DNA of 64,000 nt from Thermoplasmata archaeon (GTDB lineage Archaea > Thermoplasmatota > Thermoplasmata > Lutacidiplasmatales > SKW197). Every line of letters starts with the position of its first letter. Positions within the stretch are counted from its first letter, which is position 1. The stretch lies in the NCBI GenBank assembly GCA_038874435.1, contig JAVZCK010000005.1, forward strand, positions 1-64,000, written 5' to 3'. A program made the position numbers and the translations under genes. The notes under the pieces were generated by a model. It had not been told where the DNA came from and searched no databases. It worked only from the letters and a program-made list of their open reading frames with translations. Positions 1-64,000 of the stretch are shown one piece after another.

Positions 1-519
1 TTCATACTCATTAATTCCCATCACCTTGTAGGATAGCGGTATGCTCTCATAATTGAGGTCATGCACAACATCCAGTTTATACCCATAGTGCTCATAATAT
101 GGGCTATAATCTGCTTCTTTATCATGCTTTAGCGAATATATGTCTGTAGCATCTTCTGCAGTCCTTACTCCTATCTCAATACCCTTCTTTTTACAGTTAA
201 AGATAAAGTCATAGAGAATTGTATCAAACACTTTTCTCATGTTCTCTTGACCAATTCTTTCGTTTACGAACTCACGGAGGAGTTCGTAGTTAGGACACTC
301 TTCAAATCCTAACAACCGCCAGCCCTCATTTTCACACATCCGTCTGTATGCTTCTATTATCGTCTTGCATTGCCATGCACAAAGCAAGAGTAAAAAACGC
401 ACCTTCGGTGCCATTCTTCGCTCCACCACATTCCACCTTTTGTACACCCTAAGCTCTTTTATCAACTGGATAATGGGATTCACATCACATTTCCCTATCT
501 CTTCCATGGAGATTGTCAT
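1..519 (-). CDS. DDE transposase, N-terminal part, cut by the window edge
   Basis: The reverse strand is open from 519 to the left edge, giving 173 residues of a longer protein. After a helical N-terminal part there is a run ending in YGYKLDVVHD and then IPLSYKVMGINEYE, which resembles the conserved region of IS4/IS5-type DDE transposases (GYKLHV-VD followed by a strand and N-E). ATG at 519 is chosen because GGAGG lies 9 nt upstream; ATG at 528 abuts that motif and is less likely. The rest of the element and its second terminal repeat lie outside the window, so the IS family and integrity cannot be judged. It is the only mobile-element gene seen in the window. Confidence 0.65.
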   Translation of the reverse strand, partial: MTISMEEIGKCDVNPIIQLIKELRVYKRWNVVERRMAPKVRFLLLLCAWQCKTIIEAYRRMCENEGWRLLGFEECPNYELLREFVNERIGQENMRKVFDTILYDFIFNCKKKGIEIGVRTAEDATDIYSLKHDKEADYSPYYEHYGYKLDVVHDLNYESIPLSYKVMGINEYE

Positions 520-652
520 GCATCCCATCCTCCTTCGTTTTTATTCAGGGAATTCTTAGAAATAAATTAAGGTTTAGGAGTTGTGAATAGAACCATGCTG
601 CTTTATATACTAGCACCCCAAATCTTTATGACCCGTAAGAAATGATGAGAAA

Positions 653-2293
653 CTATAGATAGGCCCATATTTTTTTCGCAATTTCCTCCCCCAGCCTTTC
701 TCTGAGAAGGGTCTTGAGTTCTTCCTTTGTAAAAGGTCTTTTTGCACCAATCTCGCCAGCAAGCTTTTTTGAAATACCTGGTACAGAAGTGAGGGCATCA
801 AGCGGGCAGTGGTTCACATCGAGGGGATGCTCAATGCATGTTATGCTTCGCTCACCATGGCCTACTACAATCCCATCAGTAAATTTTCCTACTTCAATCG
901 GGTAAGGAAAGCCCACGAGCAATGGATATGTGCCTATCTGCCTCCCAAATGTGGTTTTACCTTCATGCATCTCAAGCCAAACCCTTTTTATGATTGTTTT
1001 TTCTGGCACGATTTTCTTAAGCATCGGCAAGTCAATGTTTTTTCTGACGATAAATTTGAAGTGCTGGAATTCTGATCTGTGTTTAAAATTGAACGGTTTT
1101 CGAACTCCTGCCACCTGTCTTATGTTTATTCTCCGCACCCACAAATCTCTTTTCAAAACTTCTACCAGAAACTCGTAATTTAACTTGTATGTGTTCCTTG
1201 TCTCGCCATCCAAGCCACCCAAAAAGTTCAGTCCTGGTAGCAACCTCGGCAATCCATTTCCTCCCCTTACCTTTCCAAACTCATTTAGAATTTCTATTGC
1301 TTTCATCACCTGATCTGGCCTGGCATTGAGATTGTTCTGCTTAACTACTACCGAATCTGCGGACTCCATTCCAAAAGCCAATACATTTCCTGATGTAGTG
1401 TACTCAACAAGCAATTTTGTTATCTCTCTTGCTTTGGATTCATGTTCTGCAAGTACTGCAGGGTTTGCATTGTCCAGATGTAAAACTTCTATTTTGGGGC
1501 ATCTTGCCCAAATTCCTGTGAAAAGCTTTCTTATTACCTCAGGATTTGGTTCTGGTGTTTCAGTTTCTCCTACACCTTTTGCCATGTATGAGTAAATACA
1601 TGTCTGACCTCCAATTCGAAAATTTCTTAGTCCAAGCTCATACATTGCTACAATTTCATCAACGATGTCTTCTGGCTCCCTGAAAACTGGTTCACCAAAC
1701 AATACATCAGTGCAGAAACTACAACCTCCTGTAATCCAGCGTACACAACCTTTATAGGTTTCAATTTCAGCTATCACTCCATGTGGAAAATCCTTTACAA
1801 ACTGAATGCATGCAGCACCAGTGCGCGCCCAATTTCGCCATTCAGTAGGGGTCTTCCGTCTTTGGCATTCTCCGTTGCCTACAAGAATGTCGTACAACAA
1901 TGCTTCTCCATCTTTTATTGCAATCCAATCAAACTCATTGCTGACCTCCTTTCTCACTCTTCCCGTGAATGAAAACTTAGCCACAGGTCCCGCTAGAATT
2001 TTTTTCCCGTTCAGTTCTCTTGCCATGCTCACAATTTCATGCATTGATGCAGGCATTGTTCTCAGGTATTTACCTGGCACCAAGGCGCCACCAACGAAAT
2101 ACACAATTGTTGCATTTCTTACCTTCTCCCAAGCATCTTCCTTTTTTCGCCAGGTATCAACAGTAGCATAAATTGGCTCATGACCTGCATTTGCAACCGC
2201 ACCCCATGCATACCTTGGATATGGAGAGATGTATGGTGGAACTCCAAGGACGCTTGGCTCATCAACATAGCAGTCAACGATGGCTACTCTCAA
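653..2293 (-). CDS. Radical SAM protein with C-terminal helix-hairpin-helix (COG1031 type)
   Basis: 546 residues. The N-terminal part (about 1-140) looks like a Rossmann/B12-binding-like domain; the radical SAM core follows with Cys183, Cys191 and Cys194, a CX7CX2C spacing instead of the usual CX3CX2C. The last 50 residues carry a helix-hairpin-helix (SVPGISKKLAGEIGAKRP). This combination matches the archaeal COG1031 family, predicted Fe-S oxidoreductases of unknown substrate. Translation starts at TTG 2293, which overlaps the TGA stop of the upstream MFS gene (TTGA), with GAGGGGG just upstream as ribosome binding site. It is the last gene of the minus-strand series. The HhH suggests nucleic acid binding, but the reaction is not known to me. 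Confidence 0.8.
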   Translation of the reverse strand: MRVAIVDCYVDEPSVLGVPPYISPYPRYAWGAVANAGHEPIYATVDTWRKKEDAWEKVRNATIVYFVGGALVPGKYLRTMPASMHEIVSMARELNGKKILAGPVAKFSFTGRVRKEVSNEFDWIAIKDGEALLYDILVGNGECQRRKTPTEWRNWARTGAACIQFVKDFPHGVIAEIETYKGCVRWITGGCSFCTDVLFGEPVFREPEDIVDEIVAMYELGLRNFRIGGQTCIYSYMAKGVGETETPEPNPEVIRKLFTGIWARCPKIEVLHLDNANPAVLAEHESKAREITKLLVEYTTSGNVLAFGMESADSVVVKQNNLNARPDQVMKAIEILNEFGKVRGGNGLPRLLPGLNFLGGLDGETRNTYKLNYEFLVEVLKRDLWVRRINIRQVAGVRKPFNFKHRSEFQHFKFIVRKNIDLPMLKKIVPEKTIIKRVWLEMHEGKTTFGRQIGTYPLLVGFPYPIEVGKFTDGIVVGHGERSITCIEHPLDVNHCPLDALTSVPGISKKLAGEIGAKRPFTKEELKTLLRERLGEEIAKKIWAYL

Positions 2294-3519
2294 CTATTCC
2301 CCCTCTTTCTCAAGTCAAGGTAACGAACCGTTACTAAAAGAAGCATGAGTCCAGCACACAGAACAAGGAACAGGAAGACAGAGAGCGTTCCTGAATGATC
2401 ACTTAAAAAGCCAGCAACTGGTGGGCCAATACTCATGCCTGCAGAGATCACAATGCTGTAAAGTGCCATAGTTACCCCCTTTGCTCTCTGTGGACATTCA
2501 TCTGCAAGAGATGCTAAAGCACTGGGTCCAAATGCTCCTGCTAGAAATGCGGAAATGCCCAGCAACCCAAGTAATGGTTTTGAGCTCATGAGAACAGAAA
2601 TTAGACCCTCCACATTATTAGTTGGAGATGCATAAACGCTGTAGGCGACCGTGGAAACCACACCAATAACACCAACGGTGCCAATGAACAATACAGGAAT
2701 TCTTCCATACTTATCTGCCAGTTTTCCATAGAAAATTTGGGTAGCTAGGAAAATTGTACCGCCACCTCCTAGCACAAGGGCGAGAGTTGTACCTGGCATT
2801 GAAATCTGGGCACTTTCCATGCTGAAGAATGAAAGAATCACACCAATCATTATATAGAGCATGAGCCAGGGAAGCACAAGTAGCAGAATTTCCCTAGATG
2901 TCAAAACACTTATCACATGCTTAGGAGTAATTTCTTTAGCAGTAAATTTGTGTAGTTCTGGCTCAACAATTGAGAGATAGGCAAAACCTAAACCTGCAAG
3001 TGCCACTGCACCTCCTAACAGAAATGGGATTGATAAAGAGCTAGAGAATGCGTCAACTAGGACACCACCGACAAGAAAACCACTGAACCAGCCAAAGAGA
3101 TTTGCAAAATCAAACGCACCCATCTCCCTTCCTCTTGTGTGCTTTGCGGCATAGTCGGCCACAAGAGCTAGTGAGGCGACAAGAATTGCAGCCGCTGCCA
3201 CACCGTGGAAGGCATTGATTATCATCAGAAGATAAGGATTTGTTGTGAGAGCGTATAGGAAGAGAGAGAGGGCACCAGTTAAAAGTCCTGCAAGTAAAAC
3301 TCTCTTTCTTCCAAACCTATCCACAGCTAACCCTATGAACATCACAGAAATCATCTCTGCAAAAGGAGAGGCACCCCATATCAAACCAAACATGAAATCA
3401 GAGACAGTGTGGCGAAGATAGTACGGTAGAACAATCAAAATGATGCCAAAGCAAAGACGAATAATGAAAGTAGAAGTGTAGAGGGCCAAAAGCATCTTCC
3501 CATACCAATCGATTTTCAT
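2290..3519 (-). CDS. Major facilitator superfamily transporter
   Basis: 409 residues, rich in hydrophobic helices consistent with 12 membrane segments. The loop between helices 2 and 3 reads DRFGRKR, the classic MFS A-motif, and a related ADKYGRIPV occurs in the second half. The protein probably exports or imports a small molecule by proton antiport; the substrate cannot be read from the sequence. It starts 3 nt after the stop of the DUF373 gene and its own stop overlaps the TTG start of the radical SAM gene, so the three are very likely co-transcribed. Confidence 0.85.
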   Translation of the reverse strand: MKIDWYGKMLLALYTSTFIIRLCFGIILIVLPYYLRHTVSDFMFGLIWGASPFAEMISVMFIGLAVDRFGRKRVLLAGLLTGALSLFLYALTTNPYLLMIINAFHGVAAAAILVASLALVADYAAKHTRGREMGAFDFANLFGWFSGFLVGGVLVDAFSSSLSIPFLLGGAVALAGLGFAYLSIVEPELHKFTAKEITPKHVISVLTSREILLLVLPWLMLYIMIGVILSFFSMESAQISMPGTTLALVLGGGGTIFLATQIFYGKLADKYGRIPVLFIGTVGVIGVVSTVAYSVYASPTNNVEGLISVLMSSKPLLGLLGISAFLAGAFGPSALASLADECPQRAKGVTMALYSIVISAGMSIGPPVAGFLSDHSGTLSVFLFLVLCAGLMLLLVTVRYLDLRKRGNS

Positions 3520-3522
3520 TGC

Positions 3523-4650
3523 TCAATGCCTCCATTTTTCCTCACTCAAGCTCTCCCGTCTTAGATAGGTATACATGCTAACTGCAAGTAAATTAACTGA
3601 GATTCCAAGCACAATAGTAAGAATAATAAGTGGGTCCCATGTAACATTTGCCCCTAAGATTGATTTAATAACTCCAATCGCTCCAAAAATTGTAATCGTA
3701 ACTGCGACTAAGGATGCACTTGTAACCCAGAATGTCTTTGAAAACTCTCCCTTCTTGACGACGACTGTAAGCACCTTACCTATTTCAAAAATCCAGATTC
3801 CGATAAAAATCCACCAGATTGAACCACTGAAGAAATCAAGAATTCTTATTCCCACTTCTGCACTGCTTGCATTAAATGAATTGTATCCCTGAATTAATCC
3901 AACTATAATCATTATCATACCGAGAATGCTTGTTGAGAGTGTCAAACTGCCAGAAACAATATCTTCTCTGAACGCACTCACAGATTCACTAAGCCACTCA
4001 AGCACTCTATATGCCCAGAAGATGAGATAAAAACCAAAAAAGATTAAGATGGAATATATTCCGATAGCTGGCAGATAATCAATTCCCAACCAGCCCTCAC
4101 GTTTTAACCTAAATAGGACTGGAAGCAGAAACGCGCTTCCTATAACAATAAGTAAAAGTGCGACTGGGAGCACAAGTTTCGAGCGAAACTTCACATCCTT
4201 GAGGGCTTTCACAATAAGGTAATAAGTGCTTTCAATGTTGGGATTTTGACGCACATAAATTCGTTTCACGCTGTCCACTTTTAACCTGGAGATGATTATG
4301 GGAAGAATGTACTCATCCTCTGCTCCGTCTGTGATAAAAATCGTGGATTCTGGGTTAAGAAGGTGTATGACTTTATCCAACTGTTCTGCAACCTTTTTAT
4401 CAGAATAGGCACCTACATGGATATCCCCAGTTATTGTTACCACCTCAACATCCTCTCCGTTCTGTTTTAATGAATCATAGAGAGACACTGCACCAAAAAT
4501 TGCGTTGGCGTCGCTCTCTTCCGGGTCCTTAAGCGCTAAAGCTTTAGCTGCCTCTATATTCTCCTCTCTGCCAATAACGGGTCCAGTAATACCTGTTTTC
4601 TCTCCTAAGTCATTGTCTCTATCCACACAGAGTACTATTCTTCTTACCAT
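3523..4650 (-). CDS. DUF373 family membrane protein
   Basis: 375 residues from the ATG at 4650. The soluble N-terminal domain (about 1-160) carries the DUF373 pattern: VDRDNDLG near the start, GPVIGREENI, DPEESDANA and FITDGAEDEY. About six membrane helices follow. The family is widespread in archaea and has no assigned function. An upstream TTG at 4668 would add six residues, but ATG 4650 is preferred because an AATAAAC box (4674-4680) sits 26 nt upstream, the spacing seen for leaderless starts elsewhere here. It precedes an MFS transporter and the COG1031 radical SAM gene in the same transcript. Confidence 0.8.
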   Translation of the reverse strand: MVRRIVLCVDRDNDLGEKTGITGPVIGREENIEAAKALALKDPEESDANAIFGAVSLYDSLKQNGEDVEVVTITGDIHVGAYSDKKVAEQLDKVIHLLNPESTIFITDGAEDEYILPIIISRLKVDSVKRIYVRQNPNIESTYYLIVKALKDVKFRSKLVLPVALLLIVIGSAFLLPVLFRLKREGWLGIDYLPAIGIYSILIFFGFYLIFWAYRVLEWLSESVSAFREDIVSGSLTLSTSILGMIMIIVGLIQGYNSFNASSAEVGIRILDFFSGSIWWIFIGIWIFEIGKVLTVVVKKGEFSKTFWVTSASLVAVTITIFGAIGVIKSILGANVTWDPLIILTIVLGISVNLLAVSMYTYLRRESLSEEKWRH

Positions 4651-4673
4651 TTCATAATGGAATAGCAAAAGGT

Positions 4674-4680
4674 GTTTATT
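4674..4680 (-). promoter_or_regulatory. Probable TATA box of the DUF373 gene
   Basis: AATAAAC on the minus strand is centred 26-27 nt before the ATG at 4650, which predicts a leaderless transcript. It is a weak match taken alone; the spacing is the main support. Confidence 0.4.
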
Positions 4681-4722
4681 AGGATTGTGCAGTTTGCCTC
4701 TTCATAGGAGGCACCTCTTTTT

Positions 4723-5847
4723 TTACGTACAGACTTTTCTATATTTTCTATTCCCTGTAACATAGAGAATAAGGGCTGTGAAGGCAAACCCAGAAGCAAT
4801 GTACATCACAAGGTGGAAAGTTGTGAGCGAGGCATTGGCTAATGCAATGTTTCCAATTACAAGTCCTGTTATAATCGGGCCGATTATGTTTGCCAAGCTT
4901 GTAGTTCCACTTAGTAATCCGCTCGCTGTTGAATGCTCCTCATTTCTCTCGTTTATGTACTTCAAAGCCCCGACATACATTGTTGCCCAGGAAAGACCGA
5001 GAATTACCTGTGTAGGAATCATTTGATGAAAATCTGATGCGAAAGTGAATGTGAGAAATGTTACAGCAGAGAGAGCAAAGCCAAATGGCAGAAGTTTAGT
5101 GGAGGCGTAACGGTCAAGGAAAAACATTGAAATTGCTTGAGTGCCAGTGTTTATCGCGTAAAGCACACCGATTTCAAAAGCAGTGCAACCTATTCTCGCA
5201 AGGAAGACAGGAAAAATTGCCCAGATTGCTGTTGCTCCAGAATGACGGATTAGCACACCCGCATAGGCACACCATGCTCGCTTTATCACACTTTTAGGGA
5301 ACATCGGGACGACGTGCTTTTTTTCAGAGGAAAATGGAAGAAGAAGCGCAAGGACAAACCCAGCACACATAAACACAGAACATACCATAAAAATCATGGT
5401 GTAATCCTTTACCTGGCCTACAATCAGAGAACCAAAAGCAGTGCCTGCAGCCCCGAAGCTAGCATAAATTCCGAGTTTTTTGCTTCCTCTTTCATATGCA
5501 TAAGCAATGAGTGCACCAGGAAAGATACCGATTGCAGCCCCAAAAAGCAGCCTAGCTAGTATTAGTGTGTAAACTGAGTTTATCATAAATATGTGGGCAA
5601 GACAGACGAAAACTGAGATGCCAAGTCCAAAAAGCATCACATATTTCTTGCCCCTGGTATCCGCAAGCCGCCCGAAATACCAGGAAGTGAGGAAAAGTGA
5701 GAGGTTGTAACCGCTTATTATGCCCGTTAGTTGGAAACCATTGGCTCCAACATTGGCTGCAATCTGGGGAATGAAAAGAGAAGCTCCGAATATGCCACAG
5801 TTTACGAGCAGGTTGACGGTGGCTGCCTTATAGAATCCGTTCTGCAT
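4723..5847 (-). CDS. Major facilitator superfamily transporter
   Basis: 374 residues, about 12 hydrophobic helices. The A-motif GRLADTRGKKYV lies after helix 2. It is not closely similar by eye to the other MFS protein at 2290-3519, so the pair is probably not a recent duplication. It begins 44 nt downstream of the CoaD-DUF84 gene on the same strand and may belong to the same transcript. The substrate is unknown. Confidence 0.85.
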   Translation of the reverse strand: MQNGFYKAATVNLLVNCGIFGASLFIPQIAANVGANGFQLTGIISGYNLSLFLTSWYFGRLADTRGKKYVMLFGLGISVFVCLAHIFMINSVYTLILARLLFGAAIGIFPGALIAYAYERGSKKLGIYASFGAAGTAFGSLIVGQVKDYTMIFMVCSVFMCAGFVLALLLPFSSEKKHVVPMFPKSVIKRAWCAYAGVLIRHSGATAIWAIFPVFLARIGCTAFEIGVLYAINTGTQAISMFFLDRYASTKLLPFGFALSAVTFLTFTFASDFHQMIPTQVILGLSWATMYVGALKYINERNEEHSTASGLLSGTTSLANIIGPIITGLVIGNIALANASLTTFHLVMYIASGFAFTALILYVTGNRKYRKVCT

Positions 5848-5891
5848 TTAGTTGGGCAAAAAACAGGAGGTATTTGGGGCTTTGGTTAGAT

Positions 5892-6854
5892 TTACCCTTC
5901 CCATCCATGCAATCTAGGCACGAATGCCATGAGAACTGCCTGCTGGGTTATCTGCACTCTGTCGGTAAGCCCTTTGGAGAGCAAACCAATTGCCCCAATG
6001 CTCTGTCCAATTTTTTTTTCGCCGTAAATCTCTTCAAACGCCTCCTCGATGCTCCTTCCCTTCTTAACAGTTTCAATGACTTCTGGCGGATATGAAAAGC
6101 CAGGACCATGCCCCAGCGTGATTCGTCCATACTTATCCACGATCGCACAATACTGCACATCAAAATAATTCTTCATCTGTTTGTTGTAAAAGAGACCTGC
6201 CTCTATTCCAATGCCGTAATCACAATCCCCTATTGCATTTAGAGCACGGTTCTTTGCACCTTTAACTGTCTTGCCCTCAAATGGCTGCTTCCCAACGCCA
6301 GTATCAACACTTCTTGGATAAAGCTTCATCTCAAGCGCTGGAAAGATTTTTGCAAGCACTGATTTTGCAGCTTCAACCTTAACAGGATTTGTAGAACCCA
6401 GAGCAATCGTAAGGGGCTTTAATCGTTTACCAAGCCGATTGATTTCACCTGCCCTTATTCTTGTTGAGGAGATAGGGAATAGGTCCTCAGCTAGTACTCT
6501 TTTCACAACTACAATCTTGAGCTTCCGGAGCCCTTTCTTCACCCTCTTTCTGTTAATCTCCACTGCTCTCTGCACTGTCTCTGATGAGACCACAAGGGCA
6601 TCCAGTCCTTTCTTAAGTGTGATGCCGTATGCATCATTCAACATGAGAATCTCATAGGGTTTTCCGAATTTTTCCGCAAATTCAATCAGAGTTTTTTTTC
6701 GTATCTCGTATGAATTTACCCCTCCCTTATTAGATGCGAATTTATCGCTGGTCAAGCCAATCAAAACCTTGTCTCCCACTTCAAATGCCTTCTTGAGCAA
6801 TGCCTCGTGCCCTTTGTGAAACAAGTCAAATGTTCCACCAACACCTACGATCAT
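5892..6854 (-). CDS. coaD: Phosphopantetheine adenylyltransferase fused to a DUF84 NTPase
   Basis: 320 residues in two domains. Residues 1-147 are an archaeal CoaD-type nucleotidyltransferase: GGTFDLFHKGH at 6-16 is the HxGH site and ISSTRIR is the second nucleotide-binding motif. This enzyme transfers AMP to 4'-phosphopantetheine in coenzyme A synthesis. Residues 148-320 begin LTIALGSTNPVKVEA and continue with GIGIEAGL, the DUF84 fold of inosine/xanthosine triphosphatases that remove non-canonical purine nucleotides. The two activities are normally on separate proteins, so this is a fusion. Its ATG overlaps the stop of the DUF2116 gene by 4 nt. Confidence 0.85.
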   Translation of the reverse strand: MIVGVGGTFDLFHKGHEALLKKAFEVGDKVLIGLTSDKFASNKGGVNSYEIRKKTLIEFAEKFGKPYEILMLNDAYGITLKKGLDALVVSSETVQRAVEINRKRVKKGLRKLKIVVVKRVLAEDLFPISSTRIRAGEINRLGKRLKPLTIALGSTNPVKVEAAKSVLAKIFPALEMKLYPRSVDTGVGKQPFEGKTVKGAKNRALNAIGDCDYGIGIEAGLFYNKQMKNYFDVQYCAIVDKYGRITLGHGPGFSYPPEVIETVKKGRSIEEAFEEIYGEKKIGQSIGAIGLLSKGLTDRVQITQQAVLMAFVPRLHGWEG

Positions 6855-7045
6855 TTCAATCCCGCTAACTGAAGCAGAAGAATGAACAGGAAAATTGCCA
6901 TCCCTGCATATAGAAGATAAACTAGCATTTTCTTTTTGTTCAATCTAGCATCAAGTTCCTTCTCGCACTTTTTACCGCAAACTTTCTTGTCTGGAGGAAT
7001 CACCTTGTCGCAAATTACACAATGTCTATGGTCCTCCACCTCCAT
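6851..7045 (-). CDS. DUF2116-type zinc-ribbon membrane protein
   Basis: 64 residues. Cys9, Cys12, Cys23 and Cys27 form a small zinc-binding knuckle, followed by a basic linker and one membrane helix (about 41-61). This is the arrangement of archaeal DUF2116 proteins, whose role is unknown. It sits 1 nt after the M24 peptidase stop and overlaps the CoaD-DUF84 start by 4 nt, so it is in the middle of an operon. Confidence 0.75.
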   Translation of the reverse strand: MEVEDHRHCVICDKVIPPDKKVCGKKCEKELDARLNKKKMLVYLLYAGMAIFLFILLLQLAGLK

Positions 7046-7046
7046 C

Positions 7047-8150
7047 CTACTTCACCCTTATCTCCCTGAACTCTCTCTCGGCCTCTGTAAGCACCTTACA
7101 ACCGTCCTTTGTAACTAGAATATCATCCTCAATTCTCACACCTCCTATTTTGGGGATATAGATGCCTGGCTCTACTGTAAGCACCATGTTCTCCTCAAGT
7201 ACAATGTCCTGGCTAGGGCTCATACCGCCAGGGTCATGTACAGTCAACCCAAGCCCATGTCCAAGCCCATGCGTAAACTTCCCCTTATACCTTGAGCGGT
7301 TGATCACATTCTCAGCCACCTTATGGCATTCCTTTGCTGACTTGCCGGCAGAAATAAAATCAATTGCTGCATCATGTGCCTCAAGCACAACCTCATACAT
7401 CCTTTGCTGCTCCTTAGTGGCTTTTCCAGCCACAAAAGTTCTGGTTATGTCCGAACAGTAACGCATGTACCTTGCACCGAAATCGCACAGTACAAAATCA
7501 CCTCTTCGAAGTGTGCCTGTGCAAGCAGTATAATGCGGTTCTGCTGCATTCTTGCCAAATGCTACAATCGTTTCAAATGAAGGCGATGCTGCACCATATT
7601 TTGTCATCAAGTAATTTATCTCTGCAACCACCTCAGATTCTTTCATCCCACTTTCCTTCACAATTGTGGGAATTTCATCCGCTACTTTTGAAACAATCGC
7701 ACATGCCTTTGCAATCCGTTCAATTTCTGCAGGGTCCTTTATCATTCTGGCTTTTCTCAACGCTTCTGACACATCCACAATCTCTGCATCCTTCGTGCAT
7801 TTTACAGTGTCTATGTAGCCAAGATGAGTTATGTTTTCAAAGTTGATACCCACTTTCTTTACCTTCCTGAGCTTTTTCTTCAAAATTTTTGTTCTATCTT
7901 CTTTCCTGTCAAACACCGTGATTGGAAGTTTCGCATGTTTTGCTGTTTCTGCCTCTAGGTTTGTGGTCAAAATCTCAGTTGTCCCGTCTTTCCAGATAAG
8001 GCAGATGCACCCTTCAAAAAGTCCATAAGGAAGGTCGGATACATAGAAAAAGTTAGGGTCTATATTTGGCTCCGTTGCGTTCCTGAGCACAATCACATCT
8101 ACCTCTTGCTTCAGATTTGCAAGAATTTTTTCCACACGCTGCTTCCGCAT
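7047..8150 (-). CDS. Xaa-Pro aminopeptidase/dipeptidase, M24 family
   Basis: 367 residues from ATG 8150. The N-terminal half is the creatinase-like domain; the C-terminal half is the pita-bread metallopeptidase. Visible metal ligands lie in DFGARYMRYCSD (two Asp), GHGLGL (His), VEPGIYI (Glu) and RIEDDI (Glu), so all five are present. The enzyme should remove or hydrolyse residues next to proline in peptides and be cytoplasmic, since no signal sequence is visible. A TTG at 8159 would add three residues; ATG 8150 is the better start. It follows the MEMO-like gene by 33 nt. Confidence 0.88.
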   Translation of the reverse strand: MRKQRVEKILANLKQEVDVIVLRNATEPNIDPNFFYVSDLPYGLFEGCICLIWKDGTTEILTTNLEAETAKHAKLPITVFDRKEDRTKILKKKLRKVKKVGINFENITHLGYIDTVKCTKDAEIVDVSEALRKARMIKDPAEIERIAKACAIVSKVADEIPTIVKESGMKESEVVAEINYLMTKYGAASPSFETIVAFGKNAAEPHYTACTGTLRRGDFVLCDFGARYMRYCSDITRTFVAGKATKEQQRMYEVVLEAHDAAIDFISAGKSAKECHKVAENVINRSRYKGKFTHGLGHGLGLTVHDPGGMSPSQDIVLEENMVLTVEPGIYIPKIGGVRIEDDILVTKDGCKVLTEAEREFREIRVK

Positions 8151-8183
8151 AAAAACCAAAAAGAAATGGGTGATAAAAAGGTT

Positions 8184-9011
8184 TCAGTGCTCAAACACAA
8201 TTGAACCATAACCCACGACTTCAAACATTTCCTCCACATCTCCAGATGTGGCATACTTCAGGAGTTTTCCCTTGAGACCGAGGGCATAAAGTAATGTAAG
8301 AACTGGACCATACCCACACATTGAAATCCCATATTTTCTGATAGTAGTGTAAAGCCCTTCTGGGTCACAATTAACAATTCTCTCAATTGCAAGAGCATCA
8401 TACTTGTATGCCCATTCTTTTGGCACATAGTGGGAAAAGTCAGTGGACGCTATTATCACCACATCCTTGTTTGTGGTTGCAATCGCCTTTTTTATCGCCT
8501 CACCTGTCTTTTTCGCTGTAGGTAAATCCATCCTATACATGGCTATAGGCACAAACTGGATATCTGTCTTAAAATACTGGAGAAACGGAAGATGCACCTC
8601 AATTGAGTGTTCCTCCTCATGGGCCCTTTTATCATCTGGAATTCCCTCAGAAATCAACTTTTTTGCAATTTCCATGTCAATTTTTGCAGTTCCGAGCGGT
8701 GTTAGAAAGTCCTGAGTAGTAAGTGCCACCTCTTCTCCGAAGCCATGGTGGTTCACACCGAGAATTATGAATGTATCTGGAAAACCTTCCTCGGCAAGGG
8801 CCCCATAGGCATGGGAGGCAACAGGTCCAGAGTAAACATAACCAGCGTGCGGTGCCACAACCCCCTTTATTCTCTTTTTCCCTTGCTCCCCCAGCTTCGG
8901 GATTCGCCCAAACCCAAGTTCATGAAGAAAGCACTGCTCAATGCTCTTTCGCAAACTAGATGCACTGGCGGGGTAAAATGCACCTGCAACTGCTGGCTCT
9001 CTCAGAGGCAT
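8184..9011 (-). CDS. MEMO1 family protein (AmmeMemoRadiSam system protein B)
   Basis: 275 residues, the usual family length. Signature stretches are REPAVAGAFYP at the start, APHAGYVYSG, GVNHHGFG, EHSIEVHLPF and STDFSHY, with conserved histidines of a metal site related to LigB dioxygenases. In many archaea this protein occurs together with an AMMECR1 protein and a radical SAM protein; neither partner is next to it here, although a different radical SAM gene ends the same gene series. The ATG lies 24 nt from the centre of a TATA box, so the mRNA is probably leaderless. It shares that box with the divergent glgA. Confidence 0.88.
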   Translation of the reverse strand: MPLREPAVAGAFYPASASSLRKSIEQCFLHELGFGRIPKLGEQGKKRIKGVVAPHAGYVYSGPVASHAYGALAEEGFPDTFIILGVNHHGFGEEVALTTQDFLTPLGTAKIDMEIAKKLISEGIPDDKRAHEEEHSIEVHLPFLQYFKTDIQFVPIAMYRMDLPTAKKTGEAIKKAIATTNKDVVIIASTDFSHYVPKEWAYKYDALAIERIVNCDPEGLYTTIRKYGISMCGYGPVLTLLYALGLKGKLLKYATSGDVEEMFEVVGYGSIVFEH

Positions 9012-9031
9012 AGATGATAATGGGCTTGCGG

Positions 9032-9039
9032 TTATATAA
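9032..9039. promoter_or_regulatory. Shared palindromic TATA box between MEMO and glgA
   Basis: TTATATAA is a perfect palindrome. Its centre is 24.5 nt from the minus-strand ATG at 9011 (leaderless) and 42 nt from the plus-strand ATG at 9078, implying a leader of about 17 nt for glgA. No second TATA-like element is seen in the 66-nt gap, so one box may serve both directions. Confidence 0.55.
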
Positions 9040-9077
9040 AAGTATCCTTAAAATATCAGTTCATCTATTCCCCCCGC

Positions 9078-10514
9078 ATGGTTGAGAATGCAGAAAAACT
9101 GAAGGTGTTGGTTGTAAGCTCAGAAGTAGCACCACTCGCTAAAACAGGTGGACTTGCGGATGTAACTGGAACTTTACCAAAGGCACTTGTGCAGCAGGGA
9201 GTGGATGCGAGAGTGATTATGCCAAGGTACAAAAACATAGGAAACTGGGAGAAGACCTTGATGGATTTTCCAGTAACCATTGAGGAATACCCGGATACAG
9301 CAATCATTAGGGAAACACAAATCTGGGGAAGTGTGAAGGTCTATCTTGTGGACTGCTATAGATATTTTGAGCGCAATTCTCTTTACGGCCAGCCAGATGA
9401 TGCAAGAAGATTTGCTTTTTTCGCAAGGGCAGTGATAGAATTCCTTAAAAGACATGAGTGGAAACCAGACATAATACACTGTAACGACTGGCAGACGGGC
9501 ATAATTCCCGCCTACCTGAAAGTAGTGGAAAAAAACAACGATGAACTTTCAAAGATTAAAACTGTGTTCACAATTCACAATCTCCAGTATCAGGGGAATT
9601 TTTATCGGGATGCATTGCGATTTACTGGGTTACCCGAAAGTGTTTTTCGAATGGAGGAAATGGAATTCTATGGCCAGCTTAGTTTTATGAAAGGTGGCAT
9701 TGTCTACGCAGATGCAGTTACTACAGTCAGTCCAAACTACAGTAAAGAGATTCAAACCCAAGAGTATGGCTATGGAATGGAAGGTCTTCTCAAATATGTT
9801 TCCCACAAAGTATCTGGAATTCTAAATGGAATTGACACTGAGTTCTTCAATCCTGAAACAGACAAGTACTTGTATCACAACTATAGAGTTGAAAATGCAA
9901 TTGAAGGAAAGCAAAAAAACAAACTGGAACTTCAGAAGGAACTCGGGTTGCGGCAAAATACAGAGGTTCCTTTGCTCACCTACATTGGGCGGTTATCTGA
10001 ACAAAAGGGAATTGATCTGATTGCTGACATCCTTCCAAAACTTCTGGATTTGGATATCCAGATTGTGATTCTGGGCACTGGGGACAGATACTATGAGGAA
10101 CTTGTCTCTACTTTCAGAGAAGTTAGTGACAAAATTGCCTGTGTGCTTAAATTTGATGAGGAACTTGCCCACAAACTGTATGCAGGTGCTGACCTTATTC
10201 TCATTCCCTCTAAATTTGAGCCATGCGGGTTAATCCAGATGATTGCGATGAGGTACGGAACAATTCCAATTGCCAGACGAACTGGAGGATTGGCTGACAC
10301 TGTATTCGATTTGGATGCTGACAAAGAAAAGGGAAATGGGTTCTTATTCAAAAACTACCTTGGTGATGAATTCCTGAAAGCAATCCTGAGAGCGCTGGAG
10401 AAGTTTAACAGAAAGGATGCATGGAATTCACTTGTGAAAAAAGATATGACACTAGATTTCTCATGGAACCGTGCAGCGAATGAGTATATTGAATTATACA
10501 AGTCTATTTTATGA
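9078..10514 (+). CDS. glgA: Glycogen/starch synthase, GT5 family
   Basis: 478 residues, a typical GlgA length. The N-terminal nucleotide-sugar motif KTGGLADV is at about 22-29, and the C-terminal half has YIGRLSEQKGIDL and the acidic/glycine pattern SKFEPCGLIQM. The enzyme elongates alpha-1,4-glucan from ADP- or UDP-glucose in the cytoplasm. Start codon ATG 9078 has no Shine-Dalgarno sequence. It is transcribed alone or with the methyltransferase behind it, although that gene has its own promoter. Polysaccharide storage fits with galT elsewhere in the window, but no other glycogen gene is seen here. Confidence 0.9.
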   Translation: MVENAEKLKVLVVSSEVAPLAKTGGLADVTGTLPKALVQQGVDARVIMPRYKNIGNWEKTLMDFPVTIEEYPDTAIIRETQIWGSVKVYLVDCYRYFERNSLYGQPDDARRFAFFARAVIEFLKRHEWKPDIIHCNDWQTGIIPAYLKVVEKNNDELSKIKTVFTIHNLQYQGNFYRDALRFTGLPESVFRMEEMEFYGQLSFMKGGIVYADAVTTVSPNYSKEIQTQEYGYGMEGLLKYVSHKVSGILNGIDTEFFNPETDKYLYHNYRVENAIEGKQKNKLELQKELGLRQNTEVPLLTYIGRLSEQKGIDLIADILPKLLDLDIQIVILGTGDRYYEELVSTFREVSDKIACVLKFDEELAHKLYAGADLILIPSKFEPCGLIQMIAMRYGTIPIARRTGGLADTVFDLDADKEKGNGFLFKNYLGDEFLKAILRALEKFNRKDAWNSLVKKDMTLDFSWNRAANEYIELYKSIL

Positions 10515-10532
10515 TATATGATTGTAATTTTT

Positions 10533-10542
10533 TAGTATAAAA
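10533..10542 (+). promoter_or_regulatory. TATA box of the methyltransferase gene
   Basis: TAGTATAAAA is centred about 23 nt before ATG 10561, consistent with a leaderless transcript starting at or next to the ATG. Confidence 0.5.
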
Positions 10543-10560
10543 ACCGAAATAGAGGATAAT

Positions 10561-11211
10561 ATGAGTGTGTTTAAAAGATTCGTTGATTATCAACAGGATG
10601 ATTCGTTTGCGATTAGATTAAGACGAAAAAGATTTGCCTTTTTTAAGGACCTTCTATCCCGGCTTCCTAAACCTATTAAAGTTTTGGATGTTGGTGGCAC
10701 AGAAACTTTTTGGGAAAGAATTGGATTTATAGATGGAGTGAACCTCACAGTTTTAAATATGGTCCCTCCAGAAAAAACTAATCCAAAATTGAACTGGGTT
10801 ATCGGGGATGCACGCGACATGCAGGAATTCAAAGATAATGAGTTTGATGTAGTATTTTCAAATTCCGTGATTGAGCATGTTGGCGATTTCAATGACCAAA
10901 AACGTATGGCTCAAGAAATCCAAAGGGTTGGTAAACGCTATTTCGTTCAAACGCCAAATTTCTATTTCCCATTTGAACCCCACTTCATGTTTCCCTTCTT
11001 CCAATTCTTTCCGTTATGGCTTAAAGTGTTCTTACTAACTCACTTTAACTTAGGATGGTACAAAAAAATGTCTAAAAGGAACGCAATAAAAACCGCTAAT
11101 TCAATTCGACTCCTAAAAAAACGTGAATTAATTGAGTTATTTCCTGGTTGTAGGATTTATGAAGTAAAACTCTGGGGCTTAACTACGAGCTATGTAGCAT
11201 ATAAGTGGTAG
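10561..11211 (+). CDS. Class I SAM-dependent methyltransferase
   Basis: 216 residues. Motif I is VLDVGGTE (about 41-48), followed by an acidic loop IGDARDM and the motif NSVIEHVGD, typical of type 11/23 methyltransferases that act on small molecules, lipids or sugars. Residues 125-160 contain a Phe/Pro-rich stretch (PFFQFFPLW) that may contact a membrane or lipid. The gene looks more AT-rich than its neighbours and has its own promoter, which hints at a later insertion. No neighbour indicates the substrate. Confidence 0.75.
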   Translation: MSVFKRFVDYQQDDSFAIRLRRKRFAFFKDLLSRLPKPIKVLDVGGTETFWERIGFIDGVNLTVLNMVPPEKTNPKLNWVIGDARDMQEFKDNEFDVVFSNSVIEHVGDFNDQKRMAQEIQRVGKRYFVQTPNFYFPFEPHFMFPFFQFFPLWLKVFLLTHFNLGWYKKMSKRNAIKTANSIRLLKKRELIELFPGCRIYEVKLWGLTTSYVAYKW

Positions 11212-11259
11212 GTTGGAAGGTTATAAAAAAGAGAAAGAAACAGACAGATGGAAACAATA

Positions 11260-11787
11260 TTAATTCTCTTTCTTCTCTTCTACATTTGTCTTTAGTTCTA
11301 TCACCATCTTGGTGGGTGTCGGAAGTTTGGTGTTGGCTTTTCTTAATGCTTCTTTAGCTATGTCTAGTTTGTCCTTTGGGACCTCCACAGTAATTATTAC
11401 ATCACCTATGTTTACTCTTGCGGCATGGCCAACTGCTTTCCCAAAGGCAGCTCTCATACCTCCAGAAACTCTGTCTGCACCTGCACCAGTTGCCATCTTA
11501 TGCTCCCTCAATACATTGTGTGGATACTTGCGAACTGTTAATCTGAACATGTTGGGCAACTTGGACTCAAGAACACGGGTAGCACTAATTCTTGCGGCCT
11601 CGTATGCAATGTCCCTTATCTGACATGCTTCAAGGGCTACAAGTGAGACCGCACAGTCAAAATTCGCGGTTAAATTACCCATCTTGAACTGAGAAATTCG
11701 AACATTGGGCACACCACCCATGTATTCCTTCCTCGTGTATGGCTGCCCTTCAATCTCTCTGTACATTCTGCCAGGTTTCCTGACCAT
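11260..11787 (-). CDS. rpl10e: Large-subunit ribosomal protein L10e (uL16)
   Basis: 175 residues from ATG 11787, the usual archaeal length. It begins MVRKPGRMYREI and includes RISQFKMGN, as in archaeal and eukaryotic L10e, which sits near the peptidyl-transferase centre and the A-site tRNA. The reading frame extends upstream to 11862, but ATG 11787 is right: AAAGGTGAT lies just before it and a TATA box at 11838-11847 predicts transcription from about 11816, after the longer start. It stands alone, convergent with the methyltransferase. Confidence 0.93.
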   Translation of the reverse strand: MVRKPGRMYREIEGQPYTRKEYMGGVPNVRISQFKMGNLTANFDCAVSLVALEACQIRDIAYEAARISATRVLESKLPNMFRLTVRKYPHNVLREHKMATGAGADRVSGGMRAAFGKAVGHAARVNIGDVIITVEVPKDKLDIAKEALRKANTKLPTPTKMVIELKTNVEEKKEN

Positions 11788-11837
11788 AGTATCACCTTTC
11801 TGTGCTTCTCGGAAATTAGTTCCACACATGGTTTGGG

Positions 11838-11847
11838 ATATATAAAT
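11838..11847 (-). promoter_or_regulatory. rpl10e: TATA box of rpl10e
   Basis: ATTTATATAT on the minus strand. The predicted start near 11816 gives a leader of about 29 nt that includes the Shine-Dalgarno-like AAAGGTGAT in front of ATG 11787. Confidence 0.6.
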
Positions 11848-11883
11848 ATTTGGCTTTGTCACTCAAGGAAGGTTGCAAATGGA

Positions 11884-13170
11884 CTAGGGGCCAAACACAA
11901 ACTTTCCACTTCCTGGCTTTCCACACACCTCTCCATGCTCCATCACAACGCTGCCCCGCAAAATCACAATCTCAGGGTAACCAGTCAATTCCATGCCCTC
12001 GTAAGGACTCCAGTACTTACTCCTGAATTTCTTCGTTACCTTCGGGTTCAACAGCACAAGGTCTGCATCCATTCCCTTCTCAATTCTGCCTTTCTGATAC
12101 AAACCAAATTTTTTTGCCTGTGTGCCAGTGACAACCTCCACAAATCTCGCCATGCTCATTCCCCGTTTTTTCACCCCATAAGTATAGATAAGAGGACATA
12201 GAGCTTCCAGCCCTGGGATACCTGCAGGTGCACTTTCAATCGGTTTTTGCTTTTCTTCTTGAGGTGTGTAAAAATGGTCCGTAGAGACACAATCTACAAG
12301 TCCAGAGATTAGGGCATGCCAAAGGGTCTCAACATCTTCTTTTTCTCTCAATGGAGGATTCATTTTTAGCAATGCCCCTTTCTCTTCCAAATCTTTCCTG
12401 GTAAATACTAGATGGTGTGGACATACTTCCGCACTGATTTTACTAACTTTATGCTTCCTCAACACTTCGACACCTTCCTTGGAGGACAGGTGGACAATGT
12501 GCAATGGTGCGTTCAAATCAGTAGCGGTGCTTAAAGCTCTCTCAACTGCAATCTTTTCTGCCTGGCTTGGACGCAGCATTGGATAATCCGAGGGCTTCAG
12601 TTCTTTACCATCAAGCTTTCCAGCAGCTTCTCTCAACACTGCCTCATCTTCACAGTGAAGCATCGGCAGAAGCCCAGCTTCATCCGCCACAGTAAAAAAT
12701 TCTTCCAGATTGTCTATCTGATAAGGGCTACACAGAAAACCCTTTATCGCTTTCAGAAACCCCTTCAATTTGTGAATCTCTGCCCCACATCCAGCTCTGT
12801 AGTTGCCTGCATGAAAGCCAAAATCCACAATTGCCTCTCTTTTAGCCCGTTCCAATTTTTCAAGAACTACATTCTTTGAAAGTGTGGGTTTGTCTGTGGG
12901 CATTTCCAACACAGTGGTCACACCACCTAATAATGCCATTTCTGAGGCATTTTTGAAGTTGGAGGATGGAATTACAGGGTCAAGAATGTGGGCATGAACA
13001 TCAATTAGGCCTGGAATCACAATCAACCCTCTTGCAGATAATACCACTCCTTTCTCTCCATGAATTACCTTCTTTATCTCCACAATTTTTTCGTTTTCAA
13101 TCTGAATTTCACACTCAAGAAGTTCACCATCAATTACCGCTTTGCAATCAGTGATTGTGAGCACAGACAT
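11884..13170 (-). CDS. Cyclic amidohydrolase (dihydroorotase/allantoinase/hydantoinase-like)
   Basis: 428 residues of the amidohydrolase superfamily. The first metal site is DVHAHILDP with His59 and His61; later ligands lie in HIVHLSS and STDHF. In true type I dihydroorotases the sequence after the second His is x-Arg-Glu/Asp-Pro and the Arg binds the substrate carboxylate; here that position is Leu63. A candidate carboxylated lysine lies in AIKGFL. The enzyme therefore probably opens a cyclic amide other than dihydroorotate, or is a divergent PyrC. It overlaps the upstream deaminase gene by 23 nt, which couples the two. Confidence 0.7.
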   Translation of the reverse strand: MSVLTITDCKAVIDGELLECEIQIENEKIVEIKKVIHGEKGVVLSARGLIVIPGLIDVHAHILDPVIPSSNFKNASEMALLGGVTTVLEMPTDKPTLSKNVVLEKLERAKREAIVDFGFHAGNYRAGCGAEIHKLKGFLKAIKGFLCSPYQIDNLEEFFTVADEAGLLPMLHCEDEAVLREAAGKLDGKELKPSDYPMLRPSQAEKIAVERALSTATDLNAPLHIVHLSSKEGVEVLRKHKVSKISAEVCPHHLVFTRKDLEEKGALLKMNPPLREKEDVETLWHALISGLVDCVSTDHFYTPQEEKQKPIESAPAGIPGLEALCPLIYTYGVKKRGMSMARFVEVVTGTQAKKFGLYQKGRIEKGMDADLVLLNPKVTKKFRSKYWSPYEGMELTGYPEIVILRGSVVMEHGEVCGKPGSGKFVFGP

Positions 13171-14524
13171 CCCTCAACAACCGCCTTGAAACCCTTTCCT
13201 GGTTCTCGAAAATTTTTCTCTCATCCGCAGTAAGAAGTTTTCCATTCTTCACCACAACCTTTCCATTCACAATTGAAAAATCAACATTCTGGCTAGCACA
13301 GAAGATGAGGGCTGCCGCAGGGTCTGAGTGAGCACCAGCATAATAGATTTTCTGGAGGTCAAAACCTACAATGTCTGCAGCCATTTCAGGTGCGATTTTC
13401 CCAATGTCCTCTCGACCAAGGACATTTGCACCTCCTATTGTTGCCATCTCAATTGCCTCGATTGCACTCAGTCCTGATGCACCATATCTCAATCGCTGGA
13501 GCAGTAACGCCTGTCTTAATTCCGCAAGCATGTGCGAGGAATCGTTGCTTCCGCTTCCATCAACCGCAAGAGAAACATTCACACCCGCATCCAGCATTTT
13601 TCTTACGGGTGCAATTCCTGAACCGAGTCGCATGTTGGAAGTTGGGCAATGGGCCACACCAGTGCCTGTCTCTGCAAGTTTTTTGATGTCGGCGTCATTC
13701 AAGTGCACACAGTGGGCATACCACACATTTTTTCCGATGAATCCAGTTTCTTCCATGTACTCAATTGGTCTTTTCCCAAATTTTTCCAAACAAAATTTTT
13801 CTTCATCAATTGTTTCAGCAATGTGCGTATGACAATAAACCCCATATCTGTCTGCAAGTTTTTTGGTTTCTTTGAGGAGTTCTGTGGTCACAGAGAATGG
13901 AGAACATGGTGCCAGCACTACCCTCACCATCCCATACCTCTCCTTCTCATGCCATTTCTCGATGAGTTCTTTTGAATCCCTCAGGATGTCTTTTTCCTCC
14001 TGAACGACACTATCTGGTGGGAGACCGCCCTTGCTTTCTCCGAGCGACATACTTCCCCTGCAGGGATGAAAACGTATTCCCATTTTCTTCGCAACTTTTA
14101 TCTGGGTTTCTATTGAAAGTTTTTTTCCAGAGGGGAAGATGTAAAATAGGTCAGAAGTTGTGGTACACCCTGTAAGCAAAAGTTCTGCTATTGCGGTGGC
14201 TGTGCTCACTCTCAGCCCTTCCTCATCAATGCCTGCCCACACAAGATACGAGCCCTTGAGCCAGTCAAAAAGTTCCGCGTTCTGGACATGGGGCATGTTT
14301 CTGAAAAGGGTCTGGTAAAAGTGGTGATGGGTATTAACAAAACCAGGAAGCACAAGATGTTTATCTGCGTTTATTTTCACATCCACCCTTGTTTTCAGTC
14401 CCTTTGCAGTTCCAACCTCCACAATCTTGTTCCTCTCTATCCTGATTGCCATGTTCTTCTTCAATTGATATGGCTTCTCCATTGTAAGAAGATATTTTAT
14501 GTTATGCACGAGAATGCTGCTCAT
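13148..14524 (-). CDS. 8-oxoguanine deaminase-like amidohydrolase (TrzN/SsnA group)
   Basis: 458 residues. Metal ligands are in NTHHHFYQT (His66, His68), THIAET and LAVDGSGSND; HCPTSNMRLGSG lies between them. The stretch VDGSGSNDSSHMLAELRQALL is, as I remember the family, typical of 8-oxoguanine deaminase/hydroxyatrazine-type hydrolases, which remove an amino group from an aromatic heterocycle. Substrate assignment is by resemblance only; guanine or S-adenosylhomocysteine deaminase relatives are alternatives. The ATG at 14524 has a TATA box 25 nt upstream (leaderless). It heads a two-gene unit with the cyclic amidohydrolase. Confidence 0.75.
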   Translation of the reverse strand: MSSILVHNIKYLLTMEKPYQLKKNMAIRIERNKIVEVGTAKGLKTRVDVKINADKHLVLPGFVNTHHHFYQTLFRNMPHVQNAELFDWLKGSYLVWAGIDEEGLRVSTATAIAELLLTGCTTTSDLFYIFPSGKKLSIETQIKVAKKMGIRFHPCRGSMSLGESKGGLPPDSVVQEEKDILRDSKELIEKWHEKERYGMVRVVLAPCSPFSVTTELLKETKKLADRYGVYCHTHIAETIDEEKFCLEKFGKRPIEYMEETGFIGKNVWYAHCVHLNDADIKKLAETGTGVAHCPTSNMRLGSGIAPVRKMLDAGVNVSLAVDGSGSNDSSHMLAELRQALLLQRLRYGASGLSAIEAIEMATIGGANVLGREDIGKIAPEMAADIVGFDLQKIYYAGAHSDPAAALIFCASQNVDFSIVNGKVVVKNGKLLTADERKIFENQERVSRRLLRDVCAHNH

Positions 14525-14544
14525 GGTTAGTCAAATGCAGTTGA

Positions 14545-14553
14545 AGTATAAAT
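14545..14553 (-). promoter_or_regulatory. TATA box of the deaminase-amidohydrolase pair
   Basis: ATTTATACT on the minus strand, centred 25 nt before ATG 14524, predicts a leaderless mRNA. Confidence 0.55.
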
Positions 14554-14585
14554 CATTTCCCCGTCGCTAACTTCAGTTAAAATTC

Positions 14586-14621
14586 TCTTTTAAAAAACTG
14601 AATTTAAAAAATCAAAAAAAT
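14586..14621 (-). terminator. T-tract terminator after the clostripain-like gene
   Basis: Read on the minus strand, three T-runs of five to seven bases follow the stop codon within 36 nt, without a strong hairpin. This is the usual form of an archaeal intrinsic terminator. Confidence 0.5.
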
Positions 14622-16754
14622 TTAAAGAAAAAGTTTTCTGCTGCAGTCTACTGCCATCACAATCTCTGGTGCCTCAGAGGGTGTCAGTTTTGAGTTGTAT
14701 GCTTGAAGGAATTCATCCCACTGCGTTTGTTCTGTGAAGACACCCGAAGAAGCATATCCGCTAACACAGCTTGCACAGCCGCTTGGGAAGTAGATGCTAA
14801 TTCCCTTACAGAAGCTAACGCTGGGGGTGGCTCTGTAGACCATAACAGTTGAGGAAACCTGGCTCATCACATTAGCGGCTGCGCTCTTCAAACTGCTGGA
14901 ATTTGCGTATTTCTGGATGTTTTCTGCGAATTGATAAAGGTCAACTGTATTGTAGCCAGTTGAATCAAAGATTACACCACAAGCATTCCTTGCTTTGGTT
15001 ATGTTTTCTTTATCCTTTGATAACTCACTAATTAATGCACTTGCGAAACTATCCACTGCACTGACAAGCCCTGGTACTGCACTAGCACTGTATGCTGCAA
15101 TTGCTTGGGTGGTATAGCTTGCATCATCAACTGGAGTTGCAACATTGATTATTGTTGTCGCCAAAGCTGCACCCGAGATGCCGGGATTGCCTACAATTGC
15201 CCCGACAATCCTGTTCTGCGGGAAGGAGGATGTCCAACCCACTGTCTCGCTTGCTACAACATAGTCCACATATGGATAAACCTGTGCTAGGACTTCAATA
15301 GCACCCATCAGGCAGTCATCAAAGTAAAGCACATCCACATTGTGCCCACTGAACTGTTTGAGAGCTTCAACACCGTTAGCGATTTCTATAAGGTCGAGAT
15401 TGTCACCGCCATTCGTGTCATCCCAGCAACAGCCAAGCCACGAGCCCCCATGGTTCTCAGGGTTCACAAGGTAGTGTTCACCCTGGAATCGCTGGGCACC
15501 CCATATCAGGAAGCCAATCCATGTATCTCTATCACCCATGTTTACCTCTCCCAAACTCATGAGTGCATTCTGGGAAGTTGGAGACATGCCTTTCGTAACA
15601 AAGTATCTGTATGCGCCGCTACTGGCATGGTCAATCTGGACTACAATGCTAACATCTCTTGTGGAGCCCACACTCGCCACATCCATAAAGTCCTCCACCA
15701 TGTACTGGTCAAGGTTATTGTCGCCATCGTAGTAGAACAGAACTGTCCACTTTGCTTTGACAACCTGGAACGAGATTGTCGGGTCGTTGTTGCTTTCTCC
15801 AGTCCCAATGTAAGTTCCTGTGGCTTTGTTTGCCTCGCTCACAACGTAGGTTGTGTCGATTACAACTCTGACCGTGTGAGAACCTGGTTCTGACACATAG
15901 ACAGTTGAGCTTGAGAAGGAGAAGGAGGTCCCTACGCCAAGCCCTGAGGTTGTCTTGGTACCATAGAGTTTTCCGTCAACAAAGATTTTCGTGTAAAAAG
16001 TACCGGCGGCATTCGCATCTCCAGCATTCTTTACCGTGGTATATACCTTGAACGGCTGACCTGAAGTTATTGTGGTTGTTGTGCTTCCATATGTGTCCAC
16101 GATCCAGGTTTTCTCAACTACAAGGTCGGGGGCTGTAAACCATTGCACCGCCGATTTTATGTTGTTTTTCTCATTGCTCTCTGGCACGCTATTTGTTGAA
16201 TCTGCCACTACCATCACGGTGTGATAGCCCGGTCCGAGCTTATTTGTGGTTTTGTAAACAGTTGTAGATGTTTCTGGCTCAAGTACATCTATCCACACTG
16301 TTCCAAGTGAGATGTTTGCATTTCCATACTGGCTCTTGAACTCCACAGAAAAGCCAGAGGCAGCCACTTCTCCATAGTTGGTTAGGGTCGCAGTAATCGT
16401 GATGGACTGGTAGGCAGTTGGTGCTGTTGGGGAAATTGACATGCTTTTCACAATTATGTCTGCTGCACCGCCTACTCCACTAACATCAGGGTAGCCTGTA
16501 TCAATTGATATTTCAGGTTGAGCATACACCACTGGCTCCGCATAATATCCCTCAAAAACTTCCTCCACTTCGTTCTCTTCCATGTATGTAGTTGGGATAA
16601 CTGGATTGTTAAGATGGTCTGCGACTTTTACCTGAGGTTCAACTAAAACAGGGTTAGAGGATGTACTCATTCCTGGGATAGTGACAGAGATAGCGCTTGC
16701 TATCAAAGCAAAAAGCAGCCCAATTCCAATTATCATCCTGGTATTGTTATTCAT
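14622..16754 (-). CDS. Secreted clostripain-like cysteine peptidase (C11) with two CARDB domains
   Basis: 710 residues. A signal peptide or anchor (about 6-26) is followed by two CARDB-type adhesion/Ig-like domains (about 100-208 and 209-333) and a C11 peptidase domain (about 334-690). His435 in NPENHGGSW and Cys481 in FDDCLMGAIEV match the catalytic dyad of clostripain-like enzymes, which cleave after basic residues. Acidic VLFYYDGDNNLDQY opens the catalytic domain. The product should act outside the cell, on proteins for nutrition or on surface proteins. Start ATG 16754 has AGGAGGTG upstream and its own promoter. The opposite-strand neighbour is a pilin-like module. Confidence 0.87.
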   Translation of the reverse strand: MNNNTRMIIGIGLLFALIASAISVTIPGMSTSSNPVLVEPQVKVADHLNNPVIPTTYMEENEVEEVFEGYYAEPVVYAQPEISIDTGYPDVSGVGGAADIIVKSMSISPTAPTAYQSITITATLTNYGEVAASGFSVEFKSQYGNANISLGTVWIDVLEPETSTTVYKTTNKLGPGYHTVMVVADSTNSVPESNEKNNIKSAVQWFTAPDLVVEKTWIVDTYGSTTTTITSGQPFKVYTTVKNAGDANAAGTFYTKIFVDGKLYGTKTTSGLGVGTSFSFSSSTVYVSEPGSHTVRVVIDTTYVVSEANKATGTYIGTGESNNDPTISFQVVKAKWTVLFYYDGDNNLDQYMVEDFMDVASVGSTRDVSIVVQIDHASSGAYRYFVTKGMSPTSQNALMSLGEVNMGDRDTWIGFLIWGAQRFQGEHYLVNPENHGGSWLGCCWDDTNGGDNLDLIEIANGVEALKQFSGHNVDVLYFDDCLMGAIEVLAQVYPYVDYVVASETVGWTSSFPQNRIVGAIVGNPGISGAALATTIINVATPVDDASYTTQAIAAYSASAVPGLVSAVDSFASALISELSKDKENITKARNACGVIFDSTGYNTVDLYQFAENIQKYANSSSLKSAAANVMSQVSSTVMVYRATPSVSFCKGISIYFPSGCASCVSGYASSGVFTEQTQWDEFLQAYNSKLTPSEAPEIVMAVDCSRKLFL

Positions 16755-16761
16755 TTTTACG

Positions 16762-16811
16762 CACCTCCTGTAAATACAGTTAATAAATGGGGGTGAAAGT
16801 ATTTATATTTA
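16762..16811 (-). promoter_or_regulatory. Promoter and ribosome binding site of the clostripain-like gene
   Basis: On the minus strand a TATA-like AAATATAAATAC (about 16799-16810) predicts transcription near 16779; AGGAGGTG follows at about 16762-16769, 8 nt before ATG 16754. This gene has a leader with a strong Shine-Dalgarno sequence, unlike the many leaderless genes nearby. Confidence 0.55.
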
Positions 16812-16892
16812 ACCAGGTAGAGACCATAACTGTACCATGTAGGTAATCATTTATCTTTCAAATGACAGAATACCCACACACTACCACAGCAT

Positions 16893-16931
16893 ATTTATAT
16901 ATAGCGAACGCGATATAGTAACAGAGGAGGT
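16893..16931 (+). promoter_or_regulatory. Promoter and ribosome binding site of the pilin-like operon
   Basis: TATTTATATATA starts at 16892 and AGAGGAGGT lies at 16923-16931, immediately before ATG 16935. The predicted leader is short, about 10 nt, yet contains the full Shine-Dalgarno sequence. Confidence 0.6.
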
Positions 16932-16934
16932 ACT

Positions 16935-17444
16935 ATGCACCGCAATCTCGCAAATAAAAGGAACAGAAGGTTCTATATTTCAAAAAATGGGGCTGCGGAT
17001 TTTTATGAGGAAATTCCCACAGTTATAATTGCAATTACAGCCATCACCTTGTTTTTCCTTGCAGCGACTGTTGCCTACGCAAATTACCAAGCAAATTATG
17101 TAAGGGTGGATTACCAAGCAAAATGCAACAAGTTTCTCCGGGACATCAGGGCATGGGAGAACCTCACTTACAATAACATGGAAGGACTGTTTGATTGCAG
17201 AAAGGTGGCAACTTACACATTGGACAATCTCACAAGGGCTTTCCAGCCCGACTTTGATTTTGAGATAAACATCACAGACACAAGCCCCTACTACTGGAAG
17301 TACAATCGCACTGTGAAGACAGGGAACATACCAAACACGGCCTCACTCCAGTATGGAGTTTATGTGATTTCAAGCGGAATTGCAATTTTTGTGAATGAAG
17401 AGGAGATACACGAGGGCAAGCTGACAGTAACAATCTGGAGGTGA
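16935..17444 (+). CDS. Pilin-like single-pass membrane protein, first of three
   Basis: 169 residues: a basic N-terminus, an FYEEIP stretch immediately before one hydrophobic helix (about 30-50), and a mostly hydrophilic exterior with several Asn-x-Thr/Ser sites. A short charged N-terminus followed by a long hydrophobic helix is the layout of type IV pilin-like or TadE/G-like minor subunits; no class III signal cleavage site is clear. It ends 4 nt before the next gene and the unit has one promoter. I do not recognise a named family for the exterior. Confidence 0.6.
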   Translation: MHRNLANKRNRRFYISKNGAADFYEEIPTVIIAITAITLFFLAATVAYANYQANYVRVDYQAKCNKFLRDIRAWENLTYNNMEGLFDCRKVATYTLDNLTRAFQPDFDFEINITDTSPYYWKYNRTVKTGNIPNTASLQYGVYVISSGIAIFVNEEEIHEGKLTVTIWR

Positions 17445-17448
17445 GAAA

Positions 17449-17970
17449 ATGGGACGGATGAATAGAAAAGGCCAGAGCAGCTTGTTCGACATGGTTTTTT
17501 TCATTCCTTTGCTTATTCTTGCTGGCTTAATCTTGAGCTTCTCAACAGTAAAAATTTACGAAAATACGGTCAAGGACGATGAGAAGATTGTGGTGGTTGC
17601 AGAAACTCTGGAGAACATTCTGCGAGTGACGATAGATAAAGCCACATACACTGCCTCCGGAGCTACAATTCTGCTTGAAGACCAGAGTGTCCTCGAGCTT
17701 CTGTTTGAAGACCTTTACCTGCGAGATAAGGGCGTGGCAGATGTGAACAGTATTGTTCAGGGCATAGAAGCGAAGATTAACGCAACAGTCAGAACCGTGG
17801 TGATGCCAGAGTATCATTACAATCTTTCTGCCTCTTACAAAAATGTGAATATCTGGGTTTCTGATTATGGTGCAAGCCCACAGATTAAGTACACTGCAAC
17901 AGAATACTTTAAAATGCCCTACGAGCCCACGAATGTGATGAAGGTGACACTTGCAATCTGGCTCCGTTAA
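17449..17970 (+). CDS. Pilin-like single-pass membrane protein, second of three
   Basis: 173 residues starting MGRMNRKGQSS, then a hydrophobic helix (about 13-36) and an exterior of about 135 residues. GGAGGTGAG overlaps the end of the preceding gene and serves as ribosome binding site. Layout and position are like the small pseudopilin genes that accompany archaeal Tad-like clusters (the halobacterial DUF7284-DUF7288 group as I recall it). The relationship is inferred from layout, not from a clear sequence match. Confidence 0.6.
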   Translation: MGRMNRKGQSSLFDMVFFIPLLILAGLILSFSTVKIYENTVKDDEKIVVVAETLENILRVTIDKATYTASGATILLEDQSVLELLFEDLYLRDKGVADVNSIVQGIEAKINATVRTVVMPEYHYNLSASYKNVNIWVSDYGASPQIKYTATEYFKMPYEPTNVMKVTLAIWLR

Positions 17971-17984
17971 GGGGGTGAGAAAAA

Positions 17985-20900
17985 ATGAAAAAAGAAATAA
18001 GAAAGATGAGAAAAAATGAGCGTGGAAGAGTGCCGTTTGCACTTGTAGCGATAGTGATTCTTTCTCTCGCAACCGTGAGCACACTTTACATTGCTGAGAT
18101 AGATAAAGAGCGTTCCGAGCACGCAATAGAACATTACCAGGCAGATACAAATGCAGTGGCAAGGGCATGTGGTGAAGAACTTGAGACCGTTGCCTACTAC
18201 ATTCTGATGCGAGTGATTGCGGACATGAATAACCAGCACAACCCACCATTGGACCAGATAAACAAACGCCTGCAGGACAATTTCACAAGTTATGTGAACA
18301 CCTACTACAAGCCAAAACGCATGGACAATTACTGGATAAATGTGACAGAACAGCATGTCTATTTCATAATGGACATTTTCAATGTGAATGATTCAGTAGA
18401 CATATCAAATCAGAGCAGACCAGAGTTTCTTCTCTATGCCTCTCCAAGCAGCAATGAAATTGACATGACAGTGAACACGATGTTGAGCCAGACAAAGAAA
18501 ACAGCGTATCCAAGAGTGGCAGGTAATGTGACGCTTGAGATGAAGGATGTGCGTGCCAACTACATTTTCACGAAAACAATGGAGTTTGACAAGAATCTAT
18601 ACTCTGCTCTACCAATGATGCGAAACGCCTATGACTATCTATCAAGGACTTCTTTTGGTGACTTTGGAGAATTGGGCAGACTTACAAAATTCATTTTAAC
18701 CACAATAGCCCAGTACAGAGTGCTGCTTGGCTATGCTGGTGGTGGCTATGGAATCTACAATTATCCGAAGGAGCAGGTGCTTACACAAGACGATGCAAAA
18801 ATTGCAGTGAATGTAGCAATGCTCTTGCTCTCTGCCAGATACTTCAGGGACTATGACCGAGATGCTGCAGCCCAGCTAGGCGTTAGTGCTTTATTTGATT
18901 CCTGGGTAAAAAATGGCACAGTTGATGCAGCGGACATCTGGGCGTTGTATAAAAACATCAAGGACACGAAGATAGACACAGGCAAGATTTTGGCCCAGAG
19001 TATCTATTCTTTCGCAGATAGATTTGCATTTGAATTGCTTACAATCTTCTGGGACCCGAGCACTGACTATTTTGCAGACCCGATTTTGAAAGAACCGTTC
19101 CGTGACTGGAATGAAGCAAAGGGAAAGGGAGAGGCATGGGCAAAGGCAATGCTCAAAATCTGGCTCGGTAAATTCAGGTCATGGCTCGGACTTGCGGAGA
19201 GTATCGGGGACTACCAGAGTTCTGCTTACATAAACGAGATGTCTGGTTTTTACTGGGCATATTGTCCAATTCACAGGATGCTTGTTTCAGGCACCTACAC
19301 GGTGTTTCCAGGCGGAACATGGTATGTGCATGCGTATGGTGTGCCAGATACGAGGGACTTGATTCTCGGTGAGTCAGGAGCACCTAACTTGGATGCTCAG
19401 CCCTACAAAGTGGAAACCTGGGATGATTTCAGCGGAATCGGTAATCGCCTTTACAAATACTACCTTGTTAAGGAGTCCTTAATCAAAAAACATGCGAGGA
19501 GTGGCACTCCCTACTATGACACGCTGTATGACATTCTCGAGGCACTGAATAGAACAATGAAAAAACTCTCATCAAGCGTGGATGATAGGAACAACAAGGG
19601 CTTCATGGACTACATGGCCTATGACATTTCAAAACGTCACAATCTGGAAAATACCAATTTACAGGTGGATCCAAGCGACAAAACCACAATCTTGCTCAAC
19701 CAGTCGGATTATCTTATTAATACTGGTGCGATTAAACAAGGCATAAATGACATGGCATCCTACTCAAGTTCTTTTAGTGTGAGGGACAACTGGTGGAGGT
19801 ACGGTGCCTACCATAGAGAACAGACCAATCCGAAGACTGGCTACCTCTATGCTATCACACAGGAAACAGTGGACCTCTGGTATGAGATGGTTGTGAACCT
19901 TGTGATGAGTGCTCTGAAGGACTTTGACCCGTTCCCAACTAGAGGATTCCCACCGTCTGTCCAGAGAAGTGATTGGTACAATCCTAATGGTGCGTTCAAA
20001 TTCAAGAATGACTTGTTGAGAGATGCCTTCATGCGTGTGTGTATCAGTTATGCAGACCCAAGGCGCATGTCCTGGCATGATGAAGCATGGGATGGCACGC
20101 CACCATGCTGCAGCATTCCAAAAATGATTATTCTTGCCCAGGTGAATGCAGAATGGACTGATCAGAACATATGGGACCATATCATGGCAGACATCAGAGA
20201 GGCAGTTGAAGACACAGTGGGGAGGAATGGACTCCTTATGGATGTAACCAGAGATATGAAGGAGCACATGGACGAAGTGACAGACATGCATGCATACCAA
20301 GAAAATTACTATCGGTTTATAAGAGAATATATTGGTACTAAATTTATTGGGACTTCGAGCTCCAACACCTGTCTCGTGGTTGCGCTGATGAAGCAAGGGG
20401 GCTGGGTGGAAAACATAATGCAGACCACGCTGAACCACATAAGGGACAATGCTGATTTAAGCAACATTGTGCTGTTTGAACAAACAAACTACAGAATGGT
20501 CTATGATTTCTGGGAGAACAATCTGACTACTGCAGCCCAGAACGGAAGCATTCTCCACGAAGAACTAAGAGTGAAGCAGACACCAGCTGTGCTCTCGCCC
20601 GGCTCTGGCATAAATGTCCAGATTACAATTCCAAGCAAGGGAGTACACTATGTAGATGCTCAGGATGTTGAACACAACATGGGTGATGCACCCTTCACAA
20701 CCCAATGGGATGTCACAATTACAGGGAGTGTAAGAATCACAGTGAATGCGCTAAGATACTCCTTGCTGAAGGGCTCCTCACATGTACAAACAATCTACAA
20801 CAACACAGTTACCATTGATATGAGTTTCCCTGTTGTGGTTTACTCTGGCTGGAACCTTGAATCTAGATGGCTTGCATATGACATTGACTACCCAATGACG

Positions 20901-22109
20901 AGGGGCTACTTTGGGATCCCACCCAAGGATGATTCGTTCGACCCCTGGTTCATAAGCAAGCCGTTTGTGGAGTTAATCGAAGGGATGAAGGATGCAGCGG
21001 ACTGGGTAATGGACAGAGACATGCGAATGAACCTTCTGCTAATGAACTATCTAGATGAAGGGGTTGAGCAGGAAGTCCATCTTTCAAAGATAATTTCGGA
21101 TGTGCTGAAGACAAACTCAATCTTACTGCGAGACGCAGCAAATTCTGGGTATCTTTCACAGCTTGACCAACGCTTCAATGCAGTTTACTCTGCTGGAAGG
21201 GTGAGCACCTACAACATCAAGTTCTATGGGTTTGATGCCACATTCAAGAGCGGTTCTAAAGTGCTGGATTACAAGAGCAAGTACTTTGCTACAAAAATTG
21301 ACTATGCGAATTTGAAGAACGAGTTGAAATACACCACTGCCGACTTTGATTTCAACGACACAAGTGAGCCCAAATCAGGCACATTTGGAAAATACAGTTT
21401 AACAGCCCACAACACCTATTTCAACAAAAAATTCACAAGCCAGATTGAGGTACCAAGCGGAAAGCCCACAATTGCAGAATGGAGTGGAACGCTGAACGGA
21501 ATCTATGTGCCCTATCTCCATCAGACAATTCAGCTGAAAGTGGGAGCGATAGTTATTGGCACTTCCTCAATGCCATCCAATGTTGCGAATGCTTTCACAA
21601 ACAACATGCAGTATTTCAAGGCAAACATGGAGGACCTGTGCGTATTCCTGAAGTACTCACTTGGTGATGTTTATTCAAAGTGTGTGAACGACTTAGCCAG
21701 CAGACAGGGCTTCGGAATTTTCTTTGAATACACCCTCGGAGGCAAGACCTACAGACAGGAGTATGTTGTGGCTGACTTCCCAGGTGCAAGCTGGACAAAG
21801 GATTACATAAAGGCATACCTTGTTTCCATGATCAACCACATTCGCCAGGTGGTTTATAACATCGGAAATGTGGAAATTCCCACGGCGATATATTCTTCCT
21901 ATCCAACCAATGTTGGCAACGCAATGAAGGTGATTAACCACTGGAGGGACTATGACTATCTAGGAGATGCAAGAACTGAAAGCACAATCAATGCGCATGC
22001 TTCGCTGCTGGGCAAAGTGGGTGCAGGGATAGATGCTGGCATTGTGAGAATCGAGTTTGAAGTGGTCGGCACGGACAACTGGATTGTGGCTGGAAAAACA
22101 ACATCCTAA
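17985..22109 (+). CDS. Very large membrane-anchored surface protein (DUF7286-like N-terminus)
   Basis: 1374 residues. After a basic start, the stretch ERGRVPFALVAIVIL opens the only clear membrane helix (about 16-37), followed by more than 1300 exterior residues rich in aromatic and Asn residues with many Asn-x-Ser/Thr sites. The RGRVPFAL start resembles halobacterial DUF7286 proteins, also long single-pass proteins found with pilin-like genes. No enzyme domain is recognised. GGGGGTGAG before ATG 17985 is a strong ribosome binding site. It is the last gene of the three-gene unit; a T-rich stretch follows. A scaffold, adhesin or pilus-tip role is inference. Confidence 0.65.
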   Translation: MKKEIRKMRKNERGRVPFALVAIVILSLATVSTLYIAEIDKERSEHAIEHYQADTNAVARACGEELETVAYYILMRVIADMNNQHNPPLDQINKRLQDNFTSYVNTYYKPKRMDNYWINVTEQHVYFIMDIFNVNDSVDISNQSRPEFLLYASPSSNEIDMTVNTMLSQTKKTAYPRVAGNVTLEMKDVRANYIFTKTMEFDKNLYSALPMMRNAYDYLSRTSFGDFGELGRLTKFILTTIAQYRVLLGYAGGGYGIYNYPKEQVLTQDDAKIAVNVAMLLLSARYFRDYDRDAAAQLGVSALFDSWVKNGTVDAADIWALYKNIKDTKIDTGKILAQSIYSFADRFAFELLTIFWDPSTDYFADPILKEPFRDWNEAKGKGEAWAKAMLKIWLGKFRSWLGLAESIGDYQSSAYINEMSGFYWAYCPIHRMLVSGTYTVFPGGTWYVHAYGVPDTRDLILGESGAPNLDAQPYKVETWDDFSGIGNRLYKYYLVKESLIKKHARSGTPYYDTLYDILEALNRTMKKLSSSVDDRNNKGFMDYMAYDISKRHNLENTNLQVDPSDKTTILLNQSDYLINTGAIKQGINDMASYSSSFSVRDNWWRYGAYHREQTNPKTGYLYAITQETVDLWYEMVVNLVMSALKDFDPFPTRGFPPSVQRSDWYNPNGAFKFKNDLLRDAFMRVCISYADPRRMSWHDEAWDGTPPCCSIPKMIILAQVNAEWTDQNIWDHIMADIREAVEDTVGRNGLLMDVTRDMKEHMDEVTDMHAYQENYYRFIREYIGTKFIGTSSSNTCLVVALMKQGGWVENIMQTTLNHIRDNADLSNIVLFEQTNYRMVYDFWENNLTTAAQNGSILHEELRVKQTPAVLSPGSGINVQITIPSKGVHYVDAQDVEHNMGDAPFTTQWDVTITGSVRITVNALRYSLLKGSSHVQTIYNNTVTIDMSFPVVVYSGWNLESRWLAYDIDYPMTRGYFGIPPKDDSFDPWFISKPFVELIEGMKDAADWVMDRDMRMNLLLMNYLDEGVEQEVHLSKIISDVLKTNSILLRDAANSGYLSQLDQRFNAVYSAGRVSTYNIKFYGFDATFKSGSKVLDYKSKYFATKIDYANLKNELKYTTADFDFNDTSEPKSGTFGKYSLTAHNTYFNKKFTSQIEVPSGKPTIAEWSGTLNGIYVPYLHQTIQLKVGAIVIGTSSMPSNVANAFTNNMQYFKANMEDLCVFLKYSLGDVYSKCVNDLASRQGFGIFFEYTLGGKTYRQEYVVADFPGASWTKDYIKAYLVSMINHIRQVVYNIGNVEIPTAIYSSYPTNVGNAMKVINHWRDYDYLGDARTESTINAHASLLGKVGAGIDAGIVRIEFEVVGTDNWIVAGKTTS

Positions 22110-22129
22110 ATTTTTTTAACTATTTTTTT
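22110..22129 (+). terminator. T-rich terminator between convergent genes
   Basis: Two T-runs of seven follow the stop at 22109, without a hairpin. The second run lies inside the 3' end of the convergent antiporter gene. Confidence 0.45.
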
Positions 22130-23390
22130 GTGCAGAGTGAATTTTTTGCTCTGGTTTCTGTTTAGAATTCTCCTTGAGCTTCTTTCTCTCAAATACAAAG
22201 GTTGCTGCAGTCGGGATTATATTTGAAAACAGGATTACAAGAAATGCAAATCCTACGAAGTTTTCTGTGCCTGCAACACCACTGGATAGTGGGAGTGTGG
22301 CAAGCACTGCAGCTGCAAGCCCTCTTGGAAACATCGTTGCCATAATCTGCCAGTCAGAGGAGAGTCCACTTCTCCACGAGACCAACACACAGGTGACAAG
22401 CAGCCTTACACCCATGAAAGCCGCAATGAGAATTAAAATTGTACCCAGAACCCAGTATGTTAAACTTGTGAATGAAAACATTAAACCCAGGTACACAAAG
22501 AAGAATGTGCGGACAAAGAAGCTAACCTCACTTTCAAACTCTTTTATGCGTTCATCTAGCACAAATTCCGTCTTTATTTTGAAAATTCTAGTTATCTCAT
22601 CTTTATTCCCGAGAACCATGCCAAAAATTAAACCAGCCATTGCTCCGTTTCCACCTGCAGTTTCGGTGAAGGCATAAAGCAGGAAAAGCACTGCAATCGT
22701 CATCATGAACGCATATGGCTTACCAACAAGTTTTTTAAGGAACCAGAGCCAGAATATCCCAAAAATAAGTCCAATGACTATTGCTACAGAGAATGCAGCT
22801 GCAATCTGTTTCGCCGCATTTGCAATAGATGTACCAGTATCCACATTTCCCATGCTCAGGTACTGTAGAATTGCAATTACGACCACAACACAGATCACAT
22901 CTGTAAGCACAGCTTCAAGCGTGAGAATGACTTTTGTTTCTTCCTTTACAGATAGGCGGGACACCAAAGGCACAACAATTGCTCCACTAGTGCCTCCACA
23001 AATCGCCCCGAACATAACTCCAAGAAGGAGCGGCATTTTGAATAGTAATATAAAAAGGATTGCAGAGACAGAGATATTCAGAGTAAAAATTGAAATTGTG
23101 AACATAGATGCGGAACCAATTGTCTGCAACACCTTATCAAAATTCAGATACAGTCCACCCTCAAATAAAATCACAAGCAATGCAACAGACGCAAAGTATG
23201 GAGTGTAGGGCTTTAATGTTTCAATAGAAAACCATTGCCAACCAAAAAGTAAGGCGATAGGACCGATGAGCATACCGAGAAATATCAATATAAGAACATC
23301 TGGGATTTTGAGACGCTGGAATAGCATCGCACCGAGGAATCCAACAACAATTATTGCACCAAACAATGCAAAGGCTGTAGGTACATCCAT
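22116..23390 (-). CDS. Cation/proton antiporter, CPA1 (NhaP-like)
   Basis: 424 residues with 12-13 predicted membrane helices. It begins with the usual FxQRLKIPDVL and GMLIGPI pattern of the family, and the helix-5 region GGTSGAIVVPL lies in the ion-binding part. Function: exchange of Na+ or K+ for protons. A charged cytoplasmic tail (KKLKENSKQ) closes the protein. The promoter lies upstream at 23418-23427. A second, unrelated antiporter of the CPA2 type is at 33703-35406. Confidence 0.85.
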   Translation of the reverse strand: MDVPTAFALFGAIIVVGFLGAMLFQRLKIPDVLILIFLGMLIGPIALLFGWQWFSIETLKPYTPYFASVALLVILFEGGLYLNFDKVLQTIGSASMFTISIFTLNISVSAILFILLFKMPLLLGVMFGAICGGTSGAIVVPLVSRLSVKEETKVILTLEAVLTDVICVVVVIAILQYLSMGNVDTGTSIANAAKQIAAAFSVAIVIGLIFGIFWLWFLKKLVGKPYAFMMTIAVLFLLYAFTETAGGNGAMAGLIFGMVLGNKDEITRIFKIKTEFVLDERIKEFESEVSFFVRTFFFVYLGLMFSFTSLTYWVLGTILILIAAFMGVRLLVTCVLVSWRSGLSSDWQIMATMFPRGLAAAVLATLPLSSGVAGTENFVGFAFLVILFSNIIPTAATFVFERKKLKENSKQKPEQKIHSAQKNS

Positions 23391-23417
23391 GTTGCTCGAA
23401 GGGGGATTGCATTATGA

Positions 23418-23427
23418 GATATAAAAT
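23418..23427 (-). promoter_or_regulatory. TATA box of the CPA1 antiporter gene
   Basis: ATTTTATATC on the minus strand predicts a start near 23397 and a leader of about 7 nt before ATG 23390. Confidence 0.5.
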
Positions 23428-23517
23428 TTGTGATATGCAAAAAAATTGTGCTAATATTTGTAGTTTACACACTCGTTTCGCTTAATAATTTCAGAATGAG
23501 ATCTGAAAACCTCATCC

Positions 23518-24969
23518 TCATCTTTGCTTCTGTCCATCCATAGAGAACTGTTGTGTGGAGCTGCCACTATTCTCGTTCTGCCCCTCTTCTAAAAGCCCTG
23601 TTCCAGCATTACAACACTTACAGAAATATAGTGTGGAAAAACAGGAGACATGGTAAGGGGTATCACAATTCTGGCATCTAACGATTTCCTGCTTTTTTAT
23701 CCTCCTGCCACAGAGTGCGCACCTGGGTATGGAGTAGAAATAGAGCAAGATTACCGCAATAGAAGTGAAAATTATAATTATAAGAATATAAATATAGATA
23801 AGATAGGAAGAAAGGGTCTTGTAATCCTTCAATGTGATGTCAATAATTCCCATGTATGTGGAGTTTAGATGCCATTCCCATGTTTGATCATCGTTTCTTC
23901 CTGTTGGAATCCCGCTCACAGGCAGCCCTCCTAGATAGGGTTCACCCGCAGGATCTGCCACAACCCAGTATCCAAAATTATCCTTCACAAAAACCATGTT
24001 CATCTTATGAAAATAGTAGCCATCTACAGCTCTTTTAATTTCCGAGAAATGCTCACCAATATACACGACTGCAAAAGCATGGTTGTTGGTGTAGCAAAAT
24101 CTGGCAGTGCCACCGGCTGCACTTACTAGTGAGGAGAGCAAAATTGCAAAGTCCTCGCAATCCCCAGAATTTCTTGTTATTGTTTCATCTGGGGTCTGCC
24201 AGTAATCGCTTCCATTTGGTTCCTGTGCATATTCAATTCCGCAGACATACTCGAAAATTCCAAGCAGGAGGTGTGTGGTGTAGTTCTCAGTGGTATTTGC
24301 CCTTATCTCCCTAAGCTTTGCTTCCACTAGTCCCGTTGGTCTGGCTAAGGAATTTATTTCACTGTAAATTTCCTTCTCATTATTGACAATTATGTTCTGG
24401 TAAGGTGTACCGAGCGCAGTCACCTCCATTTCGCTTTCCTTGAATGAAATGTTTCTGGGTCCAGCCCAGAGCCCGGTGTTGAAATCCATTGCGAAAACCG
24501 TGATTTCAAAGTTGTACAGGTATTTGCCCGCTTCCTTTGGCGTCTCAAAATTCCAGATGCCGAGGTCAACCTTTTCACCTGTATCAGCATACTTTCCAAC
24601 AGCCCGTGTGGTTTTTATTGAGTTATGCCAGACAATTGAGATGTTGAGAATGTACATGTTACTGCTTGGTCTCTGAAAATCTGTACGATTGTTGTTTATC
24701 AGATAAATTCTAGCGGTACCTCCAAACTCTGCATAAATCTCTCCAATTATCAATGGCTGGAGTTTGCAGTTCAAAACTGGAAAAATATCCTGGCTCGGTT
24801 GTGGTGGCGTTTCAGGGGTGTAATTGTGTTCCACATAGGCTGGCACTCTTAAATCACTCTCAGTAAAAGCTGGAGGCACATCATTGAAAATCTGGAAGGC
24901 ACCCGCATGTGGCAAACAGAATAGGAGAGACAGAAGACAGCAGAATATTTTTTCCAGCATACTACTCAT
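23518..24969 (-). CDS. Secreted transglutaminase-like domain anchored to a cytoplasmic RING-like zinc finger
   Basis: 483 residues. A signal peptide (about 1-24) leads into an extracytoplasmic region. The transglutaminase/protease-like core has Cys271 in SGDCEDFA, His297 in NNHAFAVV and Asp339 in VVADPAG, a complete catalytic triad. One membrane helix (about 388-412) follows. The cytoplasmic tail has Cys417, Cys420, Cys432, Cys435, His440, Cys443, Cys450 and Cys452/453, the C4HC3 order of RING-variant/PHD cross-brace fingers. The substrate is unknown; most prokaryotic members act as peptidases. The ATG overlaps the lysS stop by 4 nt. Confidence 0.75.
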   Translation of the reverse strand: MSSMLEKIFCCLLSLLFCLPHAGAFQIFNDVPPAFTESDLRVPAYVEHNYTPETPPQPSQDIFPVLNCKLQPLIIGEIYAEFGGTARIYLINNNRTDFQRPSSNMYILNISIVWHNSIKTTRAVGKYADTGEKVDLGIWNFETPKEAGKYLYNFEITVFAMDFNTGLWAGPRNISFKESEMEVTALGTPYQNIIVNNEKEIYSEINSLARPTGLVEAKLREIRANTTENYTTHLLLGIFEYVCGIEYAQEPNGSDYWQTPDETITRNSGDCEDFAILLSSLVSAAGGTARFCYTNNHAFAVVYIGEHFSEIKRAVDGYYFHKMNMVFVKDNFGYWVVADPAGEPYLGGLPVSGIPTGRNDDQTWEWHLNSTYMGIIDITLKDYKTLSSYLIYIYILIIIIFTSIAVILLYFYSIPRCALCGRRIKKQEIVRCQNCDTPYHVSCFSTLYFCKCCNAGTGLLEEGQNENSGSSTQQFSMDGQKQR

Positions 24970-26465
24970 TTTGTGGCACTTACTGTCGGAAACAGTATCA
25001 CTTCTTTTATTGATGGTGCATTCGTCAGTATCATCACAAGGCGGTCAATTCCGATTCCCAGTCCTCCAGTTGGGGGCATACCATAGTCCAGTGCTTCGCA
25101 GAAATCCTCGTCGTAGTCATAGATCTCTGCTTCTCCTCTTTTTCGCTCCTCAAGCTGGGCCATGAACATCTTGCGTTGGTATGCTGGGTCGTTCAATTCG
25201 CTGTAGGCATTTGCAATTTCCATTCCGGCGATATAACTTTCAAATCTTTCAGCAAGCCCTGGTTTTGAACGATGCGGTTTGGTTAAGGGACAGACCTCAA
25301 TTGGGTAGTCGCAAATATGTACTGGTCCCACCAGTTTTTCCTCGCACACCTTTTCAAATATCTTCATCAAAATCTTGCCCACAGGATAATCTGGTTTTAT
25401 CTCGGCACCCACGCTCTCACCGATTCGGAGAGCCTCTTCCTGCGTCACCTTCTCAATGTCTATCTCAATTCCTTCATTTTTCAATGCATCAAGAAAACTC
25501 AGCCGTTTCCATGGGGGACGCAAGTCAATGGACTTACCCTGATACTCAATTACTTCTTTTCCGAGTACATTCATTGCCACTCTATGCACCAGATTCTCTG
25601 TGAGTTCCATTATGTCATTATAGTCAACATAAGCCCAGTAAAGTTCCAGAAGTGTGTATTCCGGGTTATGCTGGGCATCCACATCCTCATTTCTGAACGC
25701 CTTACCAATTTCAAAAACCCTCTCAAAACCCCCAACAATCAACCGTTTGAGATGGAGTTCATGGGCGATTCTGAGGTAGAAGTCCTGGTCCAAGTAGTTA
25801 TGATGAGTTATGAAGGGTCTTGCAGCAGCGCCTGATGCCACGGATTGAAGAACTGGTGTCTCAACCTCGAGAAAGCCCAATGCCTCAAGTCCCCGCCGAA
25901 CTTCTGAAACAATCTTACTTCTGAGCGCAAAAATTTTCTGAACATCAGGGTTCATTATCAGGTCTAGATATCTCTTCCTGTATCTGAGTTCAATGTCCTT
26001 TATTCCGTGATATTTTTCTGGCAGAGGCCTGAGCGACTTGCAGAGAATTTCAAAGTCATCAATGCTCACAGTAAGCTCACCTCTCTTCGTTCTGAAAACC
26101 CTGCCTTTGATTCCCACGATGTCCCCTACATCCAGTTCTTTCCAGAGCCCGTACTTTGTTTCTCCGAGATTGTCCAGTTTGGCATAAACCTGAATGCTAC
26201 CTGTCTCGTCCCTAATGTGTGCAAAAGAGGCCTTTCCATGCTCTCTTATAAGTATCAATCGCCCAGCAATCTGGACTTTCTCCTCACTCAACTCGTGCCC
26301 CTGATTTGCAAATCGTTCATGGATTTCCTTTGCACTTGTGGTCTTCTCAAATTTGTATGGGTAGAGCAGGAGACCCTGCCCTTCCATTTTCACCCGCTTT
26401 TCCAGACGTGCCTGAATCAAGGGATTTAAATCCACATAGAATTTTTTTAACTCCTCAAGGTTCAT
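24966..26465 (-). CDS. lysS: Lysyl-tRNA synthetase, class II
   Basis: 499 residues from ATG 26465. An N-terminal OB-fold anticodon-binding domain is followed by the class II core: VETPVLQ (motif 1), FEIGKAFRNEDVD (motif 2) and GGLGIGIDRLVM (motif 3). It charges tRNA-Lys. Many archaea use an unrelated class I enzyme, so the class II form is notable. A GTG at 26504 would add 13 residues, but a CTTTTAATAG box about 26 nt upstream of 26465 favours a leaderless start there. It overlaps the transglutaminase gene downstream. Confidence 0.92.
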   Translation of the reverse strand: MNLEELKKFYVDLNPLIQARLEKRVKMEGQGLLLYPYKFEKTTSAKEIHERFANQGHELSEEKVQIAGRLILIREHGKASFAHIRDETGSIQVYAKLDNLGETKYGLWKELDVGDIVGIKGRVFRTKRGELTVSIDDFEILCKSLRPLPEKYHGIKDIELRYRKRYLDLIMNPDVQKIFALRSKIVSEVRRGLEALGFLEVETPVLQSVASGAAARPFITHHNYLDQDFYLRIAHELHLKRLIVGGFERVFEIGKAFRNEDVDAQHNPEYTLLELYWAYVDYNDIMELTENLVHRVAMNVLGKEVIEYQGKSIDLRPPWKRLSFLDALKNEGIEIDIEKVTQEEALRIGESVGAEIKPDYPVGKILMKIFEKVCEEKLVGPVHICDYPIEVCPLTKPHRSKPGLAERFESYIAGMEIANAYSELNDPAYQRKMFMAQLEERKRGEAEIYDYDEDFCEALDYGMPPTGGLGIGIDRLVMILTNAPSIKEVILFPTVSATK

Positions 26466-26565
26466 GAATTTGGATATAGCATCGCCTATTAAAAGATTAG
26501 CCACTCACTTACTTTAATCTTCTCTTCGGAAAACTTCTTATAATCCATCTAATTTAGTATGTACA

Positions 26566-29112
26566 ATGAAATTAATGGATGTGTTCGTTAACCGAGAACA
26601 TGAAATCTCAAGGCTGGAAGAGTTTTATGCAAAAACTGCGGGAGGGATTGGTAGCGTAGTAATGCTCTCAGGCAGAATCGGAACAGGAAAAACTGCGCTC
26701 ATTGACAAGTTCCTAGAAACAAAAAGAGGTTTCTATTTTGAATGTGTTCTCGGACAGCCACCATATGCGCCTCTTAGAAACTTTCTTACTTCCTTTTTCT
26801 CAATCGAACGAAAAGATGTACCTCCTAGTATGCAATTTCTTGTGGAAGAAAGGGTAGAAAAAGTTGAGGGAGAAACCCTAGAAGAAGCATTTGCAGCCCT
26901 CCTTAAATTCTTTAATTCATACATTACTACAGAACCGGTGGTTTTTGCCATAGATAACTTCCAAGATGTTGACGAAGGTACAATAAAATTCCTTGACTAC
27001 TTCGTGCGACACCCGGAACTTGCTAAAATAATGATAATCTGTGCTTATCGCACCGAAATGCTTGAAGAAACAGGAAGAGGGAAGGTAATTTCAGATTTTC
27101 TTCAGTTTCTGATAATGACCAACATGTTTAACGCTGTTATTGTGGATAATTTTAATGAGGGAAACACTGGCCTACTGCTCGCGAAACTTTTCGGAGAGAA
27201 TGTACCTCTAGAGGGCGTTAAACAACTGTACCAGAAATCAAGTGGGAATCCTTTAATGTTAATGGAAATGCTGAAAATATTAGTTCAAGAAAGAAACATT
27301 GATCTTGCTGTGCCTGAAAACTGGAATAAAATTGAATGGGAGAAGTTGAGTATGCCAGATAACCTTCAGGAAATCTTCCAGATGGAACTTGATTCCTTAC
27401 CGCCAGAAGGAATTGCTTTGTTAGATTACATGGCAGTAGCAGGAAATGAGTTTGAGGTAGACATTGTGAGTGAGGCATCGCGCCAACCATCTGAACTTGT
27501 TCATAAAATCGCAAACTTGATGGTAGAGAAAGGCATTCTAACCCAGGATGCGAAAACAGGAAAATATAGATTTACTAGAAATATCTACATGGAGTTGATT
27601 TACAACGACATCGGAACAAAAATCCTACCCATTTGCTTTGCTGTTGGCTCAGCAATTGAAAAATTGCGAAAGGATAGGTTAAGCGAGTATGTGTTTGATC
27701 TTGTGCGGCTCTTCGGGAACAGTAGAGACAGAAAGAGAGCATATGAGTATGCAATCATGGCTGGAAGCAGAGCAGAAAAGCTTCATGCACCAGAAAGTGT
27801 CGAGAAATACTATGAATTAGCAATTGCGATTGCTGAGGAGTTGAACTTAGGATGGGAAGATATTTACGAGATAAAAATGAAGAAGGGGATGGGGCTTTTT
27901 TATCTCGGTGCATGGGAGAAGGCAGAAAATTGCTTCGTCGACATGATGAAGATTGCGAAGGAGCATGAAGACAAAAAAAGAGAGACAGAAAGTTTGCTTT
28001 TGCTAATTCGCTTAAGACAGCACCAGAGTGAGTATGAAAAAGCAAAATCCCTACTTCCAAAAGCAATTGAGCTAGCAAAAGGTACTGCTGACTCCAGATT
28101 CATTGCTGATGCACTCCGTGGTGTAGCTCACATGGAATGGAGGAACGGTGACTATGACAATGCCATAAAACATTATAATGAAGCCCTCTCATATTTCCAG
28201 AGTGCTAGTGCAGAAGCAATTTTCACAGGCAACTTGCAAGCTGGCGAGGAAAACATTCCAATTAAAGGGGAAATTCTGTTAGAGCTTGGAACTGTTTACG
28301 CGGAGATGGGAGATTATAGACAGGCACTTCTCTTCAACTTGAAGGGTCTCAAAATCTTAAAAGAGACCAACTCACCTGCTACAGCGAGAGCGTTCCACAG
28401 CATAGGTGCAATCCAGCTCCGTGAAGAGAACTGGCAGAAAGCTCTGGAATCCTTCAAACAGGGAATTGAGTATGCAGAAAAATTAAACGACTTGGATACA
28501 ATGGGCTGGTGCTACCTTGGACTTGCAGAAACCCTTTTGAGGTCTGGTGGAAGCAAAGAGGAGGCAAGCCAACACATTGAAAAAGCTAACCAGCATCTCT
28601 CAAAAATCAGTGATAGAATTGGAAATGCTCTTCTCCACAAAATTTATGCGGATCTCTGCATCAAGATGAATGACGTAGTTGGGTCCGAAAACCACATAAA
28701 GATTGCTGAGGAACTCGGACACAAAGTTGCATCTCCTTACATTACTTGCGAAATTCTCACTGCGAAAATAGAGCTCTCAATTAAAAAAGGTGAAAAAGAA
28801 AATGCGATAAACTATCTTAAAACTCTGGAGGAATTATGTATGAAACATAAAATGAAATCATTTGGGAAGTTTATTGATGCGAGGAAAAAAGAACTATTAC
28901 CACCGCCAGTAGTTGCCCCTGCACAGACACCTCCTGCTCCAGCTCCACCTGCAGAAACGCAAAAAGCACAGACAACAGAAGAATCAAGGCAAACTACGCC
29001 ACAAGAGCACCCGCAACCCACGGGAGAGAAAGGTGCAGGCCAGATTACTGTCTCCCCAGAAACGCAAGTTAAAAAGAAGCGGAAAAAAAAGAAAGGAGGT
29101 GACATGCAATGA
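26566..29112 (+). CDS. STAND-type AAA ATPase with TPR repeats
   Basis: 848 residues. Walker A is GRIGTGKT (36-43) and Walker B is VVFAID (125-130). The ATPase region (to about 300) is followed by helical linkers, then TPR-like repeats (about 400-760) and a Pro/Gln-rich tail ending in a very basic KKKRKKKK stretch. The plan is that of MalT-like signal-transduction ATPases without a DNA-binding domain; the tail could bind nucleic acid. A CTTATAATCC box (26537-26546) predicts a leaderless start at ATG 26566. It shares ATGA with the small gene behind it. A second TPR ATPase lies at 60656-63295. Confidence 0.8.
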   Translation: MKLMDVFVNREHEISRLEEFYAKTAGGIGSVVMLSGRIGTGKTALIDKFLETKRGFYFECVLGQPPYAPLRNFLTSFFSIERKDVPPSMQFLVEERVEKVEGETLEEAFAALLKFFNSYITTEPVVFAIDNFQDVDEGTIKFLDYFVRHPELAKIMIICAYRTEMLEETGRGKVISDFLQFLIMTNMFNAVIVDNFNEGNTGLLLAKLFGENVPLEGVKQLYQKSSGNPLMLMEMLKILVQERNIDLAVPENWNKIEWEKLSMPDNLQEIFQMELDSLPPEGIALLDYMAVAGNEFEVDIVSEASRQPSELVHKIANLMVEKGILTQDAKTGKYRFTRNIYMELIYNDIGTKILPICFAVGSAIEKLRKDRLSEYVFDLVRLFGNSRDRKRAYEYAIMAGSRAEKLHAPESVEKYYELAIAIAEELNLGWEDIYEIKMKKGMGLFYLGAWEKAENCFVDMMKIAKEHEDKKRETESLLLLIRLRQHQSEYEKAKSLLPKAIELAKGTADSRFIADALRGVAHMEWRNGDYDNAIKHYNEALSYFQSASAEAIFTGNLQAGEENIPIKGEILLELGTVYAEMGDYRQALLFNLKGLKILKETNSPATARAFHSIGAIQLREENWQKALESFKQGIEYAEKLNDLDTMGWCYLGLAETLLRSGGSKEEASQHIEKANQHLSKISDRIGNALLHKIYADLCIKMNDVVGSENHIKIAEELGHKVASPYITCEILTAKIELSIKKGEKENAINYLKTLEELCMKHKMKSFGKFIDARKKELLPPPVVAPAQTPPAPAPPAETQKAQTTEESRQTTPQEHPQPTGEKGAGQITVSPETQVKKKRKKKKGGDMQ

Positions 29113-29345
29113 CTTCTCAAATCAGTGAAAAAGTATACAATATAATGGGTAGAGAGATGGGACACATCGGCAGATTCATTGTCCAAAAACAGTGCAAGGA
29201 CTTAGGAATAAATCCAGACGATATTAAGCCAGAAGAACTTCCAAAAATCGCAAAAGCCTTAGGCGATGTTATGAAGACCTTTGGGGGCGAGGAAAAGGGT
29301 AAGGCGATTGAAGCAGAAATCAAACGACTTGCCCAGAGCCACTAA
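29109..29345 (+). CDS. Small protein coupled to the STAND ATPase
   Basis: 78 residues, mostly helical, no cysteine pair or membrane helix; it ends EAEIKRLAQSH. The sequence VQKQCKDLGINPDDIKPEEL has a loop pattern that may bind a ligand, but I do not recognise the family. Start ATG overlaps the ATPase stop (ATGA), and GGAGGTGAC just upstream is a strong ribosome binding site, so it is translated as part of that unit. Its stop overlaps the stop region of the convergent galT by 4 nt. Confidence 0.7.
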   Translation: MTSQISEKVYNIMGREMGHIGRFIVQKQCKDLGINPDDIKPEELPKIAKALGDVMKTFGGEEKGKAIEAEIKRLAQSH

Positions 29346-30340
29346 TTTATTTTTTCCCTCAATGTTTTTGCATTCTCTTCTGGTTGGGAGATATTAACCG
29401 TAATCCCAGAACCCATTTCAAGTCCAGCAGGTATGGTCAATCTAGGCGTAATTTCAAGATACCAGTGATAATAATCCACCTCCTTTAAATAAGAGGGTGC
29501 GGTATGAAGGACAAGATTGTATGCTGGGTCGTTCAGTGCGAGTTTCAATGCCAAAAGCACTTTATGGAGGACAACACCAAGCGATGTCAGGGCTTCAGAG
29601 GTTATTTCAGAGAAGTGGCTGTGATGCCGTTTAGGCATTATATGTATCTCGTACTGAAGCTTGGCTGCATATGGAACAAATGCCACAAAATGTGCGTTTT
29701 CATATATAATCCGCTCGCTCGCATTTTGCTCTTCGCTTATTGTGTCGCAGTAGACACATCTTCCGTTTTCATGTGAATAGCATCTGGCAGTGTTTAAGAG
29801 GTCCATTATGTGTGTGGGTACGAACGCAAGCCCAACTACTTGAGAGTGAGGATGTATCAATGATGTTCCTGCCTCTTTTCCATGGTTACGAAAAAGAATC
29901 ACTGACTTAATCCACGGGTTTTTATACAAATACTTAACACATTCAAAATAGGCCTTGACAACATTGAAAACCTCAGATTCATTCATGTCAGGGATATCCC
30001 TATTGTGCAATGGTGTTTCTACTATTACATAGTGAAAGCCAGTCGCTGCTCTTTTTCTGAAAAATCCCTCCGTGTGTGCAGTTCCACTATTTTCAGAGAC
30101 CACTGGAAATTTGTTAGGAATTACACGAAGTTTCCATTTGCGGCTTCCTTCTTCTACATAAGAAAACAATTCCTGAGGTGTATTTGCCTCGTTACCAGGA
30201 CAGAATGGGCAGTCGGCTTTCCATTCAGGCAATGGCTCTTTTTGTTTTATCTCGCCAGGCACTTCATGTTTTCTCTTTGCTCTCTCACTTGCGACAATTA
30301 CCCATTCACCAGCAACCCTATTAAACCGTAACTCATTCAT
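29342..30340 (-). CDS. galT: Galactose-1-phosphate uridylyltransferase
   Basis: 332 residues. Zinc ligands Cys44 and Cys47 lie in ADCPFCPGNE, and the active site is HPHSQ with the nucleophile His165 (His163-Pro-His165). FRNHGKEAGTS precedes it, as in the family. It exchanges UMP between UDP-glucose and galactose-1-phosphate (Leloir pathway), or acts as a related sugar-1-phosphate nucleotidyltransferase. Start ATG 30340 has a weak TTTTTAACTA box about 25 nt upstream and probably no leader. Confidence 0.88.
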   Translation of the reverse strand: MNELRFNRVAGEWVIVASERAKRKHEVPGEIKQKEPLPEWKADCPFCPGNEANTPQELFSYVEEGSRKWKLRVIPNKFPVVSENSGTAHTEGFFRKRAATGFHYVIVETPLHNRDIPDMNESEVFNVVKAYFECVKYLYKNPWIKSVILFRNHGKEAGTSLIHPHSQVVGLAFVPTHIMDLLNTARCYSHENGRCVYCDTISEEQNASERIIYENAHFVAFVPYAAKLQYEIHIMPKRHHSHFSEITSEALTSLGVVLHKVLLALKLALNDPAYNLVLHTAPSYLKEVDYYHWYLEITPRLTIPAGLEMGSGITVNISQPEENAKTLREKIN

Positions 30341-30381
30341 GGAATAGAATAGAGGAAATAGTTAAAAACATTTTCCCTGTC

Positions 30382-31149
30382 TCATCTTACTTTAATCAAT
30401 TTTAAACTTTCCTCCTCGCTGAAATGCAACTCTCCAGGCAACACAAGTACATGAGGTGGCTTCCCAAAGTCCACACGCTCTATTTCCGAGATTGGCCCGT
30501 ATGCAGCAATGCAATCAGGGCTCCCAGCCCTTGCAACAACACAGAGTTTAGTTTCGGCCGTGAACAAGCCCTTCTTTTCCCTTTCCTCCAACTCTACCAG
30601 AATATGGATTCCTTCATTCGCTGACATCAGATAGTTCTCCTCTGCCTTAATGTCGAGCAAGATAAGAGTGTGAAGCCCGTTTTCATGGTTTTTTAGAATT
30701 GAGTAATAGGGAGATGTTGGGAAGAATCCCTTTTCTGGCTTTGGTAAACTCACACATCTTCCAAATTTGTATATGTGAAGGCCAAGGATTGCAGGAGCCG
30801 CAGTGTATATCGAAGCCCCATGAATAATCTGAGTTTTAATTCCACGCTTTATTGCTTCTACCCTTAGGAAGCTATGCGTAGTTGCTGTCATTGAGTCCCC
30901 TGCACAAAGCAACACCACATTTTTCTCTTTAGCTAGACCAAGAAGATTATCAAAATTTTGTTCGATATCCTCTCGTTTTAGCAGATTTATTTTCCTTCCA
31001 TATAGATTTTCAAGCATTGCGATTTTCGCACCTGCAAGCACAGAGGTGTAGAATTCTGCGAAAACAAGCTCGGCATTTCTCACTACTTCAAGCCCTCTCA
31101 ATGAAATATCTAATTCATCATACAATCCTAAACCCACAAATGTAATCAT
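30382..31149 (-). CDS. dphB: Diphthine synthase
   Basis: 255 residues of the tetrapyrrole-methylase fold. It begins MITFVGLGLYDELDISLRG, with LLCAGDSMTATTHS and IIHGASIYTAAP further on, all as in archaeal diphthine synthases. It trimethylates the modified histidine of elongation factor aEF2 using S-adenosylmethionine, the second step of diphthamide synthesis. The start ATG overlaps the stop of the kinase-ferredoxin gene by 1 nt (TGATG), so the two are cotranscribed. Confidence 0.92.
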   Translation of the reverse strand: MITFVGLGLYDELDISLRGLEVVRNAELVFAEFYTSVLAGAKIAMLENLYGRKINLLKREDIEQNFDNLLGLAKEKNVVLLCAGDSMTATTHSFLRVEAIKRGIKTQIIHGASIYTAAPAILGLHIYKFGRCVSLPKPEKGFFPTSPYYSILKNHENGLHTLILLDIKAEENYLMSANEGIHILVELEEREKKGLFTAETKLCVVARAGSPDCIAAYGPISEIERVDFGKPPHVLVLPGELHFSEEESLKLIKVR

Positions 31150-32327
31150 CAGATTTCACTCTTCCTTACTGGAATCTCCTTCTCATTGATAAAGCTCATC
31201 GCCTCATCCCAAGTTAGCAAACCATACTTTGCACCGAACTGTTGGACAACAGAGGCGCCATTCGCACTTCCTACTTTAAGAGCTGTTTCAATATCTCTTC
31301 CCTTCGCCAATGCTGATATGAATCCAACAGTGAAAGCATCACCAGCTCCAAGAGTGGAGACAACAGGCACATCGTATGCTGGAAACATGTAACGGAATTT
31401 ACCATCGTAACACTGTACTCCCTTCTTTCCATCTGTAATTACCACAAGTTTGACACCCATCGCATGAATCTTTTTCAAAATTGGATCAAGATTGTCAGCC
31501 CAGGGTTCATTGGTTATTGCCCTTGTAGGACAGCGTTCTACACAAAGTCCACACTTTGTGCATTTTTCCTGATGTCTTGTTACCGCCTTTCCACTCTCCA
31601 CTGCAAAAATTTTCACAGGGCATACATCCACACAGGTACCACACCCTATGCATCTTTCTTCATCCACAACCATCTGAGAATACTTTATTCCAGTGAAATT
31701 TGATGCCTCTTCTTTGTTCAAAAAGAGAATGTCTATTCGTGATATAAACGGAAGCATCTTCTCGATACCCCTTGAAATCTGGGTGTTACCTGGGTTCCAG
31801 CAAATCTTCACATCCCTATTTGCGAGTAATTCCGCAAATTTAGAAGGAATTTCACTTGCCTTACCAGTCATTGGTCCAAGATATAGAAATTTTGTATCCG
31901 TGGCTTTATTTATGTCAATCTCATCAAACGCTAAAAGATTATTCGCGCCTCTGTAGGTTAGAACCGTTCTTTCGCCCTCAAACGTAGTAATTATTACAGA
32001 ATAGCCAGTTTCCTCCTCAACTCTAAAAGCAAGAGAAGTATCAACCCCCTCTCTCTCAAGCTCACTCAAAATAATTTTATCGCTTTCATCGTTTCCCAAA
32101 GCACTACAGAATCCTGTTCTCAATCCCATCTTTCCGAATCCATACGCAGTATTTGAGGCCCCTCCTCCTGTGGTAAACATAATTTTATCTACATTAATTT
32201 TGGCACCATACTCAAGACAAAGGTAGGCCTTTGTTTGTAGCATCTCCCGCATTTCCAGAACCTTGGCGATGTTCGTTTTCACAAACACATCCTGGGTGGC
32301 ACTTCCTATGCAGACCACATCGTACAT
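31149..32327 (-). CDS. PfkB-family sugar kinase with an inserted 2x[4Fe-4S] ferredoxin domain
   Basis: 392 residues from ATG 32327. The ribokinase fold is complete: DVVCIGSATQD at the start, GGGASNTAYGFGKMG, the NKEEA region, VVITDGKKG and STLGAGDAF with the catalytic Asp at 330. Between NKEEA and VVITDG lies an extra segment (about 217-272) with two CX2CX2CX3C-P clusters (Cys226, 229, 232, 236 and 256, 259, 262, 266), a bacterial-type ferredoxin. Kinase substrate is unknown (sugar or nucleoside). The frame runs upstream to 32597, but those 90 residues are Cys/Phe-rich, unlike the family, and overlap the divergent mazG. It is followed by dphB. Confidence 0.85.
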   Translation of the reverse strand: MYDVVCIGSATQDVFVKTNIAKVLEMREMLQTKAYLCLEYGAKINVDKIMFTTGGGASNTAYGFGKMGLRTGFCSALGNDESDKIILSELEREGVDTSLAFRVEEETGYSVIITTFEGERTVLTYRGANNLLAFDEIDINKATDTKFLYLGPMTGKASEIPSKFAELLANRDVKICWNPGNTQISRGIEKMLPFISRIDILFLNKEEASNFTGIKYSQMVVDEERCIGCGTCVDVCPVKIFAVESGKAVTRHQEKCTKCGLCVERCPTRAITNEPWADNLDPILKKIHAMGVKLVVITDGKKGVQCYDGKFRYMFPAYDVPVVSTLGAGDAFTVGFISALAKGRDIETALKVGSANGASVVQQFGAKYGLLTWDEAMSFINEKEIPVRKSEI

Positions 32328-32406
32328 GTAAATGCACAGGCATTGCAAGTAAAAAAACTTTTGTAAGAAACAAACTGGGACATTGCCTAAAAATTCCATC
32401 GCAACC

Positions 32407-32413
32407 TTATTAT
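32407..32413 (+). promoter_or_regulatory. TATA-like box of the mazG-radical SAM pair
   Basis: TTATTAT is centred 26 nt before ATG 32436, predicting a leaderless transcript. The divergent kinase gene has only a T-rich TTTTTTTA box at about 32352-32359 on the other strand. Confidence 0.45.
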
Positions 32414-32435
32414 CTGCCCTCTGGTATTTCTGCAC

Positions 32436-32807
32436 ATGGCAGATGAAAAGGTTACACTTGAGAATCTGAAGCAGCTTGTAGCCAAGTTTAACAACGAGAG
32501 GAAATGGGAAATTTATCATCAACCAAAAGAACTGGCAATAGCAATTGCAGTTGAGAGTGCAGAACTCCTTGATATCTTCAAATGGCAGCACAGCCAAGCA
32601 GTGACTTCTAAAGTGGAAAACTACATGAAAATTAAGGAGGAGATGGCTGACATCCTTATACTTCTACTTTCCCTAGCTAACTCCTTAAACATTGACTTAA
32701 GTGATGCCATTGTATCAAAAATGGAAAAGAACGCCATGAAGTATCCTGTGAATACAGATTACACGAAAATCTGGAACTTAGAAAAAAACAAAAACTCCCC
32801 ACTGTGA
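32436..32807 (+). CDS. MazG-like nucleotide pyrophosphohydrolase
   Basis: 123 residues. The helical MazG pattern is present: AIAVESAELLDIFKW (Glu-x-x-Glu type metal site) and EEMADILILLL (second acidic pair). Such enzymes hydrolyse NTPs or dNTPs to monophosphates, often to clean non-canonical nucleotides. The single short domain is like the dCTPase/RS21 group rather than the double-domain MazG of bacteria. The stop codon overlaps the GTG start of the radical SAM gene (GTGA). Confidence 0.8.
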   Translation: MADEKVTLENLKQLVAKFNNERKWEIYHQPKELAIAIAVESAELLDIFKWQHSQAVTSKVENYMKIKEEMADILILLLSLANSLNIDLSDAIVSKMEKNAMKYPVNTDYTKIWNLEKNKNSPL

Positions 32808-33706
32808 ATATGCAAAAAATGAAGGTTTATCAGGTCTGGCCCTTCTGTCCCTCAATATCAATCTCAGGCAATACCTGCCAACTGATGTGTGAGCATTGTA
32901 AGGCACACTACCTTAGTTACATGTACCCAGCTGAAACCCCTGAGAAATTCAAGCAAATCACGGAGAAACTAACAAAAGAAGGTGCAAAGGGATTCCTCGT
33001 TAGTGGAGGTTGCGATAGAAATGGAAAAATGTTGAACTTAGAAAAGATGCTTCCCGTAATTCGAAAACTTCATGAAGAGGGGTTTGTGATAAAACTTCAC
33101 ACCGGATTTATGGAACCAGAGACCGCTAATCTTGTTGTGGACGCCATTGATGTTGCTTCTATGGAGTTCCCCTCCTCGTTCTCAGCAGTTAAAGAAATTT
33201 TTCATATAAATGAAGGTGTGGAGAAATACGTTGAAACTTTCAGAAATTTGAGAAACGCCGGGGTAAAGCACATAGTTCCACATCTTTGTATTGGTCTCTA
33301 CCACGGTACGCTTTCAGACGAAAATGAAGCAATTGAAAAATTGAAGAAAGTTTTTACACCTGAAAAAATCGTTTTTATTGTATTCATCCCAACACCAGGC
33401 ACACCCTGTAGCACTGACCCACTTCCATTACCAGAAGATATAGAAAAAGTCATTAGGAATGCAAAAATCCAATTGCCGGAGACAGAGCTTGTGCTAGGTG
33501 CCCTTCGCCCCAGATTTGCTCGGATAAATGGAATAACCCAGAATTACATCCAGGAAATAGAGTTTCGTGCAATTCGTGCGGGTGTCTCAGGTATCGAAGT
33601 GCCTTCCAGAAAAACAACTGAGTTTCTAAGACAAAACTATGAGATTGTGCGGATTGGTGCATTTGGGGCATTGCCTTCAGAATTTGAGGAAAATTTTATA
33701 ATTTAA
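32804..33706 (+). CDS. Radical SAM protein, COG1856 type
   Basis: 300 residues. The cluster motif is Cys25-x3-Cys29-x2-Cys32 in TCQLMCEHCKAHY, the canonical spacing, followed by VSGGCDRNGK and IKLHTGF. The family has been described as a homologue of biotin synthase without known substrate. GTG 32804 overlaps the mazG stop; ATG at 32810 or 32819 are alternative starts that do not change the domain. The 3' end overlaps that of the convergent antiporter by 4 nt. Confidence 0.8.
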   Translation: MNMQKMKVYQVWPFCPSISISGNTCQLMCEHCKAHYLSYMYPAETPEKFKQITEKLTKEGAKGFLVSGGCDRNGKMLNLEKMLPVIRKLHEEGFVIKLHTGFMEPETANLVVDAIDVASMEFPSSFSAVKEIFHINEGVEKYVETFRNLRNAGVKHIVPHLCIGLYHGTLSDENEAIEKLKKVFTPEKIVFIVFIPTPGTPCSTDPLPLPEDIEKVIRNAKIQLPETELVLGALRPRFARINGITQNYIQEIEFRAIRAGVSGIEVPSRKTTEFLRQNYEIVRIGAFGALPSEFEENFII

Positions 33707-35406
33707 TGTCTAACTACAATCACATACCTCTTATGCACCACTACTTTCGTTGTTTCCTTGTAGAGAATGTACATCGCAAAGTTAATCACAATAAAGGCGG
33801 AGAGAATCAGAAAAATCGAAAGGAGCCAGTTGTACTGCCATGTCGCCGAGACAAAGTAGAGCATTAGACAAGACAGCACAACAGTGCCTGAAACTGTGGT
33901 TTCAATCAAGTGGTCCATCTTTCTTGTCATCCCGAGATTAGAATAATTCAAATGTCTTATCACAGGCAATAGCATACGGTTAAGCTTCAGTGTAAGGTAT
34001 ATCAGAATTGCTGGGGTAAGGAAAATCACGAGAATGTAATGCACAAGCCCTACTGTGAGCAACTGGGTGACGAAGACACAAAGGAATAGCATCAGAATAA
34101 GCACAACTTTTCTATCAATTCTGTAAATAGGAACGGACCTCGGAAAGATAATTTTTTTGAGAGTCCTGGAGATGACAGCACTAGAGTATTTAATGTAGTT
34201 GGGTAGAATTCTTGAATAAGCACGGGCCAATCTTTGATGAATTTTGAGGAACACAGGAGTTATGAGAGTAGTAATGAGACAAATAGCACCAGTAACAGGG
34301 TAAATACTAGATGCATGCATCAGGGCGGGAGTTCCATCTATGTTCTTCAGTCCTGTGCCGATGTTTGCAAAAATTACCGCTTCTTCGCTTCTTGGCAGAG
34401 CACCGTTGCCTACGAAAACAGCATCCTTGGAAGGCAGTCCAACGAGGTATCCTACCGCAGATAGAATAAACATTTCGCAAATGACAATCGCAACTAAGGC
34501 GAAAAAGATAATTTCAAGGTTCGTAAGGAAGCCAGATGGCGCTATCATCATTCCGAAGGAAAGGAAGAAGATTGCGACAAAAATGTGCTTGAAAGAGGTA
34601 AGATGCTTTTCGAAATCCTTCTTCAATTTGGTCTCAGAAAATGCAAGGCCAACGAAAAACGCACCTATCAGTGGAGAAATCCCAAACGGAAGCCCTATCA
34701 CTCCACCAAAAAACACCATTGAAAGTGCGAAAAGCCCCATTATTTCTTCATCCCTCAGATGGTGCACATGCTTCGCAATCAATGGCACCACATATACATA
34801 AAGCACCAGAAAGAATATGAAAATAAGGATTAGCCCCACAATGACCATTAGGATTTCATTGCTTCCTGTTTTGTTCATAAAACTTGAGGCAATAATCACA
34901 AGAATGATTGAAAGAAAATCCTCAATCAACATCATCCCAATTAGCGTGTCTCTTGTCTGGAGTGAAGAGAGCTGCATTTTCTCAAGGGCTTTAGCTGTAA
35001 CAGCCACACTGCTCATCGCTATGATGCAGGCAAGAAAGAAGGTGTCCTTGAATGGCCAGGCAAAGACTGTACCTATAATGAAGCCAGCAAATAGCATTGT
35101 TCCGATGTCTGCAAGAGAAAGTATCACGCTTGCGTTCTTTGCCTGTTTTAATCTTGTAACCGAAAAATCCAGACCGACGAAGAAAAGCAAGAGCATCACA
35201 CCCAGTTCTGAAAAGATGTAAATGATTTCGTCATTCTGAACGATGCCCTTGTACTGGTAACCAAAGAAGTTGATTGACATATGGGGGCCAATTAGCATCC
35301 CCAAAATTATGTAACCAACAAGCGTGCTCTGCCCGAGTTTTGAGGAGATTATGCTACCTACGAATGCAAACACTAGGAGAATTGCTATTTCATAAAGGGG
35401 TTCCAT
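33703..35406 (-). CDS. Cation/proton antiporter, CPA2 (KefB/Nha-type)
   Basis: 567 residues. The first 400 form the CPA2 membrane domain (GYIILGMLIGPH near the start, FVGLDFSVTRLKQAK, and SSVAVTAKAL in the ion-binding region). The C-terminal third has four more hydrophobic segments and no TrkA/NAD-binding domain, unlike KefB. It should exchange K+ or Na+ for protons. The added C-terminal membrane region is unusual for the family. Not in an operon with the neighbouring minus-strand gene (51-nt gap). Confidence 0.82.
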   Translation of the reverse strand: MEPLYEIAILLVFAFVGSIISSKLGQSTLVGYIILGMLIGPHMSINFFGYQYKGIVQNDEIIYIFSELGVMLLLFFVGLDFSVTRLKQAKNASVILSLADIGTMLFAGFIIGTVFAWPFKDTFFLACIIAMSSVAVTAKALEKMQLSSLQTRDTLIGMMLIEDFLSIILVIIASSFMNKTGSNEILMVIVGLILIFIFFLVLYVYVVPLIAKHVHHLRDEEIMGLFALSMVFFGGVIGLPFGISPLIGAFFVGLAFSETKLKKDFEKHLTSFKHIFVAIFFLSFGMMIAPSGFLTNLEIIFFALVAIVICEMFILSAVGYLVGLPSKDAVFVGNGALPRSEEAVIFANIGTGLKNIDGTPALMHASSIYPVTGAICLITTLITPVFLKIHQRLARAYSRILPNYIKYSSAVISRTLKKIIFPRSVPIYRIDRKVVLILMLFLCVFVTQLLTVGLVHYILVIFLTPAILIYLTLKLNRMLLPVIRHLNYSNLGMTRKMDHLIETTVSGTVVLSCLMLYFVSATWQYNWLLSIFLILSAFIVINFAMYILYKETTKVVVHKRYVIVVRH

Positions 35407-35457
35407 TGGTATCTACCCCTTCATAGGCAAACTGTAGATATATTTTTCCAACAGACG

Positions 35458-35934
35458 TCATTCATTCTTCCTATCTTTGATGATTTCATTCTCCACAGCA
35501 TCATAGAATCTACTTGCATCTACACCAATCATTTTTGCATAAATTAGAGCTGCAACTACTGGCATGGTGCAAGTTTCCTCAGCAATTTGGTTTACCTCAG
35601 CCACCACTTCTTTCCGCTCTCTACCAGATTTGTCAGAAATGTATTTAACAATTTCTACGAAGATATCAACTTTCTCTGAGACAAGAATTTCTGGTGTTAT
35701 CGTAAAACCCTGTTCCAAAACTACATCTTCAAGCTCAAAATTGGGCTTGAGCAGATTTCCCTCTTTCTGAAGAACAGAACTAGAAATACATTTTTCTAGA
35801 ATTTTCTTTGCGTCTTGTGGCGCTACCATTCGCTTTTTGACAGAAATGTAGTTGACAAAATCGCTTTCCGTAATCTCTTTTATTCCCTGACTTTTTAGCA
35901 CAAACGCTACAATTTTCTGGAGCTCATATGTCAT
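35458..35934 (-). CDS. DUF2240 family protein
   Basis: 158 residues, soluble and helical. It starts MTYELQKIVAFVLKSQGI and has a middle part with VVLEQGFTITPEIL, and AEETCTMPVVAALIYAK near the end, a pattern I associate with archaeal DUF2240 proteins of unknown role. It overlaps the upstream HisA-like gene by 11 nt, so the two are translationally coupled. Confidence 0.65.
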   Translation of the reverse strand: MTYELQKIVAFVLKSQGIKEITESDFVNYISVKKRMVAPQDAKKILEKCISSSVLQKEGNLLKPNFELEDVVLEQGFTITPEILVSEKVDIFVEIVKYISDKSGRERKEVVAEVNQIAEETCTMPVVAALIYAKMIGVDASRFYDAVENEIIKDRKNE

Positions 35935-36505
35935 TTAAATCTGCCTCCACAATTTTTCCCACAATGTTTAATTTTTCCGTCACCTGAGGCATGTCTTCAT
36001 CAGCACAGGCAACATCTAATATAACTGGGATCCCCTGAAGGGCTCGCCCGAAATTTTTATCTTTGCAGTTTCTCAAAATTATTTCACACCCGGTTTTTCT
36101 CAAAAAAGTGTACATTTTCTCAACTGCTTCCAGCCCTTGCTCATATAGAAGCAATGCAACACTTGTAGTTTCTTCTCCTATCCTCTGAAGGGCATGGGGA
36201 GTTACTTTCCCAATCTCTAACACGACTTTCTCCACACCTGCCATCAGAAGGTCAGATACATCTTCCACACTCTTTGAATTCGCCTCTACCCAGATAGGAA
36301 TTAAATCTGAAATTTCGGACAGGATATCAAGGTGGGGCGTGCCCTCTGTAAATCCATTTAAATCTATAACGTATACCACTGTCTCTTCTTCACTGACCCG
36401 CTCAAAAAAATCCAAAATTTCGTTTGTGTCCACTCTTATCTCTCCAGATGCATCAACCACTCTGTAGTTTGCAATTCTGAGTTTGGGAATTACATTCTCA
36501 ACCAT
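35924..36505 (-). CDS. HisA-like TIM-barrel protein (COG1411 type)
   Basis: 193 residues. The strand and loop pattern VYVIDLNGFTEGTPHLDIL, PIWVEANSKSVEDV and GVEKVVLEIGKV resembles the HisA (ProFAR isomerase) half barrel, and the sequence is shorter than true HisA (about 240). Archaeal COG1411 proteins of this kind have no established role in histidine synthesis and may belong to methanopterin or a related pathway. It starts 34 nt after the tRNA-Gly gene ends on the same strand. Confidence 0.6.
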   Translation of the reverse strand: MVENVIPKLRIANYRVVDASGEIRVDTNEILDFFERVSEEETVVYVIDLNGFTEGTPHLDILSEISDLIPIWVEANSKSVEDVSDLLMAGVEKVVLEIGKVTPHALQRIGEETTSVALLLYEQGLEAVEKMYTFLRKTGCEIILRNCKDKNFGRALQGIPVILDVACADEDMPQVTEKLNIVGKIVEADLNDI

Positions 36506-36538
36506 CAGTTCTGGAAAACAGAGGTAAAAAATAAATTA

Positions 36539-36642
36539 TGCGGTTGCCGGGATTCGAACCCGGGCTAGAGGCTTTACCCGAACCTTTCTTTCTAAGAAAG
36601 GTTCCTGGGAAGCCTCAGTCCTAACCACTAGACTACAACCGC
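36539..36642 (-). tRNA. tRNA-Gly(CCC) with a 32-nt intron
   Basis: On the minus strand the acceptor stem is GCGGTTG/CAACCGC with discriminator A at 36539. The D arm is GTCTAGTGGTTAGGAC, the anticodon stem GAGGC/GCCTC and the T arm CCGGGTTCGAATCCCGG. The loop reads TTCCCA, giving anticodon CCC, then a 32-nt insertion before the last loop base, exactly the archaeal 37/38 site. The intron folds as an 11-bp perfect hairpin (GAACCTTTCTT and its complement around AGA). The mature tRNA has 72 nt and CCA is not encoded. The gene lies 2 nt from the stop of the upstream protein gene. Confidence 0.93.
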
Positions 36643-36644
36643 AC

Positions 36645-37838
36645 CTATTTTTTCACAGGTTTCTTAAGGGCTGCCCTGCGCTTTTTGAATTGCTCAATGA
36701 TGATTTTCTTCGAGAGTTCCTCAAATTGTTCTGGCTTCTCTTCAAGGATTTTTTCTATTTCCGTGACATCGTAGCCCTCTGTTTTCCAGTCCTCAATTCG
36801 CTTTTTGTATTCTCTATATTTTTCCTCGCTTATTCTGGGCTTCTTTGTCTCTCCTTCCTTTATTTCTTCTTCTTTTTTAATTTTTTCCTCTTCAATCAAG
36901 CCGCCCAAAACATCCTCGAGCGATTTCTTTTTCGCTTCCTCTTCCTTAACTGTATCAATATCTTCTATATCAAACGTGATTTTCTTCTCCTCTTTCTTCT
37001 CCCCTTCCACCTCTGGGATTTCCACCTTCTTCTTTTCCGTCGGCCCTTCAACTTCCTCAAGTTCATCCAATGTTAACTTTATCTTTGGCTCTTCTACCTT
37101 CTTCTCCTTTACTTCCTTTTCCTCTGTTGTTTGCTCCGCTTCTGGTGGCGTCTTTTCAACCTTCTCCTGGGGCTGCGCAGAAGGTTTTTCAACGGGTTTC
37201 TCGTCGGGCTTTCTCTCTTCTTTTTCCTCTAAATCCTCTTCAACCTCAAGCTCTTGAATTACTTCATTCACAAATTTGCCCAGACCATCCGTAATTTTTT
37301 CATACTCAAGTCGGATAATTTCATCTTCAACTGAAGCATCACACACCGGGCAGCGGTCCAATGAAACCTCAATCCTCGTTTTGCAGAATGGACAAGAGAT
37401 TGTTTTTCCTCCAGTTTTTTTCATAAGGATGTATTCCTCAAATACCAATGCAGTCCTTTCCGCACCTTTCACCTGCTGGTTTGAAAGCATAGAATATATC
37501 AACTCAGAAAGTGATTTGATACCTGAAACATCATAAAGCTTCTCCGCAACCTCTTTCGTAATACCAGGCACCATTTGAAAATCTCGGATGACCTCATCTC
37601 TTGTTTTTGGCTTTTCTTCCTTTCTGTATTTTTCTGGTAAGCTCCTAATGAGCTTTCGCACATTTTTCTTCTCCTTTGTTTCTGTTACTTCCACACTTAA
37701 TTCCATATTTCCACCTAATGGTTTTTTATCCGGGAAGATTGTCTTGCATTTTTCGCATGTTTTCACTGATATGTGATTTGGATGGCCACATACTGGACAT
37801 TCGAAGGTCTCGTTGAGCAGGTCAAATTTAAGAGGCAT
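36645..37838 (-). CDS. Zinc-ribbon and helix-hairpin-helix protein with a long charged tail
   Basis: 397 residues. An N-terminal zinc ribbon (Cys14, 17, 28, 31) is followed by a helix-hairpin-helix-like stretch FQMVPGITKEVAEKLYD (about 88-115) and a second zinc ribbon (SCPFC and RCPVC, about 149-170). Residues 190-330 are almost entirely Glu, Lys, Pro and Val, probably disordered or coiled coil, and the last 60 residues are basic and helical. The design suggests a DNA- or RNA-binding adaptor. I recognise no named family. It is followed after 2 nt by the tRNA-Gly gene. Confidence 0.65.
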   Translation of the reverse strand: MPLKFDLLNETFECPVCGHPNHISVKTCEKCKTIFPDKKPLGGNMELSVEVTETKEKKNVRKLIRSLPEKYRKEEKPKTRDEVIRDFQMVPGITKEVAEKLYDVSGIKSLSELIYSMLSNQQVKGAERTALVFEEYILMKKTGGKTISCPFCKTRIEVSLDRCPVCDASVEDEIIRLEYEKITDGLGKFVNEVIQELEVEEDLEEKEERKPDEKPVEKPSAQPQEKVEKTPPEAEQTTEEKEVKEKKVEEPKIKLTLDELEEVEGPTEKKKVEIPEVEGEKKEEKKITFDIEDIDTVKEEEAKKKSLEDVLGGLIEEEKIKKEEEIKEGETKKPRISEEKYREYKKRIEDWKTEGYDVTEIEKILEEKPEQFEELSKKIIIEQFKKRRAALKKPVKK

Positions 37839-37873
37839 TTATCTCCTTATTGCTACCCCGTATTTTAACCTTT

Positions 37874-39841
37874 TCAAAATCTCTCTATCCTGCTATTATT
37901 TCCCTGCCCAGAAAAAAATTTTTCCGCAACCTCTTCTATGTTTTTCACCGTGGTAGCCCTGAAGTCCTCGGGCATATACTTCTGGTATCTAGGACTGCTA
38001 AATCTAGTATCAAGCAAAAAAATTATTGCCCTATCTTTCTCGCTTCTTATACACCTTCCAGCTGCCTGGAGCACTTTGTTGAATGCAGGGCAGAGCCGTG
38101 CATAAGCATACCCCTTCTCCTCTCCATACTTTTCTTTAAGGAATTGTTCGAGAAACAGTGTTTCCAGTGAGGGTGGCGGAATAGGAATCCCTGCAATTAC
38201 CACAGCAGAAAGCAAGTTATCTCTGAAATCAATGCCTTCTGAAAGAGAACCACCCAGCACTGCATGAAGTACCGCTCCATGCTGTCGATGCTCTTCAAGT
38301 TTCTTCAACATACTAATTTTCTCTGCCTTTGACATCTCAGCATTTTCGTAAATCTGAGGCTTTGAGCACTTGCTCTCTACATATCTAGCAATCACGGCCA
38401 TCATCTGGTAGGAAGTGTAAAAAACAGCGATGTTACCAGGTACGCTGTTAGCAATTCTCGCAATTGCAGAGGCATAGCTTCTATACATTTCTTCGCTCCT
38501 CACATCATACCTTGATGTCAGGTTCGGCAGAGAAACCAATAAACGATTTTCCGGTGGAAAGGGAGATGAGAAATATCGAAGCACACTTCTCTCTTCTGGG
38601 ACCCCTAGTAATTCCCTGTACATTTCTAACGGGTAAAGCGTTGCAGACATCACAATTCCTGCTGGAGAATGTTCAAACACTCTTGCACCAATTTTGCTCG
38701 TATCCAACATCTCGCACACAAATTCATCAGGACCTGCAAACCTAAGCAATGACTTTTCCTCCATGCTCCATCGCCTAATAAAATCCACAATGTTTTCTAA
38801 ATAGGGCTCAACCACTCCCTGCTTTTCCAGAAATGCATTAAGAAGTTCGATTTTTTCTAAAAATTCGGAAAACGATAATCTAGCAAGTCTCGTTTTACAT
38901 GCGATTTCAAAAACCTCTTCAAAAAACTCCCGTTCCAGCTTCGTCTCCGCATCAAACTTTTTATCAGAAAGTATTCCATGAATTTCTCTGAGCAACCCTG
39001 CAATCGCTGGCTCTATCTTCGCCACTTCTTTTGCTCCTTCACTAAAATCCTCTACTTTGAGAAATTTTGTGTAGTTAGCACGAATTCTTTCTGGCAGATT
39101 GTGAGCTTCGTCAATTACAACCACTATGTTCTCTGTACTAATGGCAAGTTTCTGGAGAACAATCTCGCTTATCTCTGAAAAAAGATAGTTATAATCGCAC
39201 ACAATCACTGTTGCCTCCTTTGCAACTTCAGTCGCACACAGATAAGGACAGGATTTCCTTGAAATTCCCTGCTTGATTATCTCATCCACATCCATGGGAA
39301 ATTCCTTTGCCTTTCTAACAATCTCAGTGGAGGCTCTGGCAAACTTGCAGGAGTGTGTCCGTAAACTTGCGCTGCAGATTTCCTCAAAAAACCTTGAATT
39401 TTTTATGTTCTCAGCGATGCACATGCTCTTCTTTCCTATCATGTCCGCAACCACTATTTTCGGCTCCTTCTTTCGCATTCTCGCCAGTGTTTCTATTGCA
39501 ATTTTATGCTGGGACTGTCGGGAAGTCATGAAGAAGACAATACAGCCATGTTCCATAGCATACTCTACAGCCGCAGTAAGTGCGACTGCCGTCTTTCCCA
39601 TCCCAGTGGGAGCATTCGCCATCAAAAACTTACCTGCATCTACAATTTCCCTTGCTTCTTTTAAAAAATCCTTTTGGACTGGGCGTAAACTTTCGAACGG
39701 AAAAAGGTTTCTAGGACTCTTCTCGACACTTTCTTCTACTGGAACATCCTTTACAGTATCACATTTCTGGCATACAAATTCAATTTTTCCTTTCCGTCTC
39801 ATGGGCTTTAGCAAACTGTGGCACTTCTCACAAAACATCAT
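37874..39841 (-). CDS. Rad3/XPD-like (DinG-type) DNA helicase with Fe-S domain
   Basis: 655 residues. It starts with a zinc ribbon (CEKC and CQKC within the first 28 residues) that standard XPD lacks. The helicase core has NAPTGMGKTAVAL (Walker A) and VVIDEAHNLPE (DEAH). Between them, cysteines in SMCIAEN, EICSAS, HSCKFA and KSCPYLC are candidates for the [4Fe-4S] cluster. The C-terminal half holds GGSLSEGIDF and QAAGRCIRS. It should unwind DNA 5' to 3'. The double ATG (39841 and 39838) overlaps the infB stop, so the two genes are coupled. Confidence 0.87.
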   Translation of the reverse strand: MMFCEKCHSLLKPMRRKGKIEFVCQKCDTVKDVPVEESVEKSPRNLFPFESLRPVQKDFLKEAREIVDAGKFLMANAPTGMGKTAVALTAAVEYAMEHGCIVFFMTSRQSQHKIAIETLARMRKKEPKIVVADMIGKKSMCIAENIKNSRFFEEICSASLRTHSCKFARASTEIVRKAKEFPMDVDEIIKQGISRKSCPYLCATEVAKEATVIVCDYNYLFSEISEIVLQKLAISTENIVVVIDEAHNLPERIRANYTKFLKVEDFSEGAKEVAKIEPAIAGLLREIHGILSDKKFDAETKLEREFFEEVFEIACKTRLARLSFSEFLEKIELLNAFLEKQGVVEPYLENIVDFIRRWSMEEKSLLRFAGPDEFVCEMLDTSKIGARVFEHSPAGIVMSATLYPLEMYRELLGVPEERSVLRYFSSPFPPENRLLVSLPNLTSRYDVRSEEMYRSYASAIARIANSVPGNIAVFYTSYQMMAVIARYVESKCSKPQIYENAEMSKAEKISMLKKLEEHRQHGAVLHAVLGGSLSEGIDFRDNLLSAVVIAGIPIPPPSLETLFLEQFLKEKYGEEKGYAYARLCPAFNKVLQAAGRCIRSEKDRAIIFLLDTRFSSPRYQKYMPEDFRATTVKNIEEVAEKFFSGQGNNSRIERF

Positions 39842-41592
39842 AGCCCCCAGAAACTGTTCTCTTTTTTCTTTATCTCTACAATTTTGGCAAGGGCTTCTGC
39901 TTCCTCAAAACTGAGTGTAACATTCTTCAATTCCTTATATTCACTTTCTGTAATACTGGTGTAGAGAATGTCTCCCTCGTTTATCTGCCTTCCCACGGTG
40001 GGTCCTTCAATAGAAATTGCCACTTCCATTCCCATTATTGCTTCATTTATGGGCTTGTTTTCACTCTGGATACTTCTTACCCTCCCAACAACGGTGCCGT
40101 CTTCACGCATCAAAGGCATGTTTTGCCGCAATTTTCCTGCGAGGATACGTACACCTACAATCGCGGGCTTGCTCACTCTGAATACGCAGCCAGGCAAAAT
40201 CTTTATTTTTGCAGGATATGTAATACTCTTCCTTTTCTCCTCCTCAATCCTCTGTTTCTCTTCCTCTCTCCACTTCTCATAGTCCTCAATCAGTTTATAA
40301 ACAATGTTTCCATCTATTATTTTCACACCCTGCTTCAGTGCTTCTGCAATAGCATCCTCTTGTGTTCTCACATTAAATGCAAGAATTGCTTTGTAAAAGG
40401 GGTTTTTATTTGTTCCTGCCTCAACCACATCATGTTTTGATACACTGCCGATTTCAGCATGCTTTATTGGAATGTTTGCCACCTTACACTCAAAACCCAG
40501 TGCTTCTATTGAACCCACCGCATCTGCCTTCACTATTATACCTTCTTCTGCAACCTCAATTGTTGGTTTCAGGCTCTCCAAGAGCTCTTTTTTGTATTGT
40601 TCAAAGTTCTCTGGCTTATCTAACACTCTGATTATAGTACCCGCAATGGCTTCATCAAGGTTCTGAGCCCCAATTCGCACACCCGCTGCCGCCGATACCA
40701 TTTTTTCCTGCCGGAAACGGTCCTCTGGGTCTCTGATTTCATCGAGCGGTTTTGGCCTAAAAATTGCTTTGACCTTTGTGGAAATCACGCCATCGCTCTT
40801 GCAAACCAGAATTGTGTCCCCCACTTTCAGAATTCCCTTGTAGATTATCACATCAATGACTGTACCAAGCCCTTTCGCCTCCTTCACTTCAAGCACTGTA
40901 CCTTCGCACCCGTCATCTGGCTTTATCTCAAGCTGGTTTTCAAGGAATCGCTGGGCAAGACCAACAAGTACCGTGAGCAAATCAGGGATACCTTCTCCTG
41001 TTTTCGCACTTACTGGAACTATCGCAATGTTTTTTGTGAAATCTGTGATTCTATCATACCTATCTGCAGATAGCCCAATGTCACTCAATCTGCCAGCAAT
41101 CTCATAAATTCTGGCATCAAGTTCCTGAATTGCATAGTCGCTCTGTTCTCTTACTGAGTGAATAAAGCATGCCTCTGCACTTCGCCAGCCTGAGATGAGG
41201 TCTATCTTGTTGGCACAGACAACAAATGGTGTCCTGTATTTTTTGAGGATGTTTACAGACTCTGAGGTCTGGGGCATGAAACCCTCTCTAACATCAACGA
41301 CCAGAATTGCAAGGTCTGCAAGAGCTCCGCCTCTAGAACGCATAGTTATAAACGAATGATGCCCGGGTGTATCTATAAACAAAAGTCCTGGAACCTTCAG
41401 AGCTTTTTCGTTTACCATTCGCCCACAAATTTTAGCAATCGTATCCGTGGGAATCTCTGTTGCCCCTATGTGCTGGGTTATCAGTCCTGCCTCCCGCTCC
41501 GCTACGCTTGTTCCCCTTATTTTGTCAAGAAGTGTGGTTTTACCATGGTCCACATGACCCAACACGCTAACGATTGGTTGTCTTATTGGCAT
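39838..41592 (-). CDS. infB: Translation initiation factor aIF5B (IF2-like GTPase)
   Basis: 584 residues from ATG 41592. The start MPIRQPIVSVLGHVDHGKTT is exactly that of archaeal aIF5B, with G1 GHVDHGKT, G3 DTPGHHSF and G4 NKID. It promotes subunit joining at translation initiation. The frame extends to a GTG at 41682, but a TATTATAT box at 41617-41624 lies 28 nt before ATG 41592, supporting a leaderless start; the 30 extra residues have no counterpart in the family. Confidence 0.92.
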   Translation of the reverse strand: MPIRQPIVSVLGHVDHGKTTLLDKIRGTSVAEREAGLITQHIGATEIPTDTIAKICGRMVNEKALKVPGLLFIDTPGHHSFITMRSRGGALADLAILVVDVREGFMPQTSESVNILKKYRTPFVVCANKIDLISGWRSAEACFIHSVREQSDYAIQELDARIYEIAGRLSDIGLSADRYDRITDFTKNIAIVPVSAKTGEGIPDLLTVLVGLAQRFLENQLEIKPDDGCEGTVLEVKEAKGLGTVIDVIIYKGILKVGDTILVCKSDGVISTKVKAIFRPKPLDEIRDPEDRFRQEKMVSAAAGVRIGAQNLDEAIAGTIIRVLDKPENFEQYKKELLESLKPTIEVAEEGIIVKADAVGSIEALGFECKVANIPIKHAEIGSVSKHDVVEAGTNKNPFYKAILAFNVRTQEDAIAEALKQGVKIIDGNIVYKLIEDYEKWREEEKQRIEEEKRKSITYPAKIKILPGCVFRVSKPAIVGVRILAGKLRQNMPLMREDGTVVGRVRSIQSENKPINEAIMGMEVAISIEGPTVGRQINEGDILYTSITESEYKELKNVTLSFEEAEALAKIVEIKKKENSFWGL

Positions 41593-41616
41593 GGTCTTTA
41601 TTGCATAAGGCATTTG

Positions 41617-41624
41617 ATATAATA
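41617..41624 (-). promoter_or_regulatory. infB: TATA box of infB
   Basis: TATTATAT on the minus strand, centred 28 nt before ATG 41592. It lies inside the longer reading frame and supports the shorter start. Confidence 0.55.
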
Positions 41625-41659
41625 CATTTTCTGTTGGAAACTCAACCCCTAAAGGAAAC

Positions 41660-41668
41660 TTTTTAATT
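41660..41668 (+). promoter_or_regulatory. TATA-like box of the subunit D gene
   Basis: TTTTTAATT lies about 26 nt before ATG 41691, so the divergent gene is probably also leaderless. Confidence 0.4.
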
Positions 41669-41690
41669 CTGTTCGTGTTCACACTATTTG

Positions 41691-42317
41691 ATGCTACAGG
41701 ATGTTAAGCCCACCAGGTCAGAGCTCATAGAATTGAAGAAAAAGATTGAGCTTGCAAAGAAAGGACACAAACTCCTGAAAATGAAGCGAGATGGTTTAAT
41801 TTCTGAGTTTTTCAGGGTGCTGAAAGATGCAAAGAACCTACGAATGGAAATTGTGAGTGTTTACAACAATGCCAGACACCTTGAGGCAATTGCTGAGTGT
41901 GTGGATGGAAAAATTGCCGTGGAATCTGCAGCAATGGCACTGAAAAACATTCCAAGGGTTAGTATCAGGCCTATAAATATAATGGGTGTGAGTGTTCCTC
42001 ATGTATTGAGTACCAACGAGGGGAAAGTAGGTACCGTTTCTCCGCTAGGTACAGGAATTATTGGCACCAGCACAAGCATTGAAGACGCAGCCAGAGCATA
42101 TACAAATCTGCTTCGTCTGATTATAAAGGCAGCTCAGTATGAGACCGCATTGCGAAGATTGATTGATGAAATTGACAAGGTGAAGCGTAGGGTGAATGCT
42201 TTGGAGTTCAAGGTAATTCCAGAGCTTACAGAAAAGGAAGCAATTGTGAGAATGCATCTGGAAGAACTCGAGCGTGAAAACATTTTCAGATTGAAGATGA
42301 TGAAAGGGGAAAGTTAA
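41691..42317 (+). CDS. atpD: A-type ATP synthase subunit D
   Basis: 208 residues from ATG 41691. It begins VKPTRSELIELKKKIELAKKGHKLLKMKRD, the conserved N-terminal coiled coil, and ends with the second long helix (DEIDKVKRRVNALEFKVIP). Subunit D is the central rotor stalk that turns inside the A3B3 head of the archaeal ATP synthase. A TTG at 41688 would add one residue. In many archaea this gene directly follows the A and B subunits; here none of those is in the window and it faces infB instead. Confidence 0.93.
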   Translation: MLQDVKPTRSELIELKKKIELAKKGHKLLKMKRDGLISEFFRVLKDAKNLRMEIVSVYNNARHLEAIAECVDGKIAVESAAMALKNIPRVSIRPINIMGVSVPHVLSTNEGKVGTVSPLGTGIIGTSTSIEDAARAYTNLLRLIIKAAQYETALRRLIDEIDKVKRRVNALEFKVIPELTEKEAIVRMHLEELERENIFRLKMMKGES

Positions 42318-42423
42318 ATATTTCCAAGATATACCAATACACACGAAAATCGTTGCTGCATATCCTGGAAGACGCACCTTCGCAAAACATACTCACAGAG
42401 GAGTTGTTTTTATCGCAAACAGT

Positions 42424-43146
42424 TTGCTCTTTCTGGTCGGAACCCAGTTTATCTCTGTGATTCTCCTTTTGATAGGCATTCTATCAGTACTCTCTAATCC
42501 AGACATTTCAATTGTGCTTACCACCATTCTAAATGTAATGTCCTCCAAAAACCCATTTATTTTTGTGCCCGCGGTGCTCCTTTCTCTCTTCAGTTTTCTG
42601 AGTTATCTCTTCTTTTTCATTGGCTGGTTCTTCCTCGTTTATGGAGAAAATGAGATTCCATCCGGTTTCCCAGAGAGTGTGAGCAAGGGTTCGATTTTTG
42701 CCTTTTTCTATCTAATTGTTTACCTTGTTAGGGTCTCAGTATCTCTGTTCGCTCTTGTAGGATTCGGGACGCTGATGTACATCCAGGAAATTTTTGTTGG
42801 ATCTGGGTTATTATTTAACATCATTGATGCAATTCTTCTCTCTACGGCTCTTCTCTACTTTGCCAGAGCTAACGCATATCCCACAACTGCCTACCATATC
42901 CGAAATACTGGATTCATGTATGTAGGAGGCGCCGCTTGTGCTGCAATTGGCTATACTACCCTTATTTGTGGGATAATTTTCTCAGCAGTTATTGGCCTGC
43001 TGGTTGTTGCCGGGCTTGTGCTGATTTATCTGGGTTTTGGGGTGATGATTGCCTCTCTCATAAAACTCCATGAACTTTACTTTGTGATCGTGAAAAGAAT
43101 AGAGGAAGAGGACTACATTCACAAGTCCACTCCTCAGCTCTCATAA
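42424..43146 (+). CDS. Membrane protein with about six helices
   Basis: 240 residues from the TTG at 42424, hydrophobic throughout except for a charged tail (KRIEEEDYIHKSTPQLS). The frame stays open upstream into the end of the subunit D gene, and the upstream codons read YPGRRTFAKHTHRGVVF, so the true protein may start earlier, between 42319 and 42424, at a non-ATG codon. No ATG exists there. I recognise no family. It is convergent with the winged-helix ATPase gene and could follow subunit D in the same transcript. Confidence 0.6.
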   Translation: MLFLVGTQFISVILLLIGILSVLSNPDISIVLTTILNVMSSKNPFIFVPAVLLSLFSFLSYLFFFIGWFFLVYGENEIPSGFPESVSKGSIFAFFYLIVYLVRVSVSLFALVGFGTLMYIQEIFVGSGLLFNIIDAILLSTALLYFARANAYPTTAYHIRNTGFMYVGGAACAAIGYTTLICGIIFSAVIGLLVVAGLVLIYLGFGVMIASLIKLHELYFVIVKRIEEEDYIHKSTPQLS

Positions 43147-43171
43147 TAGCCTTTTCTTTATGCCTACAGCC

Positions 43172-44425
43172 CTATTCTTTTGTTTCTTTCAAAAACATTA
43201 AAAGACGAAGTTCTTCTGGCGTAAGACGTGTGTTCTCGAGTAATACTCTGTCGTTGTTTTCTGCCATCGCCTTAAGAATCCCAGGCATCCCTTTAGTTAG
43301 CATCATTATCTTCTTCAGGTTCTCCTCTGGTATTTTTTCATTTTTCAGAATTTTTTTAGCATCTGCCTCCTCAAGCCCTTGTAACCTAATCTCAACTCCA
43401 TATCCCTCCTCTATGTCTTTCGCACTGTAGCACCACATATAGGCAGGAGTGTCAGAACGCATTGTGAGAACAAGCTTTATTCTAGACCCACTTTTGATTC
43501 CTCTGATCATACCAGAGAGAATGTCCACAATCTCATCGTTTGCATGCTGGTAATCGTCTATCACAACCACGCTTCTAGAATGCTCGAGCTCAATTGAAAA
43601 AACTCTGAGAAATTCTTCGAGGTCCACTTCCTTGCTTTCTCTCAGCATATCCTCCAGCGTTTTCTTTCCCATCTCCGCTAGGAATTTAGCGAGACCGCTC
43701 AGCAGATGCCAACCAGTATCGTTCTTCCGTAGGGTGTACCATAAAATGTTGGAATTTTTCTTGACGCGTTCCAGCCCCCGATAGGCAAGTAAACTTTTTC
43801 CTGCTCCCCAGGGCCCTGTAATTGAAATAAATCTTGGCTTGCTGGAATTCAGCACAGATTCTATTATCGCAAGTTCCTCCTCTCTATTGTAGAATTCTCT
43901 AACATCTGGTACAGAATACCAGAGCTCCACATACCTCTTTAACTTTGGCTCTGGCTGTTCACTGATTTTACTCGCGTCTACAATTTCTACTGAAGAAATG
44001 GATTTTATGGCAGAGAAGAAGTTCCTAGCATCCTTCAATATCTCCTCAATTGTTTTCTCCACCACTTCGTCCCCTTCTAGCGCCGGCACTTTAATTGAGA
44101 AAATCTCTTTCTTAAGTGCATTGGCTCTCGTTACTCCATCAGAGGTTAAGAAATACACTCTCACCTTCCTTGGTATTCCCTCTACTCTCCCAAATTTTTC
44201 CTCCACAAGACCATCACCGATGAGCTTCTTCACAGTTCTGGGGACATGGGCTGGGAGAATGTCGATTCCCTCTGCAATTCCTTTCTGGGTTACGCCAAAG
44301 GGAAAGGTATGTCGCTCCCGAAACCTCTCGTATTCCAATAGATAAAGTAACACACGCTCAGAATAGGTTAGCTTGATATGGTGTTCAAACGCAGCCATCA
44401 AAGGATACATCTGAATACACATCAT
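43172..44425 (-). CDS. Winged-helix protein with a STAND-type ATPase domain
   Basis: 417 residues. Residues 15-100 form a winged-helix DNA-binding domain (GVTQKGIAEGIDILPAHVPRTVKKL is the HTH). The ATPase domain starts at about 180 with Walker A GPWGAGKS and has Walker B VVVIDDYQ. A helical C-terminus follows but no TPR. The combination suggests a transcription regulator whose DNA binding is controlled by a nucleotide-driven switch. ATGATG at 44425 has a TATA box 29-31 nt upstream and probably no leader. It faces the smc operon promoter, and might act on it, though no evidence beyond position exists. Confidence 0.78.
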   Translation of the reverse strand: MMCIQMYPLMAAFEHHIKLTYSERVLLYLLEYERFRERHTFPFGVTQKGIAEGIDILPAHVPRTVKKLIGDGLVEEKFGRVEGIPRKVRVYFLTSDGVTRANALKKEIFSIKVPALEGDEVVEKTIEEILKDARNFFSAIKSISSVEIVDASKISEQPEPKLKRYVELWYSVPDVREFYNREEELAIIESVLNSSKPRFISITGPWGAGKSLLAYRGLERVKKNSNILWYTLRKNDTGWHLLSGLAKFLAEMGKKTLEDMLRESKEVDLEEFLRVFSIELEHSRSVVVIDDYQHANDEIVDILSGMIRGIKSGSRIKLVLTMRSDTPAYMWCYSAKDIEEGYGVEIRLQGLEEADAKKILKNEKIPEENLKKIMMLTKGMPGILKAMAENNDRVLLENTRLTPEELRLLMFLKETKE

Positions 44426-44452
44426 AAAGGTTTCGCAGATTTCTGCAGAAAA

Positions 44453-44460
44453 TTATATAG
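44453..44460 (-). promoter_or_regulatory. TATA box of the winged-helix ATPase gene
   Basis: CTATATAA on the minus strand; predicted start near 44428-44430, a few bases before ATG 44425. Confidence 0.55.
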
Positions 44461-44603
44461 GGGATTGTGGTATTCTGGGTTTGTGATACATAGAAATGGT
44501 AACGAAAATAAGGAAAGATGCTAAAAACCGCAAACAGAATACATATGACTACTAATATAAAAATGTGTTTAATAAAATATGATGAATAAAAAAGCCACTC
44601 CGA

Positions 44604-44617
44604 AAAATATATATATA
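44604..44617 (+). promoter_or_regulatory. TATA box of the smc operon
   Basis: AAAATATATATATA predicts transcription from about 44637 and a leader of about 80 nt, one of the longest in the window. The leader ends with AGAAGGAGG at 44704-44712 before ATG 44718. Confidence 0.55.
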
Positions 44618-44648
44618 CGTATGCCTATTAATTAGAATTGACGGACTG

Positions 44649-44681
44649 ATGTCGGACAAAAGATGGGATGCCATCTGACAT
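44649..44681 (+). promoter_or_regulatory. Hairpin and possible 9-codon leader ORF before smc
   Basis: ATGTCGGA (44649-44656) pairs with TCTGACAT (44674-44681), eight pairs with one G-U. The same segment contains an ATG-started frame of nine codons ending in TGA at 44678, reading MSDKRWDAI. An alternative inner pairing GATGG/CCATC is possible. Whether this controls smc translation is unknown. Confidence 0.3.
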
Positions 44682-44717
44682 GAAAACAAAATAAAAAATG
44701 GCCAGAAGGAGGCAAAC

Positions 44718-47700
44718 ATGTACCTGAAAGAAATTCAGATGCGGAATTTCAAAACTTTCACAAAACCAATCTCAATCACTTTTGAAAAGGGATTTACTGC
44801 AGTCACAGGACCCAATGGTTCTGGTAAATCAAACATCTCAGACGCTGTGCTGTTTGTTCTTGGTCCCAAAAGCTCACGGGTAATTAGAGCAGGTAAACTC
44901 ACAGACCTTATCTTCAACGGAGGTAAAGAAGGAAAGCCAGCTAAGGAGTGTGAATGCTCGCTAATCTTTGATAACACAGACAGAACGATTCCAATTGATG
45001 CAGATGAGGTAAAACTCACCCGCATAGTAAAAATTTCGCCATCAGACCCTTCTGGCTACAACAGTTATTTTTATGTGAACGACAAGAAATCCACACTCAC
45101 GGAGTTTGAAGAACTACTTGCTAATGCGAGAATTTCAGCAGATAGTTACAACATTGTCCGCCAAGGAGACATCACAAGCATCGTGGAAAAAATGACACCA
45201 GTTGACATAAGAAGAATCATTGATGGCATTGCTGGCATCACCAAATTTGATGAGGATATAAAGAAAGCAGAGGAGAAGCGTGCCTATGTTGAAGACAATC
45301 TTTCAAAGATAAGCATCATTCTAGATGAACACAAAAACCAACTCAAGGTGCTTGAAAAGGATAGGGAGACCGCTATAAAATTCATGGAATTGAAGCACAA
45401 ACTTGAGGAGGCAAAGGCCTCACTTGCACACAAGAAAAAGGCGTCCATAGAGGGAGAGATTGCAAACATCAACAACCTTATAGAAACCCAGAATAAAGAA
45501 ATTGAGAATTTGAAAAAAGAGAAGGAGAAACTCGGAGAAGAAATCAAGACACTGAGTGCAAAGAAGGAGGAAATCGAAAAGGAAATTGTGGCAAGAGGTG
45601 GAGAGGAATTTAAAAAGCTGAAAAACGAGATTGATGGCATTCGCCTGAATGTGGCAAAGGCGAGGGATAGAATTGCGGAACTCAAGGAGGGGCTTGTCAC
45701 TCTGAAAAACGAGAAAAACATGGCCGAGAAAGAAATCCAGAAATTGGAAAAAGCCAGAACGAACCTCGAGAACGATGCGGAAAAGACAAAGGAGGAACTC
45801 AGAAAGGTTACTGAAAACATCAAGGACATGGAATCTAAAATCAAATCAATTGAGGAAACAATTTCCAAGTCAGACACTGAAATTGTTACACTCCAGAAAG
45901 AAATGTTGAAGTTCTCGGAGACGATTGATAAGAAGATGGAAGAATCCAAGCTGGCTGAAATTGAACTCGGCAAGGCAAGAAATGTTATCGAGAATTTAGA
46001 AATCCAGATTACGAAAGCAGAGGAAGAAATAAAGACGAGGGAATTCGAGTTGAGAGATGCGGAATTTGAGTTGAAGGAGTTGAGCACAAGTAGGAAAACC
46101 TCAGGAAAAAGCATTCAAGAATTGACAACTGCCTTCCACAAGAAACGGGGAGAGATTGCAAAACTGGAAACTGAAATTGAGAAACTTGAAGACGAAATTA
46201 GAGAACTCACAAGAACCTATAACACCCTCAAGGCACAGATTGAAGCGAGAATGGGTGCCGAAAGAGGTGCTGGAGACGCTGTGAACACCATTCTGGATGC
46301 TAGAAACAGAAATCTGATAAAGGGGATTCATGGTACGATTGCCCAGCTTGCAAAATTTGAGGAACAATACAGCGTAGCTCTGGGCGTGGCTGCTGGCCCC
46401 AGAATGAATGCAATTGTGGTAGAGGACGATGGTGTGGCAGCCCAGTGCATTGAATATCTAAAACAGAAGAAGGCAGGCAGAGCAATTTTCATTCCACTTA
46501 ACAAAATTTTGGAGACAAGACCAAGAGGAAAGGCAGTGATAGTTGCAAAAGATAAGAATTGTGTGGGTTTCGCAATAGACCTCCTACAATTTGACGAAAA
46601 ATATCGCCCTGCATTTTCCTATGTGTTCGGTGATACACTTGTAATGAAGGACTTAGATTCTGCAAGAAGCGTGATGGGTGGCGTTCGCCTTGTAACCCTT
46701 GCAGGTGAGTTGATAGAGGCAAGTGGGGCAATGATCGGGGGGAGCATCCAGGACAAGGAGAAGTTTGGTGCTGGTGCTCTTGAAGAACTTGATAGAATTG
46801 GAAAGGTGCTTGGCTCAAAGATGGAGGAGGAGAAAGTCCTCACTGATAAACTGAAGGAAGAGCGAGAAGCCCTCAGAAAGCTTGAGGATGAAATCAGGGA
46901 GAAAAACAGCAAGGAGGGCACTGCCCAGCTCGCCTACGAGACCTGCCTGGTAAGAAAGAAGGAGACAGAGAAAAGACTGAATGAGGCAAAGGAAACGCTT
47001 GAAAAATTAAATAAGGAAATGGAAAATGCCAGAAAGGAGACGGAAAAATGGTCCAATACTTGTGAGAAAATCAAGAAGGAAATTGAGAAGTTGAAGACAG
47101 AGAAAGAGGAGATAAATGCGAAAATTCTTGAACTAACACCAAAGGTGCTTAGCGAAGAACTAAAGGAGGCGAGGAGCCAGTTACAGTCCGCTCTTGGGAA
47201 AAAGGTTGAGTTAGAGGGAAAGCTCTCTTCAATTGAAACAAACATAAAGCTTTACACGGAAAGATTGGAAGAGCAGAGACGGAAGAGTTCTAGTGTTGCA
47301 GAACAGATTGAAAAAAATGGAAAAGAAATTGAGAAGTTAAATAGCGAGGTTTATAAGGGCGAGGAAAAATTGAAAGCCCTTTTGAGGGTAGAGGAAACAC
47401 TCAACAAGGAACTGGCAGACCTCCAGCAACAAAGAGAAGAAATATTTAAGCAGATCAACGAACATACGGCAGAAAGGGACAAGATTGATACTAAAATTCT
47501 CTCTAAAAACGACATAATCATCAGCCAGACCACAAAACTTCGCTCCCTTGAAGATGCCCTCGCAGAAATCAACATTGAGATAATGAGTTACAAGGTAAGC
47601 GTGCCAGAAAAACTTCCCTCAAATGAGGAATTGAAACGCACAATTACTGAGTGTGAGAACGCTATAAATTTACTGGGCGCCGTGAATATGAAAGCAATTG

Positions 47701-48320
47701 AGGACTACGATGCTCTCAAGAAACGGATTGAGGAATTGAAAACAGAGTTTGACAGATTAGAGGATGAAAAGCACAAACTCATAGAGCTTGTGAAAGAGAT
47801 CACGGAAAAGAAAAAGACAGGTTTCTACAAAGTTTACACAGCAATCAATGAGAACTTCAAGAGAATTTATGCAGAACTCTCAGATGGGGGCGAGGCAGAA
47901 CTTGTCCTTGAGAACCCAGATAATCCATTTGAGGGAGGGCTACACATAAAGGCAAAACCGAAGAACAAAAAAGTGACACGACTTGAATCTCTATCTGGCG
48001 GTGAAAAGAGTCTTACTGGGCTTGCATTCATATTTGCAATTCAGCAGTATGACCCAAGCCCATTCTATTTCCTTGACGAGGTTGACATGTTTCTAGATGC
48101 AATAAATGCGGAGATAGTGGCTAAGGTGATAAAGAAAAATTCTGCAAAAGCTCAGTTTATCATGATTTCGCTCAGAAAAGTCACGCTTCAGTATGCGGAT
48201 AGATTGTATGGCGTAACCCTGGAGCCAACTGGCACCTCCAAGGTCGTTGCGCTTGAACTTGACCAGATTAAGGACATGGTTGAGGAAAAACCAAGAGAAG
48301 AGTCAGAAGGGGTGGTGTAA
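44718..48320 (+). CDS. smc: Chromosome segregation ATPase SMC
   Basis: 1200 residues, the normal SMC length. Walker A is GPNGSGKS (31-38). Long coiled coils (about 165-500 and 680-1020) flank a hinge with the glycine pattern around GIHGTIAQL and GGVRLVTLAGELI. The C-terminal head has LSGGEKSLTGLAF (signature) and FYFLDEVDMFLD (Walker B and D-loop). SMC dimers hold and organise the chromosome with ScpA and ScpB, whose genes follow at once. GGAGG ends 5 nt before the ATG. Confidence 0.95.
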   Translation: MYLKEIQMRNFKTFTKPISITFEKGFTAVTGPNGSGKSNISDAVLFVLGPKSSRVIRAGKLTDLIFNGGKEGKPAKECECSLIFDNTDRTIPIDADEVKLTRIVKISPSDPSGYNSYFYVNDKKSTLTEFEELLANARISADSYNIVRQGDITSIVEKMTPVDIRRIIDGIAGITKFDEDIKKAEEKRAYVEDNLSKISIILDEHKNQLKVLEKDRETAIKFMELKHKLEEAKASLAHKKKASIEGEIANINNLIETQNKEIENLKKEKEKLGEEIKTLSAKKEEIEKEIVARGGEEFKKLKNEIDGIRLNVAKARDRIAELKEGLVTLKNEKNMAEKEIQKLEKARTNLENDAEKTKEELRKVTENIKDMESKIKSIEETISKSDTEIVTLQKEMLKFSETIDKKMEESKLAEIELGKARNVIENLEIQITKAEEEIKTREFELRDAEFELKELSTSRKTSGKSIQELTTAFHKKRGEIAKLETEIEKLEDEIRELTRTYNTLKAQIEARMGAERGAGDAVNTILDARNRNLIKGIHGTIAQLAKFEEQYSVALGVAAGPRMNAIVVEDDGVAAQCIEYLKQKKAGRAIFIPLNKILETRPRGKAVIVAKDKNCVGFAIDLLQFDEKYRPAFSYVFGDTLVMKDLDSARSVMGGVRLVTLAGELIEASGAMIGGSIQDKEKFGAGALEELDRIGKVLGSKMEEEKVLTDKLKEEREALRKLEDEIREKNSKEGTAQLAYETCLVRKKETEKRLNEAKETLEKLNKEMENARKETEKWSNTCEKIKKEIEKLKTEKEEINAKILELTPKVLSEELKEARSQLQSALGKKVELEGKLSSIETNIKLYTERLEEQRRKSSSVAEQIEKNGKEIEKLNSEVYKGEEKLKALLRVEETLNKELADLQQQREEIFKQINEHTAERDKIDTKILSKNDIIISQTTKLRSLEDALAEINIEIMSYKVSVPEKLPSNEELKRTITECENAINLLGAVNMKAIEDYDALKKRIEELKTEFDRLEDEKHKLIELVKEITEKKKTGFYKVYTAINENFKRIYAELSDGGEAELVLENPDNPFEGGLHIKAKPKNKKVTRLESLSGGEKSLTGLAFIFAIQQYDPSPFYFLDEVDMFLDAINAEIVAKVIKKNSAKAQFIMISLRKVTLQYADRLYGVTLEPTGTSKVVALELDQIKDMVEEKPREESEGVV

Positions 48321-49238
48321 ATGAACACATCAACAGTTTGTGAAGTTGGGAAAAACGAGAATCTGGAAATCGGGGCTCTGAGAACAGCGAAATTTGACCC
48401 AGATGTAGTTAAAAATGTGCTGAACCACCTGCTGTTCTACAAGTCGCTGATCAGCGAAAACGATGAAAAGAAGATTGACCATTACCTGAACCTTGTGGAG
48501 ACCTTGGGTGGCGGAAGCTTTATTTCAATCCAGAATCCGTTTGAACGTGCACTTGCAGCAATATTTGAACTTGTGCTGGAGCACGCACTTGATCCATGGA
48601 ACATAGACCTTGTTGAATTTGCAAAAATGTACCATGAGAAACTGAAGGAAAGTGAGGACATAGATTTCATCACAGCTGGAAGAATCATTCTGATGGCCTG
48701 GGCAATACTACACATCCAGAGCGAAACCCTCCGCTTGAAGGCAGAACCACCAGCACCTGTTCAGGTGGAAGAGATTGAACCCTGCATGGATTTGTGGAGC
48801 ACACCAGAGGAGATGGATTACACAAATATTGTGCTGAACTCTGAAGAACCACCAATTCAGCCACTTGCTTTACATCCAAGTTCGAGACCAGTAACTCTGA
48901 TGGAACTCGTGAACGCATTTGATGAGGCAAGAGTGGAAGCAGAGCGGAGAATACAACTGGAAGAAATAAGGAAGGCGAATGTAGAAAAATTCCGTAGCAC
49001 ACCTGTGATCAAGGTTCATGAGGAGTCCATAGAGCATGACATAAACGAACTCTGGCCGAAGATTGAGCATAAACAAGGGAAATTTGCATTTCGCTCATTG
49101 CTGAATGGCTGCAGGAGCAGAAGTGTTATCGTGGGTATGTTTGTGGCGTTGCTGCACCTTGCTAAGATGAACCGAATAAAAATCTGGCAGGAAAAAATTC
49201 CGTATGGAGAGATATATATAGAGGTTCTGAATAACTGA
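48321..49238 (+). CDS. scpA: Segregation and condensation protein A (kleisin)
   Basis: 305 residues starting directly after the smc stop codon. The N-terminal kleisin part has NPFERALAAIFELVLEHALDPWNIDLVEFA and FITAGRIILMAWAIL; the C-terminal winged-helix part has FRSLLNGC and VGMFVALLHLAKMNRIKIWQ. It bridges the two SMC heads. A less conserved acidic linker (about 130-180) separates the ends. Confidence 0.92.
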   Translation: MNTSTVCEVGKNENLEIGALRTAKFDPDVVKNVLNHLLFYKSLISENDEKKIDHYLNLVETLGGGSFISIQNPFERALAAIFELVLEHALDPWNIDLVEFAKMYHEKLKESEDIDFITAGRIILMAWAILHIQSETLRLKAEPPAPVQVEEIEPCMDLWSTPEEMDYTNIVLNSEEPPIQPLALHPSSRPVTLMELVNAFDEARVEAERRIQLEEIRKANVEKFRSTPVIKVHEESIEHDINELWPKIEHKQGKFAFRSLLNGCRSRSVIVGMFVALLHLAKMNRIKIWQEKIPYGEIYIEVLNN

Positions 49239-49246
49239 TAGAGACC

Positions 49247-49849
49247 ATGGAGAAGCAACTCTCGCTGGTGATTGAAGCCCTGCTCTTCTCTTCAGGTAGA
49301 GAACTCAGCGTGCGGGAAATCGCTCAAATTCTTGGTGTGGATGAGCCAGCAGTAAGGAAAGGCTGCAGAGAACTTGTGCAAAGATACAGAAAAGCAAACA
49401 CTGCGATTGAGATAGGAAAAGTGGGAACTAGGTATGTGATGCGGCTAAAACCAGAATTTGTCGGAGTTGCTGTGCCTATCGCCATGCCAGAACTTGATAA
49501 AGACGAGATAAAGACCCTGGCACTAATTGCATTCTATCAGCCATTAAAACAAAGTGTCCTTTCAAAGATGGTGGGCTCGAAGGTGTATGAACACATTGAA
49601 AAACTGAAAAGAACGGAGTTAATCAAAGCGAAAAAAAGCGGTGCTACCTTTACGCTGACCACAACAAGGAAATTTCTAGTTTATTTTGGAATTCCGAGTG
49701 CAAAAAAAGAGGAGATTAGAAAGTGGATTGCAAGTAAAGTGGGAATTGAACTGAAACAGGAGGAAGTAGAGAGTCCTGAAAACAAGCAGGCGGTACAAGC
49801 TGTGGAAAACCCAAGCGAGCCAAAAACTGATGGGAACAATCAGGACTGA
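49247..49849 (+). CDS. scpB: Segregation and condensation protein B
   Basis: 200 residues, 8 nt after scpA. Tandem winged helices are visible: VIEALLFSSGRELSVREIAQIL at the start and ETKTLALIAFYQP-like ALIAFYQPLKQSVLSKMVG in the second wing. It binds ScpA and completes the SMC-ScpAB complex. The last 30 residues are a variable polar tail. The archaeal presence of ScpB next to ScpA and SMC in one operon is typical of some euryarchaea only. Confidence 0.9.
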   Translation: MEKQLSLVIEALLFSSGRELSVREIAQILGVDEPAVRKGCRELVQRYRKANTAIEIGKVGTRYVMRLKPEFVGVAVPIAMPELDKDEIKTLALIAFYQPLKQSVLSKMVGSKVYEHIEKLKRTELIKAKKSGATFTLTTTRKFLVYFGIPSAKKEEIRKWIASKVGIELKQEEVESPENKQAVQAVENPSEPKTDGNNQD

Positions 49850-49911
49850 GCAAAAATTTTATTTTTCATGGGGTTATCAGCTTTCTCAAGGTGCCGCAGG
49901 GGGCTATCAGA

Positions 49912-52900
49912 ATGGCCACAGACGACGAAAAGAAGATACTCGTAGAGTTTACAAGAATTCCAGGCATAGGGCTAGCGAAAGCAAAGAAACTTTACGATGC
50001 TGGCTATCACTCAATAGAGGACTTGAGAAAAGCAAGTTTTGAAGAATTGGCAGGAATAAGAGGTATTGGTGAGGCACATGCAAGAGCAATTAAAGAACAT
50101 TTTGGAGATAAGCCAGTTAAAAAGCCATTTTCTGATTTCAAAGTTAAAAAAGTTGCGGTTGAAGTGAGCCCTGAGGAGACCAGAGCAGATAAGAAAGAGG
50201 ATGTATCTATCATAGACCCCGAAATGGAAAAAGAGTTATTGGAGATGGAGAAGGAACTGAAGGAAACAGAGGAATTTATTGAGAAGTCGAAGGTGAGCAC
50301 TGCTCCTGTTGTCTTCGAGAAAAAGGTAAAGAGCGTGAAAAAGGGAGAGGTAAGAAAAAGAAAATTTCCTACCAGGCGTGTGAAGTTCGGTGCATTCATT
50401 TTCGTCACTCTGCTTGTCATTGGCTCAATCCTTGTGCTCCTGCTTGCAACACAACCCTCCGGCAGAATCAAGGTAGATGGAAGCATTGAGGATTGGCAAG
50501 GAATTGTAAGATACACCGATACTCAGCCCGTGTTCAACATGGACATCAATCTGAACGAATACAGTGTTTACTATGAAAGCGATAGAGTTTACTTCTATGC
50601 TAAAGTATCTGGCAGTTTGTTCAATGGTGCTAACAATGGCTACGATGCTTTGATAATTTTTGTGGATACAGATGCAAATGCCAACACTGGCTACAGAATA
50701 GAGAATTTGGGTGCTGATGCGAAAATTGAAGTTGCTGGTTATTCGGGTGAAATCCGCTCTGCCGTTGCCTCAAGATTCATTGAGCAGAGTGCTTCCTCGA
50801 AGCCAGAATTGAATTACAGTGCCTGGGAGAATGCTGGCGAGGTAAGAGTTGAAAAGAGCACAAACATTGTTGAAGGGTATGCTAAAATTGCTGGCTTGAA
50901 GAACCCAGTGAGTTTGGTGTTGATGCGACACTACGAGAGCAGTGCTTATGCAGAGAAACGGGGCATGGCCCTAGTGAGCAAAACAGAAGGAAGTTTGGTG
51001 GTTTACCAGAATTTTATTGGCAATGATGTGGTGAATGCAGACGAGGATGTGCTTGAGCTGAGATTGATTGCAAAGGGCAAGGATGTACATGTGGAAAGCA
51101 TAAGCGTGGCAAATGCGAATGTGAGTTTACCGAAGAAGGACATTGCAGTGAACGAAGAACTTACCGTGAGATGCAAGGCAAAGAGCTTGAGTGATGGTAA
51201 TGCGTATGCGTTTGCAGTTTCCAGCGTTGACACAAATGTGCCTTACAGAATTGTGGGCAACGGTGGCAAAGCATACTTTGGTTCTCTGCCTTCTGGGATT
51301 GTTATAGACGGTGCATTTGGTGACTGGCAGGGTGTGCAGAAAGGTGTGGATGTGCCGGGAGATGCAAGCCGAAACATTGATTTGCGAGAGTATGCAAGTG
51401 CAATTGCAAGCAATGCATACTTCTATATGGCAGTGGATGGTACAATGCTGGCTGGCTGCGAAATCCCTGTGCTTGGTGCCAGACCACCAGTGCAACCAGG
51501 ACCACCAACGCCAGTGGTGATAAAAGAAAATCTGGGCATGGATGTGGCAAGGGTTTACATTGATTTGATGAATTCCACAATCAACACCTTCAACCCAGCA
51601 ATGATTTCCCATGGTTATCTGATTGAGTTACAAGGGAGAAATGGGCAAGTGATAAGTGCAAGGGCCTGGAAGTGGGAGAACGGTGTTAAGGCAGAGGAAA
51701 TCCAGAATCCAAACATTGCTCATGGTTTGAGTGATGGAAAAATAGAGTTCAGTGTTTCGGGAACTGCGTTGCAAGGCCTAACCAACGACACGAAATTCTA
51801 CTTTGAGATGACAAATTGGTTGGGAGAGAAAGATGCATGTGAGTTATCCTACCTCGTTGGCATGGTCCAGACAAGAGTTGGAGGTGATGGAAGTTATGGC
51901 TCTTCTCTCCTGAATGAGTTCACTGGCAGTTATAACAAGGTAGTGCTTGTGAACGACCGCTACACTTCGACCACAAAAGGTGCGTTACGGCTGGACAACA
52001 ACACAATCGGTTATGGTGGACTCAATGCCACGGATGTGGATGCAAACGGAAATCTCACTGTGAGCAACACAAGATACTGGAACGGCACGTACTACTTCAG
52101 ATATCTCAAGATTACAAGCACTGGAAACATTACTGCAAGCGGTTATATGACTGTGATAAGAATTTATGCTGAGGTAATTGAGATTGATGCAGGAGGCATA
52201 ATCTATCTTGCAGGCAAGGGTGGACAGGGAGGTGCTGGTGGTATCGGAAGCGGAGGCGACGGATATACAGGACAGGATGGGAACGACTGGAGTGGCCCCT
52301 CTCCGAGCACCAATGGACAGGCAGATGGTGGGGGAGGTGGGGGAGGAGTTGTGTCATCGGATATGTATGGGGGTTGGGGAGGAGGTGGTGGTGGATTTGC
52401 TGGAAATGGTGGTGATGGAGGAAGAGGTGGGCTCAATGGAGTTCTTGGTAGTGATGGGAATAATGGGTCATATGGCAGAGCTGGCATTTCTTACTCTGCA
52501 GCAGGAACGATAGGAATTGGCTCTGGTGGTGGTGGCGGAAGTGCGGGACAGCATAACACGACAACCTATGTTGCTGATGGCGGTGCTGGGGGCAGCGGAG
52601 GCGGTGCACTTCTCCTGAGTGCATGGAATGTTTACATCAACGGAATTGTAAATGTCTCTGGACTTCCTGGAAACGATGGGGGGACAAACCATGTTCCTGG
52701 AGGTGGTGGAGGTGGAGGTTCAGGTGGTTGCATCCTTATCAGAGGGGCAAATGTGACAATTGGCATGAATGCAGAGCTTAATGCATCGGGAGGAAAAGGT
52801 GGCAACGGTGGGGATGACATTTCTGCCACATATGCAGACGATGAGGCGGGTGGTGGTGGCGGAGGCGGTGGAGGTGCAATCTGGATTTATGCTGATAATG

Positions 52901-54873
52901 CTTACAACGAAAGTATAAACGCAAAGTTCAATGTTTCTGGTGGTGCTGGAGGGCTTGGCTCAGTTGGGTCATTGACCTGGTTGAACAACAACGGAACTAA
53001 CGGAAATGCAGGAAGTTTAATCAAACCATCACCAGGCACACCTCCAAACCCGAGGACGGAATTTACAAGCATGTTCCTTTATTCTCCTTCTGGTTCCTAC
53101 ATTTCCCCTGTTTACGATGCAGGCAGAATTTCGTTCTGGAGGGCACTCAACATCACATACGATACACACTGGGTTGGCACAAGCGTTGAAGTATCCTACA
53201 AAGTGTGGAATTTCACAGAGCCGGAAACATGGACATATCTCACAACTATTTCTGGAGGTACAGGCGTTTTGTCTGCACAACTTTCTTTCCCAGATAGTGC
53301 ATTTGGTAGATTTTTAAGATACAACCTCACATTAAAAACTACGGTCTCAATGTATACTGGATGGGAATATTATGTGCCAATAAGAATCGATAACAGAAAT
53401 AACCCAGAGACACTCTGGAACTACACGCTCAACTTCACGCTGGACACGGCTTCTCTCATAGCTCAAGGGAAGATGCGGGCAGATTGTGGGGATTTGAGAT
53501 TTGCAAATGCGACAGGAGTAGAAATACCTCACTGGATAGAAAGCGGAATAAATACGGCAACAACCTTAATCTGGTTGAAAGTGCCACAAATCGCAGGTTC
53601 ATCAATAACAACAATCTACATGTTCTATGGCAACCCAAACGCACAGAACATAGCGAATGCAAGCCAGACATTTCTTTTCTACGATGATTTTGAATCAGGC
53701 AATCTTAACAAGTGGTCAAATGTGGCAGATGGTATATGGAACATTTCCGCAACATCGCATCAGGGCAATTATTCAATGGTAGCGAACGGATACTCTGGTA
53801 GTATCACGAAGTACATTGTAGCCAAGAATCTCAACATTCAGAATGTAGTTTTCGAGTCCTGGTGGCGGCTGAGCAACATCTCAGGTACAGATGTATCCCA
53901 GTGTGTGAGAGCAAGCAACGGAATGCCAATCTACGATTATGAAGTAAACTGGGAATTGAGTGACTGGGCACTTGCAAAGACAATCAACGGCACATGGACA
54001 CGCCTCAACTCAACGACCTCAAGTTCACCAAATGCAAACACATGGTTCAAAGTGACTGCAATTATAAATGCCTCAGGAATGAAATTTCTGATAAACGATA
54101 CGCAGCTTCTTCCTTCATCTGGCTGGCAGGATATGGGCAACGAGATTCTGAATGGGAGTATAGCATTCAAGACCTTCCGTGTGCCTTCAGGGCATTACTG
54201 GTGGATTGATGATGTGAGGGTGAGAAATTACACAGAACCAGTGCCAAATGTGTATCTTAGACCAGAGCGAACTTCCAGTAACTCACCAACTGTTTACAGT
54301 ATCAACCTCTCCTATCACAAGCCCAAGTTGTTGATAAAGAAAGTGGAGTTCCCTCCATCAGGTAAACATCAGGTGGTGCTCTACAACAATGATACAATCT
54401 CTCTTGTTTACAAAAATCTCTATCTGAATGCGAGTAAGAGTACCTTCTTAATGTCAGACCTATCTCTGGCACCTCACACAGAAGCAATTGTATTTCTTGG
54501 GGACTATTTCAACAATCCTGCAATTGAAGGAGATTTTCTTTTCCTAAACGACTCCACCTCCAGCATCAATGGTAAATCTCCAAACGGGATAATTGATTTC
54601 GTGAACTGGACAGATGCAAACGGAAATCCTCCTCCTTCAGAGGGTGGCATCGCAGCAACTAATCTGGAATGGAAGGATGAACCCGTGGACCTAAGCGTCG
54701 CCCACAACCTACCAGAGGCCATCAATCGCACTGAGGTTTCTAGCGTTCCGAAAGATAATGACATAAAAGAGGACTGGTATGTCAGTGAAGTTTCTTACCT
54801 TGCACCACTTTCCACAAGCATTTTCTTGTATCTCTTGTGTTCTCGAAAGACACGGAAGTTGAAGCGTTTGTAG
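49912..54873 (+). CDS. Giant membrane-anchored protein: cytoplasmic HhH domain, glycine-rich and lectin-like exterior
   Basis: 1653 residues from ATG 49912 (AGGGGG 8 nt upstream; GTG 49891 is an alternative). Order: helix-hairpin-helix pair (about 10-65, FTRIPGIGLAKAKKL and GIRGIGEAHARAI), charged linker, membrane helix (about 160-182), two CBM9/DOMON-like domains that each open with VDGSIEDWQG or IDGAFGDWQG, a glycine-rich part (about 760-995), a DUF2341 domain (YYVPIRIDNR onward), a lectin-like jelly roll (FLFYDDFESGNLNKW) and a lamin-tail-like C-terminal domain. The HhH lies on the cytoplasmic side. It follows scpB by 62 nt, and its 3' end overlaps the convergent GNAT gene by 79 nt. Confidence 0.75.
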   Translation: MATDDEKKILVEFTRIPGIGLAKAKKLYDAGYHSIEDLRKASFEELAGIRGIGEAHARAIKEHFGDKPVKKPFSDFKVKKVAVEVSPEETRADKKEDVSIIDPEMEKELLEMEKELKETEEFIEKSKVSTAPVVFEKKVKSVKKGEVRKRKFPTRRVKFGAFIFVTLLVIGSILVLLLATQPSGRIKVDGSIEDWQGIVRYTDTQPVFNMDINLNEYSVYYESDRVYFYAKVSGSLFNGANNGYDALIIFVDTDANANTGYRIENLGADAKIEVAGYSGEIRSAVASRFIEQSASSKPELNYSAWENAGEVRVEKSTNIVEGYAKIAGLKNPVSLVLMRHYESSAYAEKRGMALVSKTEGSLVVYQNFIGNDVVNADEDVLELRLIAKGKDVHVESISVANANVSLPKKDIAVNEELTVRCKAKSLSDGNAYAFAVSSVDTNVPYRIVGNGGKAYFGSLPSGIVIDGAFGDWQGVQKGVDVPGDASRNIDLREYASAIASNAYFYMAVDGTMLAGCEIPVLGARPPVQPGPPTPVVIKENLGMDVARVYIDLMNSTINTFNPAMISHGYLIELQGRNGQVISARAWKWENGVKAEEIQNPNIAHGLSDGKIEFSVSGTALQGLTNDTKFYFEMTNWLGEKDACELSYLVGMVQTRVGGDGSYGSSLLNEFTGSYNKVVLVNDRYTSTTKGALRLDNNTIGYGGLNATDVDANGNLTVSNTRYWNGTYYFRYLKITSTGNITASGYMTVIRIYAEVIEIDAGGIIYLAGKGGQGGAGGIGSGGDGYTGQDGNDWSGPSPSTNGQADGGGGGGGVVSSDMYGGWGGGGGGFAGNGGDGGRGGLNGVLGSDGNNGSYGRAGISYSAAGTIGIGSGGGGGSAGQHNTTTYVADGGAGGSGGGALLLSAWNVYINGIVNVSGLPGNDGGTNHVPGGGGGGGSGGCILIRGANVTIGMNAELNASGGKGGNGGDDISATYADDEAGGGGGGGGGAIWIYADNAYNESINAKFNVSGGAGGLGSVGSLTWLNNNGTNGNAGSLIKPSPGTPPNPRTEFTSMFLYSPSGSYISPVYDAGRISFWRALNITYDTHWVGTSVEVSYKVWNFTEPETWTYLTTISGGTGVLSAQLSFPDSAFGRFLRYNLTLKTTVSMYTGWEYYVPIRIDNRNNPETLWNYTLNFTLDTASLIAQGKMRADCGDLRFANATGVEIPHWIESGINTATTLIWLKVPQIAGSSITTIYMFYGNPNAQNIANASQTFLFYDDFESGNLNKWSNVADGIWNISATSHQGNYSMVANGYSGSITKYIVAKNLNIQNVVFESWWRLSNISGTDVSQCVRASNGMPIYDYEVNWELSDWALAKTINGTWTRLNSTTSSSPNANTWFKVTAIINASGMKFLINDTQLLPSSGWQDMGNEILNGSIAFKTFRVPSGHYWWIDDVRVRNYTEPVPNVYLRPERTSSNSPTVYSINLSYHKPKLLIKKVEFPPSGKHQVVLYNNDTISLVYKNLYLNASKSTFLMSDLSLAPHTEAIVFLGDYFNNPAIEGDFLFLNDSTSSINGKSPNGIIDFVNWTDANGNPPPSEGGIAATNLEWKDEPVDLSVAHNLPEAINRTEVSSVPKDNDIKEDWYVSEVSYLAPLSTSIFLYLLCSRKTRKLKRL
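52190..52890 (+). repeat. Glycine-rich low-complexity segment
   Basis: Runs of GGN codons inside the giant gene encode blocks such as GGGGGGG, GGDGGRGG and GGAGGSGGG separated by short aliphatic stretches. The density of glycine codons is far above the rest of the window. Similar segments occur in surface proteins as flexible or polyglycine-helix structures. Confidence 0.8.
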
Positions 54874-55739
54874 ATGCTAACTGCTGGCAGATTGTAGGAA
54901 TCAGTGCCGAGATAAAACTTCTGCATTCCTCTCGCAATCAGATATTTCAGGGCTTCACTTAGCAAATGTTTACCTATGCCCAGGTTTCTGTAATGAGGGA
55001 TAACACCAAGGGCACGAATTTCACCGCCATCCAACCCTCTAATGTTTTTCTCCTGATGTGCCCAGGCAGCAACAGTACCAACAAGTTCGCCCTTGAAATC
55101 GGCAAAAAAATAGCCGTTGAAGTCCACATAGGCTGGATAAATGTATTTTTCGGCAAAGTCAGGAAAAGTGTATGGTTCCCAGTTCTGATCAGTGCTAAAA
55201 GAAATGTTAACTAACTCATAAAATTTCTCAATCTCCTTGGGTTCAATCCTTCTAATCTGGAGACCTTCTATTCTTTTGACTTGAGGCAACTCTAAATCCT
55301 CTTTTATCATCCAGTAACCACTTGAGTCCTGCCTAAAACCCTGACTTTCAATAATTTGCTCAAGTTCTTTGTTCTGGCTAACTGTGGTCTGCATCTCCCC
55401 AAACCCGAGTTTTCTCAACCTTGGTTCAACTGTTCGAAGAAGCAAGCCCACTGTTTCCTCACTCTGATGTTCTGGAACAATGCTTATCCTTACGCCCACG
55501 GCACCATTTTTAAGCACACCATATCCCACATCAATAGATGCAAGTAGCTCACCCACAACTTCTTCACTATGGAGCAGCACCAGATGTGTTTTTGGGTTAT
55601 AATATGGCTTTCGCATGTACCTCTTGATGTAGTCCTCTGGCTCTATAAATGCAAACTTTGGCTCCGTTGAGCTTTTCCTCAACATTGCAGTTATTTTTTC
55701 CACATCTCCAAATACTGCATTTCTCACTCTGTATCTCAT
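54795..55739 (-). CDS. GNAT acetyltransferase with two GNAT-like domains
   Basis: 314 residues. The C-terminal half (about 155-314) has the acetyl-CoA-binding pattern RALGVIPHYRNLGIGKHLL and YKRFNFRV; the N-terminal half (1-145) has a degenerate copy (ISIVPEHQSEETVGLLL). The tandem layout resembles mycothiol-synthase-like enzymes; the substrate is unknown. Its stop overlaps the 3' end of the giant gene by 79 nt. Its ATG overlaps the uppS stop (ATGA). Confidence 0.82.
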   Translation of the reverse strand: MRYRVRNAVFGDVEKITAMLRKSSTEPKFAFIEPEDYIKRYMRKPYYNPKTHLVLLHSEEVVGELLASIDVGYGVLKNGAVGVRISIVPEHQSEETVGLLLRTVEPRLRKLGFGEMQTTVSQNKELEQIIESQGFRQDSSGYWMIKEDLELPQVKRIEGLQIRRIEPKEIEKFYELVNISFSTDQNWEPYTFPDFAEKYIYPAYVDFNGYFFADFKGELVGTVAAWAHQEKNIRGLDGGEIRALGVIPHYRNLGIGKHLLSEALKYLIARGMQKFYLGTDSYNLPAVSIYKRFNFRVFREHKRYKKMLVESGAR

Positions 55740-56455
55740 TTTCCAAACCTTCTCTGTCGCATCTGATACGCCCTTATAGCCCGTAATAAATCAATCTTTC
55801 TGAAACCTGGCCAGTAAACATCCACGAAGTAGAGTTCAGAGTATGCCATTTGCCATAGCAAGAAATTGGAAATGCGCTCCTCACCAGAAGTGCGAAGAAT
55901 TAAATCCGGGTCTGGTAAATCCTTTGTGTAGAGTTTACTGGAAACCAATTCCTCCGAGATTTCATCCGGCGTAATTTTTCCCGCCTGTACTTCCTTAGCT
56001 ATCTCCTTGATTGCATCAATTATCTCCTGTCTCCCACCATATGCAACAGCAAGATTGAAGAAGTAGTTGTTGTAGTCCTTTGTCCTGTTTTCAGCATATT
56101 CAATTGCGGAAATCAGAGAATCTGGCAGCAGGTCCCTTCTTCCGATAACTCTCACTTTTATACCATGCTTGTGCACTCTCTCATCGTCACCTAGTTTTCT
56201 GAAGTTTTCCTCGAATAATTTTATCAACAACTGCACCTCAGAGGTGCTCCTCAGAAAATTTTCAGTTGAAAATGCGTAAACTGTGAGCACTTTTATCCCG
56301 ATGTCCAGACACCAACCAAGCACTTCCTCCAGCTTGTCTCTTCCCATTTTATGTCCTTCAGAAGGGTCAAGCCCAAGTTCTTTTGCAAATCTCCTGTTGC
56401 CATCCATGATTATTGCAATGTGCTGCGGCAGTGGATACTGTTTAACCTCTTTCAT
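55736..56455 (-). CDS. uppS: cis-Prenyltransferase (undecaprenyl/polyprenyl diphosphate synthase)
   Basis: 239 residues from ATG 56455 (TTG 56458 is an alternative). The start HIAIIMDGNRRFAKELG carries the catalytic Asp and the pyrophosphate-binding Arg pair; VYAFSTENFLRS, LAVYGGRQEI-like VAYGGRQEI and ILRTSGEERISNFLLWQ complete the family motifs. It makes the long-chain polyprenyl diphosphate lipid that carries glycans. The frame is open for 20 more codons upstream, reading AYLAYEKKL just before, which resembles the N-terminus of archaeal relatives; no ATG, GTG or TTG occurs in that stretch other than 56458. Confidence 0.88.
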   Translation of the reverse strand: MKEVKQYPLPQHIAIIMDGNRRFAKELGLDPSEGHKMGRDKLEEVLGWCLDIGIKVLTVYAFSTENFLRSTSEVQLLIKLFEENFRKLGDDERVHKHGIKVRVIGRRDLLPDSLISAIEYAENRTKDYNNYFFNLAVAYGGRQEIIDAIKEIAKEVQAGKITPDEISEELVSSKLYTKDLPDPDLILRTSGEERISNFLLWQMAYSELYFVDVYWPGFRKIDLLRAIRAYQMRQRRFGK

Positions 56456-56578
56456 CAATTTTTTTTCGTAGGCAAGGTATGCTGTGTCAGAGATTGTCTG
56501 CGAAATGTCTGGAATCTACACCACCTTCTTCAATATAGCCAACAGGGTATAAAAGAATTGCTCAAGGGCTACGGATAA

Positions 56579-56587
56579 TTTTTATAT
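56579..56587 (+). promoter_or_regulatory. TATA box of tRNA-Gln
   Basis: TTTTTATAT lies about 30 nt before the first base of the tRNA at 56613, a normal distance for an archaeal tRNA promoter. Confidence 0.55.
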
Positions 56588-56612
56588 CTTTCCACTTGTT
56601 AGCGGTTTTGAT

Positions 56613-56875
56613 AGCCCCGTGGTGTAGTGGTCAATCATGCCGGCCTTTGGAGGAAACCTTTTCAGCACTTCGTGCCGAAAAGCTTTCATGGAAAAAGGCG
56701 AGTTCGGGGTATGCGGAGCATACCCCTTGGCACAGGTTACCGTAAGGGGCGTAGCCCCGCAAGTTACCGTAAGGGTGTTAACCCTCGTGGTAACGAAGGG
56801 CGTATGCCCCGTGGGGGTGAAACCCCCTCGTTCCGAAGAAAGCCAGCGACGCAGGTTCGAATCCTGCCGGGGCTA
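56613..56875 (+). tRNA. tRNA-Gln(TTG) with a 190-nt intron
   Basis: Exon 1 (56613-56650) runs from acceptor AGCCCCG through the D arm to the anticodon loop CTTTGG, giving anticodon TTG. Exon 2 (56841-56875) begins with loop base A38, then the anticodon 3' strand, the T arm GCAGGTTCGAATCCTGC and acceptor CGGGGCT with discriminator A. Spliced, the molecule is 73 nt and matches archaeal tRNA-Gln. The anticodon stem has one C-A mismatch (CCGGC with GCCAG). CCA follows the gene at 56876-56878 and so appears encoded. The intron sits at 37/38. Confidence 0.92.
56651..56840 (+). other. tRNA-Gln intron built from tandem palindromes
   Basis: 190 nt, GC-rich and highly folded. Perfect hairpins: GGGGTATGC-GGA-GCATACCCC (56706-56726), GGGGC-GTA-GCCCC (56746-56758), GTTACC paired with GGTAAC (56763-56768 and 56789-56794) enclosing GGGT/ACCC, GGGC-GTAT-GCCC (56798-56809) and GGGGGT-GAA-ACCCCC (56813-56827); a weaker one, CTTTTC-GCAC-TTC-GTGC-GAAAAG, is at 56658-56682. 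GTTACCGTAAGGG occurs twice (56736-56748 and 56763-56775). No homing endonuclease frame is present. GGAA near the 5' end and TTCC near the 3' end can form the bulge-helix-bulge helix. Confidence 0.85.
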
Positions 56876-56950
56876 CCAAAATTTTATTACTTCAGCTTAA
56901 GAAAAACTGGGAAAGAGTAATAAAAAGTTAGAGAAAAGAGTTTTGTCTGT

Positions 56951-58336
56951 TTAGTCCTCTGGTGCAGGTGGGATGAAGCCCTTCTTCATCAGGAACTTTG
57001 CTTGCTCTCTTGCACGCTTTATAATACTTTCAGCCCTCTCCATCAGTTCCTGCCTGGAAGGTTTCTCTCTGGCGATTCCCTGTTCTATGGCTTTGAGTGC
57101 AACTGCAACTGCTTCTCTTGGGAAGACCTCCCAGTCGTCCATCGTAGGCACAATGTACTCCTCATGCAATCCTTTGTCTTCAGCCGTCTTTGCGAGTTCG
57201 TAGGCAGCAGCTACGCACATTTCATCAGTTATTGTCTTTGCCTTCACATCTAGAGTACCTCTGAAGATACCAGGGAATCCAAGCGAGTTGTTAATCTGAT
57301 TCGGGAAATCGCTTCTTCCAGTTGCCACAATGTATGCTCCTGCCTCCTTTGCCTCCCAAGGCCAGATTTCAGGAATCGGGTTAGCAGTGGCAAATACGAT
57401 TGCCTTGTCGTTCATGAGCTTGATCCATTCTTTCTTTATTGTGTCTGGGCCTGGCTTTGATGCAGCTATAACAATGTCCGCACCCTTGAAAGCCTCCTCA
57501 ATTGTCCTTGCTCCTCTTTTGTTTGATTTTTCACATAGCATCCATTTGTCTGGATATTCGTTCTTAACTGCTTCAATGTCCTTTCTATCTGGGTGTAATG
57601 GTCCCTTGCTGTCAATCTGTACAATGTTCTCAACTTTCACACCCACTGCTCTCAGCACCCTGCCAATTGCAATGTTTGCTGCACCCGCGCCAAACAGCAC
57701 AAACTGCATTTCATCCAGTTTCTTTCCCACAATTTTAGCTGCGTTAATTGCACCAGCCACCTCAATTGTCGCAGTTCCCTGCTGGTCGTCATGCCAAACT
57801 GGAATCTCGCATTCCTTTCTCAACCTATCTAGTACATAGAAGCATTTGGGCTGGGCTATGTCCTCAAGGTTTACACCTCCGATCGATGGTTGCAGGATTT
57901 TCACTGTCTCTATAATTTTCTCAGGGTCTTTTGTGCCAAGACAGAGCGGGAAGGCATCCACACCACCAAGGTATTTGAAGAGAAGGGATTTTCCTTCCAT
58001 CACTGGGAGCCCTGCTTCTGGGCCTATATCTCCAAGCCCGAGAATTCTTGTGCCATCGCTTATGACTGCAATTGTATTCCATCTATTAGTCATTGTCCAG
58101 ACAAGTTCCTTATTCTCCTTAATCATCTTGCATGGTTCTGCCACACCCGGCGTGTACCAGATTGCAAAATCATCAAAGTTTCTAATGACGCATTTTGGCA
58201 CTACTTCAATCTTTCCCTTGTAAAAGGGATGAAGCTTTTTCGCATCCTCTCCTGGCTTTTTCGCCTTCGCTAGCATTTCTTCCTTTGTCATTGGCTGTAT
58301 TCCCTGCCCCTTTCCTTTCTTTTTAGTTTGAGGCAT
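56951..58336 (-). CDS. Malic enzyme (malate dehydrogenase, decarboxylating)
   Basis: 461 residues, the compact archaeal/bacterial form. WYTPGVAEPCK and LGLGDIGPEAGLPVMEGK are in the substrate domain; VWHDDQQGTA is the metal-binding segment; LFGAGAANIAIGR is the NAD(P)-binding motif. It converts malate to pyruvate and CO2. Before the core, about 15 Lys/Gly/Gln-rich residues are extra. ATG 58336 has AAAGGGGGT at 58345-58352. Cofactor preference cannot be read with confidence. Confidence 0.92.
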   Translation of the reverse strand: MPQTKKKGKGQGIQPMTKEEMLAKAKKPGEDAKKLHPFYKGKIEVVPKCVIRNFDDFAIWYTPGVAEPCKMIKENKELVWTMTNRWNTIAVISDGTRILGLGDIGPEAGLPVMEGKSLLFKYLGGVDAFPLCLGTKDPEKIIETVKILQPSIGGVNLEDIAQPKCFYVLDRLRKECEIPVWHDDQQGTATIEVAGAINAAKIVGKKLDEMQFVLFGAGAANIAIGRVLRAVGVKVENIVQIDSKGPLHPDRKDIEAVKNEYPDKWMLCEKSNKRGARTIEEAFKGADIVIAASKPGPDTIKKEWIKLMNDKAIVFATANPIPEIWPWEAKEAGAYIVATGRSDFPNQINNSLGFPGIFRGTLDVKAKTITDEMCVAAAYELAKTAEDKGLHEEYIVPTMDDWEVFPREAVAVALKAIEQGIAREKPSRQELMERAESIIKRAREQAKFLMKKGFIPPAPED

Positions 58337-58374
58337 TTTCTTACCCCCTTTGCAATTGCGGGAAAATGGATGGA

Positions 58375-58386
58375 GTATATATTTTT
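58375..58386 (-). promoter_or_regulatory. TATA box of the malic enzyme gene
   Basis: AAAAATATATAC on the minus strand predicts a start near 58354 and an 18-nt leader that carries the Shine-Dalgarno sequence AAAGGGGGT read in the complementary orientation. Confidence 0.55.
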
Positions 58387-58456
58387 AGGGGTAGGTTTTT
58401 CTATTAGTCAAAGTAATGCATGATTAGGGCAATACTTTCTTACAGTGTGTGCAGTA

Positions 58457-58467
58457 AGTTTATATTT
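58457..58467 (+). promoter_or_regulatory. TATA box of the Ig-like surface protein gene
   Basis: AAGTTTATATT is centred 26-27 nt before ATG 58489, so the transcript should be leaderless, and the longer frame from 58420 would not be transcribed in full. Confidence 0.55.
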
Positions 58468-58488
58468 GTGAATATAATCTCCATTCTC

Positions 58489-59349
58489 ATGCAGGGAAAG
58501 GTTTGGATACAAACAGTGGTTTATCTGTGTGCCCTATGGCTCTGCCTCAACTTCGTGGTGCCAGAGATTTCAGGTGAGAAAGTTTCAGAAACAAGCCAGC
58601 TGCCGATGCTCAGTGTTCAGGTCTCACTGAACAGGACAGAAGTTCCATCTGGTGAAACCCTCAAGGTAAGTGCTTTGGTCACATCTGGAGGTACTGGTGT
58701 AGAAGGTGTGTATGTGGAATTCTGGCTTAGCCAGGAAGGTGGAGTGTTCAACCCTCCAAATACAACCACTGATGCTCTCGGGAAGGCAGAAACCGTGCTC
58801 ACGACACCTATCACTCAGGTAACCCTTGTGTGCAGCATCAGTGTAAATGCGGCAAAGGAGGGCTACGAGTCAGCAATGAACACTTCTGAGTTTACTCTAC
58901 TACCCTTGCCAAAGCTGGAGGTAAGTATAACTGCAGATACTGTGCAGGTTTACAACAATCAGAGCGTGAATCTTACCGTGCAGGTGAGTTCAGAGGGACA
59001 GCCAGTAAACGGTGCCACTGTGAGGATGGCACTTGCAATGGGTCTGAAGGACTATGGGGAAGAATACTTCCAACCCAACAATGGCACAACCAATGCAGAA
59101 GGCAAATTCTTCTGCATGTTTTCTCCTCCAGTTGTCGCAAACGAAACCGAGTTCGGTGTCTGCGTCTCAGCGTATGCTGACGGCTTTACTGAAAACACCA
59201 CATCGATAGTGATAAAAGTTCTGCCAGAAACCAGCAACGGAAACAACCAACCGCCTCAGAAAACCCCCGACTACACAGCCGGACTTGCGGTCTTTGTGAT
59301 TACTGCTGCGGCTCTCTGCATATTTGTGCGAAGGAGAATGTGGGAATAA
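58489..59349 (+). CDS. Surface protein with two Ig-like (Big-type) domains
   Basis: 286 residues from ATG 58489. A signal peptide (about 6-29) leads into two beta-rich domains (about 37-135 and 138-240), each with the pattern of invasin/Big-type repeats (VEGVYVEFWLS and VNGATVRMALA; TTDALGKAETVL and TTNAEGKFFCMF). A short linker precedes a C-terminal membrane helix ending in RRRMWE, which anchors it. It has several Asn-x-Thr/Ser sites for glycosylation. The stop codon overlaps the start of the DUF835 gene by 1 nt. Confidence 0.75.
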   Translation: MQGKVWIQTVVYLCALWLCLNFVVPEISGEKVSETSQLPMLSVQVSLNRTEVPSGETLKVSALVTSGGTGVEGVYVEFWLSQEGGVFNPPNTTTDALGKAETVLTTPITQVTLVCSISVNAAKEGYESAMNTSEFTLLPLPKLEVSITADTVQVYNNQSVNLTVQVSSEGQPVNGATVRMALAMGLKDYGEEYFQPNNGTTNAEGKFFCMFSPPVVANETEFGVCVSAYADGFTENTTSIVIKVLPETSNGNNQPPQKTPDYTAGLAVFVITAAALCIFVRRRMWE

Positions 59350-60374
59350 TGGGATTTCTGGACTTTTTGAAGAAGAAGAAAGAAACGCAAACACCTGCTG
59401 TACCCGCAAAACCAGTGGAAGCCATCCCGAAAGAGATGAGTGAAGTTGTAGATCAAGGTTACAATTACCTCTACGAAAGCCCAGAGTGGCAGTCCTTTTA
59501 CGCCACAATTTCTGAGGTTCTCACGGAAAGACCATGCATCTGCATCACAGGAAAAAACCCGGATAAAATTCGTGCCTTCTACAACATAAAGTGGGCACAT
59601 ATGATATGGGTAACGAGTATAGAAACCGAGTTAAAGAGTGCAACACCAGAGAGAATTGAATTCGAACTCACCCAGAATGTGCTGAACTACATGAAAAACA
59701 ATAATGGCTCTGCAGTGTTTGTAGATGATGTTGAGTATCTCACAGTGATGATTGGCTTTGAGAAGGTGATGGACTTTTTGAAAGCACTAGGAGATACTTC
59801 TGCTTACACCTCTTCAAGTGTTGTAGTCCACATTTGTCCCGGCTTCTTTTCAAACACAGAGGTCTCGCTCCTGAAATCAATTTTTGACAGAACGATTCCT
59901 CCGAGAAGCGCACAAATCGAAAGAAGGGAAGCAACATCTTATCTCACTGGTAGGATGCCATATCCGAAACTTGCAGACCTTGTGAACGGGTTTGGAGGCC
60001 CAGGTAGAAAGTTAATAATCTCCGTGATGCAGCCAGATAAACTCAAACCTTTCTTTGGTGAGGATAATGATTTCTACTTCATCACAAACACAGAACAAAA
60101 AATCCCTGTTGTGCGTCCATGGGCGACTGAAACTGATTTCATCATTGCTCTGAAAAAGTACATTGAAAGTAGGGGTAAGGTCGCGGTGATTGATGGATTG
60201 GAATGTGTCTATTCATCACTGGATTTCAAGCGTTTCCTAAGCTTTGTGAAAGACATTACTGACATTGCATCTCGTGAGAACATTAAAATCTTTTGTGTGT
60301 TCAACGAAGGGATGGTTAAAAAAACAGACATTATTGCGTTGAAGCAGAGATTTGATGTGCATGTATCTCACTGA
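59349..60374 (+). CDS. DUF835 protein with two repeats
   Basis: 341 residues from ATG 59349, which overlaps the previous stop (TAATG); GTG 59340 is an alternative. Two copies of the DUF835 domain can be seen: GYNYLYESPEWQSFYATI, CICITGKNPDKIRAFY, VFVDDVEYLTVMIGFEKVM in the first, and VMQPDKLKPFF, AVIDGLECVYSSLDFKRFL in the second. The family is found in archaea, often in signalling genes, and has no known activity. It is soluble, with a basic N-terminal stretch (LKKKKET). Confidence 0.75.
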   Translation: MGFLDFLKKKKETQTPAVPAKPVEAIPKEMSEVVDQGYNYLYESPEWQSFYATISEVLTERPCICITGKNPDKIRAFYNIKWAHMIWVTSIETELKSATPERIEFELTQNVLNYMKNNNGSAVFVDDVEYLTVMIGFEKVMDFLKALGDTSAYTSSSVVVHICPGFFSNTEVSLLKSIFDRTIPPRSAQIERREATSYLTGRMPYPKLADLVNGFGGPGRKLIISVMQPDKLKPFFGEDNDFYFITNTEQKIPVVRPWATETDFIIALKKYIESRGKVAVIDGLECVYSSLDFKRFLSFVKDITDIASRENIKIFCVFNEGMVKKTDIIALKQRFDVHVSH

Positions 60375-60573
60375 GGAAGAGGCGGAAAAAATAATTGTTG
60401 ATTTTCTAGCTAGAAAGGGGAGAGCCACAACACGAGAAATTGAGGAAGAGGTGCAGAAAACAGGGAAACGATGCGCTGATGAGAGCGTAAAGTTTTTGAT
60501 GAAGTTGAAAAGCAAGGGGAGAATTAGGGGAGAGGTTTCTATGGAAGCAAGAGGATGGGTATGGTATCTGTAA
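60361..60573 (+). CDS. Small winged-helix-like protein
   Basis: 70 residues from ATG 60361 (ATG 60355 adds two). LARKGRATTREIEEEVQKTGKR is a helix-turn-helix pattern and LMKLKSKGRIRGEV with GWVWYL a wing, so it could bind DNA. The start lies inside the last codons of the DUF835 gene (14-nt overlap), which couples the two. No family is recognised. Confidence 0.6.
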   Translation: MYLTEEEAEKIIVDFLARKGRATTREIEEEVQKTGKRCADESVKFLMKLKSKGRIRGEVSMEARGWVWYL

Positions 60574-60655
60574 AATTGTTCTATTAAGAATTCCATGCCA
60601 GTTTCAATTAACAATTTTTAAATACAGAAAAAGAATTTACCTGTTGTGAAAAGAG

Positions 60656-63295
60656 ATGCTCTCGGATGCCTTTCCAGAAATTTTTGTTGACAGAGAAAAG
60701 GAGCTGGCGGTGCTTGAGCAAGCAATGAGAGAGGCAAGGAATGGAAAGGGGTCCACTGTCCTTATTTGTGGGGAGATGGGCGTTGGAAAAACACGACTTG
60801 CAGAGGAATTTACCATGATGTGCCAGAAATCCGGGTTTACTGTACTCTCCACACTCTGTCTTGATGAAAAAGAGCCACCATATTTTCCAATTACCACCGC
60901 CCTTGAGAAATATGGCAAGCAAAGAGCTGAAAAAGAAACTTATCTTCCTCTTGGACTTGCTAGCTTCCAGGAACTCGCAGTAGAGGAGAGGACACCTGCT
61001 GGCCTTGCTAAGGAGAGAACAAGAATACTTGAATTCCTGCTCTCTCAATTCACCAGCTTAGCCAAAATCAACCCAGTTGTTCTATTCATAGATGATTTGC
61101 ATTTTGCTGACTCAAGTACCCTTGCCTTCTTTCATTATCTAGCACGAAACATGGGGAACGAGAGGATTATTGCAGTTGCGACATATGTGGAGGAATATGG
61201 AGACAAGGATACTCTGTTTGGAAAAACTTTGAGAAACATGAACATTGAACGGGTTTGCACAAACCTGAAACTTGAGAGCCTTACCGAAAAAGAAGTGCGA
61301 TTGATTGTTGAACATATGGGGCTGAACGAGACGGAAGAAATTGCCAGGTATATTTATGAGAAAACATCGGGAAATCCGCTCTTCACTGTGGAGGTATTAA
61401 CAGCAATTCAGAACATGGGATTGAGTGGAATAGAATCAATAAAAAAGATGACACTACCAGAAGCGGTAAAGAAGTTTGTGAAGTTCCGTGTTTCGAAGTT
61501 AAGTGAAAAAGCAAAAAAGGTTCTGAGTGTATGTGCAATCCTCGGAAGAGTTTTTGAGTATGAGGTTGTTAAGGAACTTGCAGGGTTGGAGGAAGAGGAA
61601 TTGCTGGATGTAATGGAGGAATTAATTGCCCAGAAATTCCTCTGTGAGAGTGAGGAATACAAGGAAGGCTATATGTTCAGGAGTAATACAGTTCGAGAAG
61701 TGGTTTATGAGGAGACCCTGGGAATGCGGAAGAAGGTGATGCATCAGAAAGCAGGCGAGGTCATCGAACGTTTCCATGCTTCGGAGGAGAACTGGTGGAG
61801 TTCAATTGCAAGACACTACGGTGCCGCAGAAAATGCAGAAAAGTTTGTTGAATATGGATTGAAGGCGGGCAGGGTAGCTGCCAGGAGATTTGCAAATCCA
61901 GAAGCTATCGAGTTTTTCAAAGGAGTAATTAAAATGCTGGGAGAGAGTGGCGAGGATGCTGAGAAGAAAGGGAAAGTCCTTGAAGAACTTGCAGATGTGC
62001 TTCAACTTGAAGGAAGGTATGACGAGGCGTTGGAGGCACTAGACAAACGGATTTGTTATGCTACAAGCCAGATTGATTTAGGAAAAAGTTTCAGAAAAAA
62101 AAGCGAGATTTACATTTACAAGGGGGATTACGAGAATGCCTGGAAGGAAGCGGAGAAAGCAGAAAAACAGTTAACTGGACTGGACGGAACAGAGTTGCAT
62201 ATGGGAGAGGTTTGGAGCGTGAAGGGTTATGTGTTTGAACGGAAAGGAGATTACAGGAAAGCGATCGAGCTTCAGAAAAGGGCACATGCCCTTTTTGAAA
62301 TAGGAAATGCAGAGAAGGAGGCAGGTACTGCTCTGCACCGCATCGGCACCTGCTACTGGTATATGGGAGAGTATGATCAAGCCCTTGAATATCTTGAGAA
62401 AGCTCTGAAAATACGAGAAGAAATTGATGATGTGGGGGGTATGGCTGCAACATATAACAACATAGGGATAATTTACCGCGATAAGGGAGATTACCAGAAA
62501 GCACTTGAGTTTTATAACAAAAGTCTCAAGCTCTGGGAGCGAACCGGGAATATCTGGGGTATTGCAACATCTTATCATAATGTAGGACTAATTTACCTTG
62601 ACAGAGGAGAGTATAAAAAAGCAATGGAAGTTTATAAGAAAAACCTTGCTGTAGGGGAACGCATTGGTGACGCCTGGGGTATCACTCTTTCCTGCAATAA
62701 TTTAGGTGCGGTGTACTCGGCACTGGGTGATTATGAGAAGGCACTGATGTATTATCACAGATGCCTTGGAGTGTGTGAGCGAACTGGAGATGTCCATGAC
62801 ATTATCTATTCTTATCGTGGTCTTGCAGGCATCTACTTTGAGATGAAAGATTATGAAAAAGCACTTGAATTTTATCAGAGGGCACTGGAACTCTGCAAAC
62901 AAATTGATGCCCAGAGCGATGCCTGCTCAACCATGCTTGGCATCGCAGAAATCTATGTGGAGAAAGGTGCACTGGAAGATGCAGCAAAGCTTCTCGGAGA
63001 GATAGAGGGCATTGCCCAAAAGCAAGGAGAGAAAGAAACAGTTGCCTATACCTGGTATCTTAAGGGAAAAATTCATGGAGCTAAAGGTGAAAAGAATTTA
63101 GCTGTCGAATGCCTGAGGCGAGCAATGACAATCTTTGAGGAAGTGGGGAGGCAAGACAATGAGTATTACAATGTAGTATATGAACTTGGAAAAGTCTGTG
63201 GCGATAGAACGCTGCTTGAGAAAGCACTGGAATTTTTTGAACGGATAGGAAATAAGGTTTGGATTGAGAAAGTAAGGAAAGAATTGGTTAACTGA
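60656..63295 (+). CDS. STAND-type ATPase with kinesin-light-chain-like TPR array
   Basis: 879 residues. It starts FVDREKELAVLEQAM, then Walker A GEMGVGKT (39-46), Walker B VVLFIDDLHFAD (141-152) and TSGNPLF, as in AAA_16-type regulatory ATPases. A winged-helix-like linker region is followed by at least six 40-residue TPRs (about 530-750) with the GDYEKALEFYQRALEL consensus. The plan is that of a sensor that changes partners on binding a signal; no DNA-binding domain is visible. TTTTTAAATAC about 26 nt upstream of 60646 gives a very short leader. It follows the small wHTH-like gene by 82 nt. Confidence 0.82.
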   Translation: MLSDAFPEIFVDREKELAVLEQAMREARNGKGSTVLICGEMGVGKTRLAEEFTMMCQKSGFTVLSTLCLDEKEPPYFPITTALEKYGKQRAEKETYLPLGLASFQELAVEERTPAGLAKERTRILEFLLSQFTSLAKINPVVLFIDDLHFADSSTLAFFHYLARNMGNERIIAVATYVEEYGDKDTLFGKTLRNMNIERVCTNLKLESLTEKEVRLIVEHMGLNETEEIARYIYEKTSGNPLFTVEVLTAIQNMGLSGIESIKKMTLPEAVKKFVKFRVSKLSEKAKKVLSVCAILGRVFEYEVVKELAGLEEEELLDVMEELIAQKFLCESEEYKEGYMFRSNTVREVVYEETLGMRKKVMHQKAGEVIERFHASEENWWSSIARHYGAAENAEKFVEYGLKAGRVAARRFANPEAIEFFKGVIKMLGESGEDAEKKGKVLEELADVLQLEGRYDEALEALDKRICYATSQIDLGKSFRKKSEIYIYKGDYENAWKEAEKAEKQLTGLDGTELHMGEVWSVKGYVFERKGDYRKAIELQKRAHALFEIGNAEKEAGTALHRIGTCYWYMGEYDQALEYLEKALKIREEIDDVGGMAATYNNIGIIYRDKGDYQKALEFYNKSLKLWERTGNIWGIATSYHNVGLIYLDRGEYKKAMEVYKKNLAVGERIGDAWGITLSCNNLGAVYSALGDYEKALMYYHRCLGVCERTGDVHDIIYSYRGLAGIYFEMKDYEKALEFYQRALELCKQIDAQSDACSTMLGIAEIYVEKGALEDAAKLLGEIEGIAQKQGEKETVAYTWYLKGKIHGAKGEKNLAVECLRRAMTIFEEVGRQDNEYYNVVYELGKVCGDRTLLEKALEFFERIGNKVWIEKVRKELVN
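62248..62960 (+). repeat. Tandem 120-bp TPR coding repeats
   Basis: About six units with a 40-codon period encode GDY-x-KALE-x-Y-x-KAL patterns, each opening with GGAGATTA/GGAGAGTA-like sequence. They vary enough to be old repeats and not recent duplications. Confidence 0.75.
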
Positions 63296-63323
63296 TGGTG
63301 CAACCAAAAATCCTTGCAGAAAG

Positions 63324-63333
63324 TTTTATAATA
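63324..63333 (+). promoter_or_regulatory. TATA box of the small membrane protein gene
   Basis: TTTTATAATA is centred 26 nt before ATG 63354, predicting a leaderless mRNA. Confidence 0.55.
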
Positions 63334-63353
63334 TACAGCCCTATGCCCTTTGG

Positions 63354-63551
63354 ATGGCTGAAACCTCTATCTCAAGAAAGATTGTCTTTGCTGGCTATGG
63401 TCTGCTTTTCCTGTTAGGGCTCACCTTTTATATCTGCTGGAGCCTGGCTTATAACACCTGGACAGATGTGGGTGTTTATGCGGTCTCAGCAACCCTGATG
63501 GGCTTTGGCATCGTTGGGATGTTGCTTTATCGTGGAGAAAGAAAGGAGTGA
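63354..63551 (+). CDS. Small membrane protein with two helices
   Basis: 65 residues with two hydrophobic helices (about 9-29 and 38-57) and a short charged tail (RGERKE). No family is recognised. The well-spaced TATA box supports it as a real gene. Its stop lies 1 nt from the end of the convergent dNTPase-like gene. Confidence 0.6.
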   Translation: MAETSISRKIVFAGYGLLFLLGLTFYICWSLAYNTWTDVGVYAVSATLMGFGIVGMLLYRGERKE

Positions 63552-63552
63552 A

Positions 63553-64000
63553 TCACACAATTGGTTTTGGAATGTAGAGTTTCTCAAAGATAGCGATAGC
63601 CATGTCATCTGTAAGTGAGGCAACATAATCTCTTACTTTTTCTGGGTTTGTTGTGCTCACCAAATACTGCTCGCTCATCCCCTTCAGGAAAGAAAGGATT
63701 GAGCCAGAACCTTCATATCCAAGCGTGTTTGCCCTCCTTCTGAACTCCTCAATGTTCTGTCGCAGAATTGTAAGGCGAACTCCGTCGATTGCCGAGATTA
63801 TTGTCTGCTTAACTTTTTCAATTGAAAGCTGGGAAATCTTCTCCCGCAGCATTTCTCTTTCTCCAGGCTCATGGATAACCTTCTCTACAAAATCCTCAGA
63901 GAACTTCGCCAAAATTCCTGCACGAAAATCCTCTAGCTCGCCAAGTGTAAATCTCATCAGATATTTCACGAGCAAAGTGTGCAACTCTTTCTCACTTGCA
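63553..64000 (-). CDS. C-terminal part of an HD-domain dNTPase-like protein, cut by the window edge
   Basis: The minus-strand frame is open from the right edge to 63553, giving about 149 residues of the C-terminus. The end, VRDYVASLTDDMAIAIFEKL, resembles the C-terminal helix of dGTPase-type HD hydrolases (DYIAGMTD-x-x-A-x-x-x-F). The HD metal motif itself would lie outside the window. The apparent start at 63984 is an internal TTG, so the gene is truncated by the window only. Other HD phosphohydrolases remain possible. Confidence 0.5.
   Translation of the reverse strand, partial: ASEKELHTLLVKYLMRFTLGELEDFRAGILAKFSEDFVEKVIHEPGEREMLREKISQLSIEKVKQTIISAIDGVRLTILRQNIEEFRRRANTLGYEGSGSILSFLKGMSEQYLVSTTNPEKVRDYVASLTDDMAIAIFEKLYIPKPIV

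Follow-up and report, generated by a model that had tools for sequence, protein, structure and literature searches.

A minus-strand open reading frame of the window (the whole 64,000-nucleotide stretch of DNA analysed here) encodes a 392-amino acid PfkB (ribokinase-fold) protein that is interrupted by a predicted 2[4Fe-4S] ferredoxin domain, an architecture that is real, rare and conserved. The frame starts with an ATG at 32327 and extends to 31149 through 392 codons without a stop; its annotation is based on the ORF itself, on Pfam, on alignment and on an orthologue of equal length in the genome SKW197. Its parts, all on the minus strand, are: (i) an N-terminal kinase part (residues 1–215; 31683–32327), which carries D13, GG54-55, N59 and N204/E207 and is delimited by Pfam, alignment and a mostly high-confidence model, (ii) the inserted ferredoxin domain (residues ~216–276; 31500–31682), delimited by an alignment gap, Fer4/Fer4_7 matches and a model with a pLDDT of ~95, and (iii) a C-terminal kinase part (residues 277–392; 31152–31499), which contains the strand VVITDGKKG, the GAGD anion hole and the catalytic D330 and is again delimited by Pfam, alignment and model.

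The PfkB family model (PF00294) matched the protein at 6.6e-44 (150.9 bits for a cut-off of 25.8) in two stretches that flank the insert. The kinase signature residues are kept and are invariant or nearly so in a 19-row alignment (D13, G54-G55, N59, N204xxE207 and G327-A-G-D330). By sequence, motifs and fold, the protein is therefore a member of the PfkB family. Within the insert, eight cysteines form the motif CX2CX2CX3C twice, with the canonical spacing of ferredoxins; the motif search located C226-X2-C229-X2-C232-X3-C236 (cluster 1) at 31620–31652 and C256-X2-C259-X2-C262-X3-C266 (cluster 2) at 31530–31562, both on the minus strand. The corresponding codon pattern has 2 matches in the window, both of them inside the insert, for 0.17 expected by chance, and the eight cysteine columns are invariant when the insert is aligned with 18 ferredoxin segments. 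Fer4 (2e-17) and Fer4_7 (1.9e-13) were both found at residues ~219–271. By motif and modelled fold the insert is a 2[4Fe-4S] ferredoxin, predicted to bind its clusters. An earlier reading of the sequence alone (hereafter the sequence-only reading) had proposed two complete clusters at 31512–31679, which are indeed present and correspond exactly to residues 217–272, inside an otherwise intact PfkB kinase, which is also what we found, with PfkB sequence on both sides and no signature residue lost; the span that it gave is covered, and the insert as aligned is slightly longer at both ends.

SKW197 (a MAG, contig JAOAJK010000005.1) is the sole other genome of the genus, and it contains a 392-codon fusion gene that is 89% identical, aligns without gaps and lies in the same gene order. 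The fact that SKW197 is a MAG and that the genome of the window is a draft in 43 contigs could be taken to favour an artefact, i.e. a frameshift, an assembly join or a chimeric bin. However, synonymous sites are saturated between the two species (pS 0.66–0.74), and a second species at such divergence has the same gene of 392 codons, in the same order and with neither stop nor gap; the probability of an artefact is in our view negligible. The frameshift or assembly join against which the sequence-only reading had cautioned was thus rejected on the strength of the SKW197 orthologue, which is fused in the same way. Between the two species dN amounts to 0.042 for the insert, against 0.058 for the N-terminal and 0.072 for the C-terminal part of the kinase; the constraint on the insert is no weaker than that on the kinase. 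The dN/dS ratio of ~0.03 is a rough value because dS is saturated. All eight cysteines are conserved between the source species and SKW197. The same pattern of selection on the insert would be expected if it served only in binding or in electron transfer.

The alignment included 17 insert-less kinases from Thermoplasmata's phylum Thermoplasmatota, from Chloroflexota and from other groups, and all 17 show one single gap of ~61 residues at positions 216–276 of the fusion. The insert follows the helix whose first residues are N204xxE207 and precedes the one that runs towards the ATP-loop strand, VVITDGKKG. Separate modelling runs were used for kinase and ferredoxin because mixed alignments put the NxxE region onto the ferredoxin, and each AlphaFold2 run is confident for one of the two parts only. 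In the run on the kinase alignment the ribokinase fold is complete (mean pLDDT 81.7, and mostly >90 in the kinase blocks), with the insert poorly modelled since only two rows cover it; the top Foldseek matches of this model are the ribokinases 3h49, 1vm7, 9zpu and 1rkd, with TM-scores mostly of 0.8–0.89 when normalised by target length. The run on the ferredoxin alignment (mean pLDDT 58.8, kinase part poor) gave an insert folded as beta-alpha-beta twice, with a core pLDDT of ~95 and values of 83–96 over the block of residues 221–270; its predicted secondary structure is E218-221, H231-235, E241-244, E247-250, H261-265 and E271-274. Foldseek returned kinases only, at low TM, for this second model. 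Strands 218–221 and 271–274 end the ferredoxin core and are joined to helices 205–212 and 277–289 via linkers of ~5 and ~2 residues, respectively. On the basis of alignment, model and the general layout of the ribokinase fold, we take the insertion point to be in the large domain of this fold and not in its beta-sheet lid. The possibility, put forward for a check by structure prediction, that the insert folds as a ferredoxin on the kinase lid is consequently supported as to the fold and not as to the place, the site being the loop that links the NxxE helix to the one after it.

The fusion was detected in 2 of the 106 genomes of the order, which were all those available, and both belong to the same genus. 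No second lineage with the fusion was found in ~790 sampled Thermoplasmatota (400 genomes from the class and 390 from the phylum), no second fusion in 620 genomes of Chloroflexota (251), Bacillota (220) and Spirochaetota (149), and none by 8-residue patterns in contigs of 84,980 species or in plasmids. The pattern scan, which detects close relatives, is what covered the other archaeal phyla; in the large searches a few best candidates were scored per genome, among which a fusion would rank first. What matched in the sampled genomes was either insert-less kinase homologues, at ~25–33% identity, or ferredoxins alone, and literature searches returned no description of a PfkB or sugar kinase with a ferredoxin domain. 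Among the genomes searched, the fusion is limited to one genus, and the architecture deserves the qualification of unusual that it had been given from the sequence, no other such fusion being found there beyond the sister species. Another outcome that had been envisaged, homologues with the ferredoxin as a separate gene, is not borne out either: the homologous kinases are without insert and a ferredoxin gene lies nearby at one insert-less kinase locus only, among the loci fetched. At that locus (L054), an insert-less PfkB kinase (1135–2085) and a separate 2[4Fe-4S] ferredoxin segment (3009–3182) are ~1 kb apart, and the latter is possibly an unrelated oxidoreductase subunit.

As to the origin of the insert, the ferredoxin that matches it best among the genomes of the order that were searched is a stand-alone one of the same genus (50% identity in the source species, 52% in SKW197), which also ranks first when 37 ferredoxin segments are compared by local score. 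A ferredoxin tree, built on 55 columns, does not firmly place this protein as the donor. The explanation that we prefer as a whole, to which we give slightly less than an even chance, is that a single insertion of a stand-alone ferredoxin of the clostridial 2[4Fe-4S] type took place in the ancestor of the genus. In both species the stand-alone 2[4Fe-4S] ferredoxin that is the nearest relative found for the insert (L071, 250–474; L072, 2395–2760) adjoins an apparent ribosomal protein L15e.

The gene neighbourhood was also analysed. The start codon of dph5 (diphthine synthase; 30382–31149, minus strand; TIGR00522, 289 bits for a cut-off of 114) overlaps the pfkB stop, and the third gene of this same-strand run encodes a galT-like hexose-1-phosphate uridylyltransferase (29342–30340, minus strand; TIGR00209, 129 bits for a cut-off of 102); SKW197 has both genes in the same order. 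On the other side, a gene for a MazG-like nucleotide pyrophosphohydrolase (32436–32807, plus strand; PF12643, 3.5e-12) diverges from pfkB, in the same arrangement in SKW197, and is adjoined by a radical SAM gene (32804–33706, plus strand) whose product is LipS1-like. The context described in the sequence-only reading, with coupling to the diphthine synthase gene and divergence from mazG, is thus confirmed, and its radical SAM gene can be refined to a candidate lipoyl synthase, LipS1 being the best match just below the curated cut-off (NF053742, 209 bits for 230). The galT-like neighbour hints at, and does not prove, a link with hexose metabolism.

Radical SAM enzymes require a low-potential electron, and the LipS1-like gene is kept in SKW197. 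The ferredoxin might then be a tethered electron carrier for a partner redox enzyme, e.g. the LipS1-like protein, the kinase merely co-locating with it; that the insert is a canonical 2[4Fe-4S] ferredoxin, 50–52% identical to the free one of the genus, would agree with such a role. No metabolic link is known, however, between sugar phosphorylation and lipoyl synthesis, the radical SAM gene is on the opposite strand within a region whose gene order is conserved as a whole, and the genome possesses free ferredoxins. We regard a carrier function of this kind as quite unlikely.

In its own genome, the fusion alone exceeds the PfkB cut-off, and no ADP-dependent PFK/glucokinase was found there; RuBisCO (PF00016) is absent from the same genome, which is 95% complete. 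The models for ribose-1-phosphate kinase (NF053626, 116.6 bits for an equivalog cut-off of 330), ribokinase (TIGR02152, 113.5 for 299.7) and IolC (TIGR04382, 111.7 for 300) did not reach their cut-offs. A role as ribose-1-phosphate kinase in the pentose bisphosphate pathway was considered unlikely because the NF053626 cut-off is missed and because no RuBisCO was found. With all NCBIfam kinase models so far under their equivalog cut-offs and no substrate assignable, the kinase part could be a pseudo-enzyme that provides a redox protein with a scaffold for sensing a ligand or ATP, like plant FLN1/FLN2. This appears very improbable to us, since D13, GG54-55, N59, N204/E207 and the GAGD330 motif are all present, the kinase core is under purifying selection and no other PfkB was found in the genome.

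Our preferred interpretation, which falls a little short of an even chance, is that the protein is active on a sugar or nucleoside and would need its [4Fe-4S] clusters for kinase stability or activity. It is suggested by the fact that the linkers are short and the insert is attached to the NxxE helix, by the full conservation of the cysteines and by the analogy with archaeal Rpo3; cluster binding, the link from cluster state to kinase activity and the substrate are inferred. The ferredoxin would be fixed by its very short linkers between the helix that starts with the NxxE motif, which handles Mg and phosphate, and the one that runs into the ATP-binding strand; when loaded and folded, it would keep these two helices natively positioned. 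If the clusters were lost, upon exposure to oxygen or iron shortage, this would cause the insert to unfold and the activity or stability of the kinase to drop, so that sugar would be phosphorylated only when iron-sulfur supply and anoxia permit. The insertion point is at the distal end of the NxxE helix, and therefore the clusters would not need to contact the active site.

Short linkers and an insert situated on a surface loop would equally suit a docking or oligomerisation module, which would bind a partner or stabilise the fold and leave phosphorylation unregulated by cluster state; the Rpo3 ferredoxin domain, for instance, contributes chiefly to the assembly and stability of subunits (PMC5300874). 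On the other hand, the eight cysteines are here under strong constraint, while in Rpo3 one or both clusters have disappeared from many of the ferredoxin domains (PMC5300874), and a pure docking role seems unlikely, albeit deserving serious consideration. A more demanding version of the cluster-dependent kinase would have the redox state of the clusters, and not their mere presence, set phosphoryl transfer, carbohydrate entry being gated by the ferredoxin pool of the cell; we see this as decidedly unlikely. If true, it would be to our knowledge the first ribokinase-fold enzyme gated in this manner with an iron-sulfur domain of its own. The long retention of a ferredoxin in the only PfkB found in this uncultured archaeon suggests a tie between iron-sulfur status and the phosphorylation of carbohydrates or nucleosides.

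Other features were observed elsewhere in the window. The minus-strand frame at 5892–6854 encodes a fusion of pantetheine-phosphate adenylyltransferase with NTP phosphatase; bifunctional proteins of this family are known (PRK01170, whose cut-off is not reached). A 104-base tRNA gene at 36539–36642 (minus strand), matched by Rfam and missed by ARAGORN, probably contains an intron. At 14622–16754 (minus strand), a 710-amino acid protein has a clostripain-like peptidase region (TIGR02806, 2e-16) after apparent repeat domains.

Few kinases of sugars and nucleosides are as widespread as those of the PfkB type, and we know of none of the latter that carries a redox cofactor. The fusion shares with the PfkB/ribokinase family (PF00294) the full fold and all signature residues, and differs from it by the ~61-residue ferredoxin that separates the NxxE helix from its successor and by reaching no equivalog cut-off. 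With clostridial-type 2[4Fe-4S] ferredoxins (Fer4_7, PF12838) the insert shares both CX2CX2CX3C motifs and the modelled fold of beta-alpha-beta twice, but these are free proteins whereas the insert is embedded. COG1149 ATPases of the MinD superfamily have a ferredoxin inserted in an ATP-binding enzyme, which is of P-loop and not of ribokinase fold. In the case of plant FLN1/FLN2, a PfkB fold is tied to redox partners via thioredoxin z, and there is no ferredoxin domain. FLN1 and FLN2 are described as PfkB-like proteins (PMC3409070).

Archaeal Rpo3 (RNA polymerase subunit D) likewise has a ferredoxin inside a non-redox protein, but its host fold and function are unrelated to those of the kinase, and its ferredoxin segments are ~36% identical to the kinase insert. 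An Rpo3 with a two-cluster ferredoxin insert is encoded in the same genome, on the contig of the window at ~93 kb (L074, 1885–2724; NF001988, 318 bits), and the source organism therefore already uses such an insert in a non-redox protein. Removal of the ferredoxin or of either cluster from Methanosarcina acetivorans Rpo3 lowers assembly and activity of the RNA polymerase, and a function of the clusters in iron or oxygen sensing has been proposed (PMC5300874). For Thermoplasmatales, Rpo3 is listed with the ferredoxin domain present and the cluster motif absent (PMC5300874); the source lineage belongs to the same class, and its Rpo3 has retained both clusters. The coenzyme M synthase MMP16 also has a ferredoxin inserted in an enzyme domain (COG1900), of a different fold and in a host whose reaction is thought to need electrons (PMC12068725), and HdrA is another enzyme with an inserted ferredoxin (PMC9012536). 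The ribokinase fold is a new host fold for inserted ferredoxins, beside those known from Rpo3 and MMP16. The purpose of the ferredoxins in the latter two is debated, and in a small soluble kinase one could measure directly how the clusters affect catalysis.
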